Assembly: GCA_030949325.1 (NCBI GenBank)
Contig: JAUZSQ010000110.1
Coordinates: 1 to 64,000, forward strand
Length of the DNA stretch: 64,000 nt
Reading direction: 5' to 3'
Origin: Sulfurovum sp.
GTDB lineage: Bacteria; Campylobacterota; Campylobacteria; Campylobacterales; Sulfurovaceae
Of this stretch, positions 1 to 64,000 are shown one piece after another. The position numbers and the translations under genes are program-made. The first letter of the stretch is position 1, and each line of letters starts with the position of its first letter. The notes below the pieces were generated by a model that ran no database searches, was not told the DNA's origin, and worked only from the letters and a program-made list of their open reading frames with translations.

Positions 1-23
1 CCCCTAAATAACCCCACCAACCC
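1..23 (+). repeat. Left terminal inverted repeat of the IS66 copy
   Basis: Begins CCCCTAAATAACCCCACCAA. It is the inverted partner of 1799-1821, with two adjacent mismatches at positions 5-6. Confidence 0.75.
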
Positions 24-124
24 AATATTAAGCAAACTACTACATAGTTAAAAGCAGTAAAAACATCACATAAAAAAGTGATTTACTAACCAAGTATAGT
101 AGTAGTTTTAGCTATCATACCACT

Positions 125-1798
125 ATGAAAATAGAACTTATTAATATAGAAAAACTACAAGAAACCATTATAAATCAAGCCCAAGAGAATAGTACTCAAG
201 AAAAAAGAATACAAATCCAACAAATTGAAATAAATTACCTAAAAGAAAAGATAGATTACCTCATACGCCAACAATTTACCTCCAAAAGTGAAAAACTAAA
301 CTCTACTCAGCCAAGTCTATTTGAAGACAATGCAGAGAGTATCGAAGTAGTAGAAGATGAAGAGATTGAAATAACATTTAAACGCAAGAAAGGTGGAAGA
401 ACTTCACCACCTAAGGAGTTACCAAGAGTGCGAGTAGAACACGATATAGGTGATGAAGAGAAAGTGTGTAGTTGTGGTGACACAATGCATAGAGTAAAAG
501 AGATAATATCAGAACAATACGATATCGTACCTGCAAAGTTCCAAGTCATAGAAAATGTTCGGTTCGTATATGGCTGTAGATGTGGAGAAAAACCAGTGAC
601 CACAGCATTAGCCCCATTCATACTCCCAAAGACACAAGTAACTGCTTCATTCTTAGCAACTATTGCCGTACAAAAATTTGAAGATGCATTGCCACTGTAT
701 AGACAAGCCAAAATATTTAAAAAATAGATTTGGGGTTCCATTTAGTGATACTACACTCTCCAATTGGATGATAAAAGCTTCTGAGAAACTCAAACCTTTT
801 AAGCAGAGACTTAAAGAGAGACTCTTAGAGAATGAATATATACAAGCAGATGAGACTACACTACAAGTGGTGAATGCACACAAAAGCAAAGCAACGAAGA
901 AATCCTATATATGGCTAGGTGTAGGACAATACCTTCGCCAAAATGAAAATGAGCATATTTTGCAAAGTTCAAACCCCGTAAATAGGAGGGCTAGAGAAGA
1001 AGAAAATAGCTATTTTTAGTAAAAATACAAATTGGCTAAGGTATTGGTAGGAATGGATAAATATAAAGTAGTCTATATGCACTATGCCAACAATAGAAGT
1101 AGCCGTAGTAGCCTCTGAACTCTTTAAAGGTTTTAATGGGTATCTCCAAACAGATGGATATGCTGGATATAATGCTACAGTCCAAACAAATGATATGACA
1201 CATTTAGCGTGTTGAGCCACGCGAGGAGAAAGTTTGCAGATATAGTCAAATCAGGAGTCAGTGACCTAGAAAGTAAGCGTTATGCACAAGAAGCCATAAT
1301 ACTTATACAAAAACTCTATAAAATAGAAAAGAGAAATCAAAGATGACCCCTGATAAAAAACTACTCATCAGAAAAGAGAAATCTCAAGCTATCATCAACA
1401 CCATAAGAGAATGGATTAACACAAAGTTCTATAAAGCACAAGAACTTGCTGGGGCTATTGCTAAAGCATTTGTGTATCTTAATAATCAATTTGCTAAGTT
1501 AGAAGTCTATCTCACCGATGGCAGACTCAATATAGATAACAATGAGAGCAGAGAACCATATAAGACCTATGGTACTTGGTAGGAAGAATTGGTTATTTGC
1601 TACATCTGTTAAAGGTGCTGAGGCTATTGCTACTTGGTATACTATTATTGAAACTGCAAAAAGGCGAATGGATTGGAACCATATCACTATTTGAAGTATC
1701 TTATGACTGAGTTTCCTTATTACCAAAGGGATGGTAGAGATATTGAAGCGTTGTTACCTTGGAATGTAAGTGATGATGGGGTAGTTAGGATTTCTTAG
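125..1798 (+). pseudogene. IS66-family transposase (TnpC type), broken
   Basis: The first part (125-727) has the N-terminal coiled coil and the zinc-binding CSCGDTM...GCRCG segment of IS66 transposases. The frame then shifts at the A-run near 720. The DDE core follows (FGVPFSDTTLSNW, then YIQADETTLQV) up to a MITE insertion at 927. After the MITE the core resumes (DKYKVVYMHYANNRSS, GYLQTDGYAGYN). It is hit by another shift near 1100 and by a substitution plus a one-base loss near 1213 that destroys the expected CWAHARRKF motif. The C terminus ends LPWN...RIS at 1798, typical of the family. Several independent lesions, not one, make this real decay rather than base-calling error. Confidence 0.85.
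927..1046 (+). mobile_element. 120-bp MITE, copy A (inside the IS66 transposase)
   Basis: Starts CAATACCTTCGCCAAAATG and ends TTGGCTAAGGTATTG, a 15-bp terminal inverted repeat with one mismatch. It is flanked by a perfect 6-bp duplication GTAGGA (921-926 and 1047-1052). It matches copies at 26713-26833 and 39435-39554 along its whole length. It has no coding capacity, so it must be moved in trans. Confidence 0.85.
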
Positions 1799-1821
1799 GG
1801 GTTGGTGGGGTTATTATGGGG
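1799..1821 (-). repeat. Right terminal inverted repeat of the IS66 copy
   Basis: Core GGGTTGGTGGGGTTATT at 1799-1815 is the perfect inverse of 7-23. The next small gene's ATG (1816) lies inside this repeat. Confidence 0.75.
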
Positions 1822-2091
1822 GTTACAATAAAAGTACTTGGATTGCCTATTATCTTTTCTCCTGTATCTGATAAAATAACAGAACTATGTGTTTTTGATA
1901 AAAATACAAAACTTGATGATTTAAAGCAAGTTGCAATTTGTATTTTAAATGAACACTATGCTGAGATTGATTTTTTAGAAAAAGAGTCAGAAAAGAACAA
2001 TACTAAAGCCCCAACACAAGAGAAAAATATACAATTTATTTATGATAATTATCATGATGTAGCTGAGTTTAAACGATTGATAAATGAATAA
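1816..2091 (+). CDS. Small hypothetical protein, possibly an N-terminally truncated remnant
   Basis: 91 residues, acidic, no membrane segment and no family I recognise. The first ATG falls within the terminal repeat of the IS66 element and has no ribosome binding site of its own. The IS may therefore have replaced the original 5' end, with the residues near 'MGVTIK' being chance coding by the repeat. It ends 25 bases before the MoxR ATPase start at 2117, so it may once have been the first gene of that operon. An intact gene with a start elsewhere cannot be excluded. Confidence 0.4.
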   Translation: MGVTIKVLGLPIIFSPVSDKITELCVFDKNTKLDDLKQVAICILNEHYAEIDFLEKESEKNNTKAPTQEKNIQFIYDNYHDVAEFKRLINE

Positions 2092-2116
2092 TATAAAGCA
2101 AAATAAAGGAAAAATG

Positions 2117-3089
2117 ATGTCAGAAAATGAAGAAATAGTAAAAGAAGATTGGTGGATTTATGAGGGAAAAGATGAATTAGCAAAGAGAAAAAAAAAGTTA
2201 GAGGACTTAGCGAAACCTAATTGGAGAGATAAAAAACAGCCTAACTATACTGCTCAAACTTTTATAGTCAATAAAGAGATAATAGAAGCTGTGAATGCAT
2301 CTATATATTTACGCCGTCCTCTTTTGGTAACAGGAAAGCCTGGTACAGGCAAATCTACATTGGCAAAGGCTATTGCTCAAAATCTTGACTTAGGGGAAGT
2401 ATTACCTTGGCATATTAGCTCTAAGAGTGTTTTATCAGATGGACTCTATTCTTATGATGCATTGGCAAGGCTTCAAAATATTCAGATAAAAAAAAGACGG
2501 AGAGAATAAAGAGCTAGATACAAGCATCAAAAACTATCTCAAAATCAATGCTCTAGGTACAGCTTTTTTATCAGAAGAGAGACGGGTTGTACTCATAGAT
2601 GAATTAGACAAAAGTGATAGAGATTTACCGAATGATTTACTACATATCTTTGAAGACCAAGAGTTTGATATAGAGGAACTAAAGCGTCTACAGTCAAAAT
2701 CAGTTGAAGGTATTAAAGATATGGAGAATAAATCACATACTATCACCGCTGGAAAAGTTGCTGTAAATAAGGATTTTCCTATTATTATCATGACGAGCAA
2801 TGATGAGCAAGAATTTTCATCAGCCTTTTTACGAAGATGCATTTGTATTGAGCTTAAAATGCCAGATAGTGACCAAGAAAAAATAGATATATTGACCAAG
2901 ATGGTAGAGTCTCATTTTCCAACAGAAAAAGGAAATAGCCAAATAAAAATGACAATAGAAAAATTTGTAGCACTCAACAAAGCATCTCTACGCTCTAATG
3001 ATCAGTTGCTTAATGCTATATATATGGTATTAAAATCAACAGCCAAATATGATGACTTTTCTACTTCTGTATTGTCAGCGATAGAGTAG
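2117..3089 (+). CDS. MoxR-like AAA+ ATPase (one-base frameshift)
   Basis: ATP-driven remodelling ATPase of the MoxR group. Walker A GKPGTGKST is near residue 71, Walker B VVLIDELDKSD near residue 157, sensor 1 IIMTSNDEQEFSSAFLRR after it, and a C-terminal helical lid ends the protein. The frame breaks in a run of eight A (2488-2495); with seven A the two halves join into a 323-residue protein, normal for the family. The start is ATG 2117, six bases after AAAGGA. The next gene begins ten bases after the stop and carries a vWA domain, the usual MoxR partner. MoxR proteins typically act as chaperones or activators for a co-encoded vWA protein; that role here is inferred. Whether the extra A is an error or a phase-variable tract cannot be settled from one sequence. 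Confidence 0.85.
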
Positions 3090-3098
3090 GACAAAAGG

Positions 3099-5303
3099 AT
3101 GAAAGAGCTTGTAGCATTTATATCTACACATCAAAAAGAGAGTGATGCAACACAAATAGCAGAAGTGCTATGGCTTTCTCAATTTTTGAATGCTTCAAAA
3201 GATGTAAAGGTAGAAGATCCTAAGCCGTCTAAACAAGCAGTACCTCAAAATAAAACGAGTAATCTAGCAAGAGATGTAAGTCACAAGGTGAGTATTTCTT
3301 CTGCTCAATATGAGGTAGAAGAGACGCATAATCATAGTTTGGAACAGCAAGAAAATAGTAACTCTTTTTATGCTTCAAATATAGAGAGGAAAGCGAACTT
3401 TCCAAATATAAACGAGCAGTTCTCTTTGCTTAAATTAAAACAAAAAAGAGTATCCACAAAAGAAATAGATGAAAATAAATCGGCAGATTACATAGCTTCT
3501 ACAGGTATATTTAATCCTATATTTAGAGAAGAGAAGTTTTATGATGCATACTTTGATTTAAATATCATTATAGATACCCATGAGTCTATGTTTTTATGGA
3601 CAGAAGCCATAACACATTTTAAAAAAAGTTTGCAGTTTTCAAAGTACCTCAATAAAATTCATATTTTTGAATGTGACAGTAGTCAAAATGAAATAGTATT
3701 TAAAAATCAAAAAACAGGCACTAAGTTCACAACTGAAACGGCTATATTTAAACAAAAAGAGTGTTTTACTCTATTTTTTACAGATGTCACAGGAAGCGTA
3801 TGGCAAAACAATAAGATGTTTATGTTGTTAAATGGGTGGTCAAAAGCATCATTTACAGCTATTGTCTCTATGTTGCCTAAACATATGTGGCAAAGAACGG
3901 CACTAAGAGATGGAGAGAGTAGATTTCTGAAAATGGGACGTTTCCCACCTACAAACAAAAACCTACATTCAGAATATGCTTTTATAGAAAATTCATTTGC
4001 TAAAGACAATCTAAAAATACCTATTATCCCTTATGATAATCATGCTTTTTCTTATCTGTGTAAAGTCCTTACCACAAGTAAAGGCTCTCTTATTGAGACA
4101 AAAATATTTGAAGATTTAGAGCTTATCCCTATTGAAAAAGATAAAGATAAATTAGATGCCAAAAGTAGAGTCAAACGATTCTTTAATTCTGCTTCATCAA
4201 AGAGCCGTGAACTTGCTATTTATGCATCTATACTACCACTCAATAAAGAGATTATAAATGAAGTAATAAAAGTTAAATCACTAGGTCAAGATATGGATGC
4301 CTTTGCAGAGTTTTACTTTGGTTCTTTGCTTGATAGAGAGAGAAAAGTAACGCTAGGAGAGTATGACTTTTATGCAGGGTTAAGGAAAGCACTTTGGCAA
4401 TATATCTCAATAGATGTAGCAAAAGAGCTTTATTTGGCTATAGCCAATATCTTGACAAACAGTCTAGGTATTAGAGCCAATATTGTAGCTTTTCTTTTTG
4501 GAAAAGAGTCAAATACAAGAGCTAACTTTGATGAAAAAGAAAAAGCCCTTATAGATTTGGTATTAGAAGTTTTAGGCGATAAAGGTAAATTTTATAGAGA
4601 TGAAATACAACGCATAAAAGATAAATCTAACACTATTTACTTAAAAACCAACACCTACAAAATGGGTTCAAACGATGGTGATGGTGATGAAAAACCAGTG
4701 CATAAAATCACCTTTGATTATGACTTTGAAATAGCCAAAACCCCAGTGACTTTTGAAGAGTATGATTTATATTGTGAAAAAGAAACTATAAAAAAACCAA
4801 GTGATAGAGGTTGGGGTAGGGCTAAACGACCTGTTATCAATATTTCATGGCATGATGCTGTGGCTTATTGTGCATGGTTAAGTCACAAAACCAATGAAAC
4901 TTATAGGCTACCCACAGAAGCAGAGTGGGAGTACGCTTGTAGGGCAGGAACAACTACTACATGGAGTTTTGGCGATGATGAGACTCTTTTGGGTGATTAT
5001 GCATGGTATAGTAAAAATTCAGATAATAAAACCCATGAAGTAGGAACAAAAAAGTTAAACCCTTGGGGGCTACATGATATGCACGGAAATGTATGGGAGT
5101 GGTGTCAAGATGATTGGATAAATAGTTATGAGAAGACCCCTAAAGATGGAACTGCTTATGAAGATAAAAGCTCAGGTAGTAAAGTCCTTCGTGGCGGTTC
5201 GTGGTACCCTAGTTCCATTAGGACTCGCTCGGCTGATCGTATCAATAGGAATCCTTCTAATAGTAATTTTGTGGGGTTTCGTCTCCTCAGAACTTTACCT
5301 TAG
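3099..5303 (+). CDS. vWA-like + FGE/sulfatase-modifying-factor domain protein with DGR-type variable C terminus
   Basis: 734 residues. Residues 1-120 are a low-complexity, helix-rich segment. A vWA-like region starts near 150 (LNIIIDTHESM resembles a degenerate MIDAS strand) and runs to about 330. A helical middle follows. From about 515 to the end is an FGE-sulfatase (C-type-lectin-like) fold: TYKMGS, AKTPVTFEEYDLYC, RPVINISWHDAVAYCAWLS, RLPTEAEWEYACRAG, GLHDMHGNVWEW, VLRGGSW, VGFRLLR. ATG 3099 has AAAGGA just upstream. It is coupled to the MoxR ATPase (gap of nine bases). Proteins of this architecture are known in MoxR/vWA conflict systems whose FGE tips are diversified by retroelements. 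The last 40 codons match that pattern when compared with the gene at 6134. The enzymatic FGE role is unlikely; ligand display is the better guess. Confidence 0.85.
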   Translation: MKELVAFISTHQKESDATQIAEVLWLSQFLNASKDVKVEDPKPSKQAVPQNKTSNLARDVSHKVSISSAQYEVEETHNHSLEQQENSNSFYASNIERKANFPNINEQFSLLKLKQKRVSTKEIDENKSADYIASTGIFNPIFREEKFYDAYFDLNIIIDTHESMFLWTEAITHFKKSLQFSKYLNKIHIFECDSSQNEIVFKNQKTGTKFTTETAIFKQKECFTLFFTDVTGSVWQNNKMFMLLNGWSKASFTAIVSMLPKHMWQRTALRDGESRFLKMGRFPPTNKNLHSEYAFIENSFAKDNLKIPIIPYDNHAFSYLCKVLTTSKGSLIETKIFEDLELIPIEKDKDKLDAKSRVKRFFNSASSKSRELAIYASILPLNKEIINEVIKVKSLGQDMDAFAEFYFGSLLDRERKVTLGEYDFYAGLRKALWQYISIDVAKELYLAIANILTNSLGIRANIVAFLFGKESNTRANFDEKEKALIDLVLEVLGDKGKFYRDEIQRIKDKSNTIYLKTNTYKMGSNDGDGDEKPVHKITFDYDFEIAKTPVTFEEYDLYCEKETIKKPSDRGWGRAKRPVINISWHDAVAYCAWLSHKTNETYRLPTEAEWEYACRAGTTTTWSFGDDETLLGDYAWYSKNSDNKTHEVGTKKLNPWGLHDMHGNVWEWCQDDWINSYEKTPKDGTAYEDKSSGSKVLRGGSWYPSSIRTRSADRINRNPSNSNFVGFRLLRTLP

Positions 5304-5345
5304 TTTTTGGGCGTTTTTTACCTTTGGATTTTTTGCTCTTGAAAT
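5178..5345 (+). repeat. Variable-region-like repeat 1 (3' end of vWA-FGE gene plus flank)
   Basis: Shares near-identical sequence with 6713-6885, from AGTAAAGTCCTTCGTGGCGG through the stop codon and about 45 bases beyond. The differences are concentrated in the codons between GGSW and VGFRLL, and they fall on first and second codon positions. The conserved 3' part (GTGGGGTTTCGTCTCCTCAG onward) would correspond to the homing-initiation segment of a DGR. Confidence 0.7.
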
Positions 5346-5347
5346 TT

Positions 5348-5375
5348 GCGTAGGTCGGGGTGTCCTCTCCCCGAC
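5348..5375 (+). repeat. REP hairpin 1
   Basis: GTAG at 5350-5353, then stem GTCGGGG 5354-5360 and CCCCGAC 5369-5375 with loop TGTCCTCT. Confidence 0.8.
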
Positions 5376-5470
5376 AATGGTTTGCACAAAATAAAAATCT
5401 AACATAACAAAACCACATTTTCATGAAAATATTGATTGGATGTAAAATATTTATTGCATATTGGATATGT

Positions 5471-5497
5471 GTCGGGGAGAGGACACCCCGACCTACG
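5471..5497 (-). repeat. REP hairpin 2 (inverted)
   Basis: Reverse complement of REP 1, ending CCGACCTACG, so the GTAG foot is on the minus strand. It lies just before the RAYT start. Confidence 0.8.
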
Positions 5498-5518
5498 GAT
5501 TTTATGATACAATATCTG

Positions 5519-5983
5519 ATGAAATATAGACGGATATTTGCCGATGGCTATAGTTATTATTTGACCCTTGTGACACAAGGACGTAAACCCATATTGATTG
5601 ATAATATTGATTTGCTTCGTTATGCTTTTAGATTGAGTAAAGATAAGTATGACTATAGCATAGATGCCATCGTCATCTTACCTGAGCATATACACATGAT
5701 AATCACACCTAAGAGAGCAGAAGAGTATCCTAAAATCATTTCTGCGGTGAAAAGAAGTTTTGTTTATGGTTTGGACAAAGCATTAAAAGATGAAGCCAAA
5801 ATAGAAATATCTGCTTCCAAATACAAAAGAAGCCACGCAGGTATATGGCAAGAACGCTTTTATGAACACACGATAAGAGATGAAAAAGATTGGTTAGAAA
5901 AGATGGAGTACATCAAAAATAACCCAGTAAAACATGGCTATGTAGAAGAGGTAAAAGAGTGGAAATATTCATCATTTGCGTAG
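5519..5983 (+). CDS. REP-associated tyrosine transposase (RAYT, IS200/IS605-like Y1 family)
   Basis: About 154 residues from ATG 5519 (MKYRRIFADGYSYYLTL). An in-frame ATG also exists at 5504, and the open frame extends upstream through REP 2, which is unlikely to be coding. The HUH metal motif is seen as LPEHIHMIITP, and the C-terminal catalytic-tyrosine helix as MEYIKNNPVKHGY followed by WKYSS. These are the standard RAYT landmarks. The stop codon TAG is formed by the GTAG foot of REP 3, so gene and hairpin are physically fused. RAYTs cut and join single-stranded REP DNA. The gene appears intact and could act on the other GTAG-footed hairpins in this window. Confidence 0.9.
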   Translation: MKYRRIFADGYSYYLTLVTQGRKPILIDNIDLLRYAFRLSKDKYDYSIDAIVILPEHIHMIITPKRAEEYPKIISAVKRSFVYGLDKALKDEAKIEISASKYKRSHAGIWQERFYEHTIRDEKDWLEKMEYIKNNPVKHGYVEEVKEWKYSSFA

Positions 5984-6005
5984 GTCGGGGTGTCCTCTCC
6001 CCGAC
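5978..6005 (+). repeat. REP hairpin 3 (overlaps the RAYT stop codon)
   Basis: Identical to REP 1 across GTAG, stem and loop. The RAYT stop TAG is 5981-5983. Confidence 0.8.
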
Positions 6006-6095
6006 ACATATCCAATATGCAATAAATATTTTTTATTTTATGGGTATTTTTTGTACAACTATGATTATATCAAATATGTATGTAATCAAATCATT

Positions 6096-6122
6096 GTCGG
6101 GGAGAGGACACCCCGACCTACA
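6096..6122 (-). repeat. REP hairpin 4 (inverted)
   Basis: Inverted copy matching REP 2. It closes the unit just upstream of the ribosome binding site of the second FGE gene. Confidence 0.8.
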
Positions 6123-6133
6123 TAAGGAAACAA

Positions 6134-6840
6134 ATGACCAAATTTATAGAACCTAAAATGGTACGCATCATCCACCAAAAACCTGAAAAATCGATGACTA
6201 TAGAGATGGTGCATCTGCCTAAAGGTTCATTTACGATGGGTGAGGGTAGTAATAGAAAAGAAGTTTATCTTAACTATGAATTTGAAATAGGTAAATATCC
6301 AGTGACTTTTGATGAATATGATATATATTGTGAAGATGAGAAGATAGATAAACCAAGTGATGAAGGTTGGGGAAGAGGAAAACGACCTGTTATTAATGTA
6401 AGTTGGCATGATGCTGTAGCTTTTTGTAAGTGGTTGAGTAAAAAAACAAACGATACCTATAAACTACCCACAGAAAAAGAGTGGGAATACGCTTGTAGAG
6501 CAGGAACAGATACAAAGTGGAGTTTTGGAGATGATGAAAAAGCGTTAGGTAAATATGCTTGGTACAGTAAAAATTCTTATGACTTAGGAAAAAAGGATAA
6601 AGACTATGGCACACATAGAGTAAGCGAAAAATTACCTAACGATTGGGGTCTTTTTGATATGCATGGAAATGTATGGGAGTGGTATGAAGATTGCTATAAT
6701 AAAGATGAAAAGAGTAAAGTCCTTCGTGGCGGTTCGTGGGTCGATTTACCGATAGGACTCGCTCGGCTGATCGTCTCAGTTGGAGTCCTTCTAATAGTAG
6801 TAATAATGTGGGGTTTCGTCTCCTCAGAACTTTACCTTAG
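6134..6840 (+). CDS. FGE/sulfatase-modifying-factor domain protein, second DGR-type target (frameshift in the variable tip)
   Basis: A stand-alone FGE fold of about 235 residues once one missing base near 6746-6760 is restored. It has GSFTMGEGSN, GKYPVTFDEYDIYC, RPVINVSWHDAVAFCKWLS, KLPTEKEWEYACRAG, GLFDMHGNVWEW, VLRGGSW and then the shift. After restoration the tail reads RTRSADR...NNVGFRLLRTLP, as in the vWA-FGE gene. Unrepaired, the frame runs on to 6949 through a hydrophobic nonsense tail. The start is ATG 6134, preceded by AAGGA. The body is clearly diverged from the first FGE domain, but the DNA of the last 125 bases plus 3' flank is almost identical. The shift may be an error or a retrohoming product. 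Confidence 0.8.
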
Positions 6841-6885
6841 TTTTTGGGCGTTTTTTACCTTTGGGATTTTTGCTCTTGAGATTTT
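6713..6885 (+). repeat. Variable-region-like repeat 2 (3' end of second FGE gene plus flank)
   Basis: Partner of 5178-5345. Aligned with one gap, codons differ as TAC/GTC, CCT/GAT, TCC/ACC, ATT/GAT, ATC/CTC, AAT/AGT, AGG/TGG, AAT/AGT. All fit changes from an adenine-rich template. The block RTRSADR is unchanged. Confidence 0.7.
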
Positions 6886-6943
6886 GAGAAGCCTCGCAGA
6901 GACGCGACATTTTTTAAAATACCTCAAATTTAAACCTATTTCG

Positions 6944-6949
6944 CTATAA
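6944..6949 (+). promoter_or_regulatory. Probable -10 box (TATAAT) of rpsB-tsf
   Basis: TATAAT in CGCTATAATCACGTTCC. No clear -35, as usual in Campylobacterota. It predicts a leader of roughly 195 bases before rpsB. The same TAwAATC-n-CGTTCC pattern occurs before rpsP (55424). Confidence 0.55.
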
Positions 6950-6955
6950 TCACGT

Positions 6956-7152
6956 TCCTTATTCTAGCGATAGAATTTGGAAATACTCATGTAGTTATTC
7001 CTTGAACGGTTGCACAGTTGTGTTGATGGCTACAGTGGACCAAACCTAATGATGGGCTTTATGCCTTTAACCTAGCTTAAGTTATGTTGTGTGGATTGAT
7101 GATAAATCTATACAAGATGGCTTAGGCTATATTTACCCTAAGGAGATTTACT
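6956..7152 (+). promoter_or_regulatory. Long 5' leader of rpsB
   Basis: About 195 bases without a reading frame of note, ending in the strong ribosome binding site AAGGAG (7140-7145). Several short complementary segments exist (for example TTGCACAGTTGTGTTG). S2 autoregulates rpsB-tsf through its leader in other bacteria; the same role here is only inferred from length and position. Confidence 0.4.
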
Positions 7153-8021
7153 ATGGTAGCAATGAAAGACTTACTCGAATGTGGTGTACACTTCGGACAC
7201 CAAACAAGAAGATGGAATCCAAAAATGAAGAAATTTATTTTCGGTTCTAGAAAAAATATTTATATTATTGACCTTCAAAAAACACTTAGATACTTCAAAT
7301 ATACTTACAATGTAGTAAGAGATGCAGCAGCTGAAGGACAAACAGTTCTTTTTGTTGGTACTAAAAAACAAGCCCGTTCAGCAGTGAAAGAACATGCTCA
7401 GAGATGTGGTATGCCTTATGTAGCTACAAGATGGTTAGGTGGAATGCTTACGAACTATCCAACAATGAAAAAATCTATCAGAAAACTCGAAATCATCGAG
7501 CAAATGGAAGAAAACGGTCAACTTGAAATGCTTACGAAAAAGAAGCACTCATGCTTCTAAGAAAAAAAGCAAAACTTTCTTCGTATTTAGAAGGTTTTAG
7601 ACACATGAAAAAATTGCCTGATATGGTCTTTGTAATTGATGCAGTGAAAGAGCATATTGCAGTCAAAGAAGCCAGAAGAATGGGTATGAAAGTGATTGCT
7701 CCACTTGACACGAACTGTGACCCAGATGTGATTGATTACCCAATCCCTGGAAATGATGATGCGATTCGTTCTATCAATCTTTTCTGTAGAGAAATGGCTG
7801 AAGCTATTATCGAAGGTAAAGCACTGTATGCTGAAGCCAATGGCGAGAATGTAGAAGAAGTATCCGCAGGTGAGATAGAAGCAGTGATGGCAGAAGCTGT
7901 AGCTGAAGAAGTAGCTGTACCAGCGACTCCAGCGACTGAAGCTGAAGTAGAAAAGCTTGTAGAAGAAAAAGTAACTCCAGCACTTGAAGCAGAAACGGTT
8001 ACAGAAGCAAAAGGAGAATAA
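7153..8021 (+). CDS. rpsB: 30S ribosomal protein S2 (one-base frameshift)
   Basis: The N-terminal half has [30 protein letters not shown] and [10 protein letters not shown]. The second half, in another frame, continues [29 protein letters not shown] and [10 protein letters not shown]. The halves join if the A-run at 7537-7541 has six bases instead of five, restoring LTKKEALM and a 289-residue protein. S2 is essential, so the gap is almost certainly a sequence error. The C terminus carries an extra 60-residue Glu/Val/Ala-rich tail. Followed by tsf after two bases. Confidence 0.95.
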
Positions 8022-8023
8022 GC

Positions 8024-9085
8024 ATGGCAAACTTTGGACCTAAAGACATCAAAAAACTCAGAGAGATGACTGAAGCAGGAATGATGGATTGTAAAAATGC
8101 CCTCAAATCCTCTGATGGAGATATGGACAAAGCCGTAGCATGGCTCCGAGACCAAGGTATGGGTGCTGCTGCGAAAAAAGCTGGTAAAACAGCTGCTGAG
8201 GGAGCGATTACTATCAAGGTTGAGGGAAACAAAGCAGTGATTGTTGAGATTAATTCTCAAACGGACTTTGTGGCACAAAATGATAAGTTTCAAGCCTTGC
8301 TTTCTACTGTAGTCAAGCATACTTTTGACAATGCTTTAGCTGATGCTGAGAGTATCAACAGTTCAGAGATGAAAGAGGAGTCATTTGCTCAGTACCTTTC
8401 TTTGCAAGTCGCTACTATTGGTGAAAAGCTTGTGGTAAGACGTTCTGCATTGATTGATGCTGATGAGAATACTGCTGTCAATGGATATGTACATTCAAAC
8501 TTGCAAAATGGCGTGATTATCGAAGCCAAATGTGATTCTGCCAAGACAGCCGAAGCGATGACTTCTACTCTCAAAGACGTAGCAATGCATGCTGCTGCTA
8601 TGAGTCCTTCGACACTTTCTTACCAAGACTTTGATGCTACTTTTGTGGCAGACGAGACCAAAGGTAGAATCGTAGCGATTGAAAAAGAGAATGAAGAGCT
8701 TGTACGTTTGGGTAAAACACCTAAAAATATTCCTGCGTATATCTCTATGAGTCAACTGACAGAAGAGGTTTTGGCTGAAGCTAAAGCGTCACTAGAAGCT
8801 CAACTCAAAGCTGAGAACAAACCAGAAAAAATTTGGGATAAAATTATCCCAGGTAAAATGGCAAGATTTATCTCTGACAATACAACACTTGACCAAGAAC
8901 AATGTCTTCTTGACCAAAACTTTGTCATGGATGATACCAAGACCGTTGCTGAGTATATTGCTGATAAAGCAAAACAAGCAGGTGGTACAGCTCAAATCAC
9001 TTCATTTACGCGTTTAGAAGTAGGTGAAGGTATCGAAGTAGCAGAAGAAGATTTTGCTGCTGAGGTTGCTGCACAAATGGGCTAA
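8024..9085 (+). CDS. tsf: Elongation factor Ts
   Basis: Guanine-nucleotide exchange factor for EF-Tu. The N-terminal UBA-like helix bundle is LREMTEAGMMDCKNAL...AVAWLRDQGM, and the core motif SQTDFVAQNDKF lies near residue 85. At 353 residues it is the longer Campylobacterota-type form. AAAGGAG sits at the end of rpsB, so the two genes are co-translated. The hairpin at 9100-9115 closes the operon. Confidence 0.97.
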   Translation: MANFGPKDIKKLREMTEAGMMDCKNALKSSDGDMDKAVAWLRDQGMGAAAKKAGKTAAEGAITIKVEGNKAVIVEINSQTDFVAQNDKFQALLSTVVKHTFDNALADAESINSSEMKEESFAQYLSLQVATIGEKLVVRRSALIDADENTAVNGYVHSNLQNGVIIEAKCDSAKTAEAMTSTLKDVAMHAAAMSPSTLSYQDFDATFVADETKGRIVAIEKENEELVRLGKTPKNIPAYISMSQLTEEVLAEAKASLEAQLKAENKPEKIWDKIIPGKMARFISDNTTLDQEQCLLDQNFVMDDTKTVAEYIADKAKQAGGTAQITSFTRLEVGEGIEVAEEDFAAEVAAQMG

Positions 9086-9099
9086 CCCCCTCTTAATCT

Positions 9100-9125
9100 A
9101 CTGCCTCTTGGCAGTGGTATTTTTG
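9100..9125 (+). terminator. Rho-independent terminator after tsf
   Basis: Perfect 6-bp stem ACTGCC (9100-9105) / GGCAGT (9110-9115), loop TCTT, followed by GGTATTTTTG. Confidence 0.7.
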
Positions 9126-9167
9126 CTTCTTTCTGTTCTTCTTTCTGTTTATCTATATTTTTTGTGC

Positions 9168-9173
9168 TAAAAT
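9168..9173 (+). promoter_or_regulatory. Probable -10 box (TAAAAT) of the LolD-like gene
   Basis: GTGCTAAAATACC, 26 bases before ATG 9199, after the tsf terminator. Confidence 0.45.
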
Positions 9174-9198
9174 ACCTTACTTTATTTAAAGGCACTTT

Positions 9199-9855
9199 AT
9201 GTCACAAGCACTTCTAGAAGCTCAGTCTATTGCTCATCGTTTTGATTATACACTCTTTAGCGATATAGATTTTACCCTAGCACCCTATGAGTCCAAGGCT
9301 ATTGTAGGACGCAGTGGTTCAGGTAAATCTACCCTTTTACATATATTTTCTACTTTTATGTCACCCAATGAAGGCAGTGTACACTTATTAGGGCAAGATA
9401 TTTATCACTTAACAGATGATAAAATAGAAGCTTTGAGACGCTATGATATAGGGATTATCTTTCAGTTTCATTATCTTTTCAAGGGGATGTCTGCTATGGA
9501 CAATATCGACGTGGCAAGTATGCTTAGTGGTCAAGAGTTGGACAAGGGAATATTGGAGAAACTACAGATACAAGAGCTGATGAAACAGCGTATCGGAGAC
9601 CTCTCTGGTGGACAGCAACAGCGTGTCTCTATCGCTAGGGTATTGAGTAAAAAGCCCCGTATCATCTTTGCTGATGAGCCTACGGGAAACCTAGACAAAG
9701 AAACAGCTACCTTGGTGATGGATGTACTCCTAGACTACTGTAAAACCACAGGAGCAGGGCTAGTACTTGTCACGCATGATATAGATATGGCAAAGCGTTG
9801 TGATGGGGTATATACTTTAGAAGATAAGGTTTTGACCCCTACCTTTACAGGATAA
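9199..9855 (+). CDS. ABC transporter ATPase, LolD/MacB type
   Basis: 218-residue nucleotide-binding subunit. Walker A GRSGSGKST is near residue 37, the Q-loop is IIFQFHYLF, the signature LSGGQQQRVSIARVL, Walker B IIFADEPTGNLD, and the H-loop LVTHD. The EPTGNLD motif and FQ-F-LF Q-loop are those of LolD/MacB/FtsE-type ATPases that power lipoprotein release or envelope transport. No membrane partner (LolC/E-like) is adjacent, so the substrate cannot be named from context. It is the first gene after the tsf terminator and is probably co-transcribed with the cytochrome gene behind it. Confidence 0.85.
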   Translation: MSQALLEAQSIAHRFDYTLFSDIDFTLAPYESKAIVGRSGSGKSTLLHIFSTFMSPNEGSVHLLGQDIYHLTDDKIEALRRYDIGIIFQFHYLFKGMSAMDNIDVASMLSGQELDKGILEKLQIQELMKQRIGDLSGGQQQRVSIARVLSKKPRIIFADEPTGNLDKETATLVMDVLLDYCKTTGAGLVLVTHDIDMAKRCDGVYTLEDKVLTPTFTG

Positions 9856-9871
9856 ATTAAAAAGGACAAAT

Positions 9872-10849
9872 ATGAAGTATATACTAGGAGCATGGATATA
9901 TTTTATCTCTACACTCTATGCTAGTGAAATGATATGTACCTATTGTCATCAAAATCAAATGCATATCTCTGGATTGAAGACCAAAGAGCAATGGAAAAGC
10001 CTTAGCTCTGATGGAGGATTAGGCTTACAAGAGATACACCAATACAATGTAGCTGTCTTAGCCTACTTTCAAAGTCCTGAATATAATGCCACAGAGCTTT
10101 ATGATTATGTAGAATTTCATGCGTCTAACCAAGAGGCTTTAGCGTTAGAAAGTATCATCGAATCTTGTACCTATTGTCATGATAGCAAGATGACACTCTC
10201 TCGTTTGTGGAGTAAAAATCAATGGCAAAACCTAGCTCACTCCGTAGAAAACCTCAAAGTATTACACCAAAATGAGCTACAAGTTCTAAGCTTCATAGAC
10301 TCCAAACCCTTTGAAAAATCTTTAGCAAATTTTATCCATAGTATGCAATTTTTTGCAGCTGAAAAAGAGCATCCACCGACTAAGTTAGGACTCTATACAG
10401 GTAAACAATATCCTGATTTTATATGGAGAAAATTTGCATTTAAAAATAAAAGTTTTGGTTTTGTCTATGAAAAAATGCAAGGACAAGAAGCCGAAGCACA
10501 GAAAATCTATAAAGCTATGCAAACAATATTACAAAGATGTAATATGACAGCACCTATAGACTTTAGGCTCAAACATGGTGGCTGGAGTCTGAGAAAAAGT
10601 GATGTTTTTTTGTGGGTCTTGACCTTTGCATCTTTAGAGGTAAGAAGTACCCTAAGCTTCACATTAGAAGCCACCCAAGAGGGGAAAACTTATACAAGTA
10701 AAAAGTTTATCACAGAGAAAAATAGATGGTTTAAAATGCATACATCAAGTGAAATTATAGGTAATATTTTGGATACGGTTATGGATGATATGACGGCTCA
10801 GTTGGGTTTGGAGTGCGAGAGGGGATTTGATAGACGATTATATTTTTAA
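9872..10849 (+). CDS. Exported diheme cytochrome c-like protein
   Basis: 325 residues with an N-terminal signal peptide (YILGAWIYFISTLYAS). There are two CxxCH haem c sites, CTYCH at residues 22-26 and CTYCH at 99-103, each heading a similar ~75-residue repeat (CTYCHQNQM...W / CTYCHDSKM...W). The C-terminal ~160 residues are a basic, non-haem domain that I do not recognise. The first haem site begins only a few residues after the predicted cleavage site. Periplasmic electron transfer is likely, with partner unknown. The 3' end overlaps by 12 bases the convergent HNH remnant. Confidence 0.8.
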   Translation: MKYILGAWIYFISTLYASEMICTYCHQNQMHISGLKTKEQWKSLSSDGGLGLQEIHQYNVAVLAYFQSPEYNATELYDYVEFHASNQEALALESIIESCTYCHDSKMTLSRLWSKNQWQNLAHSVENLKVLHQNELQVLSFIDSKPFEKSLANFIHSMQFFAAEKEHPPTKLGLYTGKQYPDFIWRKFAFKNKSFGFVYEKMQGQEAEAQKIYKAMQTILQRCNMTAPIDFRLKHGGWSLRKSDVFLWVLTFASLEVRSTLSFTLEATQEGKTYTSKKFITEKNRWFKMHTSSEIIGNILDTVMDDMTAQLGLECERGFDRRLYF

Positions 10850-11156
10850 ATAGACAGCTTTAATAAAACTCTGAAACTCATAATCAAAAATTTCACAAAC
10901 TTCTTCGCTATTTTTTTTCTCTCTTGTGTCAAAAAATCGCTTGATGTTTCTCCTAATCTAAAAAGTTCAATGGTAAATTTAGATTTAATACAATTTGTGT
11001 TAGAAACAATCTCACCAGTAGGTAAATAGTCAAAGTAATCCTCAGGGTCATCAACACAAGGATTGACGATATTGTCATACTCTTCTCTTGTTTTTAGAAA
11101 ACTTTATTTTTGGCTTTTATAAAAAATGAGGGTTCTTTTTTAGTGATTTTAAACAT
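10838..11156 (-). pseudogene. Remnant of a Septu/retron-type HNH nuclease (PtuB-like), core deleted
   Basis: Not a single open frame. Read on the minus strand with two one-base corrections (near 11098 and at the A-run near 10911) it gives an N terminus MFKITKKEPSFFIKAKNKV, as in PtuB/TIGR02646 proteins. It then passes directly to the C-terminal pattern IVNPCVDDPEDYFDY...GEI...TIELFRLGETSSDFLTQERKK. The roughly 100 residues that would hold the Cys pairs and HNH centre are missing. Its ATG overlaps the end of the ATPase gene, the PtuA-PtuB gene order. Family assignment is from remembered motifs and moderate. Confidence 0.5.
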
Positions 11157-12096
11157 TTTTTCTTCGTGAAGTAATTTCAAGTTTCAAAAGTTTTAAATCT
11201 AAATATTTTTTACCCAATATCTCTTCAAGTTGACTCCACTCTTTTTTAAATTCATCTGAGTCATATTCATTTTGAACTATCATAGATTTCACGTTAGCCA
11301 TTTTTTGGGCTACAATAGGCGTACGCAAATATTTAACACCCATGATACTAGTCAAAATTTCATTAAATTCTAAGCCATAACTTTGTGAATATTCAAGCAC
11401 TTCAATTTTATCCTCTATTTTGTTTAAAACACGAAGATATTCAGGGTTAGCCGCACCAATAATATGAGGAGAATGCGTAGCGATAATAATTTGACAATTA
11501 TTTTTGAGTGCAAAGTTTTCGTAAATTTTTAAAATGCTATTTTGCCAACTAGGATGTAATGAAAGTTCAGGTTCATCTATGAGGATGACTTTGTCTTTAT
11601 AATCTTGAAAGAATAGATAGAGGATTTTTGCAAATAATGTTTGTTCCCCTGTTGATAGTTCACTAATCTTAAATTTTTCATCTTTATCATTCTTAAAAAA
11701 TATATTATCATCTTCGTCTATATGGCTGTAGGTAACACTTATTGTTAATTTACCAAATATTTCTTTAATAAATTTTTGTAGTTCTTCGGTAATTTCATCA
11801 TTTCTCTTATTATGAAACTTCACTAAATTATACCAATATTTAACAAATTCTTTTTTGACTTTAGCTATTTCATTTATCCCTGCATTAAAATATTTTATAC
11901 CATCTTTTTTAAATACTTCTACAATATCAGATTTTGTTGTTTGATGAACTTCAACATAGCTATTTTTAAGTAAATCTAAATTATATAAACTCTCCAAAAG
12001 ACTAGTCTTCCCACTCCCATTCACTCCAGCCAAAATAATAATAGGCAAAGGCTCATCATTTTTATCTACAAAGCTAATATCAAAATCTTTGAACAT
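11149..12096 (-). CDS. AAA ATPase of the OLD/PtuA (Septu-like) group
   Basis: 315 residues from the first ATG. Walker A is AGVNGSGKT, a coiled region follows, the signature-like ELSTGEQTLFAK comes next, then Walker B KVILIDEPELSLHPSWQ and H-motif IIATHSPHII. These are the ATP-binding landmarks of OLD/Septu ATPases. The family N terminus is normally about 12 residues longer; in frame upstream the DNA reads LKLRSLHIDKYK, preceded by AAGGAAAG, and the natural start would fall on CTG at 12132-12130. So either a CTG start is used or ATG has mutated or been miscalled. The gene begins just after prfB on the same strand. Its nuclease partner is deleted, so the system is probably inactive. Confidence 0.75.
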   Translation of the reverse strand: MFKDFDISFVDKNDEPLPIIILAGVNGSGKTSLLESLYNLDLLKNSYVEVHQTTKSDIVEVFKKDGIKYFNAGINEIAKVKKEFVKYWYNLVKFHNKRNDEITEELQKFIKEIFGKLTISVTYSHIDEDDNIFFKNDKDEKFKISELSTGEQTLFAKILYLFFQDYKDKVILIDEPELSLHPSWQNSILKIYENFALKNNCQIIIATHSPHIIGAANPEYLRVLNKIEDKIEVLEYSQSYGLEFNEILTSIMGVKYLRTPIVAQKMANVKSMIVQNEYDSDEFKKEWSQLEEILGKKYLDLKLLKLEITSRRKNV

Positions 12097-12141
12097 TTTA
12101 TACTTATCTATATGTAGGCTTCTTAGTTTCAGATTCTTTCC

Positions 12142-13236
12142 TTACTTTGCCTGAGCAATCAAAATACCCTCTAGGAGTTGGTTGATGTCTCCGTCTAGGA
12201 TGGCATCTATGTTGGTGTAGGGAATGTTTGAGCGTGTGTCTTTGACTTGTTGGTAGGGTTGCATGACGTAGGAACGTATTTGGTGTCCCCAGCCGTTGTC
12301 TGATTTTTCTACACCATCTAAGAGGGCTTGTTTTTTTGCCATTTCGTATTCATAGAGACGTGACTTGAGCATCTTCATCGCGGCGGCTTTGTTTTTGTGT
12401 TGGCTTCGGTCATTTTGACATTGGACGACGATATTGGTTTGTATGTGGGTGAGGCGAATGGCTGATTCTGTTTTGTTGACGTGCTGACCTCCTGCACCAC
12501 TTGAACGGTAGGTGTCTATGCGTATATCTTTGTCTTCTATGGTGATGTCTATGTCATCATCCACCTCAGGAGAGACCATCACAGAAGAGAAGGAAGTATG
12601 ACGCTTGGCATTGCTATCAAAAGGGGAGATGCGTACGAGTCGGTGTATGCCATTTTCTACTTTGAGGTATCCGTAGGCATTTTCGCCTTTGATGATGAAG
12701 GAGACATCTTTGATTCCTGCTTCTTCTGCGGGTTGGTAGTCTAGGACTTCGACTTTGAAGCCTCGACGTTCTGCCCAACGCAGGTACATACGGTAGAGCA
12801 TATTTGCCCAATCTTGACTCTCTGTACCACCAGCCCCTGGGTGAATGGAGACGATGGCGTTGTTGGCATCATGTTCACCACTGAGCATCATTTGTACTTC
12901 TAGGGCATTGGTGCTTTCTTGGAGGCTAGGGGCATCTTCATAGAGCATTTCTAGGGTTTCTTCATCATGTTCTGCTTGTGAGAGTTCAAAATAGTCTGAG
13001 GCATCATTAACGGCATCTAGGGCATGGGAATAGGTGGCTACTAGACGTTCTGTTTTGGTCTTTTCTTGGGAGATGATTCCTGCTTTGCTCACATCTAGCC
13101 AAAAGCTACTGTCTTCTTGCATGGTGCCTATTGCTTGTAGTCTTGCTTGAAGCTTATCAGGTTTGACAATATTTTTGATATTTTCCATTTTAATTGTGAG
13201 AGATTTGAGTAATTCACTGTATTCATACGCATCCAT
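12142..13236 (-). CDS. prfB: Peptide chain release factor 2
   Basis: 364 residues. It recognises UGA/UAA through the SPF tripeptide ([16 protein letters not shown]) and catalyses release with the GGQ loop ([12 protein letters not shown]). It is a single uninterrupted frame with no CTTTGAC programmed-frameshift site near codon 25, as is usual for Campylobacterota. Transcribed divergently from panC from a symmetric promoter at 13267-13284. The Septu-like ATPase follows within nine bases. Confidence 0.97.
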
Positions 13237-13266
13237 GGGGAAATTCCTTTTAGCTTATAGACTTTT

Positions 13267-13284
13267 TTGGTAAAATTCTACCAA
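13267..13284. promoter_or_regulatory. Symmetric bidirectional promoter between prfB and panC
   Basis: TTGGTAAAATTCTACCAA is an 18-bp near-palindrome. It contains TAAAAT on the plus strand (13271-13276) and TAGAAT on the minus strand (13280-13275), two overlapping -10 boxes facing opposite genes. Confidence 0.5.
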
Positions 13285-13309
13285 AATATAACAAAATAGA
13301 GGATTAGAG

Positions 13310-14135
13310 ATGATCATTGCATACACAATAGAGGCATTATATGAAGCCAAGAGGCATTTGTCAGGCACGATAGGGTTTGTGCCTACGATGGGAGCGTTAC
13401 ATCAGGGGCATCTTTCTTTGATTCAACAAGCAAGAGCAGAGAATGAAAGTCTCATTGTTTCTATCTTTGTCAATCCGACACAGTTTTTGGAGGGTGAAGA
13501 TTTGGATGCGTATCCACGCAAGGACAAAGCCGATATTAAGATTTGTGAATTGGCAAAGGTAGATATCTTGTTTATGCCAAGTATTGATACGATGTATGAA
13601 GAAGATGAACTCTGTATTGCTGCTCCTGCGATAGGGGGATATGTACTCGAAGGCTCCAAACGTGCTGGGCATTTTGATGGGATGCTTCAAGTGGTGATGA
13701 AACTACTCAATCTCTCTTCTGCGACCCGTGCGTATTTTGGTAAAAAAAGATGCCCAACAGTTGGCACTGATTACCCAAATGAGCAAGAATTATTTTATGG
13801 ATGTAAGGATAGTCCCTTGTGAGATAGTCCGTGATACAGAAGGCTTGGCATTAAGCTCACGCAATATCTATCTCGACGCATCTCAAAAGAAACGTGCATT
13901 GTGTCTTTCTTCTGCTTTGAAGTCTGCTGTAAAGATGGTGATGGCAGGAGAGTTAGAGAGTCAGAATATTAAGCAGAAGATGCGTGAAGTAATGGGTGAA
14001 GCAGACAAGATAGAGTATGTAGCCATTGTCAATCGTCAATTTGTCTCTATACCCAGTGTAGAGATAGGCAATACTATTATTTTGGTCGCAGGGTGGGTGG
14101 GTAAGCCACGCTTGATTGATAATCTTTGGATATAA
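13310..14135 (+). CDS. panC: Pantothenate synthetase (one-base frameshift)
   Basis: Joins pantoate and beta-alanine using ATP. The N-terminal half has [16 protein letters not shown] (nucleotide-binding HxGH) and SIFVNPTQF. After the shift come [23 protein letters not shown] (KMSKS-like region) and the C terminus. The A-run 13742-13748 has seven bases; six restores YFGKKDAQQ and a 274-residue protein. Probably a sequence error. The start is ATG 13310 behind GAGGA. Confidence 0.92.
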
Positions 14136-14167
14136 TAAAATCAAATAAAGTTTAAAAGGGTACAAGA

Positions 14168-15139
14168 ATGAATACAGATACAGAAAGTACCATAGAAATA
14201 CAACTGATAGATGAGGATACCTTGATGCCCAATAGGCAGAAGAAATCTTCCAAAGGCAAAACAAGGATAGGTTGGATAGGGATGACCTTTATTTTACTCT
14301 TTATTATTGTAGGGGTATTGTTCTTCTTTAAGGGAAATATGTTGATTTCTATGGGCAATAACTTGATAGCTGAGGTGAAGAATATCAAAATCGAAGATAT
14401 TATGAGTACTCAAGAGAAAGCAACAGAGCAAAAAGTAGAGAAAGAAAAAGCAATAGAACTGACGGTTCTATTGGAGGAGCATTATGAATTACTCTATAAA
14501 AACTTACCTCTTTGTACTCCCAAAGACAAGAGTACAGACAGTACCTTTAAGCGTATAAAAGTAGGAAACTTACCTATAAATACAAACTGTAGCAAGGGAA
14601 AGTGTAGCGTATCAATAGAGATAAAAGACCCCAAAGAGTATCCTAAATCTATCTTGGCGTATGTCACAGACGAAGGAGAATGTAAACAACGAAGTATCTC
14701 TATGAAGATTAGACCAAGGGTGAAATACTATGAAGGAGTGATTAAAATTACACCTGAATGGCTAAAAAGCTTGGGAATTGTGGGGAATGATTATAATGTT
14801 TCTGTATTAAATACCAATAATTCTAAAGTATCGCAATTCATGGGAACGAAAGAGGTATCTTTCTTTTATGACAAAAAAGTAAACGTTGATACCCTTATGA
14901 TAAATGGTATCAAAAAGGCGAATATTATTTATACGGATATCAAAGCTGTAGAGAAAATAATCGCCAAACCCGACTTTAAGCCGAAAAAACTTTCACCCAA
15001 AGAAGAACATAAAGCTTTACTAGCCAAACAAAAATCGATAGAAACAGAATTAAAACAACTAGAAGCAGAAGCAGAGCAAGGACTCAAAGAAGAGAGAAAA
15101 GCGTTACTCAAAGAGTTAAAAGCATTAAAGGGAAAATAA
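14168..15139 (+). CDS. Single-pass membrane protein with periplasmic domain and C-terminal coiled coil
   Basis: 323 residues, not recognised. A short charged cytoplasmic N terminus leads to one membrane helix (IGWIGMTFILLFIIVGVLFFF, about 36-56). A periplasmic region with four cysteines (LPLCTPKD, NTNCSKGKCSVS, DEGECKQ) suggests disulfides. The C-terminal 60 residues are a Lys/Glu/Leu-rich coiled coil. AAAAGGG precedes ATG 14168. It lies between panC and the convergent ftsI, and may be co-transcribed with panC. A function in envelope organisation is only a guess from topology and neighbours. Confidence 0.6.
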   Translation: MNTDTESTIEIQLIDEDTLMPNRQKKSSKGKTRIGWIGMTFILLFIIVGVLFFFKGNMLISMGNNLIAEVKNIKIEDIMSTQEKATEQKVEKEKAIELTVLLEEHYELLYKNLPLCTPKDKSTDSTFKRIKVGNLPINTNCSKGKCSVSIEIKDPKEYPKSILAYVTDEGECKQRSISMKIRPRVKYYEGVIKITPEWLKSLGIVGNDYNVSVLNTNNSKVSQFMGTKEVSFFYDKKVNVDTLMINGIKKANIIYTDIKAVEKIIAKPDFKPKKLSPKEEHKALLAKQKSIETELKQLEAEAEQGLKEERKALLKELKALKGK

Positions 15140-15146
15140 GTATCTT

Positions 15147-17207
15147 CTAAAACATATCCTCAAAGGATTCATATTTACGTTTGGGTTTAGGTTTAGGTTT
15201 AGGTTTAGGTTTAGGTTTAGGTTTATATTGTTGTCTTTTGGGGGGATATTTTTTGATTTTGGGTGTAGGTGCTTGATAGACTGGTATTGGAGTACTGATA
15301 TTGTCTTCGCTGATATTATTATCACTTAGGTTATTGTCACTTAGGTTAGCATCTGTGATATTATTCTCAGGTACTTTTATTTTGATTTTGGGAAAGATTG
15401 TAATATTGCCTTCTGGTTTGAGGTATTCTAATTCTACCAATATATCTAAGGTACGCCTAAAGGTGGGTACGGCTGATTTGGAAGCAAAATACTTGTAGCG
15501 TTCTTTGGCACGGATGACCAAGGCTCCTATGGTATATTTATGCCCTTCTTTATCGTTAGCAAAACCATAAAAGCTACTGTGGTATTCTTTGACATACCTA
15601 CCATTTTTGGCAATATGTGCTGTGCCTGTTTTACCACCGACTTCTAGCCCTTTATATTGTGCATCCACACCTGTACCACGCTTGACTACTTCAAGAAGCA
15701 TAGTATGGATTTCATTGGCCGTTTTTTTGCTGATGGCTTGTTTGTTGCCGATGAGGGGAGGGAGAGTATATTTCTTACCATCGGCACTTTGTAGATAATT
15801 GACCAATTTAGGTGTCATGGCTAGACCCTCATTGTTGAATGCTGAATAGGCTTTCATCATCTGAGTGAGTGTGACCATCATACCATAGCCAAAAGCAGAA
15901 TTGGCTCGGTGCATTTTGTGCTTGAGTAGTCTGACTGACTTGAGTGACCCTGGTAAATCCCTAGAGAGGTCAATCCCCGTTTTTTGTGCAATACCAAATT
16001 TGAGTAAGCCTTCTCTATATTCTTCCCCTGTGAGCCTCCATGAAATTTGAGATGTGCCAATATTGGACGAGTGTGTAATAATATCCGTTACCGACATCGA
16101 CTCAAAATAGTCATCATCTCTGACGCTCTGTCCTGCTGTAATATCAAAACGCTTGTATCCTGTATGAAACCATGTATTGGGTGTAATTTTACCTTTTTCT
16201 AGGGCTATGGCAATGGTAAGAGGTTTGAGGACAGACCCTGCTTCGTAAGGGTATTCTGTAAATTTGGGTACGAGTGCAGCAATATCTTCTTGTCTGATAT
16301 TCGCAGGGTTATAGCGATTGGTAGTAGCAAAGGTAAGGACTTTGCCTGTATCGCTTTGCATGATAGCTACGAGGATTTCTTCGGCATCTATGCTAATTTG
16401 CATTTGGTCAATCATCAGTTCTACACGTCTTTGCAGTGATAGAGGGATATTGAGGTGTAAATCTAGCCCATCTACACGCGTATGACTTTGGGAGTTCTTG
16501 TCATGAATAACAGCACCTACGACATCACGTTTACCTTTAAAATAGCCATTCTTTTTAGAGGTAATATGCTTATCATAGGCACGTTCCAAGCCTTTTTGTC
16601 CCAAAGGTCTGGTATAGCGTCCTATCGTGTTGTCTCGTACATAACCTAGTGTAGGAGAGAGTATATCATGCAAGGGGAACGCACGGTTTTCTCCATTTTC
16701 TATAATATCCAAGCCAAACACGACTTCTATGCCATTACGATTTTTGATAGAGGAAAAGACTTTAAATTGGCGTAATTTATAGGCTAGTGCTTTGAGTCGC
16801 ATGGCCGAACGGCTAGAGATAGTATCGGAGAGTATAATATTTCCTTGAATCTCTTTGCCTTTTTTATTTTGGAAACGTGCAGAGATAATGTCTTGTGAGA
16901 TACCACTATAGAGTGAAAAAAGTTTGATAAAAAGAGGTTTTTTATCAGGCTTGATACTCGCCCCCCTTATGATAGCCTGATAGCTTTTGTTGGAGCGACT
17001 TAGCGTATAGCCATCAGCAGAAATAATCGCTCCACGAAAGGAACGGTCGTGGATAATACTATGATTACTAGGCACACGTCGGTCTGAGGTGACGGTATTG
17101 AATACAGAAAAGAGAAAGAGTAACATCATAAGAAAAATGAGTATATAAAGAAAAGCAATTTTATTTTTTCTATTGAGTATGGCTTCGTTCTCTATGTTTG
17201 TGTCCAT
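15147..17207 (-). CDS. ftsI: Penicillin-binding protein 2/3-type transpeptidase (class B PBP, FtsI)
   Basis: About 686 residues from ATG 17207 (MDTNIENEAI), with a GGGA Shine-Dalgarno; the upstream in-frame ATG at 17240 lacks one. One N-terminal membrane helix (IAFLYILIFLMMLLFLFSVF) is followed by the dimerisation domain and the transpeptidase with AGSVLKPLT (SxxK), THSSNIGT (SxN) and GGKTGTAHI (KTG). It cross-links septal peptidoglycan. The C-terminal ~70 residues are a low-complexity tail of Asn/Asp repeats (NNLSDNNIS) and a Pro-Lys repeat encoded by seven GGTTTA/TAAACC hexamers. It is divergent from ftsW, its functional partner. Confidence 0.9.
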   Translation of the reverse strand: MDTNIENEAILNRKNKIAFLYILIFLMMLLFLFSVFNTVTSDRRVPSNHSIIHDRSFRGAIISADGYTLSRSNKSYQAIIRGASIKPDKKPLFIKLFSLYSGISQDIISARFQNKKGKEIQGNIILSDTISSRSAMRLKALAYKLRQFKVFSSIKNRNGIEVVFGLDIIENGENRAFPLHDILSPTLGYVRDNTIGRYTRPLGQKGLERAYDKHITSKKNGYFKGKRDVVGAVIHDKNSQSHTRVDGLDLHLNIPLSLQRRVELMIDQMQISIDAEEILVAIMQSDTGKVLTFATTNRYNPANIRQEDIAALVPKFTEYPYEAGSVLKPLTIAIALEKGKITPNTWFHTGYKRFDITAGQSVRDDDYFESMSVTDIITHSSNIGTSQISWRLTGEEYREGLLKFGIAQKTGIDLSRDLPGSLKSVRLLKHKMHRANSAFGYGMMVTLTQMMKAYSAFNNEGLAMTPKLVNYLQSADGKKYTLPPLIGNKQAISKKTANEIHTMLLEVVKRGTGVDAQYKGLEVGGKTGTAHIAKNGRYVKEYHSSFYGFANDKEGHKYTIGALVIRAKERYKYFASKSAVPTFRRTLDILVELEYLKPEGNITIFPKIKIKVPENNITDANLSDNNLSDNNISEDNISTPIPVYQAPTPKIKKYPPKRQQYKPKPKPKPKPKPKPKRKYESFEDMF
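15184..15225 (-). repeat. Hexanucleotide repeat (GGTTTA)x7 inside ftsI
   Basis: Seven perfect tandem hexamers, read on the minus strand as (Pro-Lys)n at the FtsI C terminus. Length changes would add or remove PK pairs without breaking the frame. Confidence 0.9.
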
Positions 17208-17229
17208 TAAATTCCCTAAATTAAACAGT

Positions 17230-17237
17230 ATTTTATA
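17230..17237 (-). promoter_or_regulatory. Probable -10 region (TATAAAAT) of ftsI
   Basis: ATTTTATA on the plus strand, 23 bases before the ftsI start at 17207. Confidence 0.4.
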
Positions 17238-17258
17238 CAAATTTATCTATAAACTTGG

Positions 17259-17264
17259 TAAAAT
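17259..17264 (+). promoter_or_regulatory. Probable -10 box (TAAAAT) of ftsW
   Basis: TTGGTAAAATACC, 29 bases before ATG 17294. Same TTGGTAAAAT wording as the prfB/panC promoter. Confidence 0.45.
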
Positions 17265-17293
17265 ACCTATTGATACCAAAGTAAAGAGTCCAA

Positions 17294-18475
17294 ATGATTG
17301 ATAAAGCACTTTTAGCAGGAGTAATGACACTCTTGACCTTATCCTTAATAATGAGTTATTCTCTTTCGGTTTATACGATACGCTATTTAGAATATCAAGA
17401 TTTACATTTTTTTATGCGTCAAAGTGCCTTTGTCTTACTTGGATTCCTTATTATGGTATTTTTGACGAAGCTTAACCCTGAGAAATGGCTGGTACCTATA
17501 GGATTGACACTGTTTGGCGTGTTTTTTATTGCGATGATTTCGATGCAGTTTTTGCCAGAGAGTTTGGTACATGCTGTAGGAGGAGCCAAACGATGGATAC
17601 GCGTAGGTGCTTTCTCTGTAGCACCTGTAGAGTTTTTCAAGGTGGGCTTTGTATTTTTTATTGTGTGGAGTTTTTCTCGTAAGCTATTCAATAAAAAGAA
17701 AATGACCTTTGTTGAAGAGCTTCAAGCCTATGCACCTTATCTCTTTTTGTTTGTGATTGCTGTGATTATTATCGCTGTATTTCAAAAAGATTTGGGTCAG
17801 GTGGTTGTCCTTGGTGCTACACTCATGGTCTTGTTTATGTTTGCAGGAAGTTCCAAAAAGTTTTTTGTGAGTATGATTTCTGTGGTTTTTTTGGCTTTTG
17901 TGGGGCTTATCTCTTTGGCACCTCATCGTATTGCAAGGATTAAGTCTTGGTGGGGAACGGTACAAGACTCTATTTTGTCCTTTTTGCCTTTTGAATCGAT
18001 GCAAAATCTACGGATAGACGCTGTCAAAGAACCGTATCAAATCTCTAACTCTCTTAATGCCATACACAATGGTCACTTTTGGGGAGAAGGCTTGGGCAAT
18101 GGACAGTTTAAACTAGGGTATCTCTCTGAGGTACATACGGATTTTATTTTGGCAGGGATTTCTGAAGAGCTAGGCTTTGTTGGCTTGTGCTTGGTGACAT
18201 TCACTATTTTGCTGATTGTCTTTCGTATTTTTAAGATAGCATCGAAGGTAGAGAATCCTATGGAATACCTCTTTTCTATTGGGGTGGGGCTTTTGATTTC
18301 AGCGTCTTTTATCTTGAATGCTTATGGTATTTCGGGTATTACGCCTATCAAGGGTATTGCTGTACCTTTTTTGAGTTATGGAGGTTCTCATATTATCGCG
18401 TCTTGTATTGCCATAGGGATGGTTTTGATGATTTCAAAAAATGTACCAAGAGATGAAAGGGGAAATATTCAATGA
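17294..18475 (+). CDS. ftsW: SEDS-family lipid II polymerase FtsW
   Basis: 393 residues with about ten membrane helices. SEDS landmarks are visible: GGAKRWI near residue 97, VFQKDLGQVVVLGATL near 160 (catalytic Asp region), the periplasmic loop with GEGLGNGQFKLGYLSEVHTDFILAGISEELGF, and the C-terminal GITPIKGIAVPFLSYGGSH. It polymerises glycan strands with FtsI. It overlaps murG by four bases (ATGA), so the two are translationally coupled. Confidence 0.93.
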   Translation: MIDKALLAGVMTLLTLSLIMSYSLSVYTIRYLEYQDLHFFMRQSAFVLLGFLIMVFLTKLNPEKWLVPIGLTLFGVFFIAMISMQFLPESLVHAVGGAKRWIRVGAFSVAPVEFFKVGFVFFIVWSFSRKLFNKKKMTFVEELQAYAPYLFLFVIAVIIIAVFQKDLGQVVVLGATLMVLFMFAGSSKKFFVSMISVVFLAFVGLISLAPHRIARIKSWWGTVQDSILSFLPFESMQNLRIDAVKEPYQISNSLNAIHNGHFWGEGLGNGQFKLGYLSEVHTDFILAGISEELGFVGLCLVTFTILLIVFRIFKIASKVENPMEYLFSIGVGLLISASFILNAYGISGITPIKGIAVPFLSYGGSHIIASCIAIGMVLMISKNVPRDERGNIQ

Positions 18476-19491
18476 GTATCGTCATGACAGGAGGAGGGAC
18501 AGGAGGACATTTAGCGATTATCCAAGCCGTTAAAGAGTCTCTCAAAGAAGAAGATTTAATCTATATTGGTTCAACTACAGGACAAGACAGGCAATGGTTT
18601 GAGCAAGACAAGGACTTTGTAGAGCGTTATTTCTTATCTACACGAGGGGTGGTCAATCAAGGTATTGTGGGTAAAGTTACTTCACTGTTGAAGATACTGC
18701 TCTCAGCCTTGAAAGTACGCAAGATATTTAAGACCCATCAAGTTTCTGTGGTATTTTCTGTGGGAGGGTTTGCTTCTGCTCCTGCTGTGATTGCGTCGAA
18801 ACTTGCGGGTATTCCTCTAGTCATTCATGAACAAAATGCTTCTATAGGCTCGTTGAATAAGCTGTTTAAGCCTTTTGCTCATACCTTTATCTCTTCTTAT
18901 CTGGAAGAAAGCCCTATCAAAGCCTATCCGATTAAGAGTATCTTTTTTGACAATGCACGGATAAGAACAACGGTGAAGACGATTATCTTTTTGGGTGGTT
19001 CACAAGGGGCTAAAGCGATTAATGATTTGGCACTTCTTTTAGCACCTAAGCTCAAAGCACAAGGCATCAAGATTATCCATCAAGCAGGACAGAGAAACAT
19101 AGACGCAGTAAACAAAGCATATAAAGACATAGGCATAGAGGCTGAGGTCTTTGGCTTTACGACGCACTTGGCAAAGTATATGCAAGAAGCAGATTTTGCC
19201 GTAGCACGAGCAGGGGCTTCTACCTTGTGGGAACTCTCTGCTACAGCTTTGCCTACACTTTATATCCCTTATCCTTATGCAGCGTCAGACCATCAATACC
19301 ATAATGCACAATTTTTAGTGAGCAAAGATTTGGCATGGCTGATGAGAGAAAATAACGTGGATGCTTTGAAAGTCATGGCATTACTAGACAAAGACCTGTC
19401 TATAGTGAGTCATGGCTTAGTAGAGATGGTCGAGAAAGAAGGCAGTGCCAAGATTGCTCAAAAGTTGCTAGAAATCCAAAAGGATATTTAG
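18472..19491 (+). CDS. murG: UDP-GlcNAc:undecaprenyl-PP-MurNAc-pentapeptide GlcNAc transferase
   Basis: 339 residues, GT28 fold. The N-terminal glycine-rich loop is MTGGGTGGHLAI, lipid-side motif VFSVGGFASAP, IHEQNASIGSLNK, and the C-terminal donor-site motifs FLGGSQGAKAIN, HQAGQRN, VARAGASTLWEL and PYPYAASDHQYHNA. It makes lipid II for FtsW/FtsI encoded next door. Confidence 0.95.
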   Translation: MSIVMTGGGTGGHLAIIQAVKESLKEEDLIYIGSTTGQDRQWFEQDKDFVERYFLSTRGVVNQGIVGKVTSLLKILLSALKVRKIFKTHQVSVVFSVGGFASAPAVIASKLAGIPLVIHEQNASIGSLNKLFKPFAHTFISSYLEESPIKAYPIKSIFFDNARIRTTVKTIIFLGGSQGAKAINDLALLLAPKLKAQGIKIIHQAGQRNIDAVNKAYKDIGIEAEVFGFTTHLAKYMQEADFAVARAGASTLWELSATALPTLYIPYPYAASDHQYHNAQFLVSKDLAWLMRENNVDALKVMALLDKDLSIVSHGLVEMVEKEGSAKIAQKLLEIQKDI

Positions 19492-19517
19492 CTATACTAC
19501 AACCAAAAGGAAAATAA

Positions 19518-19952
19518 ATGAAAAATAATAATATCGTACTCATCTCTTTATTGGCACTGGTTTTTATGTTCAATGGATGTGGTAGCAGTGATAACACTAG
19601 TGGAGGTAATAATTCTCAAAACAATCTAGTTACACTCTTTTTAGTAGATGAAGAGGGATTTTCTTATGGGAATATACCTTATTTTTGTGACTCTATGTCA
19701 GCATGGGAGACGACACCTGCCAATGGTGAGTTTACTTTTTACCCTCCTGATAATTGTGAGTTTGACTTTAGCAGACTTGAGGGTAATTATGATAATGATA
19801 CTAGGTTTGATGATATCGTCCGTATTGTAGATTATGCAGATGAAGGCAAAAATGGTATCCCTTATCAATGTGTCTCTTTTGGTGCAAGTACAACCTATGG
19901 TGATGGTAGATTTGATTATGATATTGATGATGCCTGTATCTTTTATCTGTAA
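19518..19952 (+). CDS. Small lipoprotein of unknown function
   Basis: 144 residues with a signal peptide and lipobox FNGC (Cys near residue 21), then a Ser/Gly/Asn linker and a compact acidic domain. That domain has four cysteines (YFCDS, DNCEF, YQCVS, DACIF), likely two disulfides. AAAGGAAA precedes ATG 19518. Probably envelope-anchored. No family recognised. Confidence 0.75.
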   Translation: MKNNNIVLISLLALVFMFNGCGSSDNTSGGNNSQNNLVTLFLVDEEGFSYGNIPYFCDSMSAWETTPANGEFTFYPPDNCEFDFSRLEGNYDNDTRFDDIVRIVDYADEGKNGIPYQCVSFGASTTYGDGRFDYDIDDACIFYL

Positions 19953-20029
19953 TTTTTAATCACATTTTAGATAGAATATTCTTAATTAATACATAGAGCA
20001 ATAGCTCTGTTATAGAGGATTGTTTTATT

Positions 20030-22591
20030 ATGGATATTCGCCAAGTATATTTAGATTTTTTTATAGAGAAAGGGCATGAGCTCATTCTCTCTTCACCCCT
20101 AGTTCCTGATGATGATACACTTATGTTTACCAACGCAGGTATGGTTCAATTCAAAAAAATCTTCACAGGGGAAGCCCCTGTTCCTTCTGTGCCTCGTGCT
20201 ACGTCTTCTCAAACTTGTCTTAGAGCAGGTGGAAAACACAATGACCTTGACAATGTAGGCTATACAGCCCGACATCATACCCTTTTTGAAATGCTAGGCA
20301 ATTTTTCTTTTGCAGATTACTTTAAAGAAGAAGCTATTGCTCATGCATGGGAATTTCTGACAGACGAAAAATATCTTAACCTTCCTATTGATAGGCTTTG
20401 GGTCACTGTACATGATAGTGATGATGAAGCAGAAGAGCTATGGAAAAAGCATATATCGGCCGATAGAATTGTGCGTTTTGGAGATGCAGATAATTTTTGG
20501 CAGATGGGAGATACGGGACCTTGTGGCCCTTCGAGTGAAATCTTTTATGACCAAGGTGCAGAAGAGTTTAATAGTCCTGAAGACAAAATGGGTGGAGAAG
20601 GTGACAGATTTTTGGAGATTTGGAATTTGGTTTTCATGCAATACTTCAGAGACAAATCAGGAGAACTGACCGTACTACCCAAGCCTAGTATCGATACAGG
20701 TATGGGATTAGAAAGAGTTGTGGCAATAAAAGAAGGTCATACCAATAATTATCACTCTTCACTCTTTATGCCATTTTTGGACAAAATTGGTGACATTGTG
20801 GGTACAAAATATGATTTTGATGCGTCCAATTCAGCTTCTTATAGAGTGATTGCCGACCACTTACGTTCTTGTTCTTTTCTCTTGGCACAAGGGGTAAACT
20901 TCGATAAAGAAGGGCGTGGTTATGTGCTTCGCCGTATTATGCGTAGAGCGATTCGTCATGGATACTTGTTGGGGATTAGAGTACCATTTATGTATAAACT
21001 CGTCGATACACTCGTATCTTTAATGGGAGTAAATTATCCTTATTTGATAGATAAATCTATCACAATTAAAAGTAGTATGAAGCTTGAAGAAGAGCGATTT
21101 TTTGATACGATTGACGCAGGAATTAAGCTCTTTAATGAAGAATTAGCACATACTAAAGAGATTTTTGATGGAGAAGTAGCCTTTAAACTCTATGATACCT
21201 ATGGCTTCCCTTTGGATTTGACCGAAGATATGCTTAGAGAAAAAAATATTGCCTTAGATAAAGAAGCATTTGATGCGAAGATGGACGCACAAAAAGCCCA
21301 ATCCAAAGCCCATTGGAAAGGTACAGGTGACGCAGTAGCTACAGGTGATTTCAAAATACTCAAAGAAAATTTTGGTATCAATAGCTTTGTAGGCTATGAA
21401 GAATCTCGTGTAGAAGTCAAGGTTTGGGGACTTTTAGACAGCAATTTCAAACGTGTCACGGTACTTAATAGTGGTGATATAGGGTGGATTATGCTCGATA
21501 AAACCCCTTTTTATTCAGAGTCAGGTGGACAAATAGGGGACAAAGGACAGATTGAAGGTAGAGGATATATCTTGGACAGTAAGAAATTCCTTGATATACA
21601 CTTTTCACAGATAGAAGTACGTCGTATGCTCAATATGGGTGATACAGTTGTAGCTACACTCGATAGATGTAGAGAACAAATTACCAAGCATCATTCTGCT
21701 ACACATCTACTTCATGCTGGATTGTTTGAGATTTTGGGTGAGCATATTTCACAGGCAGGTTCTTTGGTAGAATCTGATAGATTGCGTTTTGACTTTTCAC
21801 ACCCCAAGGCGATGACAGCAGATGAAATTAACGCAGTCGAATCATGGGTCAATAATAAAATTGCTACTTCTGTGACTACGGTAACCCAAGAGATGGATAT
21901 AGCAGATGCCCAAGGCTCAGGAGCCAAGTCTCAATTTGGTGAAAAGTATGGTGATAGGGTACGCGTGGTCAACCTTGCTGATGTCTCTGTAGAATTTTGT
22001 GGAGGTACACATGTACAAAACACTTCTGAGATTGGTATCTTTATGATTAGCAAAGAATCAGGGGTAAGTGCAGGGGTCAGACGGATAGAAGCCATTTGTG
22101 GTACGAAGGCTATTCATGTCATTCATGGACTAAGAGAAGAGATAAAGATGATTAAATCTGAACTCAAAAGTCCTGATGCACTTATCGGTATTGCCAAGCT
22201 GAAAGAGCAAATAAAAACCCTCAAAGCAGAGCTACAAATCGCAGTAAAAAGTACGAAAACAGAACTTGTAGCACAAGAGATACAAGGTAGTATGGTCATT
22301 ATAGAAGAGGTAGAAAGTGCTGATATCAAAGCCCTCATTGACGAAGCGAAAAATAAGTATGAGCATATAGCCATTATGCTTTTCCAAAAGAAGGGTGACA
22401 AAGTGCTGATAGCTTGTGGGTCTAAAGCAACGTCTATCAAAGCAGGAAACTGGATAAAGGAAATCGCTCCAATCTTAGGTGGAGGAGGAGGAGGTCGTCC
22501 CGACTTCGCCCAAGCAGGAGGCAAAGATGCGTCTAAAATTTCCCAAGCCAAAGAAGAAGCATTGGCGTATGTCAAGGCAAAGCTAGTATGA
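20030..22591 (+). CDS. alaS: Alanyl-tRNA synthetase
   Basis: 853 residues, full length. Class II catalytic core at the N terminus: [49 protein letters not shown]. The tRNA-recognition helical domain follows, then the editing domain with [12 protein letters not shown] and FCGGTHVQ (zinc ligands), and a C-terminal domain ending [15 protein letters not shown]. Charges tRNA-Ala and clears mischarged Ser/Gly. Its stop overlaps the next start by four bases. Confidence 0.97.
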
Positions 22592-23115
22592 CAGCATTAT
22601 TTGCATCCTATGGACACTTTATCATCGTCTTGCATGTCTTCTCCGCCTTTATTTGGGTGGGTGGTATGATTGCTATGCGTTTAACGGTGCATCCCGTTAT
22701 TGCTAGAGGAGGTGTCACAGCCAAAGAGATGTTACAAAGTGATGTGATGGCTTCTATGTTAGTACCCAAGCAAAGGCTAGGGATTACCCTGCAGATTATG
22801 GGAAGACTGTTTAATCTAGTGATGCCCTTTATTATCCTCTTATTTATCACAGGGCTTACGATGGCAATTGCTACAAAAGGGCATCATGGAGCATTAAAAT
22901 CACTCTTTTTATCCAAAGAAATACTGTGGACAATTATGCTAGGTATTTATACTTATATGTATGTCAAGCGTCGTAAAGCATGGAAACTCTTCGCCCAAGG
23001 AGAGATGGCTCAAGCCAAAGCACAACTGGCATATATCCCTCATATCCTTTTACCTCTGAATATACTTTTAGGATTTGTAGCCCTTTGGATGGGTGTGTCT
23101 TTGAGAGGAATGTAA
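22588..23115 (+). CDS. Four-helix membrane protein, CopD/HemJ-like
   Basis: 175 residues with four hydrophobic helices. [23 protein letters not shown], with its early His and the FxWxGG pattern, resembles CopD-domain and HemJ-like integral membrane proteins. It overlaps alaS by four bases and the Maf gene by one, so it is part of the same operon. Haem-related or copper-related function is possible from the fold but not shown. Confidence 0.6.
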
Positions 23116-23669
23116 TGATTTGTTTATGCTCACAATCACCTAGCCGTGCTTTATTACTGCGTAACTTTGGTATCGACTTCATTCAAAAATCTACCCAATA
23201 TGACGAAGAACAAATCACAACAAACATCGCCAAAGACTTTGTCTATAGGGCAAGTAAAGGCAAACTAGACTCTGCCATACGAGAGTTTGGTTTAGAAACT
23301 CCTCTACTTTGTGCAGATACGGTCATCGCTTCAGAAAATGGAGAAATACTCAGAAAACCCAAAAATATACAAGATGCAAGACGTATCTTAGAGATACAAA
23401 GTGGCTCAACCATTTCCATCATCTCCTCAGTACACTACCAATCAAAAACACTAGCCTTCTCAGACATCTCAGCCACCCATTACCACTTCGCCACCTTTGA
23501 CTCCATAGACTTAGAAGCTTATTTGCAGAGTGATTTATGGCAAGGCAAAGCAGGGGGCTGTATGGTAGAAGGATTTTGTAAGAAGTATATTTTGTCTGTA
23601 GAGGGGTTTGAGAGTACGGCTATGGGATTGCAAGTTGAAGCGATTTTACCATGGATTTTAGAAGGCTAG
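23115..23669 (+). CDS. maf: Maf-family nucleotide pyrophosphatase
   Basis: 184 residues from ATG 23115; the open frame extends upstream but lies inside the previous gene. The N-terminal SPSRALLLRNFGIDF is the Maf signature. CADTVIASENGEILRKPKN supplies the metal-binding Asp. VEGFESTAMGLQVEAILP is the C-terminal substrate-pocket segment. Maf proteins hydrolyse non-canonical or modified nucleoside triphosphates. It is the last gene of the alaS operon before the broken defence locus. Confidence 0.9.
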   Translation: MICLCSQSPSRALLLRNFGIDFIQKSTQYDEEQITTNIAKDFVYRASKGKLDSAIREFGLETPLLCADTVIASENGEILRKPKNIQDARRILEIQSGSTISIISSVHYQSKTLAFSDISATHYHFATFDSIDLEAYLQSDLWQGKAGGCMVEGFCKKYILSVEGFESTAMGLQVEAILPWILEG

Positions 23670-23674
23670 TAAAT

Positions 23675-26612
23675 ATGTCCTCAACCTTATCAGAAGAATT
23701 AGAAGTATTAACTTCAGATTTTAAAGTATTTACCACCAATCAAGGCTCAAATACGCTTAAAAAGAAGCTTAGCTTAGCATTGGATAGAGAAGAGATTAGA
23801 TTCTTTGATATTTTGGTGGGGTATTTTAGATTGTCAGGGTTTGATAAAGTTTCTCAATTATTAAAGCATAAACATACGCGTATCTTGGTAGGTATTAATA
23901 CGGAGAAAAATATCCTTGATGCTACACAAGATTCCTTAGATGATATTACCGATGACTTAGTCAAAGATTTACAAGTAAAAATAGATGAGAATCAATTTGA
24001 TAATGTAGATTTAATCAAATATTTGATGCTCAATCAGAGATTAGAGATAAGAGCTGTTAGGCACAATAATAATCACTCTAAGCTTTATATCTATAGAAAT
24101 GAAAATGAAGATAGTCATAAAAGTTATGATAATTTACGAGGAGGGCTTTTTATAGGCTCTTCAAACTTTACACACAATGGACTCATTGGCAATTTTGAAA
24201 CGAATATCAATGAAGAAAACCAATATCATATAGAAGAATCTACGAAACTCTTTAATATACTATGGAAACATGCTGATAGGCTTACAGATAAAGACATTGA
24301 TGAAAAGATTTTTAAGAAGTTAAAGAATTATCCACGAAAAGTAAAAGAGATTACAAAAGAGAATATTAGTCCTTATCAACTCTATATCAAACTCCTCATA
24401 GAACATTTTGGTTCTCGTATTGATTTTTTGAGTGAAGAAGGTATTATTCTGCCAAAAGAGTATCAAAAGCTTTCTTATCAGATAGAAGCGGTGAATGATG
24501 GGATAGAAAAATTAGAGCTTCATAATGGATTTTTCTTATCAGATGTGGTGGGGCTTGGTAAAACTGTGGTTGTGGCAATGCTTCTTAAAAAGATAGAGCA
24601 TACTTTGAAAAAAAAGGTACTTATCGTCATTCCTCCTGCTGTAAAGATACAATGGGAAGACACGATGAGAGAGTTTGATTTTCTAAAATATGATATTATT
24701 TCTTTGGCTTCTTTGCATAAAATAAAGTCTCAAAGCTATGAACTCATTATTATAGATGAGTCTCATAAATTTAAAAATAGCAAAGCGACAAGATACAAGC
24801 AACTCTCCCAAATATGCCTCAACAAAAAAGTGATTTTACTCTCTGCTACGCCTAAAACAATACACCCAAAGACCTCTATAATCAAATTGCACTTTTTCAA
24901 AATACCAAAGTCTCTAGCATAGAAAGTTGTAGAAATCTTGAAACTTTTTTCAAACAAAAAAGAGATAGATTTTAAAGAGATTATCAATTCTAATGAGGGA
25001 ATAGATGCTCAAGCACTTAAAATACTCTCCCAAGAAATAAGAGAAGATGTGCTTAAAACGATTATGATACGGCGAACACGAGCAGATATACAATCCCATA
25101 ATATAATATTTCCCGAGGTATTAGCACCCATAGAGCATGAATATGAGCTAGAAGAAGGATTAAAAAATATATTTATAGATACAGGAAAGAAGATAAGTGA
25201 AGAGTTAAAATATACACGATTTAATGCCCTTCATTATCTCACAGCAGAAGCACGAATCAAGTATTACAAAACAGAGAATGATAATATCTTTGATAAAAAT
25301 CCACTGGCTGGAATTATGAAAACCCTGCTTATCAAACGATTTGAGAGTTCGCTTGAAGCCTTCAAAATCTCTATCTATAGGCACTTAAAACGCTATGAGA
25401 CTTTTATAGCAAATTTCAAAGAGGATAAAATATATCTAGGCAAAAAATCTTCTGATATATTGGATTATGATGAAAACAGTGAAGATTATGATGATTTTAT
25501 CCAAAAACTAAAAGATAAAGGCAAGATTAGAGTTTTGAATAAAAATGATTTTGAAGCAAACTTTTTACCTCATTTAGAAGAAGATTACTTTATATTTAAA
25601 AACTTAGTAGAGCAATGGAAAGAGATACATAAAGACCCAAAATTAGAAAAGTTTAGAGAAGAGATAAAAAAAAGAGGACTTAGTAAATAATAGTAAAAAA
25701 ATCGTAGTCTTTACAGAATCGGTGGATACTTTGGAATATCTCAAAAAGAATATAGAGAACAAAAAAATCCTCTTTATCACAAGCCAAAATCGTGAAGAGA
25801 TGAAGGTGAATATTCAAGAAAATTTTGATGCCAATTATCCCATAGAGAAACAGAAAAACAATTATACGATGATAATTACCACCGATACATTAGCAGAAGG
25901 AATTAATTTACACCGAAGTCATATCATCTATAACTATGACATACCGTGGAATGCTACGAAGCTGATACAACGCATAGGACGGGTTAATCGTATTGGTACA
26001 AAAGCCAAAAATATCTATATTCATAATTTCAAACCAACGAAAGAGATAGAAAACCTCATTGCACTTTCTCAAAAAGCCTTTGTAAAGCTCCAATCTTCGC
26101 ATACAATGATTGGAGAAGACAACCAAATTTATACCAAAAACGAAGAGATAGGCACAGTAGAACTGTTTGAAGAGTATAAAAAAGAAAACAATGAAAGAGA
26201 TGAAGTATTGGATTATTTAAAAGAGTTAAGAGCATTTAGAGAAGAAAATAAAACAGAGTTTTCTCGCCTAGCAGAACTTAAAGAGGAACTCACAGTAACG
26301 AGAAAAGGTAGGGAAGAGGGTGCTTATGTAGTTTTAGATGTTAATGGTCATAAGCATTATGTGTATGTAGATGCAGAGAGTACTAAGCCTATGGGCGTTA
26401 TAGAGACTGCTAAGGCATTTAGTGCAGATGCAAATGAGGTAGCCGTCAAAAGTGTAGAGGGTCAAAATGAAAAAGCTCTCTCTTTGGCTATGGCTTACTT
26501 TGAGGATGAATTTAAGAGAAAAAAACAAGATAAAGCAGGAGATGGAGTCTTAGATGATAAGTCACAAAAAGCAGAGAAGTATCTTAAAGAGTGGCTTAAA
26601 GCAATACCTTAG
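23675..26612 (+). pseudogene. PLD-like + SNF2/superfamily-2 helicase, 3' end cut by an IS, three one-base shifts
   Basis: Joined frame of 978 residues. The N-terminal phospholipase-D-like domain has a single HxK motif (NHSKLYIY near 134) and GSSNFTHNGL. The helicase core has motif I VVGLGKTVVVA near 290, motif II IIIDESHKF, motif III LLSATP, motif V TDTLAEGINLHR and motif VI LIQRIGRVNRIG. Frame changes lie at the A-runs near 24858 and 24956 and near 25686; correcting them gives one clean frame. ATG 23675 (MSSTLSEE) is preferred to 23651. The stop codon at 26610-26612 is inside the IS inverted repeat, so the true C terminus is lost. Single-chain PLD-helicases beside DNA methyltransferases occur in DISARM-like and restriction systems; a methyltransferase remnant does follow the IS. 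Confidence 0.8.
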
Positions 26613-26625
26613 CCAAAAACCCCCT

Positions 26626-28088
26626 CTAAGCCACCCTCTCACGAGAGTGAATCGCCCCTAAATTCGCAATCTTAATGGATACCTTCTGAATTAAATACTC
26701 GTTAGCTAAATGCAATACCTTCGCCAAAATGAAAATGAGCATATTTTGAAAAGTTCAAACCCCGTAAATAGGAGGGTTAGAGAAGAAGAAAATAGCTATT
26801 TTTTAGTAAAAATACAAATTGGCTAAGGTATTGTAAATGGGGAAGCAATTTAAATACCTCTTTGACGTATTTAAGCCCGTGGTAGTGGGCTTTAAGGTCA
26901 AGAATACTCATCTCATTCATATCAGAATTTTGGCGTAATCCATGAGAGAAATTGACCATAAAAGTAGAGAGATTTGCCCAATTATGGATAGGTATTTTCT
27001 TAATGTTCATAGAATCCTCCATTCCCCAATACTGCTTGGCATCTCTAAAGACAAATTCAATCTGAAAGCGAAGTGAATAGTAATCAATAACCTTTTCATA
27101 ATCCAATGTTACATCGGTAGAAAAGAGATTCACATGAGAGATTTTACCTGTGCTTAAATTTCTCTTTTGGATAATCACAACATTGAGAGTATCAGAAAAT
27201 TTACGATGGGACATTTCCATTTGATAAATTCTTGTTTGGATATTTTTATCTTCGTCTATGCTATCTGATTTTAGATAGGGTTCAGGAAGATTATCATAGT
27301 CAATAGCATCTCCATATTTCCTAGGAGCTCCCTCTTCCTGCATACTCTCCACTATAAGGAAATACCAGTGCAGAATTTTTTTGAAGTTTAGAAATGATAT
27401 GCAATCCACATTGCCTAACCATTTGTACAGCAGGATTATTTCCAAATGCTCCATCAAAGACAAAATAGACAATATCAATATGCTTGTCAATCCGTTTAAG
27501 TGCCTTATTTACGGACTCTTTGACAAATTTTAGATAGGGTGAGAGTTCAATATCTTTTTTATCTTGATTCCCACTTCCTTTAGGTCTTCCGACTTTAGCA
27601 TCCTTTTTTTTCTTACTCTTCTTCACACTTTTATCTTTGATACAACCTTCTTTTTTGTCTCGCACTATCTGTTGTGTACTTAGTGGATAGGCTTTTCTTG
27701 TCTCTACGCTTATCAACGAAAGATTGAGAAATGCCAAACTTTTTATCACTTGATTTTGGATAGAAGAATAAAACCTATCTACCCCATAAGTATGCTTCCC
27801 ACTTTTGCTTACTACTACTTCATCTCCACCCAAAAGATAGATTGAACCCTTCTTTGTTAAATGCGTTTTGATAAACATCCAATTGATTTCTTCCCAATTT
27901 ATCTTTGAATGAAAGAACCGTGTAATTGTCCGATAACTCCCTCCTTTTTCACTCCATCTGCTCAATCCTAACATTGTGATTCTTCCTCGCATTGAGAGCA
28001 AGGCTTGGATGATTATTTCTAGTTGTTTATGCTTGTTTTTTGCAATTATAGGTGCGATACATCTTAAGAGTGTTATAATTTCTGTCAT
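26626..28088 (-). pseudogene. DDE transposase of the IS, interrupted by MITE copy B
   Basis: Removing the MITE plus its 6-bp duplication (127 bases) and one extra C in 27330-27332 leaves exactly 445 codons (444 residues). The landmarks are LLGGDEVVVSKSGKHTYGVDRF (first Asp), YFVFDGAFGN (second Asp) and YYSLRFQIEFVFRDAKQYWGMED (Glu), as in IS4-superfamily enzymes. A Lys/Lys-rich linker KKSKKKKDAKVGRPKGSGNQ occurs mid-protein. The native tail is LANEYLIQKVSIKIANLG...RERVA. The MITE now supplies an artificial tail ending FLLL at 26777. Confidence 0.8.
26713..26833 (-). mobile_element. MITE copy B (inside the IS transposase gene)
   Basis: 121 bases, CAATACCTTCGCCAAAATG to TTGGCTAAGGTATTG, with a perfect 6-bp duplication TAAATG (26707-26712 and 26834-26839). 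Its ends match those of the host IS. Confidence 0.88.
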
Positions 28089-28181
28089 GGGATAACTTTA
28101 TGTTTTTTTGGTTTAAGATTATAGCAGTTATCTCATGACCTATCTTTATTTTTGGCTTTGCTTTTTGGCTAAGGGGTATTG

Positions 28182-29155
28182 ATGATAAAAGTATATTGAC
28201 TTATCAAAAATCAGAAGACAAAAGCTTTGATTTTATGTATTGCAAAATAACGAATAAGTGCAAGGATATAAGAGATTTTACACATAAGAATAGTTATAAG
28301 TATTTGATGAATGACTTATCTATTGAAGAGTTTAATTTTTTGTCTTTAAAACAGATAGAGATAAAACATAAAATTGAAAATAGGGGACTCTTAAATATAC
28401 TTTCATTTTTAAATTATAGGGTACTAAATTTTTATAAATCTATAATAAATTTTGAAGATATTGATAAATTAAAAAGTTTTGAAATCTCAAAAGAAGCCCA
28501 AAAACCCTTTGAGACTTTGGTGGATTATATTATATTTGCCAAAGACCAAGAGATGAACTTAGAAGCTTCACTTTTTGAAAGCGTGATTGATGGTTTGGTT
28601 TATGATTTGTATTTTGAAGATGAGATGAAGAAGGGGGATTGTTTTATCTCTGATGAGGTGACAAAGGTGATAGGTACGTTTGATAGCTCCAAAATATCAG
28701 AAGAAGAGTTTGCAAAAAGTATAAATATATTTAATCAAGATGATACTTACTTAGAATTTAATTTTAATAATAATGAGACACTAAAAATAGATGGAGACCA
28801 TCTAAATTTGGAGAGTGATTATGATTTCATAAAAACATTATCTGTTTCTAAACCAATGATAGAGTATAAACAACTATTAAAAGTCTCTTATTCAGATACA
28901 AATAATCAAAATTTATATCCATTTTTTGAGAAAATTTTAGAAAATTATCCCATTGAAAATACTAATGGAAATATAAATGTACTGAAAGATTTAAATGCTG
29001 AAGCGTTTTTTAGTGAATTTAAAGAAATTATTAAAGACAATATTTTAGAGGATATAAATCATTATGACAAAAGGAAAACAATAAAATGTACAGCAACGAA
29101 CTACAAGCCCTTAAAAAAGCAGGGCGATTTAGAGAACGAAAGATTTTTGATGTGA
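28182..29155 (+). pseudogene. C-terminal remnant of an Eco57I-type restriction-modification enzyme
   Basis: An open frame enters directly from the IS edge with no proper start. The block PFETLVDYIIFAKDQ...LEASLFESVIDGLVYDLYFEDEMKKGDCFISDEV is the C-terminal signature following the specificity region in Eco57I-like (type IIG/IIL, PglX-like) adenine methyltransferase-nucleases. The catalytic NPPY part and everything before it are absent. The frame runs 70 bases into bioF, so the original stop has probably also shifted. With the truncated helicase upstream it marks one destroyed defence locus. Confidence 0.6.
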
Positions 29156-30195
29156 CTTTACTTGATTTGGCTTCTAATGATTATTTGGGTCTCTCACGCA
29201 ATAAGAAGCTCTTTAAGAAAGCGATAAAGTTTATGGATGAATATACGATTAAGAGTCCGAAGGCTTCGATGTTGGTGAATGGTTATCATCCTATTCATCG
29301 TATTTTTGAGCGTGAAATGGCAGAGGAGCATGGTTTTGAAGAGGGGCTTGTGGTGGGGTCGGGGTTTTTGGCGAATATAGCTTTGATTGAGTCTTTGGTA
29401 CGTAAAGGTGATAGGCTTTTTATGGATGAGGAATATCATGCTTCGGGTGTGATGGCTTCACAGCTTTTGGGTGATAGGGTCGTGATATTTAAGCATAATG
29501 ATGTAGAAGATTTGAAAGCAAAGCTCGAAGCCCATCCTGCCAAAAGACAAATCATTGCCGTTGAAGGTGTGTATTCTATGGGTGGAGATTTGTGTGCAAA
29601 AGGCATCTTTACCTTGGCTGAGGCATACAAAGCGATGATGATAGTAGATGAAGCCCATTCAGCAGGGGTTGTGGGACTCAAGCTTTTGGGAATTTTTGAA
29701 TATTATGGGATTAAGATTAATGAACGGCATATCAAGATGGGTACGCTAGGCAAAGCTTATGGCTCTTATGGTGCGTATATTTTGGCTTCAGAAATTGTGA
29801 TTAGCTTCTTGGTCAATCGTGCGAAGCCTATTATTTACTCTACGGCTCCTTCGGTGTTTGATATCGCTTTGGCGTATGTCAATATGAAGCATATTAGAAA
29901 GAATTCCAGTAGCTATAACCAAAAAATCTTAGCACGGCAAATGCTTGTACGCAGAGAGTTTGATATGCCTTGTCCTAGCCTCATCGTACCTATGCTCATG
30001 CCTAGTAATGCACAGACACAGCTGGTACAAGAAGGGTTGATGGAGCAGGGCTATTTGGTAGGTGCTATACGACAACCTACCGTGAGTCAAGCGATGATGC
30101 GAGTGATATTAAATCTGGAGATACCTTTGCCTAAAATACGCCATGTCTTAGCACTCATTAAGCATAACACGGAGTTATCAAGCATAATACGCTAA
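29086..30195 (+). CDS. bioF: 8-amino-7-oxononanoate synthase-like PLP enzyme
   Basis: 369 residues of the alpha-oxoamine synthase family. It has LASNDYLGLSRN, NGYHPIHRIFEREMA, GSGFLANIALI, the VDEAHSAGVVG cofactor-binding Asp and the PLP lysine in MGTLGKAYGSYGAY. BioF condenses pimeloyl-ACP or -CoA with alanine in biotin synthesis. KBL or other members share the fold, but size and motifs favour BioF. No other biotin genes are nearby. ATG 29086 lies inside the methyltransferase remnant, behind AAAGGA. Confidence 0.8.
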   Translation: MYSNELQALKKAGRFRERKIFDVTLLDLASNDYLGLSRNKKLFKKAIKFMDEYTIKSPKASMLVNGYHPIHRIFEREMAEEHGFEEGLVVGSGFLANIALIESLVRKGDRLFMDEEYHASGVMASQLLGDRVVIFKHNDVEDLKAKLEAHPAKRQIIAVEGVYSMGGDLCAKGIFTLAEAYKAMMIVDEAHSAGVVGLKLLGIFEYYGIKINERHIKMGTLGKAYGSYGAYILASEIVISFLVNRAKPIIYSTAPSVFDIALAYVNMKHIRKNSSSYNQKILARQMLVRREFDMPCPSLIVPMLMPSNAQTQLVQEGLMEQGYLVGAIRQPTVSQAMMRVILNLEIPLPKIRHVLALIKHNTELSSIIR

Positions 30196-30226
30196 AATAG
30201 GATGTATATCACTTCAAAGGGTTCTT

Positions 30227-32288
30227 GTGTTTAATAGTTTGGTTAAAGGTTCTATTATCTTGGCAATGTTATTTGGTGTGGCATTGACGGCTGCATTTAT
30301 TTATGCGTATGAAGAGATTTCTTTGGATGCTGACAAATTGATACATTATAAACCTGAAATATCTTCTATTATCTATGATAGAAATGGTGTGAAGTTGGCG
30401 TATGTATTTAAAAAACAGCATCGTCTTTATGCACGTTATGATGAAATCCCTGGTTTTTTGATTGAGGGTTTAGTAGCAATGGAAGATACACGATTTTTTG
30501 AGCATAATGGAGTCAATCCCGATGCGATTATCAGGGCGATTGTCAAAGATATTCAAGCAGGGAGTTTTGTTGAGGGTGGTAGTACGCTTACGCAACAGTT
30601 GATTAAAAATAAACTCCTCTCCAATGAAAAGAAACTGGCACGGAAAATCAAAGAAGCTATCTTGGCACTCAAAATTGAAGATGAATTGAGTAAAGAAGAT
30701 ATACTTGAACGCTATTTGAACGAAATATCTTATGGCAATAACTATTTTGGTGTCAAAACAGCCTCGAACGGCTACTTTCATAAAGAGATGCATGAACTCA
30801 CACACAAAGAGATGGCAATATTGGTAGCCTTGCCCAATGCACCTAGTTATTATAATCCTCTTCGGCATTATAAACGAGCGTTAAATCGTGCCAATAGCGT
30901 GTTGTATCGTATGAAAAGTATTGGATGGATTACACAAAGTGATTATCTCAAAGCCGTCAAAGAAGCACCTGTTGTGCATAAAACTTCTTTAACCCAAAAT
31001 ATCGCTCCTCAAATTATTGATGAAGTGTTACGACGTTTCAAGGGTAAACTAGGAGACATTCGTACAGGTGGCTACAAAATTTATACCACCATAGATATGA
31101 AGCAACAAGAAATTGCCAAAAAGGCTGTGGCATCTTCGTACAAAAAAGCCCTAAGCAAATATAAAGAGTCGGCTAAAAACTCATCTTTGAATATGGCATT
31201 TGTGGCAGTTGAGAGTGCTACAGGGGATATTTTGGCAATGGTTGGAGGCGTAGATTATCAGAAATCAAAATTTAACCGTGTGACACAAGCCAATCGTCAA
31301 CCAGGCTCTTCTTTTAAGCCTTTTATCTATCAAACAGCCTTGGATATGGGCTACAATCCTGCCAGTCCTTTGACCGATTTAGCACGAACCTTTCAGTACT
31401 ATTATAAAGGAAAGCCCAAGATATGGTCACCTAAGAATTATGAACATGATTTCAAAGGGTTTATCTCTTTTAGAGAAGCGTTGGTACATTCGCGTAACCT
31501 AGCGACCATTAATTTGGTATCAGATTTGGGCGTGAGTACTATCCGTAAGCGTTTGGCATTTTTGGATGTGCCTCATATCCCTAGAGATATGTCTATTGCC
31601 TTGGGTAACCTAGGGCTGAGTCCTCTAAAGATGGCACAAATATTTTCCGTATTTGCCAACAAAGGACACATGATAGAGCCTAGACTCGTGAGCAAAATTA
31701 TTTCCAAAGAGGGTGCTGTCATTTTTGAAACACGTCTCAAAGAGATAAGCAATTTTACCACACCAGAACAAGCCTATCTTATGACTGATGTATTGATGGA
31801 TGTAGTCAAGCGAGGTACGGGTAAGAATGCACAGAGTCGAAGGCTTGGAACTTGCAGGAAAAACAGGCACAACCAACAACAATGTAGATGCATGGTTTTG
31901 TGGTTATTCCCCTACGATTGAGACGATTGTATGGGTGGGGCGTGATGACAACAAGCCTATAGGGTTTGGAGCAACGGGTGGGGCATTGGCAGCACCTGCT
32001 TTTGCACAGTATTACAAGAGTCTTCTGAAGCTTTATCCTGAGACCAAACGAATATTTGATGTACCTGAAGGGGTATTCAAAGGGGTATATGAAGGGAAAT
32101 CTGAGTATTATACCAACCATTCTCCTCTGCCCAATAGCCATCACAAAGCTGAACCTTTGTATACGCAGACCCCCTCAGAATTGTTAGAGGATATTGCACC
32201 CGTTGAAGCAAAAGTTGATAACGATTTACACCCAGAGAGAAAAGTACCACTTAGACCAGTATCAGATGATAGTGGAACATTATTTTAG
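30227..32288 (+). CDS. Class A penicillin-binding protein (PBP1A type; one-base frameshift)
   Basis: 686 residues after correction. GTG start at 30227 with AAAGGG upstream. N-terminal signal-anchor, then glycosyltransferase motifs EDTRFFEHNGV, GGSTLTQQLIKN, KIKEAILALKIE and RYLNEISYG. The transpeptidase has PGSSFKPFIYQ, SRNLATI and GKTGTTNNNVDAWF. One surplus base near 31832 splits the frame; removing it gives NARVEGLELAGKTGTT. It polymerises and cross-links peptidoglycan. Confidence 0.92.
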
Positions 32289-32297
32289 GAGAATACG

Positions 32298-33605
32298 ATG
32301 CATAGCTTCGCACCAGAGATTATACTTATTACCATATTAGGATTGGTGGTTTTTTCAGATGCCATCGCAAACAAACTCAAAATACCCTCGGTATTTATAT
32401 TGCTCATAGGCTCTTATACTATTTATACCTATGTCCCAATGGCAGTACCCATTGACCTTACACAGCATTTTGATGCGATTATATTGTTTTGTATTCCTCT
32501 GATTTTTATGGGTGATGCCTTGCATTTACACTTTTCAGACCTCAAAAAATATGGATGGGATATTTTCTATCTTGCCGTCATTGCTGTGTCCTTGTCTATT
32601 ACTGTGGGTGCTAGTATGTATTACCTTGGGATATTTGAAGGCTTAACCATTGGGGCGTATGTCTCACTCTTTGCTATCAATATGGCAACGGATGCTGTGA
32701 GTGTTCAATCTATCCTTTCACGATTTCAAGGGATTAACCATCATATCAAAGTATTGATTGAGGGTGAATCTCTTGGTAATGATGCGACGGCTGTGATTGC
32801 ATTTTTCTTTATTGGGCTACCTTGGATGATGTCTGGAGAGATAGATGCCGCAAGTGCCACGCTTGATGCCTTGCGTGTTTTTGTCGTAAGTATTGGTCTA
32901 GGACTGCTCATTGGGTTTGTCTTTTATATGCTAATGAAGCTATTTTCAGACAAAAGAAGTGAATTCTTTGCCTTTGTGATAGAGGCATATTTAGCTTATG
33001 TCTTAGCCGAAGAGATGCACGTCTCTGGTATTTTGACCTTGATTGTAGCCATTATTGCAACGAAGGCTTGGATTGATATTGATAATGCGACCTTAGCAGA
33101 AAGTGAGTCCAAAAAAAGCAAAAGCTTTATGCGTAAATTACGTTTAGAAGGCATCAAATCAACGACTACAGAAAGACTCGAATATATTTATGAAATGTCT
33201 AAAGAATTTGGATACATCGCAGCTGTTATGATATTTTTTGTGTTAGCTGAAATGGTGAGCCTTGAAAAACTTTGGGCATATAAGACTGAAATATTTATCA
33301 TGTTTGCACTTACTACACTTATTAGAGCAGTGTCTATGGCAAAGTTTGCATTTATTGGTGACAAGGTCAAACAAATTGCTCCTGTAGGGATAGAAGGTTG
33401 GTTTATACTCACTTTTTCAGGGATGAAAGGGGCATTGTCGATTATCCTTGTCCACATGATACCTGCGTCATTTGAGCATAAAGAATTGTTTGAAGTGGTG
33501 ACGACTGGGGTTGTGATGATGTCTATTTTTGTCTACGGTACAACATTATGGACATACTTTACGTTTTTTAAGAAAGAGGAAGAGCAGAAGTTATTTCAAG
33601 CCTAA
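32298..33605 (+). CDS. CPA1-family Na+/H+ antiporter
   Basis: 435 residues with about 12 membrane helices. INMATDAVSVQSIL and IEGESLGNDATAVIAFF contain the ND ion-binding pair of CPA1 exchangers, and FSGMKGALSIILVHMIP is the conserved late helix. Cation/proton exchange in the inner membrane. It begins nine bases after the PBP gene and is probably co-transcribed with it. Confidence 0.85.
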   Translation: MHSFAPEIILITILGLVVFSDAIANKLKIPSVFILLIGSYTIYTYVPMAVPIDLTQHFDAIILFCIPLIFMGDALHLHFSDLKKYGWDIFYLAVIAVSLSITVGASMYYLGIFEGLTIGAYVSLFAINMATDAVSVQSILSRFQGINHHIKVLIEGESLGNDATAVIAFFFIGLPWMMSGEIDAASATLDALRVFVVSIGLGLLIGFVFYMLMKLFSDKRSEFFAFVIEAYLAYVLAEEMHVSGILTLIVAIIATKAWIDIDNATLAESESKKSKSFMRKLRLEGIKSTTTERLEYIYEMSKEFGYIAAVMIFFVLAEMVSLEKLWAYKTEIFIMFALTTLIRAVSMAKFAFIGDKVKQIAPVGIEGWFILTFSGMKGALSIILVHMIPASFEHKELFEVVTTGVVMMSIFVYGTTLWTYFTFFKKEEEQKLFQA

Positions 33606-33614
33606 GCTTGAAAT
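33593..33614. terminator. Hairpin between convergent antiporter gene and glnA
   Basis: Perfect 9-bp stem ATTTCAAGC / GCTTGAAAT with loop CTAA, spanning the antiporter stop. No clear T-tract on either side, so terminator function is tentative. Confidence 0.45.
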
Positions 33615-33619
33615 AGTGT

Positions 33620-35051
33620 TTAGCAAGAGTAAGTAGAGATAAACTCAAATGCTGTAGGTCTTCCTTCGTCAGGAACGACTTGTCTTTCAAATTGGTAATG
33701 TTGATAAGCATCGATGAAGTCTGCTGTCATTACTGGTTTTAAGAAGTCATTGTCTGCGATGAGACCTTCAAGTGCTTCACGGAATGTGTGAGGCATTTGA
33801 GGGATATTTTTTTCTCTAATTTCATCTAAAGAAAGTTCAAATAAATCTACATCCATAGGTCCTACCATAGGGTAACCACCTTGTTTGATACCATCAAGTC
33901 CTGCTAACATCAATACAGAGAAACAAAGGTAAGGACAAGCAGCAGAATCTGGGAATCTAGTCTCAATTCTTGTAGCCAATTCACCAGCTCCATAAGGAAT
34001 ACGACAAGCAGCACTTCGGTTTTGGCTAGAGTAAGTCAAGATTGAAGGTGCTTCGTAGCCTGGAAGTAGTCTTTTGTACGAGTTTGTACTTGGGTTCTGT
34101 GAATGCTGCCACTGCGTCAGAATGCTTAAAGATTCCACTAAGGTAATCAAGGGCAGTTTTGCTTAAGTTCGCGTATTCACCCTCTTTATAGAAAAGGTTT
34201 TTACCATCTTTCCAGATGGATTGGTGAACGTGCATACCATTTCCATTGTCACCATAAAGTGGCTTAGGCATAAATGTAGCTGTTTTACCATTAAGGTGTG
34301 CTACCATTTTTACTACATATTTGTATTTTTGTACATTATCAGCAGCTTCAATGAGTCCACCAAATTTGATACCGATTTCACCTTGTGCTTGTGCCACTTC
34401 GTGGTGACCTAGCATCACGGTTAATCCTACTTCTTCAAGAAGAAGCATCATTTCAGCTCTAAGGTCAACCATAGAATCTGTAGGCATTGTTGGGAAGTAA
34501 CCACCTTTAGTACCTGGTCTGTGACCCATGTTACCAAACTCATAATCAGTATCCGAACTCCAACCACCTTCTTCTGACTCTACACGGTAAGAAGCTTCGT
34601 TGATGTTGTCTGTAAATTTCACATCATCAAAGACGAAGAATTCATTTTCTGGTCCAAAGTATGCATCATCAGCGATACCCGCTTCTTCCATATATTTAAG
34701 TGTCTTCTTTGCAATAGAACGAGGACATTTAGAATAAAGCTCATTCTCATAAATGTCATAGACATCACAAATAAGAATAATAGTGCTATCGGCAGTAAAT
34801 GGGTCTAAAAATGCAGTACCCACATCAGGTTTAAGTAACATATCTGATTTGTCAATAGGTTGCCATGCATCAATAGAAGAACCATCAAATGGAAGACCTG
34901 CATCTATCATTGCTGCTTCAACAGCTGACATTCTGTATGAAATATGGTGCCATGCACCTTTAATGTCCGTAAATCTAAAATCTACAAACTCAACCTCATG
35001 CTCTTCACAATACTTATAAAACTCATCTGTGGTGTTCACAAACTTACCCAT
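33620..35051 (-). CDS. glnA: Glutamine synthetase type I (one-base frameshift)
   Basis: 476 residues after correction. N-terminal beta-grasp [19 protein letters not shown], metal sites [25 protein letters not shown] and [12 protein letters not shown]. After the break it has [28 protein letters not shown] and TRIETRFPD. One surplus base at 34097 creates the break (FTEP instead of FTNP). Makes glutamine from glutamate and ammonia. The C terminus, in the piece read from 34150 to 33620, lacks the usual adenylylation-site NLY stretch; the matching position reads [15 protein letters not shown] precedes the ATG. Confidence 0.95.
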
Positions 35052-35080
35052 AGGGACTCCTTAAAATTAATAATGCAATA

Positions 35081-35086
35081 ATTGTA
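35081..35086 (-). promoter_or_regulatory. Probable -10 box (TACAAT) of glnA
   Basis: ATTGTA on the plus strand, 30 bases upstream of the glnA start. Confidence 0.35.
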
Positions 35087-35248
35087 GCACTTTAAAGATA
35101 AGAGTGTATAGCTAGGATGATTAAAAAGTAGGCAATTTCTTTTTGTGCGTTTTAAAAGTAACAGCTTAAAAAGGTGTATATATTTCCTTTACACTTATTA
35201 GTACTAAAGTTTTTTTGTAATACAATATTGATATACGAGGAGTTCAAT

Positions 35249-35500
35249 ATGATTTCACTACGTTTACCTTATGCATTAGAACAAGAGTTAACTACTATTG
35301 CAAAACTTGAATCAAGCACTAAAACACAAATCGTTAGAGAAGCTATTGTACAATTTATTACGAATCTCAAAGAACAAAAAACCCAAACACCCTATAGTTT
35401 AGGTAATGACCTCTTTGGTGTGTATGATGGAGATGAAAATCTCTCTAGTGACTATAAAAATAGATTAGATGAGATACTTACTGAAAAACATTCTCATTGA
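35249..35500 (+). CDS. Ribbon-helix-helix antitoxin (VapB-like)
   Basis: 83 residues from ATG 35249 behind GAGG; the longer open frame upstream is not preceded by a good site. MISLRLPYALEQELTTIAKLESSTKTQIVREAIVQFI is a CopG/RHH DNA-binding fold. The acidic C-terminal tail would wrap the toxin. It overlaps the PIN toxin by 32 bases, so the pair is co-translated and probably self-repressed. Confidence 0.85.
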   Translation: MISLRLPYALEQELTTIAKLESSTKTQIVREAIVQFITNLKEQKTQTPYSLGNDLFGVYDGDENLSSDYKNRLDEILTEKHSH

Positions 35501-35903
35501 TACTGGTCCTATTGTTGCTTTACTAAATCGTAGAGACAAGCACCACAAAAGAGTTTTAGCATTTACACAAAATTATAGTGGTAAGTTTATAACAACTTGG
35601 TCTGTGATTACAGAAGCAACACATTTGTTACGTCATAGTATTCAAGCACAACTTAATCTTTTGGAGTGGATAAGAAGAGGTGGTATTGAGATTGTTCAGA
35701 TTGAAAAAAATGATATAGAAAGAATGCTAACACTTACGAAAAAATATTCTGATTTACCGATGAATTTAGTTGACTGTTCATTGATTATAGTCGCAGAAAA
35801 GCTTGATATTAAGGAGCTAATATCTATTGATAGCGACTATGATGTTTACCGTACTTTAAAAAAAGAAGCTTTGACTAATTTGTTACATGATTATCCGTTG
35901 TAA
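35469..35903 (+). CDS. PIN-domain toxin (VapC-like ribonuclease)
   Basis: 144 residues. Acidic metal-binding residues are visible in ILIDTGPIVALLN (first Asp), TTWSVITEATHLL (Glu), LPMNLVDCSLIIVAE (Asp) and ISIDSDYDVYR (late Asp). VapC toxins cut tRNA or rRNA. All expected PIN acids are present, so it should be active. Confidence 0.87.
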   Translation: MRYLLKNILIDTGPIVALLNRRDKHHKRVLAFTQNYSGKFITTWSVITEATHLLRHSIQAQLNLLEWIRRGGIEIVQIEKNDIERMLTLTKKYSDLPMNLVDCSLIIVAEKLDIKELISIDSDYDVYRTLKKEALTNLLHDYPL

Positions 35904-36022
35904 TATAAGAATTTTAGCTAAAGTCACATTATTACACATATAAATAAAATATCATTAAAAAAATTAAAACTATACTATTTATAAAGTGTCATACCTAATA
36001 GACTTAGACTCAAATGGAGTAA

Positions 36023-38959
36023 ATGAAAATGAAAACTTATCAACTACAAATCATTCAACATACTATCGCTTCATATTATGCTATTCCTTTACACCTTTAT
36101 AATAATAATGCATCGGAAGAAATGTATGCATTTTTTATGGAGGACAAAGGTAAAAACTTTCATACTCAATTAAAAGAGTTTCTTTCGTCTTATGCTGAAT
36201 TAAAACAATATACAGATAGTTATCTTGATAATAAAGAGACATTAGAAGAAGTTTTTACGGCTATACACTCTATTTTAATTTGCAAAACCAGCCTTAGTAA
36301 AGATTTTACATATAAAATTTTTACGACTAACCTCTCTGAGGTATTTAATCAAGATGATTTTGACGAAATTATTAAAATATGTTGGGCAACAAAACAGAGT
36401 TATATCTTACCCTTTATGAGAAGATTAAAAGCAGACGATAAAACTTGGAAGTTACTTTCTTTTGCGAATATTAATTCTTCACAAACTTTAGAATTAGTAA
36501 AAATAACCCCTACACCAAGTGAATGTTTTATTGGTATTCATAAAATGCTTTTTGGCTTAGATGATAATTATTCCCTACATATAGGTCGCTACTTTAGACA
36601 AGAAAAAGATAACGATGATGAATTCGCTATTTTAAATAAGATTAAAGACATGGCATCATCTATTGGGACATCATCAGGAACGGAGACAGAACTCTTAGCA
36701 TTGGCACAACTACGAGAATCACTTTCTACGGATCGTCTCATATTTATAAGCAAAGAGATAAAAAAGATTTTTAATTTATTAAAAGTGATAACCAATGATA
36801 GTGATAAGAAAGCATTTTCACGAACAGATATAGAACAAATTGTCTTTTTTGCTATTTTAGTCACGCGTATTTGTCCAAAACAGAAAGAGCTTTTAAAAAA
36901 GCTATCTTTAAGTATCAAAAATAATACTGCTCTTATTCAATATGATGGAGAATCATTTATCTATATAAAAGATATTCCTTTAGAGTTAGAATCATCATGT
37001 TTTTATTATCAGAAAAAAGAGATGATAAATAAAGAAGAACTCATAAAGATAGAAAGAGAATTTAGGAAAGTACATAAACGATTTACACAAAACAATAAGA
37101 TTAGAGAATTTGAATATAAAGAAAGTCTCCATTCCAATACAGAATTAAATACTGAAGGTATTTTACGAAAAATTTCTCATACAACCTTGGCAAAATCTAG
37201 TACATTTTTAAAATATAGTATCTTAAAAGATAAAATTTATGCAGGTGGTCAGTTTCCTCCTCATAAAGATAAAGACAATAAGCATTGCGTGACCAATGAT
37301 AAGAAACCTTGTCCTATACAAACAACCAAACGAAACGATATATTAAAGTGTCCATTAGCTCATCAAAATTGTCATGAAAATATCGTAAGAGAAGTGATTG
37401 AAAAATTTTTCAATGCATCTTTACCCTATAAAGTGGGAGGAATAGCTAATAATATATTGGGCTTACCTATTGTACATAATCAAAAGTTACTGGGAGTTCT
37501 TCTTGTAGAAGGAGACCAAGACGATTCGTTTTCTAAAGATACTATTAGAACGATACAATTCCTCTCTTCGGTCTTAGCTGAATATAGATACAAAAAGATA
37601 TTTGATAGTAACTTTTTTAAAGTATTTAATTCATTTTCTGCTAATGTTAAAGAGGTTAATTTTTCACAAATGTCATTACAACAAATTTGTGAAGATTTAA
37701 CAGAACTCTTTTTTTGTTATGGTGTGGCTATTTGGAGAAAAGAAGAAGAAAATTATATTACTGTAGCTTCTAGCTTGGATAAAGAAAATATGTCTAATAA
37801 AATAATATCACAAGAAAAAAATTCTATTATCGCTCGTGTAGAGGCTACAAAAAAATATATATCGATATCTAATTTAAATAGCTACAATGATACTAAGACT
37901 AAAGACCAACCCACTTTAGAATTTAAAATGTATGACCATGACAAAAGAATTAATGCCCTAGAGATACATCCTATATTAGATGACAATCAAAACTTTATGG
38001 CAGGAATCTCTATCTATAATAGGAATATAGAAGAGTTTAAACTAATAGAAACAGAGACTCTTACATCTATTATAGAATCTCTCAAACTATTTTTCTCTAT
38101 TACCCATAGAATAGAAGAACAAGGAAGAATCATACGAGACCATGCTTTGCATGATACCAATCAACATCTACTGACTATTGATAACAAATGCCATGAACTC
38201 AATGAAATGATAAATAAATATTATCGGGATATTCCTCAGGCTTATAAGTTTATAGCTAAGGTAAATGACATTTATAAAAGAAAAGACGATATAAAGCAAA
38301 GTTTTAAATACCTTACTGGAAAAGTTTTAGATTTTAAGCAATCTACAACTATAGATTCTGAACTCATAGAATTTAAAAACTTAAAAGATAAACAAATATA
38401 TAATACAAGTGTTTATGATGTTTTACAAATCATTACACATAGTAAATTAAAAATAATAAAATCTAAAAATCTAAAAATAGATATTAGTGATATAAAAAAA
38501 CTTTATCTAAATATCCCTTCTTCCGTACTTACTAAGATTTTACAAAATTTGTTTTTTAATGCGATAAAGTACTCTTATCATAATACAAAAATATCTATAC
38601 ATTTTAGAATAAAGAAAAGTGCTCTTCTGATTGAGTGTACAAATATTGGTTTAGGGATTTCAGAAGAAGAGATATATAGTATCTTTGAGTATGAGAGTCG
38701 TGGAGAGATGGTCAAAGAGTATATAGATATAGTAGATGGTAAAGAGATAAAATATCTTAATAACTCTTCTTCCTCTCATGAAAATGTAGGTGTAGGTCTA
38801 TATATCACACGAGAACTTGTAAAGCATTGGGGAGGTACATTAAAACTTATAGGAAGTTTTAATGCCCATCCTAAGCAGGAAAAACTTAAAATGGGTAATA
38901 AATATACTAATACATTTAGATTACGTTTTCCATTTATACTAATACAAAAGGACACATAA
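36023..38959 (+). CDS. Large cytoplasmic GAF-type sensor histidine kinase
   Basis: 978 residues, no membrane segment. The first ~370 residues are helical and unrecognised. A GAF-like domain (about 390-530) carries an inserted four-cysteine cluster (HCVTNDKKPC...KCPLAHQNC), possibly binding zinc or iron-sulfur. A second GAF-like domain spans about 550-700. An atypical phosphoacceptor helix is RDHALHDTNQHLLTI. The HATPase domain has LFFNAIKYSYH (N box), NIGLGISEEEIYSIF (G1) and GVGLYITRELVKHWGG (G2). Its stop overlaps by one base the start of a receiver gene, so the pair is a two-component module. Confidence 0.75.
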   Translation: MKMKTYQLQIIQHTIASYYAIPLHLYNNNASEEMYAFFMEDKGKNFHTQLKEFLSSYAELKQYTDSYLDNKETLEEVFTAIHSILICKTSLSKDFTYKIFTTNLSEVFNQDDFDEIIKICWATKQSYILPFMRRLKADDKTWKLLSFANINSSQTLELVKITPTPSECFIGIHKMLFGLDDNYSLHIGRYFRQEKDNDDEFAILNKIKDMASSIGTSSGTETELLALAQLRESLSTDRLIFISKEIKKIFNLLKVITNDSDKKAFSRTDIEQIVFFAILVTRICPKQKELLKKLSLSIKNNTALIQYDGESFIYIKDIPLELESSCFYYQKKEMINKEELIKIEREFRKVHKRFTQNNKIREFEYKESLHSNTELNTEGILRKISHTTLAKSSTFLKYSILKDKIYAGGQFPPHKDKDNKHCVTNDKKPCPIQTTKRNDILKCPLAHQNCHENIVREVIEKFFNASLPYKVGGIANNILGLPIVHNQKLLGVLLVEGDQDDSFSKDTIRTIQFLSSVLAEYRYKKIFDSNFFKVFNSFSANVKEVNFSQMSLQQICEDLTELFFCYGVAIWRKEEENYITVASSLDKENMSNKIISQEKNSIIARVEATKKYISISNLNSYNDTKTKDQPTLEFKMYDHDKRINALEIHPILDDNQNFMAGISIYNRNIEEFKLIETETLTSIIESLKLFFSITHRIEEQGRIIRDHALHDTNQHLLTIDNKCHELNEMINKYYRDIPQAYKFIAKVNDIYKRKDDIKQSFKYLTGKVLDFKQSTTIDSELIEFKNLKDKQIYNTSVYDVLQIITHSKLKIIKSKNLKIDISDIKKLYLNIPSSVLTKILQNLFFNAIKYSYHNTKISIHFRIKKSALLIECTNIGLGISEEEIYSIFEYESRGEMVKEYIDIVDGKEIKYLNNSSSSHENVGVGLYITRELVKHWGGTLKLIGSFNAHPKQEKLKMGNKYTNTFRLRFPFILIQKDT

Positions 38960-39400
38960 TGTATCACCTCATATGGCTAGAAGATGAACCTATCTCTATT
39001 GAATATCGCTTTTTAAGACCTCTCAAAGAGTATCCTAATATAACCGTACATATTTGTGAGTCTTATGATGAGTTTTGTGATGAAGTAGCAGAGATAGAAG
39101 ACAAAACAAAAATGATATTTGTTTTGGATATACGGATGATGCTTAATACAGATAAAAATACCCCTTGTTTTGAAAAAGACCTATACAATCAATGATAAAC
39201 TTACAGGTGGTTTTGAATTTTATGAGCAGTGTCTTTGTGAAGATTTTAAAGAGACACCAACACTTTTTGCAAGTTCTAAACCATCTTATGCTCTAAAAGA
39301 TGAAATTAAAAATTTTCCTATTTCTAGTCTTGATACATTTTCTAAAGGGGAATATAGTGAATTTTTACAACGCATAGATAAAATCTTATTGGGAGAATAG
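38959..39400 (+). CDS. Stand-alone receiver-domain protein (one-base frameshift)
   Basis: 146 residues after removing one A from the run at 39173-39177. Receiver landmarks are the acidic pair in LIWLEDEP, the phosphoacceptor in FVLDIRM and TLFASSKPSYALK as the switch Ser/Lys. It has no output domain, so it probably acts by protein contact. Overlaps the sensor kinase by one base. Between the phosphoacceptor and the next strand is an insertion (NTDKNTPCFEKTYTINDKLTGG), longer than in ordinary receivers. Confidence 0.7.
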
Positions 39401-39404
39401 CCAA

Positions 39405-39957
39405 ATGAAAAATATATTATTACTTTTAATACTTCAATACCTTAGCCAAAATGAAAAGAGCATATTTTGAAAATTTCAAACCCCGTAAATACGAGGGGTA
39501 TGGAAGAATAAAATAGCTACTTTTTAATAAAAATACAAATTGGCTAAGGTATTGATACTCGTAAGTTCTTTACTCTGTGCAGAAGATAGTAGCTCTACTA
39601 ACATTGCAGATTTATTGCTTATACTTGAAAAATACTTTTTGGATAGTTGGTGGTGTATTTGCAATATTTATATCAGTTATTAGTCTTATTATATGGTTTT
39701 TTAGATTTTATTTGAAAACAATCAAAAATATAAAAACTGATTTAAAATCTGATATTCTTCAAGAAGTTAAGTATACAAGATTCGAAAATTTAAATAATTT
39801 TGTAAAAGAGAGAAAAGAAGAATCGTTAAAACAATTAGAAGAAGATATTGATAGTTACTTACAGAATATCAATAAAGCTGTAATAGAAGAAAAGCGTCTT
39901 TATTATAAAATAAATCATATTTATCATTCTAAAATTAAATCTATCTTTAGAACATAA
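39405..39957 (+). pseudogene. Signal-peptide/membrane protein gene interrupted by MITE copy C
   Basis: Removing the MITE and one duplicate (126 bases) and one T from the run near 39645 restores exactly 142 codons. The start is MKNILLLLILVSSLLCAEDSSSTNIADLLLILEKYF, then a membrane helix (WIVGGVFAIFISVISLIIWFFRFYL) and a C-terminal coiled coil rich in Lys/Glu. The MITE splits the signal peptide, so the gene should be dead as it stands. It sits just behind the kinase-receiver pair and was probably part of that operon. Confidence 0.75.
39435..39554 (+). mobile_element. MITE copy C
   Basis: 120 bases. The terminal inverted repeats CAATACCTTAGCCAA / TTGGCTAAGGTATTG are perfect over 15 bp. The target duplication is ATACTT / ATACTC (5 of 6). 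It is more diverged internally than copies A and B. Confidence 0.88.
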
Positions 39958-39958
39958 T

Positions 39959-40177
39959 ATGGATAATTATGAAATTCTAAAAATCATATCAGAGTTAAAT
40001 GAAGTGCATTTAGAACTTATTAATATTTGTTCAGGAGATAAAGAAAAAATGAAAAATAGTGCTATTGTATTATCTCAATTTAAAGATATTAAAAAAACAA
40101 TCAAAGAATATTTAGACAAGAATATAGATAAAAATATTATTAAAAATGTTTTATTGCATAGGTATTCGGATGTTTAA
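39959..40177 (+). CDS. Small helical hypothetical protein
   Basis: 72 residues, charged and helical (DNYEILKIISELNEVHLELI...KKTIKEYLDKNIDKNIIKNVLLHRY). No family recognised. It starts one base after the stop of the interrupted membrane-protein gene, with no separate promoter visible, so it probably belonged to that operon. Confidence 0.5.
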   Translation: MDNYEILKIISELNEVHLELINICSGDKEKMKNSAIVLSQFKDIKKTIKEYLDKNIDKNIIKNVLLHRYSDV

Positions 40178-40242
40178 ATTTATGATTCGTTGTGTGAGAG
40201 CAGGACAATAGTCACTTTTTTATTTTGCTTTTGTTCTTATTT

Positions 40243-40270
40243 GTAGGGGTAGAGCCATGTCTCTACCCTT
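40243..40270 (+). repeat. REP-like hairpin, second family, copy 1
   Basis: GTAG foot, stem GGGTAGAG / CTCTACCC (8 bp perfect), loop CCATGT. In inverted orientation to copy 2, forming a doublet. Confidence 0.7.
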
Positions 40271-40309
40271 TGGGTGGGTTGTAAATATTGGGGTTTTATT
40301 GTATATCAA

Positions 40310-40336
40310 GGGCAGACGCAAGGGTCTGCCCCTACG
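40310..40336 (-). repeat. REP-like hairpin, second family, copy 2
   Basis: Stem GGGCAGAC / GTCTGCCC (8 bp perfect), loop GCAAGG, then CCTACG, giving a GTAG foot on the minus strand. Confidence 0.7.
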
Positions 40337-40382
40337 GAGTTTATGCTATAATTATGAAATATTAGTATTTAAAAGGATAAAC

Positions 40383-40610
40383 ATGCCTAAAATTGATGAA
40401 GTAAAAGAGTTTATAGGCTTTATGAAAGCTATATTTATTCTACTTATTGTTATAAATACTTCATTGATAGCTTGGGTATTTAAAAGTTTTGAAAGTGAAA
40501 ATACAACTCGTCTGTATATGGTGGTAGTGATAATCTCCTTACTTTCTCTATCTATTGGTTTACTCTTTTCAAAAATATTAAATGAGATAAAAATATTAAA
40601 GGATTTATGA
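40383..40610 (+). CDS. Small two-helix membrane protein
   Basis: 75 residues from ATG 40383, AAAGGA upstream. Amphipathic N terminus (MPKIDEVKEFIGFMK), two hydrophobic helices (AIFILLIVINTSLIAWVF and LYMVVVIISLLSLSIGLLF), and a charged end. It overlaps the next tiny gene by four bases. Similar small membrane pairs are widespread as hypothetical proteins; function unknown. Confidence 0.6.
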   Translation: MPKIDEVKEFIGFMKAIFILLIVINTSLIAWVFKSFESENTTRLYMVVVIISLLSLSIGLLFSKILNEIKILKDL

Positions 40611-40696
40611 TGGTACCTATGATTTTGGCTTTAAGTATAGGCATGGCTTTATTGGGATTTATGTTATATAAGATAAATAAATTTACATATAATTAA
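40607..40696 (+). CDS. Tiny single-helix membrane peptide
   Basis: 29 residues (MMVPMILALSIGMALLGFM...), one hydrophobic helix. ATG 40607 overlaps the preceding stop (ATGA), so translation would be coupled. Real as a gene by coupling and topology only. Confidence 0.45.
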   Translation: MMVPMILALSIGMALLGFMLYKINKFTYN

Positions 40697-40723
40697 TAAT
40701 ATTTGAATTTTATCACATATCAA

Positions 40724-40750
40724 AGATAGACACATGGGTCTGCCCCTACG
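40724..40750 (-). repeat. REP-like hairpin, second family, copy 3 (degenerate)
   Basis: GATAGAC / GTCTGCCCC with loop ACATGG and CCTACG at the foot. Closely related to copy 2. The rest of 40751-40924 shows nothing I can name. Confidence 0.55.
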
Positions 40751-40924
40751 GAATTTTGAATGATTTTAGATTTACTATGATATCATAGAGTGAGTATTGT
40801 CACATCCTTTATTAAAGGCTAACCCTGTCTCACATTCATTATTTCTCGCAACTAGCATTTGACGAGGCTAAAGCCGTCGTTTCCGATGAGTTATGCAAGA
40901 ATTCTATTACACCATCAAGAAAAA

Positions 40925-41717
40925 TTAAAAAATAATCTCTCGTTTCTCTCTCTTTTTAAAAGTAACAGCTTTCGTATATCCAACCTTCTTAGCAATAGCA
41001 ACAGCTTCTTCATATTTAAACCCTACTTGTTCCACGGCATGGGCATCTGAAGAGAAAGCAAATAGGAATATCTAGTGCGTAAGCTTCTTCTAAAAGTAGT
41101 GGAGAGGGGTAGAGTTCGGCGATGGGTTTTCTAAATCCTGCTGTATTTATTTCTAAGACCATATTGGCTTTTTTGATGGCTTGAAGTGCGTCTTTTGCTA
41201 AAATACGTATATCGGTTGAGGGCATAAATTTGAAGACTTTAATGAGGTCAAAATGCCCTACGATGTCAAAATATCCTGTTTTTGCCATAGCTTCAATAGC
41301 TTCAAAATATGCAGACCAAATTTCATCAACAGGCTTGTCTTTCCACCCTCCTATAAACTCAGGATTGTCAAATCCCCATTTGTCTATGAAATGCACCGAA
41401 CCAATGAGATAATCTACTTTGGCTTCTATTACAGACTTGTCCATGTGACCTTTGAGATAATCTACTTCATAGCCTAGAAGTATTTGTATATTGTCTTTAT
41501 ACTTTTCTTTGGCTTGAAGCACCTCTTGTGTATAGGTGTGCATTTCTTCAAATTTGAGCCTATAATGTGGGTCAAAATCCATAGGGGCATGTTCGCTAAA
41601 ACCATAAATATCAATGCCCAGTTCTATAGCTCTTTGTATGTATTCATCCATCGTGCCTGTGGCATGATTACATCGTGTGCTGTGATTGTGTAGGTCTACT
41701 CTTGTTGTATTATTCAT
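40925..41717 (-). CDS. PHP-domain phosphoesterase, histidinol-phosphatase-like (one-base frameshift)
   Basis: 263 residues after removing one A from 41060-41062. Metal-binding PHP motifs are DLHNHSTRCNHATG, GFSEHAP, GYEVDYL, GSVHFID, DIVGHFDLIK and LEINTAGFR. After correction come AFSSDAHAVEQVGFKYEEAVAIAKKVGY. The corrected tail ends REKREIIF at 40925. Removes phosphate from histidinol phosphate if it is HisK-type; other PHP phosphatase roles are possible. Confidence 0.85.
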
Positions 41718-41810
41718 ACGATAATTTTAGCATAAGGGGCTTCAAACTACTTTTTACTACTAATAGGATAAAATACACTTAAAACTAATCTGTATTTGAA
41801 AGAGATGAAC

Positions 41811-43145
41811 ATGCAAACAAAAGTAGAACTTCTAGCACCAGCAGGTAACCTAGAAAAGATGAAGATTGCTCTCAATTATGGTGCTGACGCAGTATATGGA
41901 GGGACAAGTACTTTCTCCTTGCGTATTCGTTCGGGTAAAGAATTTGATATGGAAGCCTATGCACAAGGAATAGAATATGCACATGCACGGGGTAAGAAAG
42001 TTTATTCTACGGTGAATTCTTTTCCTTTTAACTCGCAGTTGAAGCTTTATGAAAACCATATTGCCAAGATTGCAGAGCTAAAACCTGATGCACTGATTGT
42101 ATCAAGCCCAGGGGTTGTGAAGATAGCTGCAAAGATTGCACCTCAGATTCCTATTCACCTTTCTACTCAAGCGAACGTAATGAATGCTATGGATGCAGAG
42201 GTCTATTATGACTTAGGTGTGAAGCGTATTATCGTGGCACGAGAAATTTCTTTGAAAGATTGTGAAGCGATTAAAAATCATATTCCTGATTTGGAACTTG
42301 AAATATTTGTACATGGTTCTATGTGTTTTGCGTACTCTGGTCGTTGTCTCATTTCCTCACTTCAAACTGGGCGTGTACCTAACCGTGGAAGTTGTGCAAA
42401 TGATTGCCGTTTCCCGTATGAAATTTATGCACACAATCCTGAGTCTGGGACTACTTTTAGGCTAGATGAAGAAGAGGGCATAGGGACGTATATTATGAAT
42501 GCCAAAGATATGAATATGGCATCGCACGTTGATGAAATACTCAAATCTGGTGTCATTGATTCGCTCAAAATTGAGGGGCGTACTAAGTCACCGTATTATG
42601 CAGGGGTGGTTACAAAAGCCTATCGTCATGCCATAGATGACCATTATTTGGGTGATTTTGATGAAACACGTTACCAAAGAGAATTACATACAACACAAAA
42701 TCGTGGTTTTTCAGATGCATATTTACTCTCACGTCCATTTGATAGAAATAACACCCAATCCAATGAATTTTCTATGCAGTATGGTACGCATCAGGTTGTT
42801 GGATTGGTACTTGAAGACGGTTTGAGCTGGAAGTGTAAGGATAAAACTTGTGTAGGAGATACGGTAGAAATCGTCTTGCCGATGGGGGCTACAGTAGATT
42901 TGATAGAGAATGATGTGGGCAAGATAGAAAAGATAGCAGACAGCTATTGGCTCACATTTAAGAAAATGCGTTCCACAAAAGGTAAAGAGTTTGAGTGTAT
43001 TCATTCGGGTGACCTCAATGATATACTCTTGCCCACAGCCTTACCAGCGTACACAATTTTGAGACGCGAAATAGCAGAGGCATTGGAAAAAAAGGGCTTG
43101 ACTGAAAGTTCAACTCCAATGCATCAAAAACAAGACAAAAAATAA
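41811..43145 (+). CDS. yegQ: Peptidase U32-family protein, YegQ/TrhP type
   Basis: About 444 residues from ATG 41811 (MQTKVELLAPAG); ATG 41805 and TTG 41796 are in frame but worse placed. U32 landmarks: GADAVYGGTSTFSLR, HLSTQANVMNAMDAEVYYDLGVKRIIVARE, ELEIFVHGSMCFAYSGRCLISS, NRGSCANDCRFPYEIYA, LKIEGRTKSPYYAG. The cysteines belong to an iron-sulfur site. Related proteins support prephenate-dependent tRNA uridine hydroxylation. It precedes purE by ten bases. Confidence 0.88.
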   Translation: MQTKVELLAPAGNLEKMKIALNYGADAVYGGTSTFSLRIRSGKEFDMEAYAQGIEYAHARGKKVYSTVNSFPFNSQLKLYENHIAKIAELKPDALIVSSPGVVKIAAKIAPQIPIHLSTQANVMNAMDAEVYYDLGVKRIIVAREISLKDCEAIKNHIPDLELEIFVHGSMCFAYSGRCLISSLQTGRVPNRGSCANDCRFPYEIYAHNPESGTTFRLDEEEGIGTYIMNAKDMNMASHVDEILKSGVIDSLKIEGRTKSPYYAGVVTKAYRHAIDDHYLGDFDETRYQRELHTTQNRGFSDAYLLSRPFDRNNTQSNEFSMQYGTHQVVGLVLEDGLSWKCKDKTCVGDTVEIVLPMGATVDLIENDVGKIEKIADSYWLTFKKMRSTKGKEFECIHSGDLNDILLPTALPAYTILRREIAEALEKKGLTESSTPMHQKQDKK

Positions 43146-43155
43146 AAGGAATAAA

Positions 43156-43650
43156 ATGAAATTTGTATCCATTGTAATGGGAAGTAAAAGTGATTATACG
43201 ATAATGGCAGAATGTGCTGAGACACTTAAAAAGTTTGGCGTACCGTATGAGCTTATTATCTCATCAGCACACAGAAGCCCTGAGAGAACCAAGAACTACA
43301 TGAAAGAAGCCGAAGCCAAAGGTGCGCAAGTATTCATCGCAGCCGCAGGAATGGCAGCCCACTTAGCAGGTGCATTGGCAGCGAGTACGACGAAGCCAAT
43401 CTTGGGTGTACCGATGGAATCAGGACCACTTAGAGGCGAAGATGCACTATTATCAACCGTGATGATGCCAGCAGGAATGCCCGTAGGAACATTAGCCATC
43501 GGTAAAGCAGGTGCTGTAAACTCTGCGTATCTAGCTATTCAAATCATGGCACTTCAAGACGATGAACTCAAAATCAAACTCCAAGAAGACAGAATAAGCA
43601 AAGCCAAAAAAGTAGAGCTTGATTCTAGCGAGATAGAAACGATACTGTAA
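43156..43650 (+). CDS. purE: N5-carboxyaminoimidazole ribonucleotide mutase
   Basis: 164 residues, full length. [50 protein letters not shown] and [27 protein letters not shown] are the class I PurE motifs. Purine biosynthesis. In the conserved run with glyQ, but split from it by the ATPase pair. Confidence 0.96.
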
Positions 43651-43664
43651 ACCAAAGGACAATC

Positions 43665-44694
43665 ATGACTCTCCAACTAAAAAATATCGGAATGATAAAA
43701 GAAGCGAATGTCAAGATAGACGGTCTGACTGTGATAGCTGGGGAGAATGATACGGGGAAGAGTACGGTAGGGAAAATGCTTTTTTCTATTATTAAATCTG
43801 ATAATATTTCTCAAGTAAAAAAAGCCTCTTCTCAAGATTCAAAACGGATACTAGCTACGAGATTAAATGTAGTCTTTGATGGAAATATTTCTTATAATGG
43901 TCAGGCTATTTTAAGAAGTAAAGACTAGATAAGATGAATTACTGTATTATTATAAATATCAGAGATAAATATTATGTCGAATTCAAATATAGTATGATGC
44001 TACTAATTATGAACGGATGGTTGATAGATACCTTTGATCAATCCTATTGTTTTTGTCAGATAGACTCTTTAGTATGGAATTTCACAGACTGAAAGAGATA
44101 TAGAACAAGTTGAATCTCAAATGAGAATTGAACTAAATTATCCTTCTATATATGATGTAGGTTTATATGTTACAGTTCATATCAAGAAAACCCTTTTCCC
44201 GATGCTACAAGATATTAGAAATAAAGAGAATGATTACAGATATTATATCTGGGGATTTAGAGTTTGATAGTTCAAAATTTTATTATAATAAAATTATTAA
44301 TAATAGTAAGATTAAAGTAGAAATGGAAAATACGGCAACAGGAATAAAAAGTTTTGGAATAATCCAAGTTTTAAATGATAATAAATTTTTTGATAGAAAA
44401 AATTTATTAATATTAGATGAACCAGAAGTACATTTACATCCTAAATGGCAATTAAAAATGGCAGGAATTATTGTAAAACTTGTAAAAAGTGGTGCAAAAA
44501 TAGTCGTAAATACACATAGTCCGTATATGATACAAGCTCTTATTAAATATGCTAGAGATTACAAAATAGTGGACAAGAGTAATTTTTATCTAACTCAAAA
44601 AGAGAATGAAATGTCGGTTATTGAAGATGTCAATGACAATTTAAATAAAATATTTGAACTTTTAGCAGAACCTATGAATGAGGTTTACGAGTAG
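43665..44694 (+). pseudogene. OLD-like AAA ATPase, middle scrambled by several frameshifts
   Basis: N terminus 43665-43928 is in frame: LQLKNIGMIKEANVKIDGLTVIAGENDTGKSTVGKMLF (Walker A). The C terminus from about 44167 has LLILDEPEVHLHPKWQLKMAGIIVKLV (Walker B) and VVNTHSPYMIQAL (His switch). Between 43929 and 44166 recognisable pieces (YDATNYERMVD, ERDIEQVESQMRIELNYPS) lie in different frames, needing at least two shifts. That is either multiple sequence errors or real decay. Begins 14 bases after purE; the intact companion gene follows directly. Confidence 0.7.
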
Positions 44695-45318
44695 ATGCTT
44701 GAAAAAGTATTAGAAAGAGATACAAAATATTTTATTTTTGATTCTTTAAAAAATGTGAGCGATGAAAGTTGTTTATGCGAGGACTATCAATTAATTGACT
44801 TTGATGAAACTAAAAAAATAATTATTAAAGAGTTTACTCTATCTACTTTAGCTTCTTGTGATGGCTTATATTTTAATAATAGTATTAATTTTTTAGAATT
44901 CAAAGGTTTTAAAAAAATTAAATCAAAATTAAGTCCAAAAGAAAACTTAGAACAAAAAGAAGAAAAATTTATTCAAAAATTAGAATCTTCTTTAATTGAT
45001 AAGATTGAATCAAGTATTTGGATATTAGATTTAATTTTAAAACAGAAGTCTCTCAATTTAACTCAAAATGATAAAATAAACTATAGAAAAATTGACAAAA
45101 ATTATTATATTGTGACTGATATAGATTTAACTAAACCTTCAAAAGATACTTTTTTAGCAAGACTGAATGGTCTAGCAGAAATACCTAGTTCATTATATAA
45201 TAATTTAATCACAAATGTAAAAATTATTATTGATAATATTGAACTTAATGTTAAAATCAATAAACCAAAACTAATAGACTGCAATGAACTAAAAAAATAC
45301 CTAGAGGAAAAAACATGA
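44695..45318 (+). CDS. Companion of the OLD-like ATPase, unknown function
   Basis: 207 residues, starting immediately after the ATPase stop codon, so translationally coupled. Soluble and charged, with no motif I recognise. Acidic residues recur ([37 protein letters not shown]). The AT-rich codon use resembles the ATPase and differs from glyQ, which it overlaps by four bases. As partner of an OLD-type ATPase it could be an effector or regulator. Speculative. Confidence 0.6.
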
Positions 45319-46208
45319 AAAAGAAAACACTCACATTCAGCGAAATACTACTAAAACTACAACAATATTGGGCAGAGCAAGGCTGTAATATCGTGCAACC
45401 TTATGACATTCCAGCAGGAGCTGGGACTTTTCATCCTGCTACGATTTTACGTTCACTTGATTCTAAGCCTTGGAGTACGGCGTATGTTGCCCCATCACGA
45501 AGACCAACAGATGGACGATATGGGGAAAATCCAAACCGTTTGGGTGCGTATTATCAATTTCAAGCACTTATCAAACCATCGCCTGACAACATTCAAGAGC
45601 TGTATTTGAAGTCTTTAGAGTACTTGGGTCTGAACTTGCAAGAGCATGATATTCGTTTTGTGGAAGACAATTGGGAATCTCCGACACTTGGGGCTTGGGG
45701 TTTAGGTTGGGAAGTGTGGCTTGATGGGATGGAAGTGACACAATTTACCTATTTTCAACAAGTTGGAGGTATCGCTTGTGACCCTGTGGCAGTGGAGATT
45801 ACTTATGGTACGGAGCGTTTGGCGATGTATCTGCAAGGTGTAGAATCTGTCTTTGACATCGTGTGGAATGAACATAATGGACATATTACCACTTACGCCG
45901 ATGTACATAAAGAGAGTGAATATGAGTTTTCTAAATACCATTTTGAAGTAGCCACTGTAGAGAAATTACGCAAAGATTTTGAAGATGCTTCTAGTGAGTG
46001 TAAGTTATGTATAGAAAAAGAATTGCCTTTACCTGCTTATGACCAATGTATGGTGGCTTCTCATGCTTTTAATGTGTTGGATGCGAGAAAGGCTATATCA
46101 CAAGCTCAAAGACAAAATTATATCTTGAAAGTAAGAGAACTTTCTATTGCTTGTGTGAAGTTGTATAAGGGGCAAGAGGAAGAACGAAATAAAAGAGTGA
46201 GAGGGTAA
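45315..46208 (+). CDS. glyQ: Glycyl-tRNA synthetase alpha subunit
   Basis: 297 residues. Class II core: [97 protein letters not shown] and [13 protein letters not shown]. It needs the beta subunit GlyS, which is not in this window. Its usual neighbours, purE and the NIF3-like gene, have been separated from it by two ATPase cassettes. Confidence 0.96.
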
Positions 46209-46240
46209 CTCCTCTTGTATTTATAAAGAAAGGAAATACT

Positions 46241-47872
46241 ATGGGATTAGAACTAAAAGCAGAAGAAAAATCAATACTTGAACTCTTTACAGGTGATAAA
46301 AATCAATATATTATTCCTCCATATCAAAGACCTTATTCTTGGGATGAAGAACAATGTGAAGAGTTATTTAATGATTTGTTAAAAGCTTTTGAAGATGATA
46401 AAACTGATAGTTACTTTTTAGGTAATATTGTTATTGCATCAAGTAGAGAAGATAAAAATAGATTAGAAGTTATTGATGGACAACAAAGACTTACTACTTT
46501 GACTCTTCTTATAAAAGCATTTTTATTTTTTGATAAAGATAATAAAAAGCTAGAAAACTCTATATGGGAACTTGATAGAAGAACAGGTAAAAAGAAAGAA
46601 CAGAGATTGAAAACTATGGTTTTTCAAGAGAGAGATGCACAATTTTTAAAAGATGCATTAGAGTTAGAATATGAGAAAAAAAATACTTGTAAAATAAATA
46701 AAAAAGACAATCAATTTAAGAAAAATATATGTTATTTCTATAGAAGATTAGATGAATTAGAAGATGGGATATTATTTAATTTCTCTGATTTTTTGCTTGA
46801 TGATATTTCTATTTTACCCATACAGACACAAGGAGATGATAAGAGCATAGCAAGAGAAAATGCTATTAAAATATTTGAAACAATTAATGATAGAGGATTA
46901 CCTCTTTCTGATAGTGATTTGTTTAAAGCCAAACTATTCTCTAATGCTTTAAGTTGGAAGAAAACAGAAGATTTTATAATGAGATGGCAAGACTTAGATG
47001 AACAATGTACATTAATTGATTACTCTATAGATGCTATATTTAAGATATATACACAAATTATTAGAGGTGAGCAAAAGATAAAAACTACAGAAGTTGGACT
47101 AAGAGACTTCTTTAATAAAAAAGAGTACTCACCATTTAATAAATCAGATATTAAATATAATAAAATTTTAAATGAAATATTTAAAATAATAGATTGTATC
47201 TCCTTTTATCAAACTATTTTAGAAAATCCTTTAGAGTATGAAGATGTATCTAAATGGTTTCAAATATTAAAAGAGCATAGAAATAAATATCCAAGAACAG
47301 CAATGTTTGTCTATTTATATAAAAATGGTTTAGATAATAATGATAAATTAATAATATTTTCTGAGAATCTAATTAGATTAGCGTATGATAAAGGTGCTAA
47401 AAGTGAATTGCAATTTAAAATTTATGAATTAATAATTAAAATCATACATGATGAACTTGAAGATTATTATCCATCCAAAGTAAAAGATAGTGACTTTGAA
47501 TCTTTTGGTATTTTAAAAAATGGGTATGCTCTTTTAACTTTTTATTTACAAAATAATCAAAAGGTAATTTCTTCTTATAAATTCGATAAAATTATTAATT
47601 CAAAAGACATATCTAATTTAGATGATAGTTGGAATAATATAAACTTTAAAGATTATTCTGAAACATTAGGAAATATTCTTATTATTGATACAATAAAACT
47701 TAGAAACACAACTTTAGAAAGCAAAATAAAATGTTTTAAAAACTCAAACTTAGAAGAAATTAAAGAACTTTTACCAAAATTATCTAATTGGACTTATCCA
47801 AAATATGAAGAGAGAGAAAATAATTTAAGAGATAGATTAAGTTCATTTTTTAGGAAACCTGATGAAAATTAA
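46241..47872 (+). CDS. DUF262/GmrSD-like protein with degenerate HNH region
   Basis: 543 residues. The N-terminal DUF262 (ParB/Srx-like) domain has IPPYQRPYSWDEEQCEEL, FLGNIVIA and VIDGQQRLTTLTLL; the DGQQR nucleotide-binding motif is intact. Also KIFETINDRGLPLSDSDLFKA near residue 215. The C terminus follows the DUF1524 layout (ETLGNILII...LRNTTLESKI...LSNWTYPKYEERENNLRDRL), but where the His-Pro of the nuclease is expected it reads KIINSKDIS. The HNH centre is therefore probably lost. Relatives are GmrSD/BrxU-type modified-DNA restriction enzymes. It overlaps the next ATPase gene by 11 bases. AAAGGAAA precedes the ATG. Confidence 0.8.
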   Translation: MGLELKAEEKSILELFTGDKNQYIIPPYQRPYSWDEEQCEELFNDLLKAFEDDKTDSYFLGNIVIASSREDKNRLEVIDGQQRLTTLTLLIKAFLFFDKDNKKLENSIWELDRRTGKKKEQRLKTMVFQERDAQFLKDALELEYEKKNTCKINKKDNQFKKNICYFYRRLDELEDGILFNFSDFLLDDISILPIQTQGDDKSIARENAIKIFETINDRGLPLSDSDLFKAKLFSNALSWKKTEDFIMRWQDLDEQCTLIDYSIDAIFKIYTQIIRGEQKIKTTEVGLRDFFNKKEYSPFNKSDIKYNKILNEIFKIIDCISFYQTILENPLEYEDVSKWFQILKEHRNKYPRTAMFVYLYKNGLDNNDKLIIFSENLIRLAYDKGAKSELQFKIYELIIKIIHDELEDYYPSKVKDSDFESFGILKNGYALLTFYLQNNQKVISSYKFDKIINSKDISNLDDSWNNINFKDYSETLGNILIIDTIKLRNTTLESKIKCFKNSNLEEIKELLPKLSNWTYPKYEERENNLRDRLSSFFRKPDEN

Positions 47873-49220
47873 AAAAGTAGAACTAGAAAACTTCAAATTT
47901 CATCAAAAATTAAAATTTGCAATAGATAAAAAAAATTGTCTCATTTATGGAGAAAATGGAACAGGTAAAAGTTCTATTTATGAAGCACTAAATGCTATTT
48001 TTACTCTCTACTTTAGGGATAGTAACTTCTCTCTAAATAAGTTTAAAAATTATAGTTCTACAGAAGCATTAAGTGCTAAAGTTACTTTTGATAATGCAGA
48101 TGAATTAATTATTCCAAAAGAAGATATGCCATTAATGGGGGGTAAAAAAACTATTTATTTTGCCAATCAAGATTTATTAGAGAGTATCATTTTAAATAAT
48201 AATTTTTACGATACGATAAAAAACTCTTTTAAAAATATTTTTCCTATTCTACATAACTTTCGTAAAAATTTTGAATTTATTAATTCTAGGATTGATTCTT
48301 CAAATTATCAAGAGGAAAATACAAAAAGACAAGATAATATTAAAAATATGGAAAGATTCTTATGGAGAATAGAATTAAGAGCTAATGATATTTTAAATAA
48401 TCACTTTGAAGAAAAATTTACTATTAAATTTGAATATGATTGGGGTTTATCTAATACAACAGATGATTTCAAATATCCTAATCCTAAAATCATTTTAAAC
48501 ATAGATGATAAAAAATTTTTAAAACTAAACTTCAACGAAGCCAAACTAAAACTAGCCTCAATAGCTATATTTTTTGCACTTATTAAAGTAGAAGAAGATT
48601 TAACTAATCCTTTAAAACTATTAGTGCTAGATGACTTCTTAACATCTCTTGATATGGCTAATAGGCATTATATTATTGAGTATATTTTTGATAAATTTGA
48701 AAAGTATCAAAAAATTATTTTGACTCATAATTTACAGTTTTATAATTTGATTTTATCTTTATTGAAAAGTAGAGATGAACTAAATAATTGGGATAATAAG
48801 AATATATTTTTACAAACTATAGGTACTCAAAAGAAAGCTATTATCTATGATAAAGAAACAGATTATATTAAATTAGCAGAAAGTTATTTAAAGGTGGATA
48901 AACTTGATGAAGCAGGAATTTATTTAAGAAAAGAATTTGAAAGACTGATTGAAGAACTAAGACAAATCAATGAAGTTGGAGTAAAAGAGAAATTAAGTAA
49001 AATTGTAAATCAATTAATTAAGTTAGATGATAGCACAGATATAAATATTTTAAAAATGCAAAATATATTAAAAAGAACAAAATTCTATCAAGATACGATT
49101 TTACATTCTACAGCCCATGATGATATATCCAATGAAAGATACACTAAAGAACTCAATGGGGCTATTGTTATTTTAAAACAACTTGATAAACTTGTAAAAA
49201 GTATAGGAACGAATTCATGA
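47862..49220 (+). CDS. SMC/RecF-like AAA ATPase, partner of the DUF262 protein
   Basis: 452 residues. Walker A LIYGENGTGKSSIYEAL near residue 28, a helical middle, then Walker B LKLLVLDDFLTSLDMANRHYIIEYI and IILTHNLQFYNLIL. The two halves resemble an AAA_23-type ATPase with a short coiled-coil arm. The C-terminal 120 residues are helical, with LRKEFERLIEELRQ and TKFYQDTILHSTAHDD. Overlap with the upstream DUF262 gene implies a two-subunit system. The stop overlaps the next housekeeping start by four bases. Confidence 0.75.
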   Translation: MKIKKVELENFKFHQKLKFAIDKKNCLIYGENGTGKSSIYEALNAIFTLYFRDSNFSLNKFKNYSSTEALSAKVTFDNADELIIPKEDMPLMGGKKTIYFANQDLLESIILNNNFYDTIKNSFKNIFPILHNFRKNFEFINSRIDSSNYQEENTKRQDNIKNMERFLWRIELRANDILNNHFEEKFTIKFEYDWGLSNTTDDFKYPNPKIILNIDDKKFLKLNFNEAKLKLASIAIFFALIKVEEDLTNPLKLLVLDDFLTSLDMANRHYIIEYIFDKFEKYQKIILTHNLQFYNLILSLLKSRDELNNWDNKNIFLQTIGTQKKAIIYDKETDYIKLAESYLKVDKLDEAGIYLRKEFERLIEELRQINEVGVKEKLSKIVNQLIKLDDSTDINILKMQNILKRTKFYQDTILHSTAHDDISNERYTKELNGAIVILKQLDKLVKSIGTNS

Positions 49221-49945
49221 CCCTAAAACAAATACACAGACACCTAAACACCCTCAGCCCTTTTGCCCTCCAAGAGAAATGGGACAATTCTGGTCTTATC
49301 GTTGGAGAGTTGAATAGGGAAGTATCACAGATTGTTTTGTCGCTTGATATTGATGAGGCGTTGATAGAAAAGGCTGAAGAAAATACGCTTTTTATTGTGC
49401 ATCATCCTTTGATTTTTGGGAAATTGACGCAACTTGATTTTGCGAAGTATCCTGCTAATTTGATTGAGAAGTTGATACTTAAGAAGCATTCGTTGATTGC
49501 GATGCATACGAATTTTGATAAAACGCATTTGAATAGCTATGTTTTTGAGAAAGTTTTGGGCTTTAAAATAGAAAGGCAAGATGCATTTATTTGTGTGGCT
49601 AAGGTGGATTTTACTTATAAGAATTTGTTGAAGCATCTTAAGGACAAATTTAATTTGCCAACGCTCAAGGTGGTGGGAAAAAAAGAAAAAGTTACTTCTA
49701 TTGCTTTGTGTACGGGGGCAGGGGCTTCTTTAATTGATGAGGTGGAGGCTGATTGTTTTTTGACAGGGGATATAAAATACCATGATGCGATGAAGGCAAT
49801 GAGTGAGGATTTGATGATGGTAGATATTGGGCATTATGAATCTGAGGTCTTTTTTGCAGAGATACTCTTTAAAGAGTTGAAAGTTTTACCTATTTTGGTT
49901 ATAATGTCAAATTCACAAAATCCATTTTATAATGAGATGCTATAA
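49217..49945 (+). CDS. NIF3-like dinuclear metal protein (YbgI/DUF34 family)
   Basis: 242 residues. LSPFALQEKWDNSGLIVG, LFIVHHPLIFGKL (metal His pair), LIAMHTNFDKT, TGDIKYHDAM and DIGHYESEVFF are the family metal-site motifs. Often annotated as GTP cyclohydrolase 1 type 2 homologue, but the true function is unsettled. ATG overlaps the ATPase stop by four bases. Confidence 0.88.
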   Translation: MTLKQIHRHLNTLSPFALQEKWDNSGLIVGELNREVSQIVLSLDIDEALIEKAEENTLFIVHHPLIFGKLTQLDFAKYPANLIEKLILKKHSLIAMHTNFDKTHLNSYVFEKVLGFKIERQDAFICVAKVDFTYKNLLKHLKDKFNLPTLKVVGKKEKVTSIALCTGAGASLIDEVEADCFLTGDIKYHDAMKAMSEDLMMVDIGHYESEVFFAEILFKELKVLPILVIMSNSQNPFYNEML

Positions 49946-49973
49946 ATACCCCTGAAACTCCAAAGGATAGAGA

Positions 49974-50693
49974 TTGAACAAACACTTAAATGAATTGATA
50001 GACCTTGCTAAAAATGACCAAGAGATTGACTCTTATACGCCAAGACTTGAAGCAGGAGCGAAGAAAGTAGCAAAAATACAAAAGAAAGTTACTTCAGCAC
50101 AATTGGAACTTGATACGCTTTCTCGTCAAATTGAAGAAAACAATATCAAAGTGACTGTATTTGAAGAGCAAATTACGATGTTACATGAGCAACTCAAATC
50201 AAATACGGTAAAGTCTAAAAACATTACGACAGAAAAAGAGATGAAAGCCCTCTCTTTGGAAGAAGATATTGCCAAAGAAAAGATGACTTTTGCCAATGAA
50301 GAGATAGCTAGGTTACAAACTATCAATGAAACAAAATCAGGATTGATGCAAGAAGCCAGTGACAAAGTAACTGCCTTAGCCTCCGATGCCAAAGCCATTG
50401 AAGATGTGGTCTTTACAGAAAGAGCAGATATAGAGAAAAGTAAAGGCGAACTTTTTGTAAGACGAGAGAAGCTTAGTCGAGACCTAGAGCAAAAAGTATT
50501 GGCATTTTATGAAAAAATCCGTATTTGGGCAGGAAACACTGCTGTGGTTCCTGTGAAGAAACAAGCGTGTTATGGTTGTTATATGAAGCTCAATGACAAA
50601 ACCTATTCAGAAGTAATTCGTGCAGATGAAATTTGTAATTGTCCTCACTGTGGACGTATTATGTATATCGAGCCTATTACTGCTGAGGCATAG
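49974..50693 (+). CDS. Coiled-coil protein with C-terminal C4 zinc ribbon
   Basis: 239 residues, TTG start at 49974 behind AAAGGA. Long N-terminal helical hairpin (residues 20-180), then CYGCYMKLNDKTYSEVIRADEICNCPHCGRIMY. This matches the widespread zf-RING_7/DUF164 family found beside NIF3-like genes. Nucleic-acid binding is likely; role unknown. Confidence 0.88.
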   Translation: MNKHLNELIDLAKNDQEIDSYTPRLEAGAKKVAKIQKKVTSAQLELDTLSRQIEENNIKVTVFEEQITMLHEQLKSNTVKSKNITTEKEMKALSLEEDIAKEKMTFANEEIARLQTINETKSGLMQEASDKVTALASDAKAIEDVVFTERADIEKSKGELFVRREKLSRDLEQKVLAFYEKIRIWAGNTAVVPVKKQACYGCYMKLNDKTYSEVIRADEICNCPHCGRIMYIEPITAEA

Positions 50694-50702
50694 AACCTTG
50701 CT

Positions 50703-51871
50703 ATGGAGAAAGTTTTCTTTTTTCTCTATACGCTTGTTCTGAGTTTTTTTTACCTTCTTGTACTTCCCTTTATTTTCCTTTTTTCTTTTAAACCTAAATA
50801 TAAAGTTTCACTTTTGGCTAGATTTTTTCTATGGAAAAACAAGAGATTAAAAGCCGATGGTGTATATTTTCATGTCTGTTCCTTTGGAGAAGCCAAAGCG
50901 ATTGCTCCTTTGATAGAAGCCTTGCCTTTAGGAGATATTCGTCTGAGTACTACGACTAATACAGGCTATGAAGCTATCCGAGGCTACACTTCAGAGTCTG
51001 CGTTTTTGCCTTTTGAACCTTTGCTCTTTTTGTGGATGCGAAGACAAAAGGTACTGGTGGTGATGGAAGCAGAATTTTGGTATCTACTCTTTGTTCTTGC
51101 CCAAAAAAGAGGTGCAAAGACCTTGCTTATCAATGCCCGTTTATCGGATAGGTCTTATCCCAAGTACAAGCGTATGGCATGGTTATATCGGCATATTTTT
51201 AAGCATATTGATGAAGTCTATGCTCAGACTACTTTAGACAAAGAACGCCTAGAGTCTTTGGGTGCAAAGCATGTCAGAGTCACAGGCAATATCAAGCTTT
51301 CTCGCCTAGCCAAAGTAAGCGAAGTCTTAGACAAACCCAAGGGCTTGATAGTCTGTGGAGCTTCGACGCATGAGGGTGAAGAATCACTTATCTTGGATGC
51401 ATTTTTGCCTTGAAGCAAGAAGAAAAAGAGGCGAAGCTTATACTCGTACCTCGTCATCCTGAGCGTTTTGATAAAATAGCTATATTGATAGCGAGTAAGA
51501 GTAAGCAAGAGGGATTAAGTAGCCAAAGGTATTCAGAAGAAAAAGACCTGAAAGCAGATATTATACTTGTAGATACATTGGGTGAACTTCTGAACTTTTA
51601 TGCTATTTCTGACCTTGTTATTTTGGGTGGGGCATTTTCTCCCATCGGAGGACACAATGCAGGAGAACCTGCACAATTTGGCTGTAAAATCATATCAGGA
51701 AAACACTATTTCAACCAAATAGACATCTTTCAAGCAATAGAAGGCATAGCCATTGTAGAAGATTTCAATCTCACAAGAAGACTCTTTCAACATGGACTTT
51801 TGAAGCCTTGCAAGATAAAACAACGAAGTGACATTAGTCTCATTATACAGAGCCTAAAGCAAGTCACCTAA
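50703..51871 (+). CDS. waaA: Kdo transferase (one-base frameshift)
   Basis: 389 residues after adding one base near 51407 (DAFLALKQE). N-terminal membrane anchor, HVCSFGEAKAIAPLIEAL, STTTNTGYE, VVMEAEFWY and LINARLSDRS. The C-terminal GT-B half has ILVPRHPERF, DTLGELLNFYAISDLVILGGAFSPIGGHNAGEPAQFG. Adds Kdo to lipid A precursor. Probably a sequence error, since the enzyme is normally essential for lipopolysaccharide. Confidence 0.9.
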
Positions 51872-51883
51872 CAAAGGAAAAAC

Positions 51884-52621
51884 ATGGCAACAGATAAAGC
51901 ATACAAAGTATTGGCACTAGCACAAGGTATTTCAAACAAGAAAGCCAAAGACCTTATTGATAGAGGGATAGTGTTTGTAGAAGACAAAAAAGTCAAAATT
52001 GCTCGTGCTGAGATACATACGGATACCTTTTTTCGTATTGAATATCCTGCAAAAATGGTGATACTCTATCAAGATGATGATATTATCGCTATTAATAAAC
52101 CTGCCCAAGTAGATAGCTATGAGATTCAAGACATGATACCTGACGCAGAGCTATTGCATAGGCTTGACCGTGATACTTCAGGTGTTTTACTCTTGGGTAA
52201 GAATAGACCTTTTATAGAAAAAGCGATTAGAGAATTCAAAGCTAGACGTGTAGAAAAGCATTATGTAGCGTGGGTAGAGGGTGTGATTTATGAAAAGATA
52301 GAGATAAATGAACCGATTCTAACCATCAAAAAAGGTAAGGCCTTTTCACTCATTGACCCTTTGCGTGGCAAAAAAGCCCATACTATCGTCAAACCCGAAG
52401 AACTCCAAGGGAAGAAATCTAAAGTCCATATCGAAATCACCACAGGACGCACACACCAAATACGTGTACACCTCTCACACATAGGTCACCCTGTTGTAGG
52501 AGACGAACAATACGGTAGCCGAACCCAATCGAAACGTGTCCTCTTGCACTCAGCCAAGATAAAAATCTTGGATTATGAATTTTCTGCCAAAGAGCCTAGA
52601 GAGATATCGCAGTATAAGTAA
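51884..52621 (+). CDS. RluA-family pseudouridine synthase
   Basis: 245 residues. N-terminal S4-like segment (GISNKKAKDLIDRGIVFVEDKKV), ILYQDDDIIAINKP, catalytic ELLHRLDRDTSGVLLLGKN, and HIEITTGRTHQIRVHLSHIGHPVVGDEQYG. Converts uridine to pseudouridine in rRNA or tRNA; which sites cannot be said. Confidence 0.9.
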   Translation: MATDKAYKVLALAQGISNKKAKDLIDRGIVFVEDKKVKIARAEIHTDTFFRIEYPAKMVILYQDDDIIAINKPAQVDSYEIQDMIPDAELLHRLDRDTSGVLLLGKNRPFIEKAIREFKARRVEKHYVAWVEGVIYEKIEINEPILTIKKGKAFSLIDPLRGKKAHTIVKPEELQGKKSKVHIEITTGRTHQIRVHLSHIGHPVVGDEQYGSRTQSKRVLLHSAKIKILDYEFSAKEPREISQYK

Positions 52622-52869
52622 AGGACTATAAGATGAAAAAAGCAGAGACGATAAAAGAAATTTATAGAGCATTTGCACCTGAAAAGTTTTTGCACAAAGA
52701 AGATAAAGAATTTTATGTAGATTTATATAAAAGAGATTTAAAACGCTTTGTCAATGAACTTGAAGAAAATGATATACCGACAAAAAGCTTTTTTATTGCA
52801 GGTCAAAGTGGTAATGGAAAAAGTACCATACTAAGTTTAGGAATAGAAGTAAATTAAAACCAAATTTTA

Positions 52870-52896
52870 GGGTACCCACAAGGGGATACCCATACG
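52870..52896 (-). repeat. REP-like hairpin, second family, copy 4
   Basis: GGGTACCC / GGATACCC (one mismatch), loop ACAAGG, foot CATACG. Inside the NTPase gene. Confidence 0.6.
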
Positions 52897-52908
52897 AAAT
52901 AACATCGT

Positions 52909-52936
52909 GTAGGGGCAATCCCTTGTGGTTGCCCTT
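52909..52936 (+). repeat. REP-like hairpin, second family, copy 5
   Basis: GTAG foot, GGGCAATC / GGTTGCCC stem with one wobble, loop CCTTGT. Inverted relative to copy 4. Confidence 0.65.
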
Positions 52937-54030
52937 TGGAAGTTATTTATATTTTACTCCTTACTTGATACGCAACATCCCTCACTTAACGAAAAATATG
53001 AGCTTAAATATTTATCAGGTAAAGTAATTTTTCAATATGATGATATCAATATCATTGATTTACTCTTAAAGAGATACTGCTTATCATTGATGATTTGGAG
53101 GAAAAAGAAAATATTGATAGCTTCTATTTAAAAGAGTTAAAGCACTTAGACAGTCTTAATATGGTTAAAATTATTACCATGCCTATACATTTACGGCGTA
53201 CGCAAACGTTTAACAGTAAAGATGTACGAGAATTTGCTCTTAAACTCAATGACTTTGGGGGTAATGCGAATCAAAATGATATAAGTTTACTGAGAGAAGT
53301 CATAGAAAAAAGAATTACAAATTTAAAGTTGATTACATCGGATACCATAGATAAAGCCATCCAATACAGTGGTGGTAATTTGCGACAACTTCTTAGACTC
53401 ATTCAATTAAGTGCCAATGAAGAAGATACCTTTGAAGGCATAAAAATTGAAACTCAAGAGATAGACTATGCAATAGAATTTTTGCAACAAGAGACTTCAT
53501 ATCCGAATACAAACTCAAACTCATCTTTATCTTTTACAAAGAGAGTTTAGAAAAACTCATAAAAACTTGTTTTGATTTTTATTCAACCAATAGTTTTAGC
53601 TACCAATTCACAGACCATTCTTATAGCCCTACAGAAATAAAACAAAATTCAAAACTAGACGATGCCATAGCTAAATACCAAAAGCAAAGTACCTCATCTC
53701 CAAAACTAGAAATAGAACTACTTTTTAATATTGCAAAAGAAGTGTATGCTATCTCTAATGTTGATTTATCTATGGAGTATTATCAAAAAGCTAAAACTAT
53801 TGCAGAAGACAATAATTTAGCATTTCAGAAATCTTCTATTTTAGGAAATATAGGAGTTATCTATAGTGCTAAAGGAGATTTAGATTTTTCTAAAAAGTAT
53901 TATAACGAAGCTTTATCACTCTTTGAAGAGATAGGCTATGCTCATGGGGTTGAGGTGATAAAAAATAATTTGAATAAGCTTTAAGCCCAAATAAGCTAAA
54001 ATCACACTAATAAAATACAAGAGGATACTC

Positions 54031-55377
54031 ATGTTTGATACATTGACAGATAGTTTTAAGAATGCCATAGGGAAAATTCGTTTTACGGATGATGATAAAG
54101 CACTTAAAAAGGCTACGACGGAATTGAAGAAGTCTTTGCTTAAGGCTGATGTGCATCATAAGGTTGTCAAGGATTTGATTGCTTTTGTGGAGAGTGAGAC
54201 GAAGAAAACGGGGGTGGGGAAAGATAACTTCCTTCGTGCCTTGCAGATTAAGCTCAATGATATTTTGAGTGTAGAAGGGACGCCTAAGGGTTTTGTTTTT
54301 GCTTCTAAGCCACCGACTGTGGTGTTGATGATTGGATTGCAAGGGGCAGGAAAGACTACGACTACGGGGAAATTGGCGTATTTTTTGAAAGAACTCAAAA
54401 AGAAAAAGGTCATGATTATTGCGGCTGATTTACAGCGTTTGGCTGCTGTAGAGCAACTTCGTCAGATTTGTTCGGGGATAGAAGTAGAGTTGGTAGCAGA
54501 TGAAGAAGCTACGCCTACGCAGATTGTCAAGCAAGGGTTAGCAAGAGCCGAAAAAGAGCTTTATGATGTGGTATTAATTGATACGGCTGGACGTTTGGCG
54601 ATTGATGATGCGTTGATGGATGAACTTTTAGAGATTAAAAAAGTAGCCAATCCTGATGAGCTGTTTTATGTAGCCGATGCGATGACTGGGCAAGATGCTG
54701 TGCGTACGGCTCAGACTTTTAAGGACAAGATTGGTATTACAGGCGTGATATTGTCTAAATTTGATGGAGATAGCCGTGGAGGTGTGGCTCTTGGGCTTAC
54801 GCAACAAGTGGGTGTACCGTTGAGGTTTATTGGTGCAGGTGAGAAGATGCCTGATTTGGAGCAGTTTATTGCAGATAGAATTGTGAGCCGTTTGATGGGT
54901 GCAGGGGATGTAGAATCTTTGGCAGAAAAAGCAGCCGCAGTCATTGACCCCAAAGAAGCGAAGCGTTTTACCCAAAAAATCAAAAAAGGTCAATTTAACT
55001 TTAATGACTTTTTGTCTCAAATGGAGCAAATGAAAAAGCTAGGTTCTATGAAGTCGGTAATGAGCATGATTCCAGGTATGGGTGCTATGGCAAAGCAGAT
55101 AGGTGATATGGACTTGGAGAACTCTTCTGAGATGAAGCAAATTAAAGCCTTGGTAGGGTCTATGACACCTAAAGAACGTGAAAAGCCTGAACTACTTAAT
55201 AATATGCGTAAGCGTCGTTTGGCACAAGGTTCTGGGCTTGACCCTATGCACGTGAATCGTGTATTGAAGCAGTTTAAAAATGCTGCGAAGATGGCAAAAA
55301 AGATGTCGGGTAAAAATGGTATGAAGCAAATGCAAGAGATGATGGCTCAGGCTAAAGGGGGAGGAATCCCTAGATAA
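54031..55377 (+). CDS. ffh: Signal recognition particle protein Ffh
   Basis: 448 residues. N domain, then G domain with GLQGAGKTTTTGKLA, IIAADLQRLAAVEQL, IDTAGRLAID, LSKFDGDSRGGVAL and GAGEKMPDLEQF. The methionine-rich M domain has MSMIPGMG...MKQIKALVGSMTPKER and ends in QMQEMMAQAKG. Targets nascent membrane proteins. First gene of the ffh-rpsP-rplS stretch, with its own ribosome binding site AAGAGGA. Confidence 0.97.
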   Translation: MFDTLTDSFKNAIGKIRFTDDDKALKKATTELKKSLLKADVHHKVVKDLIAFVESETKKTGVGKDNFLRALQIKLNDILSVEGTPKGFVFASKPPTVVLMIGLQGAGKTTTTGKLAYFLKELKKKKVMIIAADLQRLAAVEQLRQICSGIEVELVADEEATPTQIVKQGLARAEKELYDVVLIDTAGRLAIDDALMDELLEIKKVANPDELFYVADAMTGQDAVRTAQTFKDKIGITGVILSKFDGDSRGGVALGLTQQVGVPLRFIGAGEKMPDLEQFIADRIVSRLMGAGDVESLAEKAAAVIDPKEAKRFTQKIKKGQFNFNDFLSQMEQMKKLGSMKSVMSMIPGMGAMAKQIGDMDLENSSEMKQIKALVGSMTPKEREKPELLNNMRKRRLAQGSGLDPMHVNRVLKQFKNAAKMAKKMSGKNGMKQMQEMMAQAKGGGIPR

Positions 55378-55423
55378 GTATTTTGGGTACTTGTAATTAA
55401 TAGAGGTTTTATCCTTTTTATGG

Positions 55424-55429
55424 TAAAAT
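55424..55429 (+). promoter_or_regulatory. Probable -10 box (TAAAAT) of the rpsP operon
   Basis: GGTAAAATCTCGTTCC, matching the wording at the rpsB promoter (6944). It predicts a 130-base leader before rpsP. Confidence 0.45.
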
Positions 55430-55568
55430 CTCGTTCCAAAAGAATTTATAGAGTATTGATGAGTGTTTTAGTCATTAAAAAGCAGTTGTCAGTACTACAT
55501 TTCAGAATGTATAGCTTTTCCTCGGGTTAGCATTGTAGATTTAACGAAAACACACTAAGGAATATAAT

Positions 55569-55799
55569 ATGACAATGATTAGAATGACAAGAATGGGTAG
55601 AAAAAAGAAACCATTTTACAGAATCGTAGTAACAGATAGCAGAAAAAGAAGAGATGGTGGTTGGATTGAAATTCTCGGTAATTATAACCCTGTTTCTGAA
55701 AACAAAGAGTTAAATCTTGATAAAGATAGATTGAACTACTGGTTAAGTGTTGGAGCACAAATGAGTCCAACGGTTAAAAGACTAGCAGGATTAAAATAG
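55569..55799 (+). CDS. rpsP: 30S ribosomal protein S16
   Basis: 76 residues. [38 protein letters not shown] is the S16 signature. TAAGGA precedes ATG 55569. First gene of rpsP-khpA-rimM-trmD-rplS. Confidence 0.97.
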
Positions 55800-55802
55800 T
55801 TT

Positions 55803-56057
55803 ATGGTGAAAGACTTCTTACTCTCCTATACTAAACTTTTAGTAGCCAATCCTGAAGATATTGCTATAGAAATAAAAGAAGTAAATGAGAAATTTGATGA
55901 AATTATTATCTTTGCAAATACGGAAGATATTGGTAAGCTTATCGGAAAAGAAGGCAAAATGATTAATGCTATTAAAGCAGTCATTTCTGGATGTAAAGCA
56001 CGTGGTGGCAAGAGCTATCACGTCAATGTCAAATCTCAGACAGATATCAATGGCTGA
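55803..56057 (+). CDS. khpA: KH-domain RNA-binding protein KhpA
   Basis: 84 residues, one type II KH domain with the GxxG loop in IGKLIGKEGKMINAIKAVI. Starts three bases after rpsP and overlaps rimM by eight. Small-RNA or rRNA binding, as in other bacteria with this gene order. Confidence 0.9.
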   Translation: MVKDFLLSYTKLLVANPEDIAIEIKEVNEKFDEIIIFANTEDIGKLIGKEGKMINAIKAVISGCKARGGKSYHVNVKSQTDING

Positions 56058-56577
56058 TGACAAAGCACTTATTGCTCAAATAGGGCGTACTATTGGACTT
56101 TGGGGTGACCTGAAGTTTCATCTTCATACAGATTTCCCCCAACAATTTATCATCGGTAAAACCTTTCAAAGTAATCGCGGACCCTTAACGATTGCAGATT
56201 TCAATGAAAAGCGTAGTTTGATTCGTTTTATTGGTCACGAGAGTATTGATTCAGCCAAAAAACTTACCAATACCAAGCTCTTTGCCGATGAAGCACAAAC
56301 CAGAGCACATTGTGACCTTGAAGAAGGTCAGCATTTTTGGTTTGATGTCATTGGTTGTAGTATTGTTGAAGCAGGTGAGCATTTGGGTAAGATTCATGAT
56401 ATTCAGCGTATGGGTGATACGGATTATTTGTTGATAGATACGGATACCACGCTTATAGAACAGGGGCTACCTAAGCGCTTTTTGATTCCTTATATTGAGC
56501 GTTTTGTTATCAAATCAGAGATAGAAAATCGCTCAGTGTATACCAAAGACACTAAAGATATTTTAGAGGCATCTTAA
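56050..56577 (+). CDS. rimM: Ribosome maturation factor RimM
   Basis: 175 residues from ATG 56050. AQIGRTIGLWGDLKFHLHTDFPQQF at the N terminus (RimM barrel), then the PRC-barrel with EEGQHFWFDVIGCSIVEAGEHLGKI and FLIPYIERFV. Assists 30S head maturation, partly through S19. One-base overlap with trmD (TAATG). Confidence 0.93.
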   Translation: MADDKALIAQIGRTIGLWGDLKFHLHTDFPQQFIIGKTFQSNRGPLTIADFNEKRSLIRFIGHESIDSAKKLTNTKLFADEAQTRAHCDLEEGQHFWFDVIGCSIVEAGEHLGKIHDIQRMGDTDYLLIDTDTTLIEQGLPKRFLIPYIERFVIKSEIENRSVYTKDTKDILEAS

Positions 56578-57272
56578 TGCACTTTTCTTTTGTAACCCTT
56601 TTCCCTCAGCTTATTGAAGGCTACTTTTGTGAAAGTATTTTAAAACGTGCCATTGAAGACCAAAAAATTTCTATAGATTTTTATAATCCTCGTGACTATA
56701 CTACAGATAAGCATAAGCGTGTAGATGCCCCTATGGTAGGTGGTGGTGCAGGGATGTTGATGACTCCCCAGCCACTGATTGATACCTTGTTGGCGATAAA
56801 AGCTTCTTCTGCTCAAGCCCATGTGGTATTACTCACTCCCGTAGCCAAACTTTTTAAACAAAATGATGCCAAGCGTTTAGCTACAAAATCACATTTAGTT
56901 TTTGTCTCAGGACGTTATGAAGGTTTAGATGAACGTATTGTTGAAGGCTATGTGGATGAAGTATTGTCCGTAGGCGATTTTATCTTGACAGGGGGCGAAT
57001 TGGCAAGTATGGTGTTGTGTGACGCAGTGTCTCGTAACATTGAAGGTGTGCTAGGAAATAGTGACTCTTTGTCTATTGAGAGTTTTGAAGAAGATGTTTT
57101 AGAAGCACCTTCCTTCACAAAACCTATTAATTATGAAGGAAACAAAGTTGTTTCAGAGTTATTAAAGGGTAATCATAGTAAAATTATAGACTTAAAAAGA
57201 GGCCTTGCTTTGTGTAAAACGAAGTATTTTCGCCCAGACTTATACAAAAAAGGGTTCACAGATGAGAAATAA
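56577..57272 (+). CDS. trmD: tRNA (guanine-37-N1)-methyltransferase
   Basis: 231 residues. [91 protein letters not shown] make up the knotted SAM site. Modifies G37 and prevents frameshifting. Overlaps rplS by 11 bases. Confidence 0.96.
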
Positions 57273-57621
57273 ATACATCGAAAGCTTTGAAAAAGCACAA
57301 GTAGAAAAAAGAGAAATTCCTACATTTAGAGCAGGGGATACTGTCAATGTAGCAGTACGAATTAAAGAAGGTGCTAAGACTAGAGTACAAAACTATGAAG
57401 GTCTTTGTATTGCAATTAGAGGTCAAGGTACAGGTCGTACATTTATGGTCAGAAAAATGGGTGCAAACTCTATTGGTGTAGAGAGAATTTTCCCACTTTA
57501 CTCAGATTCTATCGAGAGCGTTACTGTACTTAGACGTGGTAGAATTAGAAGAGCAAAACTCTTTTACCTTAGAGAACTTAAGGGTAAAGCAGCACGTATT
57601 AAAGAGCTTAGAAGAAAATAA
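57262..57621 (+). CDS. rplS: 50S ribosomal protein L19
   Basis: 119 residues from ATG 57262 ([13 protein letters not shown]). [62 protein letters not shown] is the L19 core. Last gene of the operon. Confidence 0.96.
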
Positions 57622-57716
57622 TTTCTTTTTAGCGTTCTATATTTTGATAGAAGTATTTTTATACTTCTATTTTTATACTTCATATTTTCTATTCGTTCAC
57701 CCCTTAGGAATACTCC

Positions 57717-58259
57717 ATGTTTAGTACAATCAAAAACAAAATCATTACTATTTTACAACTTATTCTAGTCCTTATCTATATTCTTTTTGAAGAATTAATA
57801 TGGGAAGGTATTGCAAAGCCTATTTATGAGGCAATACATTCACTTAAACTATTACAAAAGATAGAAGATAGATTACAAGAGGTGAATGCTTCGGTGATTC
57901 TTGTGATTTTTATCGTATTGTTATCTATGGTTGAATTCTTTGGTATTTATGCAGGGATGCTGTTTGTCAGTGGTCAAGTGATGTTAGGATTGGGCTTGTA
58001 TATTGCCAAGATTCCTATTGCAGCTTTTACCTTTTGGCTCTTTCGTGTGACTGAAGACAAGCTCATGCAGTTTGCTTGGTTTAAATGGCTCTATGAGAAG
58101 ATATTAGAGGGGATTGTGTGGTTAAAGTCGCGAGAGACTTATCTTCGTATGATGCAAAGCATTAGAGATTTTAAAATCAAGTACTTTAGTAAGGAGAGTC
58201 CTTTTGTTAGCAAAATAAAAGAGATTTATCGTAATATCAAAGCCTCTTTTACAAAGTAG
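57717..58259 (+). CDS. Membrane protein of unknown function
   Basis: 180 residues. An N-terminal hydrophobic helix, a charged stretch, then two helices (VILVIFIVLLSMVEFFGIYAGMLFVSG, LGLGLYIAKIPIAAFTFWLF) and a basic C terminus. Together with the next gene, which starts at its end, it forms a pair of related membrane proteins (IKYFSKES.. / YFFLEAFLWIE..). No family recognised. Confidence 0.65.
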   Translation: MFSTIKNKIITILQLILVLIYILFEELIWEGIAKPIYEAIHSLKLLQKIEDRLQEVNASVILVIFIVLLSMVEFFGIYAGMLFVSGQVMLGLGLYIAKIPIAAFTFWLFRVTEDKLMQFAWFKWLYEKILEGIVWLKSRETYLRMMQSIRDFKIKYFSKESPFVSKIKEIYRNIKASFTK

Positions 58260-58264
58260 TGTCT

Positions 58265-59164
58265 ATGTATAAACGTATCATATTTGGAATAGCTATATTA
58301 TTCGTGATACTCGCACTTCTTTTATTGTCTATCGCACAAACACGACATTTTATCTTTGATTTTATGACAGAGATATTTTTCTTTCTTAAGGAGAATCTTT
58401 TTTCTTTGTTGGCTGCCTTTTTCTTGGTCAAGGGGAAGTTTGTACTACTACTATTTCTAAAAAAGCTGATGATACTGTCTGTAACAGGATTGAGTAAGCG
58501 TTATTTGATAGAAAAAGTCTTTACTTATAATATAAAAATCCATTTTTTAGACCATATCAGTCAAGATATACAACGCTTATTACAGTACATCAAATCTAAT
58601 TTTAGAAACTTTCCTATTGTCAAACAATTGATGACAGGGCTTATCTTTTTGGGTTCATTGAGCTTTGTGGGTAAGTTTATGGGTGGTATTCTTGCTATGA
58701 AAGTCTTCATTGCCAAGTTTTGGAGTATGCTTTTAGCTATTGTCCTCAAACTCTCTACCACCATTATCTACTTTTTTACCGATTACATTTGGGGGTCTTG
58801 GATAGCACCAATTCTTGAAATTATTATTTTTTCATGGTTTTTAGAATGGTTAGAGAAAGTACCTTTTCTCAAAAAATATTTACAAAAGATATATTACTTT
58901 TTTCTTGAGGCTTTTTTGTGGATTGAAGGGTATCTTGAAAAGATATTTCATATCCCTCTAAAGCGATTTTTTCGCTTTCTTACGCGTACGATGAGGCGAT
59001 ATATTTATCGTTTTATAGGCTATAAACCTGTGGGTGCATGGCAAAGCTTAGTAGAAGTACGAAAACTCAATCCCCCTAAATACAAACGACTTCGACAAAA
59101 TCGTCATTCTTCTCATATTAGGTTGATACAAAGACGTATGGAAAGAGCCTCAAACAAAGTTTAA
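58265..59164 (+). CDS. Multi-helix membrane protein of unknown function
   Basis: About 299 residues from ATG 58265; GTG 58259 is in frame two codons earlier. Around five hydrophobic helices and a strongly basic, Arg-rich C terminus (RRYIYRFIGYKP...RLRQNRHSSHIRLIQRRMERASNK). Follows the preceding membrane gene without gap; convergent with smpB. Function unknown. Confidence 0.65.
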   Translation: MYKRIIFGIAILFVILALLLLSIAQTRHFIFDFMTEIFFFLKENLFSLLAAFFLVKGKFVLLLFLKKLMILSVTGLSKRYLIEKVFTYNIKIHFLDHISQDIQRLLQYIKSNFRNFPIVKQLMTGLIFLGSLSFVGKFMGGILAMKVFIAKFWSMLLAIVLKLSTTIIYFFTDYIWGSWIAPILEIIIFSWFLEWLEKVPFLKKYLQKIYYFFLEAFLWIEGYLEKIFHIPLKRFFRFLTRTMRRYIYRFIGYKPVGAWQSLVEVRKLNPPKYKRLRQNRHSSHIRLIQRRMERASNKV

Positions 59165-59625
59165 TAGGCTCTATTTTTCATAGCTTGTTGTGCTTCTCTG
59201 TCTAAGGTTTTACTCTTCATATCGGCACGTTTGTCATGGAGTTGTTTACCTTTGGCAATAGCTATACTCACTTTGGCAAAATTACGTTCATTGAAATAAA
59301 TCATCAAAGGTACAATGGTGTAGCCGTCTTTGTGTACTTTGACATAGAGCTTTTGAAGCTGTTTTTTATGAAGTAAAAGCTTTCTTGGGGTTCTGGTATC
59401 TGGTACATAATGCCTATTGGTCGTTTCAAGATGTGCGATATGGGCATTGAGTATATGTAACTCTCCTTGAATAAAACGACAAAAAGCATCCGCTAAATTG
59501 GCACGTTTGGCACGGAGGGCTTTGACTTCGGCACCTGCTAGGACGATACCTGCTTCAAACTTTTCTATAATCTCATAGTCATGTCTTGCTTTTTTATTTT
59601 GTGCGACAATATTGATAGCCATCAT
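59161..59625 (-). CDS. smpB: tmRNA-binding protein SmpB
   Basis: 154 residues. NIVAQNKKARHDYEIIEKFEAGIVLAGAEVKALRAKRANLADAF, NRHYVPDTRTPRKLLLHKKQL and GYTIVPLMIYFNERNFAKVSIAIAKGKQLHDKR. Works with tmRNA in ribosome rescue. The tmRNA gene itself was not seen here. Divergent from DUF2132. Confidence 0.96.
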   Translation of the reverse strand: MMAINIVAQNKKARHDYEIIEKFEAGIVLAGAEVKALRAKRANLADAFCRFIQGELHILNAHIAHLETTNRHYVPDTRTPRKLLLHKKQLQKLYVKVHKDGYTIVPLMIYFNERNFAKVSIAIAKGKQLHDKRADMKSKTLDREAQQAMKNRAY

Positions 59626-59643
59626 AGAGTCCTTTTTTGTGCT

Positions 59644-59649
59644 ATTATA
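59644..59649 (-). promoter_or_regulatory. Probable -10 box (TATAAT) of smpB
   Basis: ATTATA on the plus strand within the near-palindrome TGCTATTATAGCA, 19 bases before the smpB start. Confidence 0.5.
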
Positions 59650-59664
59650 GCATAGAGATTGAGG

Positions 59665-59670
59665 TATAAT
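59665..59670 (+). promoter_or_regulatory. Probable -10 box (TATAAT) of DUF2132 gene, leaderless
   Basis: GAGGTATAATACCCTATGG. The box ends only five bases before ATG 59676, so transcription would start at or near the A of ATG. Confidence 0.45.
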
Positions 59671-59675
59671 ACCCT

Positions 59676-59909
59676 ATGGAAAATACAGAACATAAAAATA
59701 ATCCCTTACATGGGGTAAAATTACTACAAATTATTGAAGAACTAGAAGCAGAATATGGCTGGGAGATGCTCAGTACATTTATTGATATACGTTGTTTCAG
59801 CTATGACCCTAGTGTCAATTCCTCATTAAAGTTTTTGAGGAAAACACCTTGGGCAAGAGCCAAGGTTGAAACGCTCTATCTTGTGATGTTACGCAAACAA
59901 CAAGCTTAA
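59676..59909 (+). CDS. VF530/DUF2132 family small DNA-binding protein
   Basis: 77 residues. NPLHGVKLLQIIEELEAEYGWEMLSTFIDIRCFSYDPSVNSSLKFLRKTPWARAKVETLYL matches the family along its whole length. Structure-based reports suggest DNA binding. Overlaps by four bases the convergent DUF2853 gene. Confidence 0.88.
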   Translation: MENTEHKNNPLHGVKLLQIIEELEAEYGWEMLSTFIDIRCFSYDPSVNSSLKFLRKTPWARAKVETLYLVMLRKQQA

Positions 59910-60481
59910 GACAAAAAAGATTCTTTGTTAAACTTTTGGGCTAAACGGTAGTAGAATGTGGCACGATATTTTCGACGTACCCCTTTGAGTTCTTGGCATA
60001 CTTCTTGAATAGAGGCTTCTAAGAGTACTTTACTCTCTGTGAGTTCAAGCTTTTTGACCAAAAAATTTCTGCGTACAGTATCAAGTTCTTTGGGTTCAGA
60101 ACATGCAACGAGTTCAGCATTTTTTCTATAAATTGAAGGTCCAAGATTTTTGACAATATGTGCTAAAAGGTCTTTATCAACTTCTCCATAGTGTTTTTGA
60201 ATATCTTTGGTATAGAGTATAATTTTTTCTTCTTTTTTAGTCAAAGGTTTCTTTGCTATCGATTTTTTGGCAATTTTTTTCTTTGGTTTTTTATGAGGAG
60301 TGACCACAGGTTCTTTAGCTGTCTCTTCTGTGAGAACCACTTCTTTTTCTACTCTCTCTTGAGGTTTATCACGTTTGATGACCTCTTCGTAGAGGACTTG
60401 TTCTTTATAGGGTGTACCTAGGTGTAAGATTTTATCTTTACTCTGTTTTAAAAATTTACCTAGATTTTGAATGAGTGCCAT
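59906..60481 (-). CDS. DUF2853 family protein with basic N-terminal linker
   Basis: 191 residues. The C-terminal ~110 residues carry the family pattern (YGEVDKDLLAHIVKNLGPSIYRKNAELVACSEPKELDTVRRNFLVKKLEL, KYRATFYYRLAQKF). The N-terminal 80 residues are Lys-rich (HKKPKKKIAKKSIAKKPLTKK), histone-tail-like, and suggest nucleic-acid contact. GGAG precedes the ATG. Confidence 0.75.
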   Translation of the reverse strand: MALIQNLGKFLKQSKDKILHLGTPYKEQVLYEEVIKRDKPQERVEKEVVLTEETAKEPVVTPHKKPKKKIAKKSIAKKPLTKKEEKIILYTKDIQKHYGEVDKDLLAHIVKNLGPSIYRKNAELVACSEPKELDTVRRNFLVKKLELTESKVLLEASIQEVCQELKGVRRKYRATFYYRLAQKFNKESFLS

Positions 60482-60529
60482 GATAGCTCCTTTTCCGTAA
60501 TTAATATAGTCGTATTATAACATAACTCT

Positions 60530-61495
60530 TTAATACTCTTTTAGTGCCTCATTGATTTGTATGTATGCCATCAATGGGGTACTTTCAAAATAAGGTATAT
60601 CATGCTCTTTGGCAAAGGTGCGTGTGATTTTTTGTATTTTGAGTAGATTAAATCTTGGGGCTTTGGGAAAGAGATGGTGTTCGATTTGGGTATTGAGTCC
60701 TCCATAGAACCAATGGACTAAAAATCCACCTGTTAAAGAACGGCTTCCTCTCATTTGTAATTCCATCCAAGAAAAATGTTTGGCTTCTTCATCATTGAAA
60801 GTCTCACAGCCCAAATGGTTGGTAATAAAGCCAAAGGAGAGCCAAGGAGAGAGTACAAAACTCATCACAATAGCAACGATGATTGTATCTAATCCTCCTA
60901 TTTGTAAATACAATGTTCCCCAAACCAAAGGCCAATGGAGTAACATAAGTGAGAGTTCCCCCCAAAGTTTACGTGTGATTACAAAATGATAAGATTGGGC
61001 AATAAAGGCAGGAAACATAAAAAACATCGCACCCCAAAAGACGATATGTTTATATTTTTTGAGAAAAGGGCTGTTTCCTTTTTGGTCATGGGTAAATGCA
61101 CCATCCAATGCCAAAATATCAGCATCTTTTTCTACAATATTACAGTAGGTATGGTGATTGACATTATGTTTATAGTCCCACCATGAAGAAGAGTTGGAGA
61201 GAATGAGAGCCGAAAAAGGATAAGAGAGCTTTTTGGAAAGGGCTTTGTTTTTGAAGTATTGTGTATGTAAAATATCATGTGAGGCAAAGACCGAACGCGT
61301 AAAAAGCATGGTCAAAAATAGTGCCAAAAGGACAGGGTGCCATAGTGGAGCAGTCCACAAGGCAAGTGTGAGACAGCAGAGGATGGCTAACATCTCTATA
61401 CTCCCACGAATGGGTACGCGACTGAGTAATCCAGCTTCTTTTACTTGGATTTTGAGGGAATCAAATATTTCAGGGTATTCTAGTAATTTCGACAT
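60530..61495 (-). CDS. Membrane fatty acid desaturase, front-end (delta-6) type
   Basis: 321 residues, four membrane helices. Three histidine boxes bind the di-iron centre: HDILHTQ, HNVNHH and QIEHHLFP. Glutamine in the third box (QxxHH) is the mark of front-end desaturases rather than the usual bacterial delta-9 enzymes. No cytochrome b5 domain is fused. Substrate cannot be told from sequence. Confidence 0.82.
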   Translation of the reverse strand: MSKLLEYPEIFDSLKIQVKEAGLLSRVPIRGSIEMLAILCCLTLALWTAPLWHPVLLALFLTMLFTRSVFASHDILHTQYFKNKALSKKLSYPFSALILSNSSSWWDYKHNVNHHTYCNIVEKDADILALDGAFTHDQKGNSPFLKKYKHIVFWGAMFFMFPAFIAQSYHFVITRKLWGELSLMLLHWPLVWGTLYLQIGGLDTIIVAIVMSFVLSPWLSFGFITNHLGCETFNDEEAKHFSWMELQMRGSRSLTGGFLVHWFYGGLNTQIEHHLFPKAPRFNLLKIQKITRTFAKEHDIPYFESTPLMAYIQINEALKEY

Positions 61496-61614
61496 ACTAC
61501 TCTCTTTTAGGGATTTAGTTTGGGGTATTATAACGGTTATTTGATTAAGATTTTCTCTATTTATGAGATAACTATACTAAAATTATGTTAAAATATAAGA
61601 TAAAGGGAAGAATA

Positions 61615-62172
61615 ATGAAAAATATCCTAGGCATTATATTTATAGTATTTCTTACACTTCAAGTACAGGCAGAAACACCTTCACTCAAGGTAGCACAAAA
61701 GTTAATCATAGGTTCGAGTACCAATCAAGCATCTTTGGATGCTGTCAAACGCTATTGTACTCAAAATGTCACGCTTCATGCCCTACAAGAAGAACATAAC
61801 TTTACTATTACTATGGAAAAATTGGGTGAATATAATGTGACCGTGATTGCACCTATTGATTCTATCACCTTACGCAATACCTTATTTATTTTGTTAAGTC
61901 CTATGTTTGAAGATATTTTTTATGTGGAACAACCTTTAAAACTAGAAAAGTTAGTTATAGAAGAGGGGCATCGTGAGGAACAAATCCTATGGGTCTATTA
62001 TGGTGTAGGGTTACAATGGATGGTGTTATTATGCTTATCCTTGATTGGATTAGTGCTTTCTATTCAAAATAGAAGAAGAGTTAATCAACTCATCCAAAGT
62101 CAAAATAGCCTACAAGTACAGCAAAATAAAATAGAAAGTGAAATACAAATATTGGGTAAAAATAATGCATAA
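61615..62172 (+). CDS. Signal-peptide protein with C-terminal membrane helix and coiled coil
   Basis: 185 residues from ATG 61615, behind AAAGGGA. Cleavable signal peptide (NILGIIFIVFLTLQVQA), a ~100-residue periplasmic domain, a membrane helix (WMVLLCLSLIGLVLSI) and a short cytoplasmic coiled coil. Overlaps the hybrid kinase gene. Layout resembles a periplasmic sensing partner of that kinase. Confidence 0.7.
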   Translation: MKNILGIIFIVFLTLQVQAETPSLKVAQKLIIGSSTNQASLDAVKRYCTQNVTLHALQEEHNFTITMEKLGEYNVTVIAPIDSITLRNTLFILLSPMFEDIFYVEQPLKLEKLVIEEGHREEQILWVYYGVGLQWMVLLCLSLIGLVLSIQNRRRVNQLIQSQNSLQVQQNKIESEIQILGKNNA

Positions 62173-64000
62173 GTACTTTTTTATAGGGGTACTACTTTTT
62201 TCTATGAGTGCTTCTGCTATAGCTATAAACAGTGTGATTGTTCTGTCTTATGGCAATTTGGAGAGTATTGAAGAGGACCAACTGACGTATCAGCTCTTGA
62301 ATGTAACTATCAATGCTCAAACCCGTATCAAGCCTATGCATACACAGTATATCTTAGAAGTAGGACCTTATCCTAGTAATGAAATGTTGGCATTGAGTTA
62401 TATGATACTTAAAGGTACTTTCCCTCATGCTGTCATTATCGAAGAAGAACCCAAAAAAAGCACAAAGATAAAAGTAGCGTCTGTTATTGAAGCTACTAGC
62501 ACAGAGGAAAAGACCGATAACTCAGTATGGGTAGCACTCTTTACTTTGGCGATTGTAGGTATTTTATTTATGTTTTTATCTTCAAATCAAATTAAACGTT
62601 TGAAGTTGGAACATAGCAAGATAAAGTCTAGGCATCAGCAACTAGAAGCAAGACAGCATGAAGTCTTGTCCAGTATGGGGGAGAATATTCATAATATTGC
62701 CAAAGAATCTATCAATCATACGAGTATCATCGCGGAAAAAGTCAAAAATACGCCCTTACATAAAGTGATGACAAAAGTCATAAGTACAGAAAATGAATTG
62801 CTAGATATGACAGATGACCTTATTAAGTTTTTACGTCTTAAGTCCAAAAAAGTACACATACAAAATGAAGTGTTTAACTTTAATCATGTACTTAATGAAG
62901 TCGCAGGATTGCTACATTATACCTATAAGCAAAATGATACAGAACTGATTTTTAATATTGATAAAAATGTACCTAAGAATATGAAAGCCGATTCTCTGCA
63001 TTTGGGTCAAGTTTTGACCAATATTCTAGAATACCTTATTCAACATAATCAAAGCCATGAGATTATCTTGGAAGTTACGATGATGTCGAGCTTCAAAGAG
63101 GGACTGGCCTTACGATGTTATATCAATACCGATATGATGATCGAAAATAAAGCACACCTTTTTGACTCTTATTATGATGATGTGTCGCGTAAATATGTAG
63201 GATTGGGCTTATTCGTAGCACAAGAGCTTACCCATTTGATGGATGGGGAGTTAATCGTAATTGACCGTGATGATGGTGGGAATAGTTTACGACTGAGTAT
63301 CCCGATAAAGGAAAAAAGTGATGAAAAGCGAAAATATCGTTTACCTAATAAAGGCTTGGTAGGTAAAAAGGTTTTATTAGTAGATAAGAGTCCTAGTGCA
63401 GCACTTGCCACCAAAAAGCTATTCGAGTACTTTAAGGCTGAGGTCAAAATTGTTTCGGCTAAAAACTTTACTCACTATGGTGTCAACTTTTCAGAGTATG
63501 ATATCGTGGCATTGAGTAATAGCCTTTTTAGCTTTAAGGATATTTCTCTTCTGACAAAACTCAAAAAGAACAAGGTCTAAAGGTGATGAGTTTGGACAAC
63601 CTTTTTTCTTCTGAGACCTTATTTTTGCATGATGCCATAGATATTCGGCTCAAAAAACCTTTGACACAAGAGTATGTATTTGATACCCTCATTGAACTCT
63701 ATGAAGATACACTTGTAGCATCCGTACCCCATGATGATACCTTGTCTGCTGTACCTGTATATAAGCATAGGATTCAAGGGATTCCAAATGTGAACCTAGA
63801 AAGTTTTAAGTGCTTTAGAAATAAGCATCTCTTGATTGTTGAAGATAATATTATTAATCAAAAAGTCCTGATGAGTATTTTGGGTAAGTCAGGAATGATA
63901 TTGCATATTGCCAACAATGGTAAAGAGGCCGTGGATTTTATTCGTAGTAGTAATATGCCTATTGAATTTATCTTTATGGATATTAATATGCCTATCATGG
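62165..64000 (+). CDS. Hybrid sensor kinase, degenerate kinase core, runs off the window (one-base frameshift)
   Basis: Start ATG 62165 (MHKYFFIGVLLFSMSASAIA, signal peptide). A periplasmic domain like that of the previous gene, then a membrane helix (WVALFTLAIVGILFMFLS) and a HisKA-like helix without the usual HE-x-R-T-P box (SSMGENIHNIAKESINHTS). HATPase motifs QVLTNILEYLIQHN and YVGLGLFVAQELTHLMDGEL. Receiver 1 (KKVLLVDKSPSAALATKKLF...) lacks a clear phospho-Asp. The frame breaks near 63575; in the next frame come receiver 2 LLIVEDNIINQKVL and IFMDINMPIM, which is complete at its phosphoacceptor. Incomplete at 64000. Confidence 0.75.

Follow-up and report, generated by a model that had tools for sequence, protein, structure and literature searches.

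Paired variable regions in Sulfurovum sp., probable orphans of a diversity-generating retroelement

The locus described here raises two questions: how two nearby genes with diverged bodies came to share nearly the same 3' end, and whether anything still rewrites that end. It lies in what we call the window, the whole 64,000-nucleotide stretch of Sulfurovum sp. DNA that was analysed (positions 1 to 64,000 of contig JAUZSQ010000110.1, assembly GCA_030949325.1), and the original prediction attributed the shared ends to a diversity-generating retroelement (DGR). In a live DGR, a reverse transcriptase (RT) and Avd copy the RNA of a template repeat (TR), misreading its adenines, and the resulting cDNA takes the place of the variable region (VR). 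The Sulfurovum sp. assembly comprises 2.53 Mb in 115 contigs and is 93.4% complete, with the window and both target genes on a single 145-kb contig; for a family search, the 168-bp VR block was used as query against 175 genomes of Sulfurovaceae. The locus contains the following features.

2084..3092, + strand: MoxR-like AAA+ ATPase gene, with Pfam AAA / bpMoxR matches in its first half; two frames join
3099..5303, + strand: target gene 1, an N-terminal SAV_2336-like region fused to an FGE-sulfatase/C-type-lectin-fold domain (PF03781, NF041121)
5193..5291, + strand: VR1, from GGSW to VGFRLL, one codon below the family norm
5292..5346, + strand: end of target 1 (RTLP, stop) and the VR-specific conserved 3' flank
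5350..5496: REPIN 1, with REP palindromes at 5350-5375 (+) and 5471-5496 (-)
5423..5983, + strand: RAYT, a REP-associated tyrosine transposase (NF047646, PF01797); start probably ~5506
5980..6121: REPIN 2, with REP palindromes at 5980-6005 (+) and 6096-6121 (-)
6134..6841, + strand: target gene 2, a stand-alone FGE-sulfatase/C-type-lectin-fold protein (PF03781, E 1.5e-37)
6728..6828, + strand: VR2, with a 1-nt gap near 6746
6829..6908, + strand: end of target 2 and the conserved VR 3' flank with the GAGAAGCCTCGCAGAGACGCGAC element

Both VRs sit in a C-type-lectin/FGE-fold domain, which in target 1 matches PF03781 (E 5e-51) at residues 512-731 and by fold resembles FGE/PvdO and TvpA (PDB 2y3c). 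TvpA is among the top matches of the target domain (E 3e-30 by sequence, E 2e-11 by fold), and its C-terminal tip aligns to the window's VR. The AlphaFold model of the target has a mean pLDDT of 68, lowest in the VR, and with the tip unresolved its overall fold alone was used. The N-terminus of target 1 matches NF041121 SAV_2336_NTERM (E 1e-52, under the curated cut-off), and we read it as a putative vWA-type region. The neighbouring MoxR gene is interrupted by what looks like a frameshift, where the sequence is rich in A and contains an A8 run, and the bpMoxR match of its first half is weak and below cut-off. PADLOC gave no match on the targets, and an Rfam scan of window positions 1-12000 found nothing. 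The targets may belong to a MoxR-vWA-type conflict system, a class of ternary systems (Kaur et al., PMC7159879) in which a MoxR ATPase and a vWA-domain protein are joined by a third component such as VMAP or a caspase.

The variable regions and the templates of relatives

In both targets the near-identical block takes in the final ~120 coding bases together with ~45 bases of 3' flank. Its two copies (5178-5345 and 6713-6882) are 88% identical in the genome search, whereas the FGE domains upstream of the block share 64% protein identity, with differences at 42% of their third codon positions, in agreement with the original prediction of near-identical ends on diverged domains. Between GGSW and GFRLL, VR1 and VR2 differ by 15 substitutions, distributed over codon positions as 8 first, 7 second and 0 third, the sparing of third positions having been predicted; the absence of third-position change has a hypergeometric P of 0.0011, and an A stands on one side in 13 of the 15. 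The prediction had allowed a single gap between the copies, which proves too few: the distance from GGSW to GFR is 84 nt in the other VRs and TRs measured (87 in one pair) but 83 and 81 here, so two gaps are needed, one of 1 nt in copy 2 (~6746) and one of 3 nt in copy 1.

The shorter of these gaps bears on the state of target 2, which as assembled loses its frame in the VR after GGSW and continues as an ORF (6134-6949) that ends in an unrelated frame. We set this aside as a sign of decay, as rpsB and panC in the window are frameshifted too, rpsB at an A5 run and panC, like MoxR, in a stretch with long A-runs (A8/A7 in MoxR and panC). Since these two genes and the MoxR gene are all broken at or near A-runs, the likely cause of the VR2 frameshift is a mistake of the assembly at TTT(T). 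Indel errors of this kind, together with the fact that some relatives' contigs end at or near VRs, would be in keeping with an assembly artefact, in which strain mixing or a collapsed repeat either created the similarity or removed a core. We find that hardly credible, as the two VRs are linked within a single 145-kb contig by unique sequence (the RAYT, the REPINs and the distinct body of the second FGE gene). The rpsB gene itself comes after target 2 in the window, and it also lies near loci of two relatives (G135 and G060:C98).

Strong evidence on the nature of the two patches comes from six other Sulfurovaceae genomes, in which the same C-termini adjoin an RT and an adenine-rich template. 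In ten TR/VR pairs from these six genomes, every one of the mismatches falls on a template adenine (147/147; p about 1e-75 with an A share of 0.31). Where the relatives' contigs cover the locus, its order can be read directly, and in MAG BB14 (G057:C77, JADGDQ010000013.1) it is target1-VR, avd, RT, TR, target2-VR; avd-RT-TR lies between both targets in G168 and G165:C106 as well as in G057. The relatives' Avd proteins match NF033474 DivGenRetAVD above cut-off, phrog_3206 ('Avd protein of DGR') and PF22296 bAvd, and their RTs carry GIPLGNLTSQ at motif 4 (GxxxSQ). A conserved RNA follows their TRs, with compensatory changes that are clearest in a hairpin at columns 37-58. A covariance model of it (R1), for which six of the seven TR-bearing relatives were the training set, recovers the TRs of all seven, with G168 as the sole independent recovery.

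When the variable bases of the window are placed on the TRs of these seven relatives, 12-14 of the 15 fall on template adenines (p 8e-6 to 1.3e-8; p 1e-3 to 3e-6 if first and second positions only are considered). Because of this agreement and the uniform pattern of mismatches in the relatives, sequence comparison makes the DGR origin of the window's two patches as good as shown. The original prediction, that the C-termini are DGR variable regions whose differences go back to template adenines, is thus strongly supported by the relatives' Avd, RT and TRs, the TR of Sulfurovum sp. itself not having been found.

Could the same pattern arise with no retroelement, through recent gene conversion of the C-terminus followed by positive selection on ligand-binding residues? 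The identity does run past the stop into the ~45 nt of 3' flank, outside the template, which writing from a TR would not by itself explain. Yet the changed positions coincide with the relatives' TR adenines (p down to 1e-8), third positions are unchanged, and six relatives have this region as an unmistakable TR/VR pair. The flank, moreover, is conserved downstream of VRs in several genera and after no TR, and the GAGAAGCCTCGCAGAGACGCGAC element in the VR2 flank is common to the VR flanks of relatives; because the flank is kept after VRs in several genera, it is an old element. We therefore judge an origin by conversion and selection very improbable, while acknowledging that the 3' flank shared by VR1 and VR2 still calls for gene conversion or an old constraint. 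Phage and plasmid origins were considered and rejected: the exact VR 3' end was not found in viral contigs, viral relatives of the RT are at most 29-30% or about 33% identical, and the VR block was not found in plasmids.

A RAYT in the slot of the core

The machinery that would have written these regions was sought in the 93.4%-complete Sulfurovum sp. assembly. No RT was found in it with PF00078 or a relative's RT, no template with a relative's TR DNA or the block search (which returned just the two VRs), and no TR-RNA with R1; the Avd search of the genome gave weak matches of 24-36% identity (best E 8e-4, four-helix-bundle). Identical searches do find RT, TR and TR-RNA in relatives. Between 5345 and 6134 in the window, no DNA remnant of a core was detected. 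The original prediction had the machinery acting in trans and pointed to an adenine-bearing copy of the block beside an RT elsewhere in the genome; neither the copy nor the RT turned up, and trans action in this genome is unsupported. It had also named a genome with no RT or template as one half of what would speak against a DGR, the other being strains that vary at third positions as often as at the first two. RT and template are indeed absent from the assembly, but the DGR origin stands by way of the relatives.

What the window holds instead, in the slot where relatives hold avd-RT-TR, is the RAYT (NF047646 REP_Tyr_transpos, E 2.5e-43, above cut-off). Around it stand four GTAGGTCGGGG palindromes with a GTAG 5' tetranucleotide, which are four of the five copies in the genome. 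This REP is found beside VR flanks in three genomes (4/5, 1/1 and 2/4 of their copies), a second REP type occupies the same place at VR flanks in two other genomes, and partial cores adjoin REPs in relatives. It is conceivable, although we would at present sooner doubt it, that REP/RAYT elements favour VR 3' flanks and drive avd-RT deletion, with targets cycling between live and frozen states.

Partial cores are found at four sibling loci (in G135:C107, G135:C105, G056 and G060:C98). The slot of G135:C107 holds an intact TR and a short piece from the 3' end of the RT along with a ParE-type toxin gene and its neighbour, and at G135:C105 a decayed TR-RNA is left (E 1e-6); in the same relative, G135, a caspase-EACC1 protein lies upstream (match below cut-off). 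G056 retains a single REP palindrome together with about 45 bp of RT, the slot of G165:C137 is occupied by a PIN-domain toxin gene and its small neighbour, and G060:C98 has an avd fragment beside rpsB, the neighbour found in the window too. Core loss with surviving targets is thus recurrent in Sulfurovaceae, and the window fits the series. The 168-bp block search points the same way: VR-like blocks occur in 18 of the 175 genomes, Sulfurovum sp. included, and a close DGR-type RT in 6 of those 18 (many of the assemblies being incomplete), which suggests that core loss is common in the family. In all six RT-bearing genomes, the close DGR RT shares a contig with VR or TR copies.

A proposed history of the two targets

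We think it probable that the two patches are DGR variable regions from one TR, that the core has been lost with a RAYT now in its slot, and that the targets are orphaned. VR1 and VR2 would both have been written from a shared TR, which we reconstruct as GGSW AAC AAT AAT ACC AAT AGG ACT CGC TCG GCT RAT CGT AAC AAT AGG AAT CCT TCT AAT AGT AAT AAT AAT GTG GGG TTT CGT. The avd-RT-TR core between the targets would later have been lost, leaving the slot to the REPIN-flanked RAYT; because nothing of the core survives between the window's two genes, we infer its loss here from the relatives. The absence of third-position differences between VR1 and VR2 means that their last writing was recent, which raises an objection to this history, as it leaves a short time for core loss. 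If the history is right, the targets may now be frozen sensors that present the C-type-lectin/FGE ligand face in a putative conflict system of the MoxR-vWA type, probably fixed in Sulfurovum sp. at their last variants. Diversification would have stopped unless an unassembled DGR serves the targets in trans.

That last proviso deserves weight, since a complete but unassembled DGR, or a core kept in sibling strains of the population, could still be diversifying the targets. At 93.4% completeness and in 115 contigs, a DGR elsewhere in the genome could be absent from the assembly. The recent writing would suit such a source, and Sulfurovaceae do show trans-diversification: a remote VR in a relative (G057:C36) fits the TR on another contig of its genome (C77), all 16 of its mismatches lying at A. 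A population of Thiohalocapsa PB-PSB1 contains a single DGR locus in both intact and transposon-degraded forms, with trans service of some targets (PMC10907252). Set against this, RT, TR and TR-RNA were not found in the 93.4% of the genome at hand, and the usual position of the core is contiguously assembled with the RAYT in it. Unlike the remote VR of G057, the orphan VRs of G165:C137 and G060:C98 misfit the TR of their own genome, with 11-21 non-A mismatches. Continued diversification in trans is therefore unlikely in our view, and for Sulfurovum sp. itself core loss is the likelier of the two.

The orphaning of the targets, if correct, has consequences beyond this locus. DGR targets would be recognisable after the machine is gone, with the lost template partly inferable, and hypermutated putative immune sensors gain a branch in Sulfurovaceae. 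Furthermore, orphan targets offer a way to test whether selection favours hypermutation for continual change or whether it is turned off after a useful variant.

Comparison with known systems

A full-text search of a partial collection found no literature joining DGRs with Sulfurovum; a paper matching DGR together with Campylobacterota/Epsilonproteobacteria concerns DGRs in Gammaproteobacteria only. Among known targets, TvpA of Treponema denticola, the target of an intact DGR, shares with the window the FGE-type C-type-lectin fold and the alignment of its tip to the VR, whereas target 1 lacks a DGR core and carries its fold fused to a region read as vWA-type. The complete DGRs of Sulfurovaceae (e.g. 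G057:C77) have the same kinds of targets, VR block, VR 3' flank and template as the window, but in them avd, RT and TR still lie between the targets, where the window has the RAYT with its REPINs.

Remote variable proteins are known from cyanobacteria, where all3226 represents remnant TR-VR homology without a nearby RT (PMC7517822). Like the targets described here, these are VR-bearing CLec genes with no adjacent RT, but their TR-VR homology is still detectable in the genome, whereas no TR was found in Sulfurovum sp.

The closest precedent is Thiohalocapsa PB-PSB1, in which MITE-like arrays have replaced the RT or TR at some of the MoxR-linked DGR loci, with part of the targets incomplete or remote (PMC10907252). 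A MoxR ATPase there adjoins a vWA-type protein whose C-terminus is a variable FGE/CLec domain, a layout resembled in the window by the MoxR-like gene beside target 1 with its putative vWA-type region, and CLec domains have been proposed as the sensors of DGR-diversified MoxR-vWA systems (PMC10907252). The window differs in that it belongs to Sulfurovaceae, is known here from the assembly alone, and has a RAYT with REP palindromes as the replacing element.

REP palindromes beside variable-region flanks

The REP palindrome CGTAGGTCGGGGTGTCCTCTCCCCGAC lies immediately 3' of variable-region (VR) flanks in three genomes, namely that of the window and those of two other Sulfurovaceae, G056 and G054, at the following sites:

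Window 5350-6121
G056:C34:865-891
G054:C211:1888-2064

The share of copies of this REP that adjoin VR flanks is 4/5 in the window's own genome, 1/1 in G056 and 2/4 in G054. In two further members of the family, G165 and G171, a REP of another type occupies the equivalent position. The G054:C211 site (locus L090, 1831-2064) is a relic, with a leftover VR 3' end, its flank and a REPIN downstream of a pyrE-like gene; the FGE gene is no longer present there.

Transposase load and frameshifts

Y1_Tnp matches number 31 in the window's own genome, across many contigs and including several near-identical IS200-type copies, and 0-8 in each of ten relatives. Single frameshifts at or near A-runs in three window genes point to indel errors in this assembly:

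7153-8021, rpsB
13310-14135, panC
2084-3089, MoxR-like ATPase gene

Templates and the RNA that follows them

Downstream of the template repeats (TRs) at loci L061, L063, L064, L065, L066 and L072 lies a structured RNA that is conserved and shows compensatory changes. In G168, a REP-like stem-loop sits as an insertion within this RNA. At L072 (G135:C107), the following segments were compared:

5204-5370, resident TR
4893-5032, VR
6547-6686, VR

Four differences from the TR, at sites where its base is not adenine, are common to both VRs, and hence the last template of these VRs was other than the TR in its present form.
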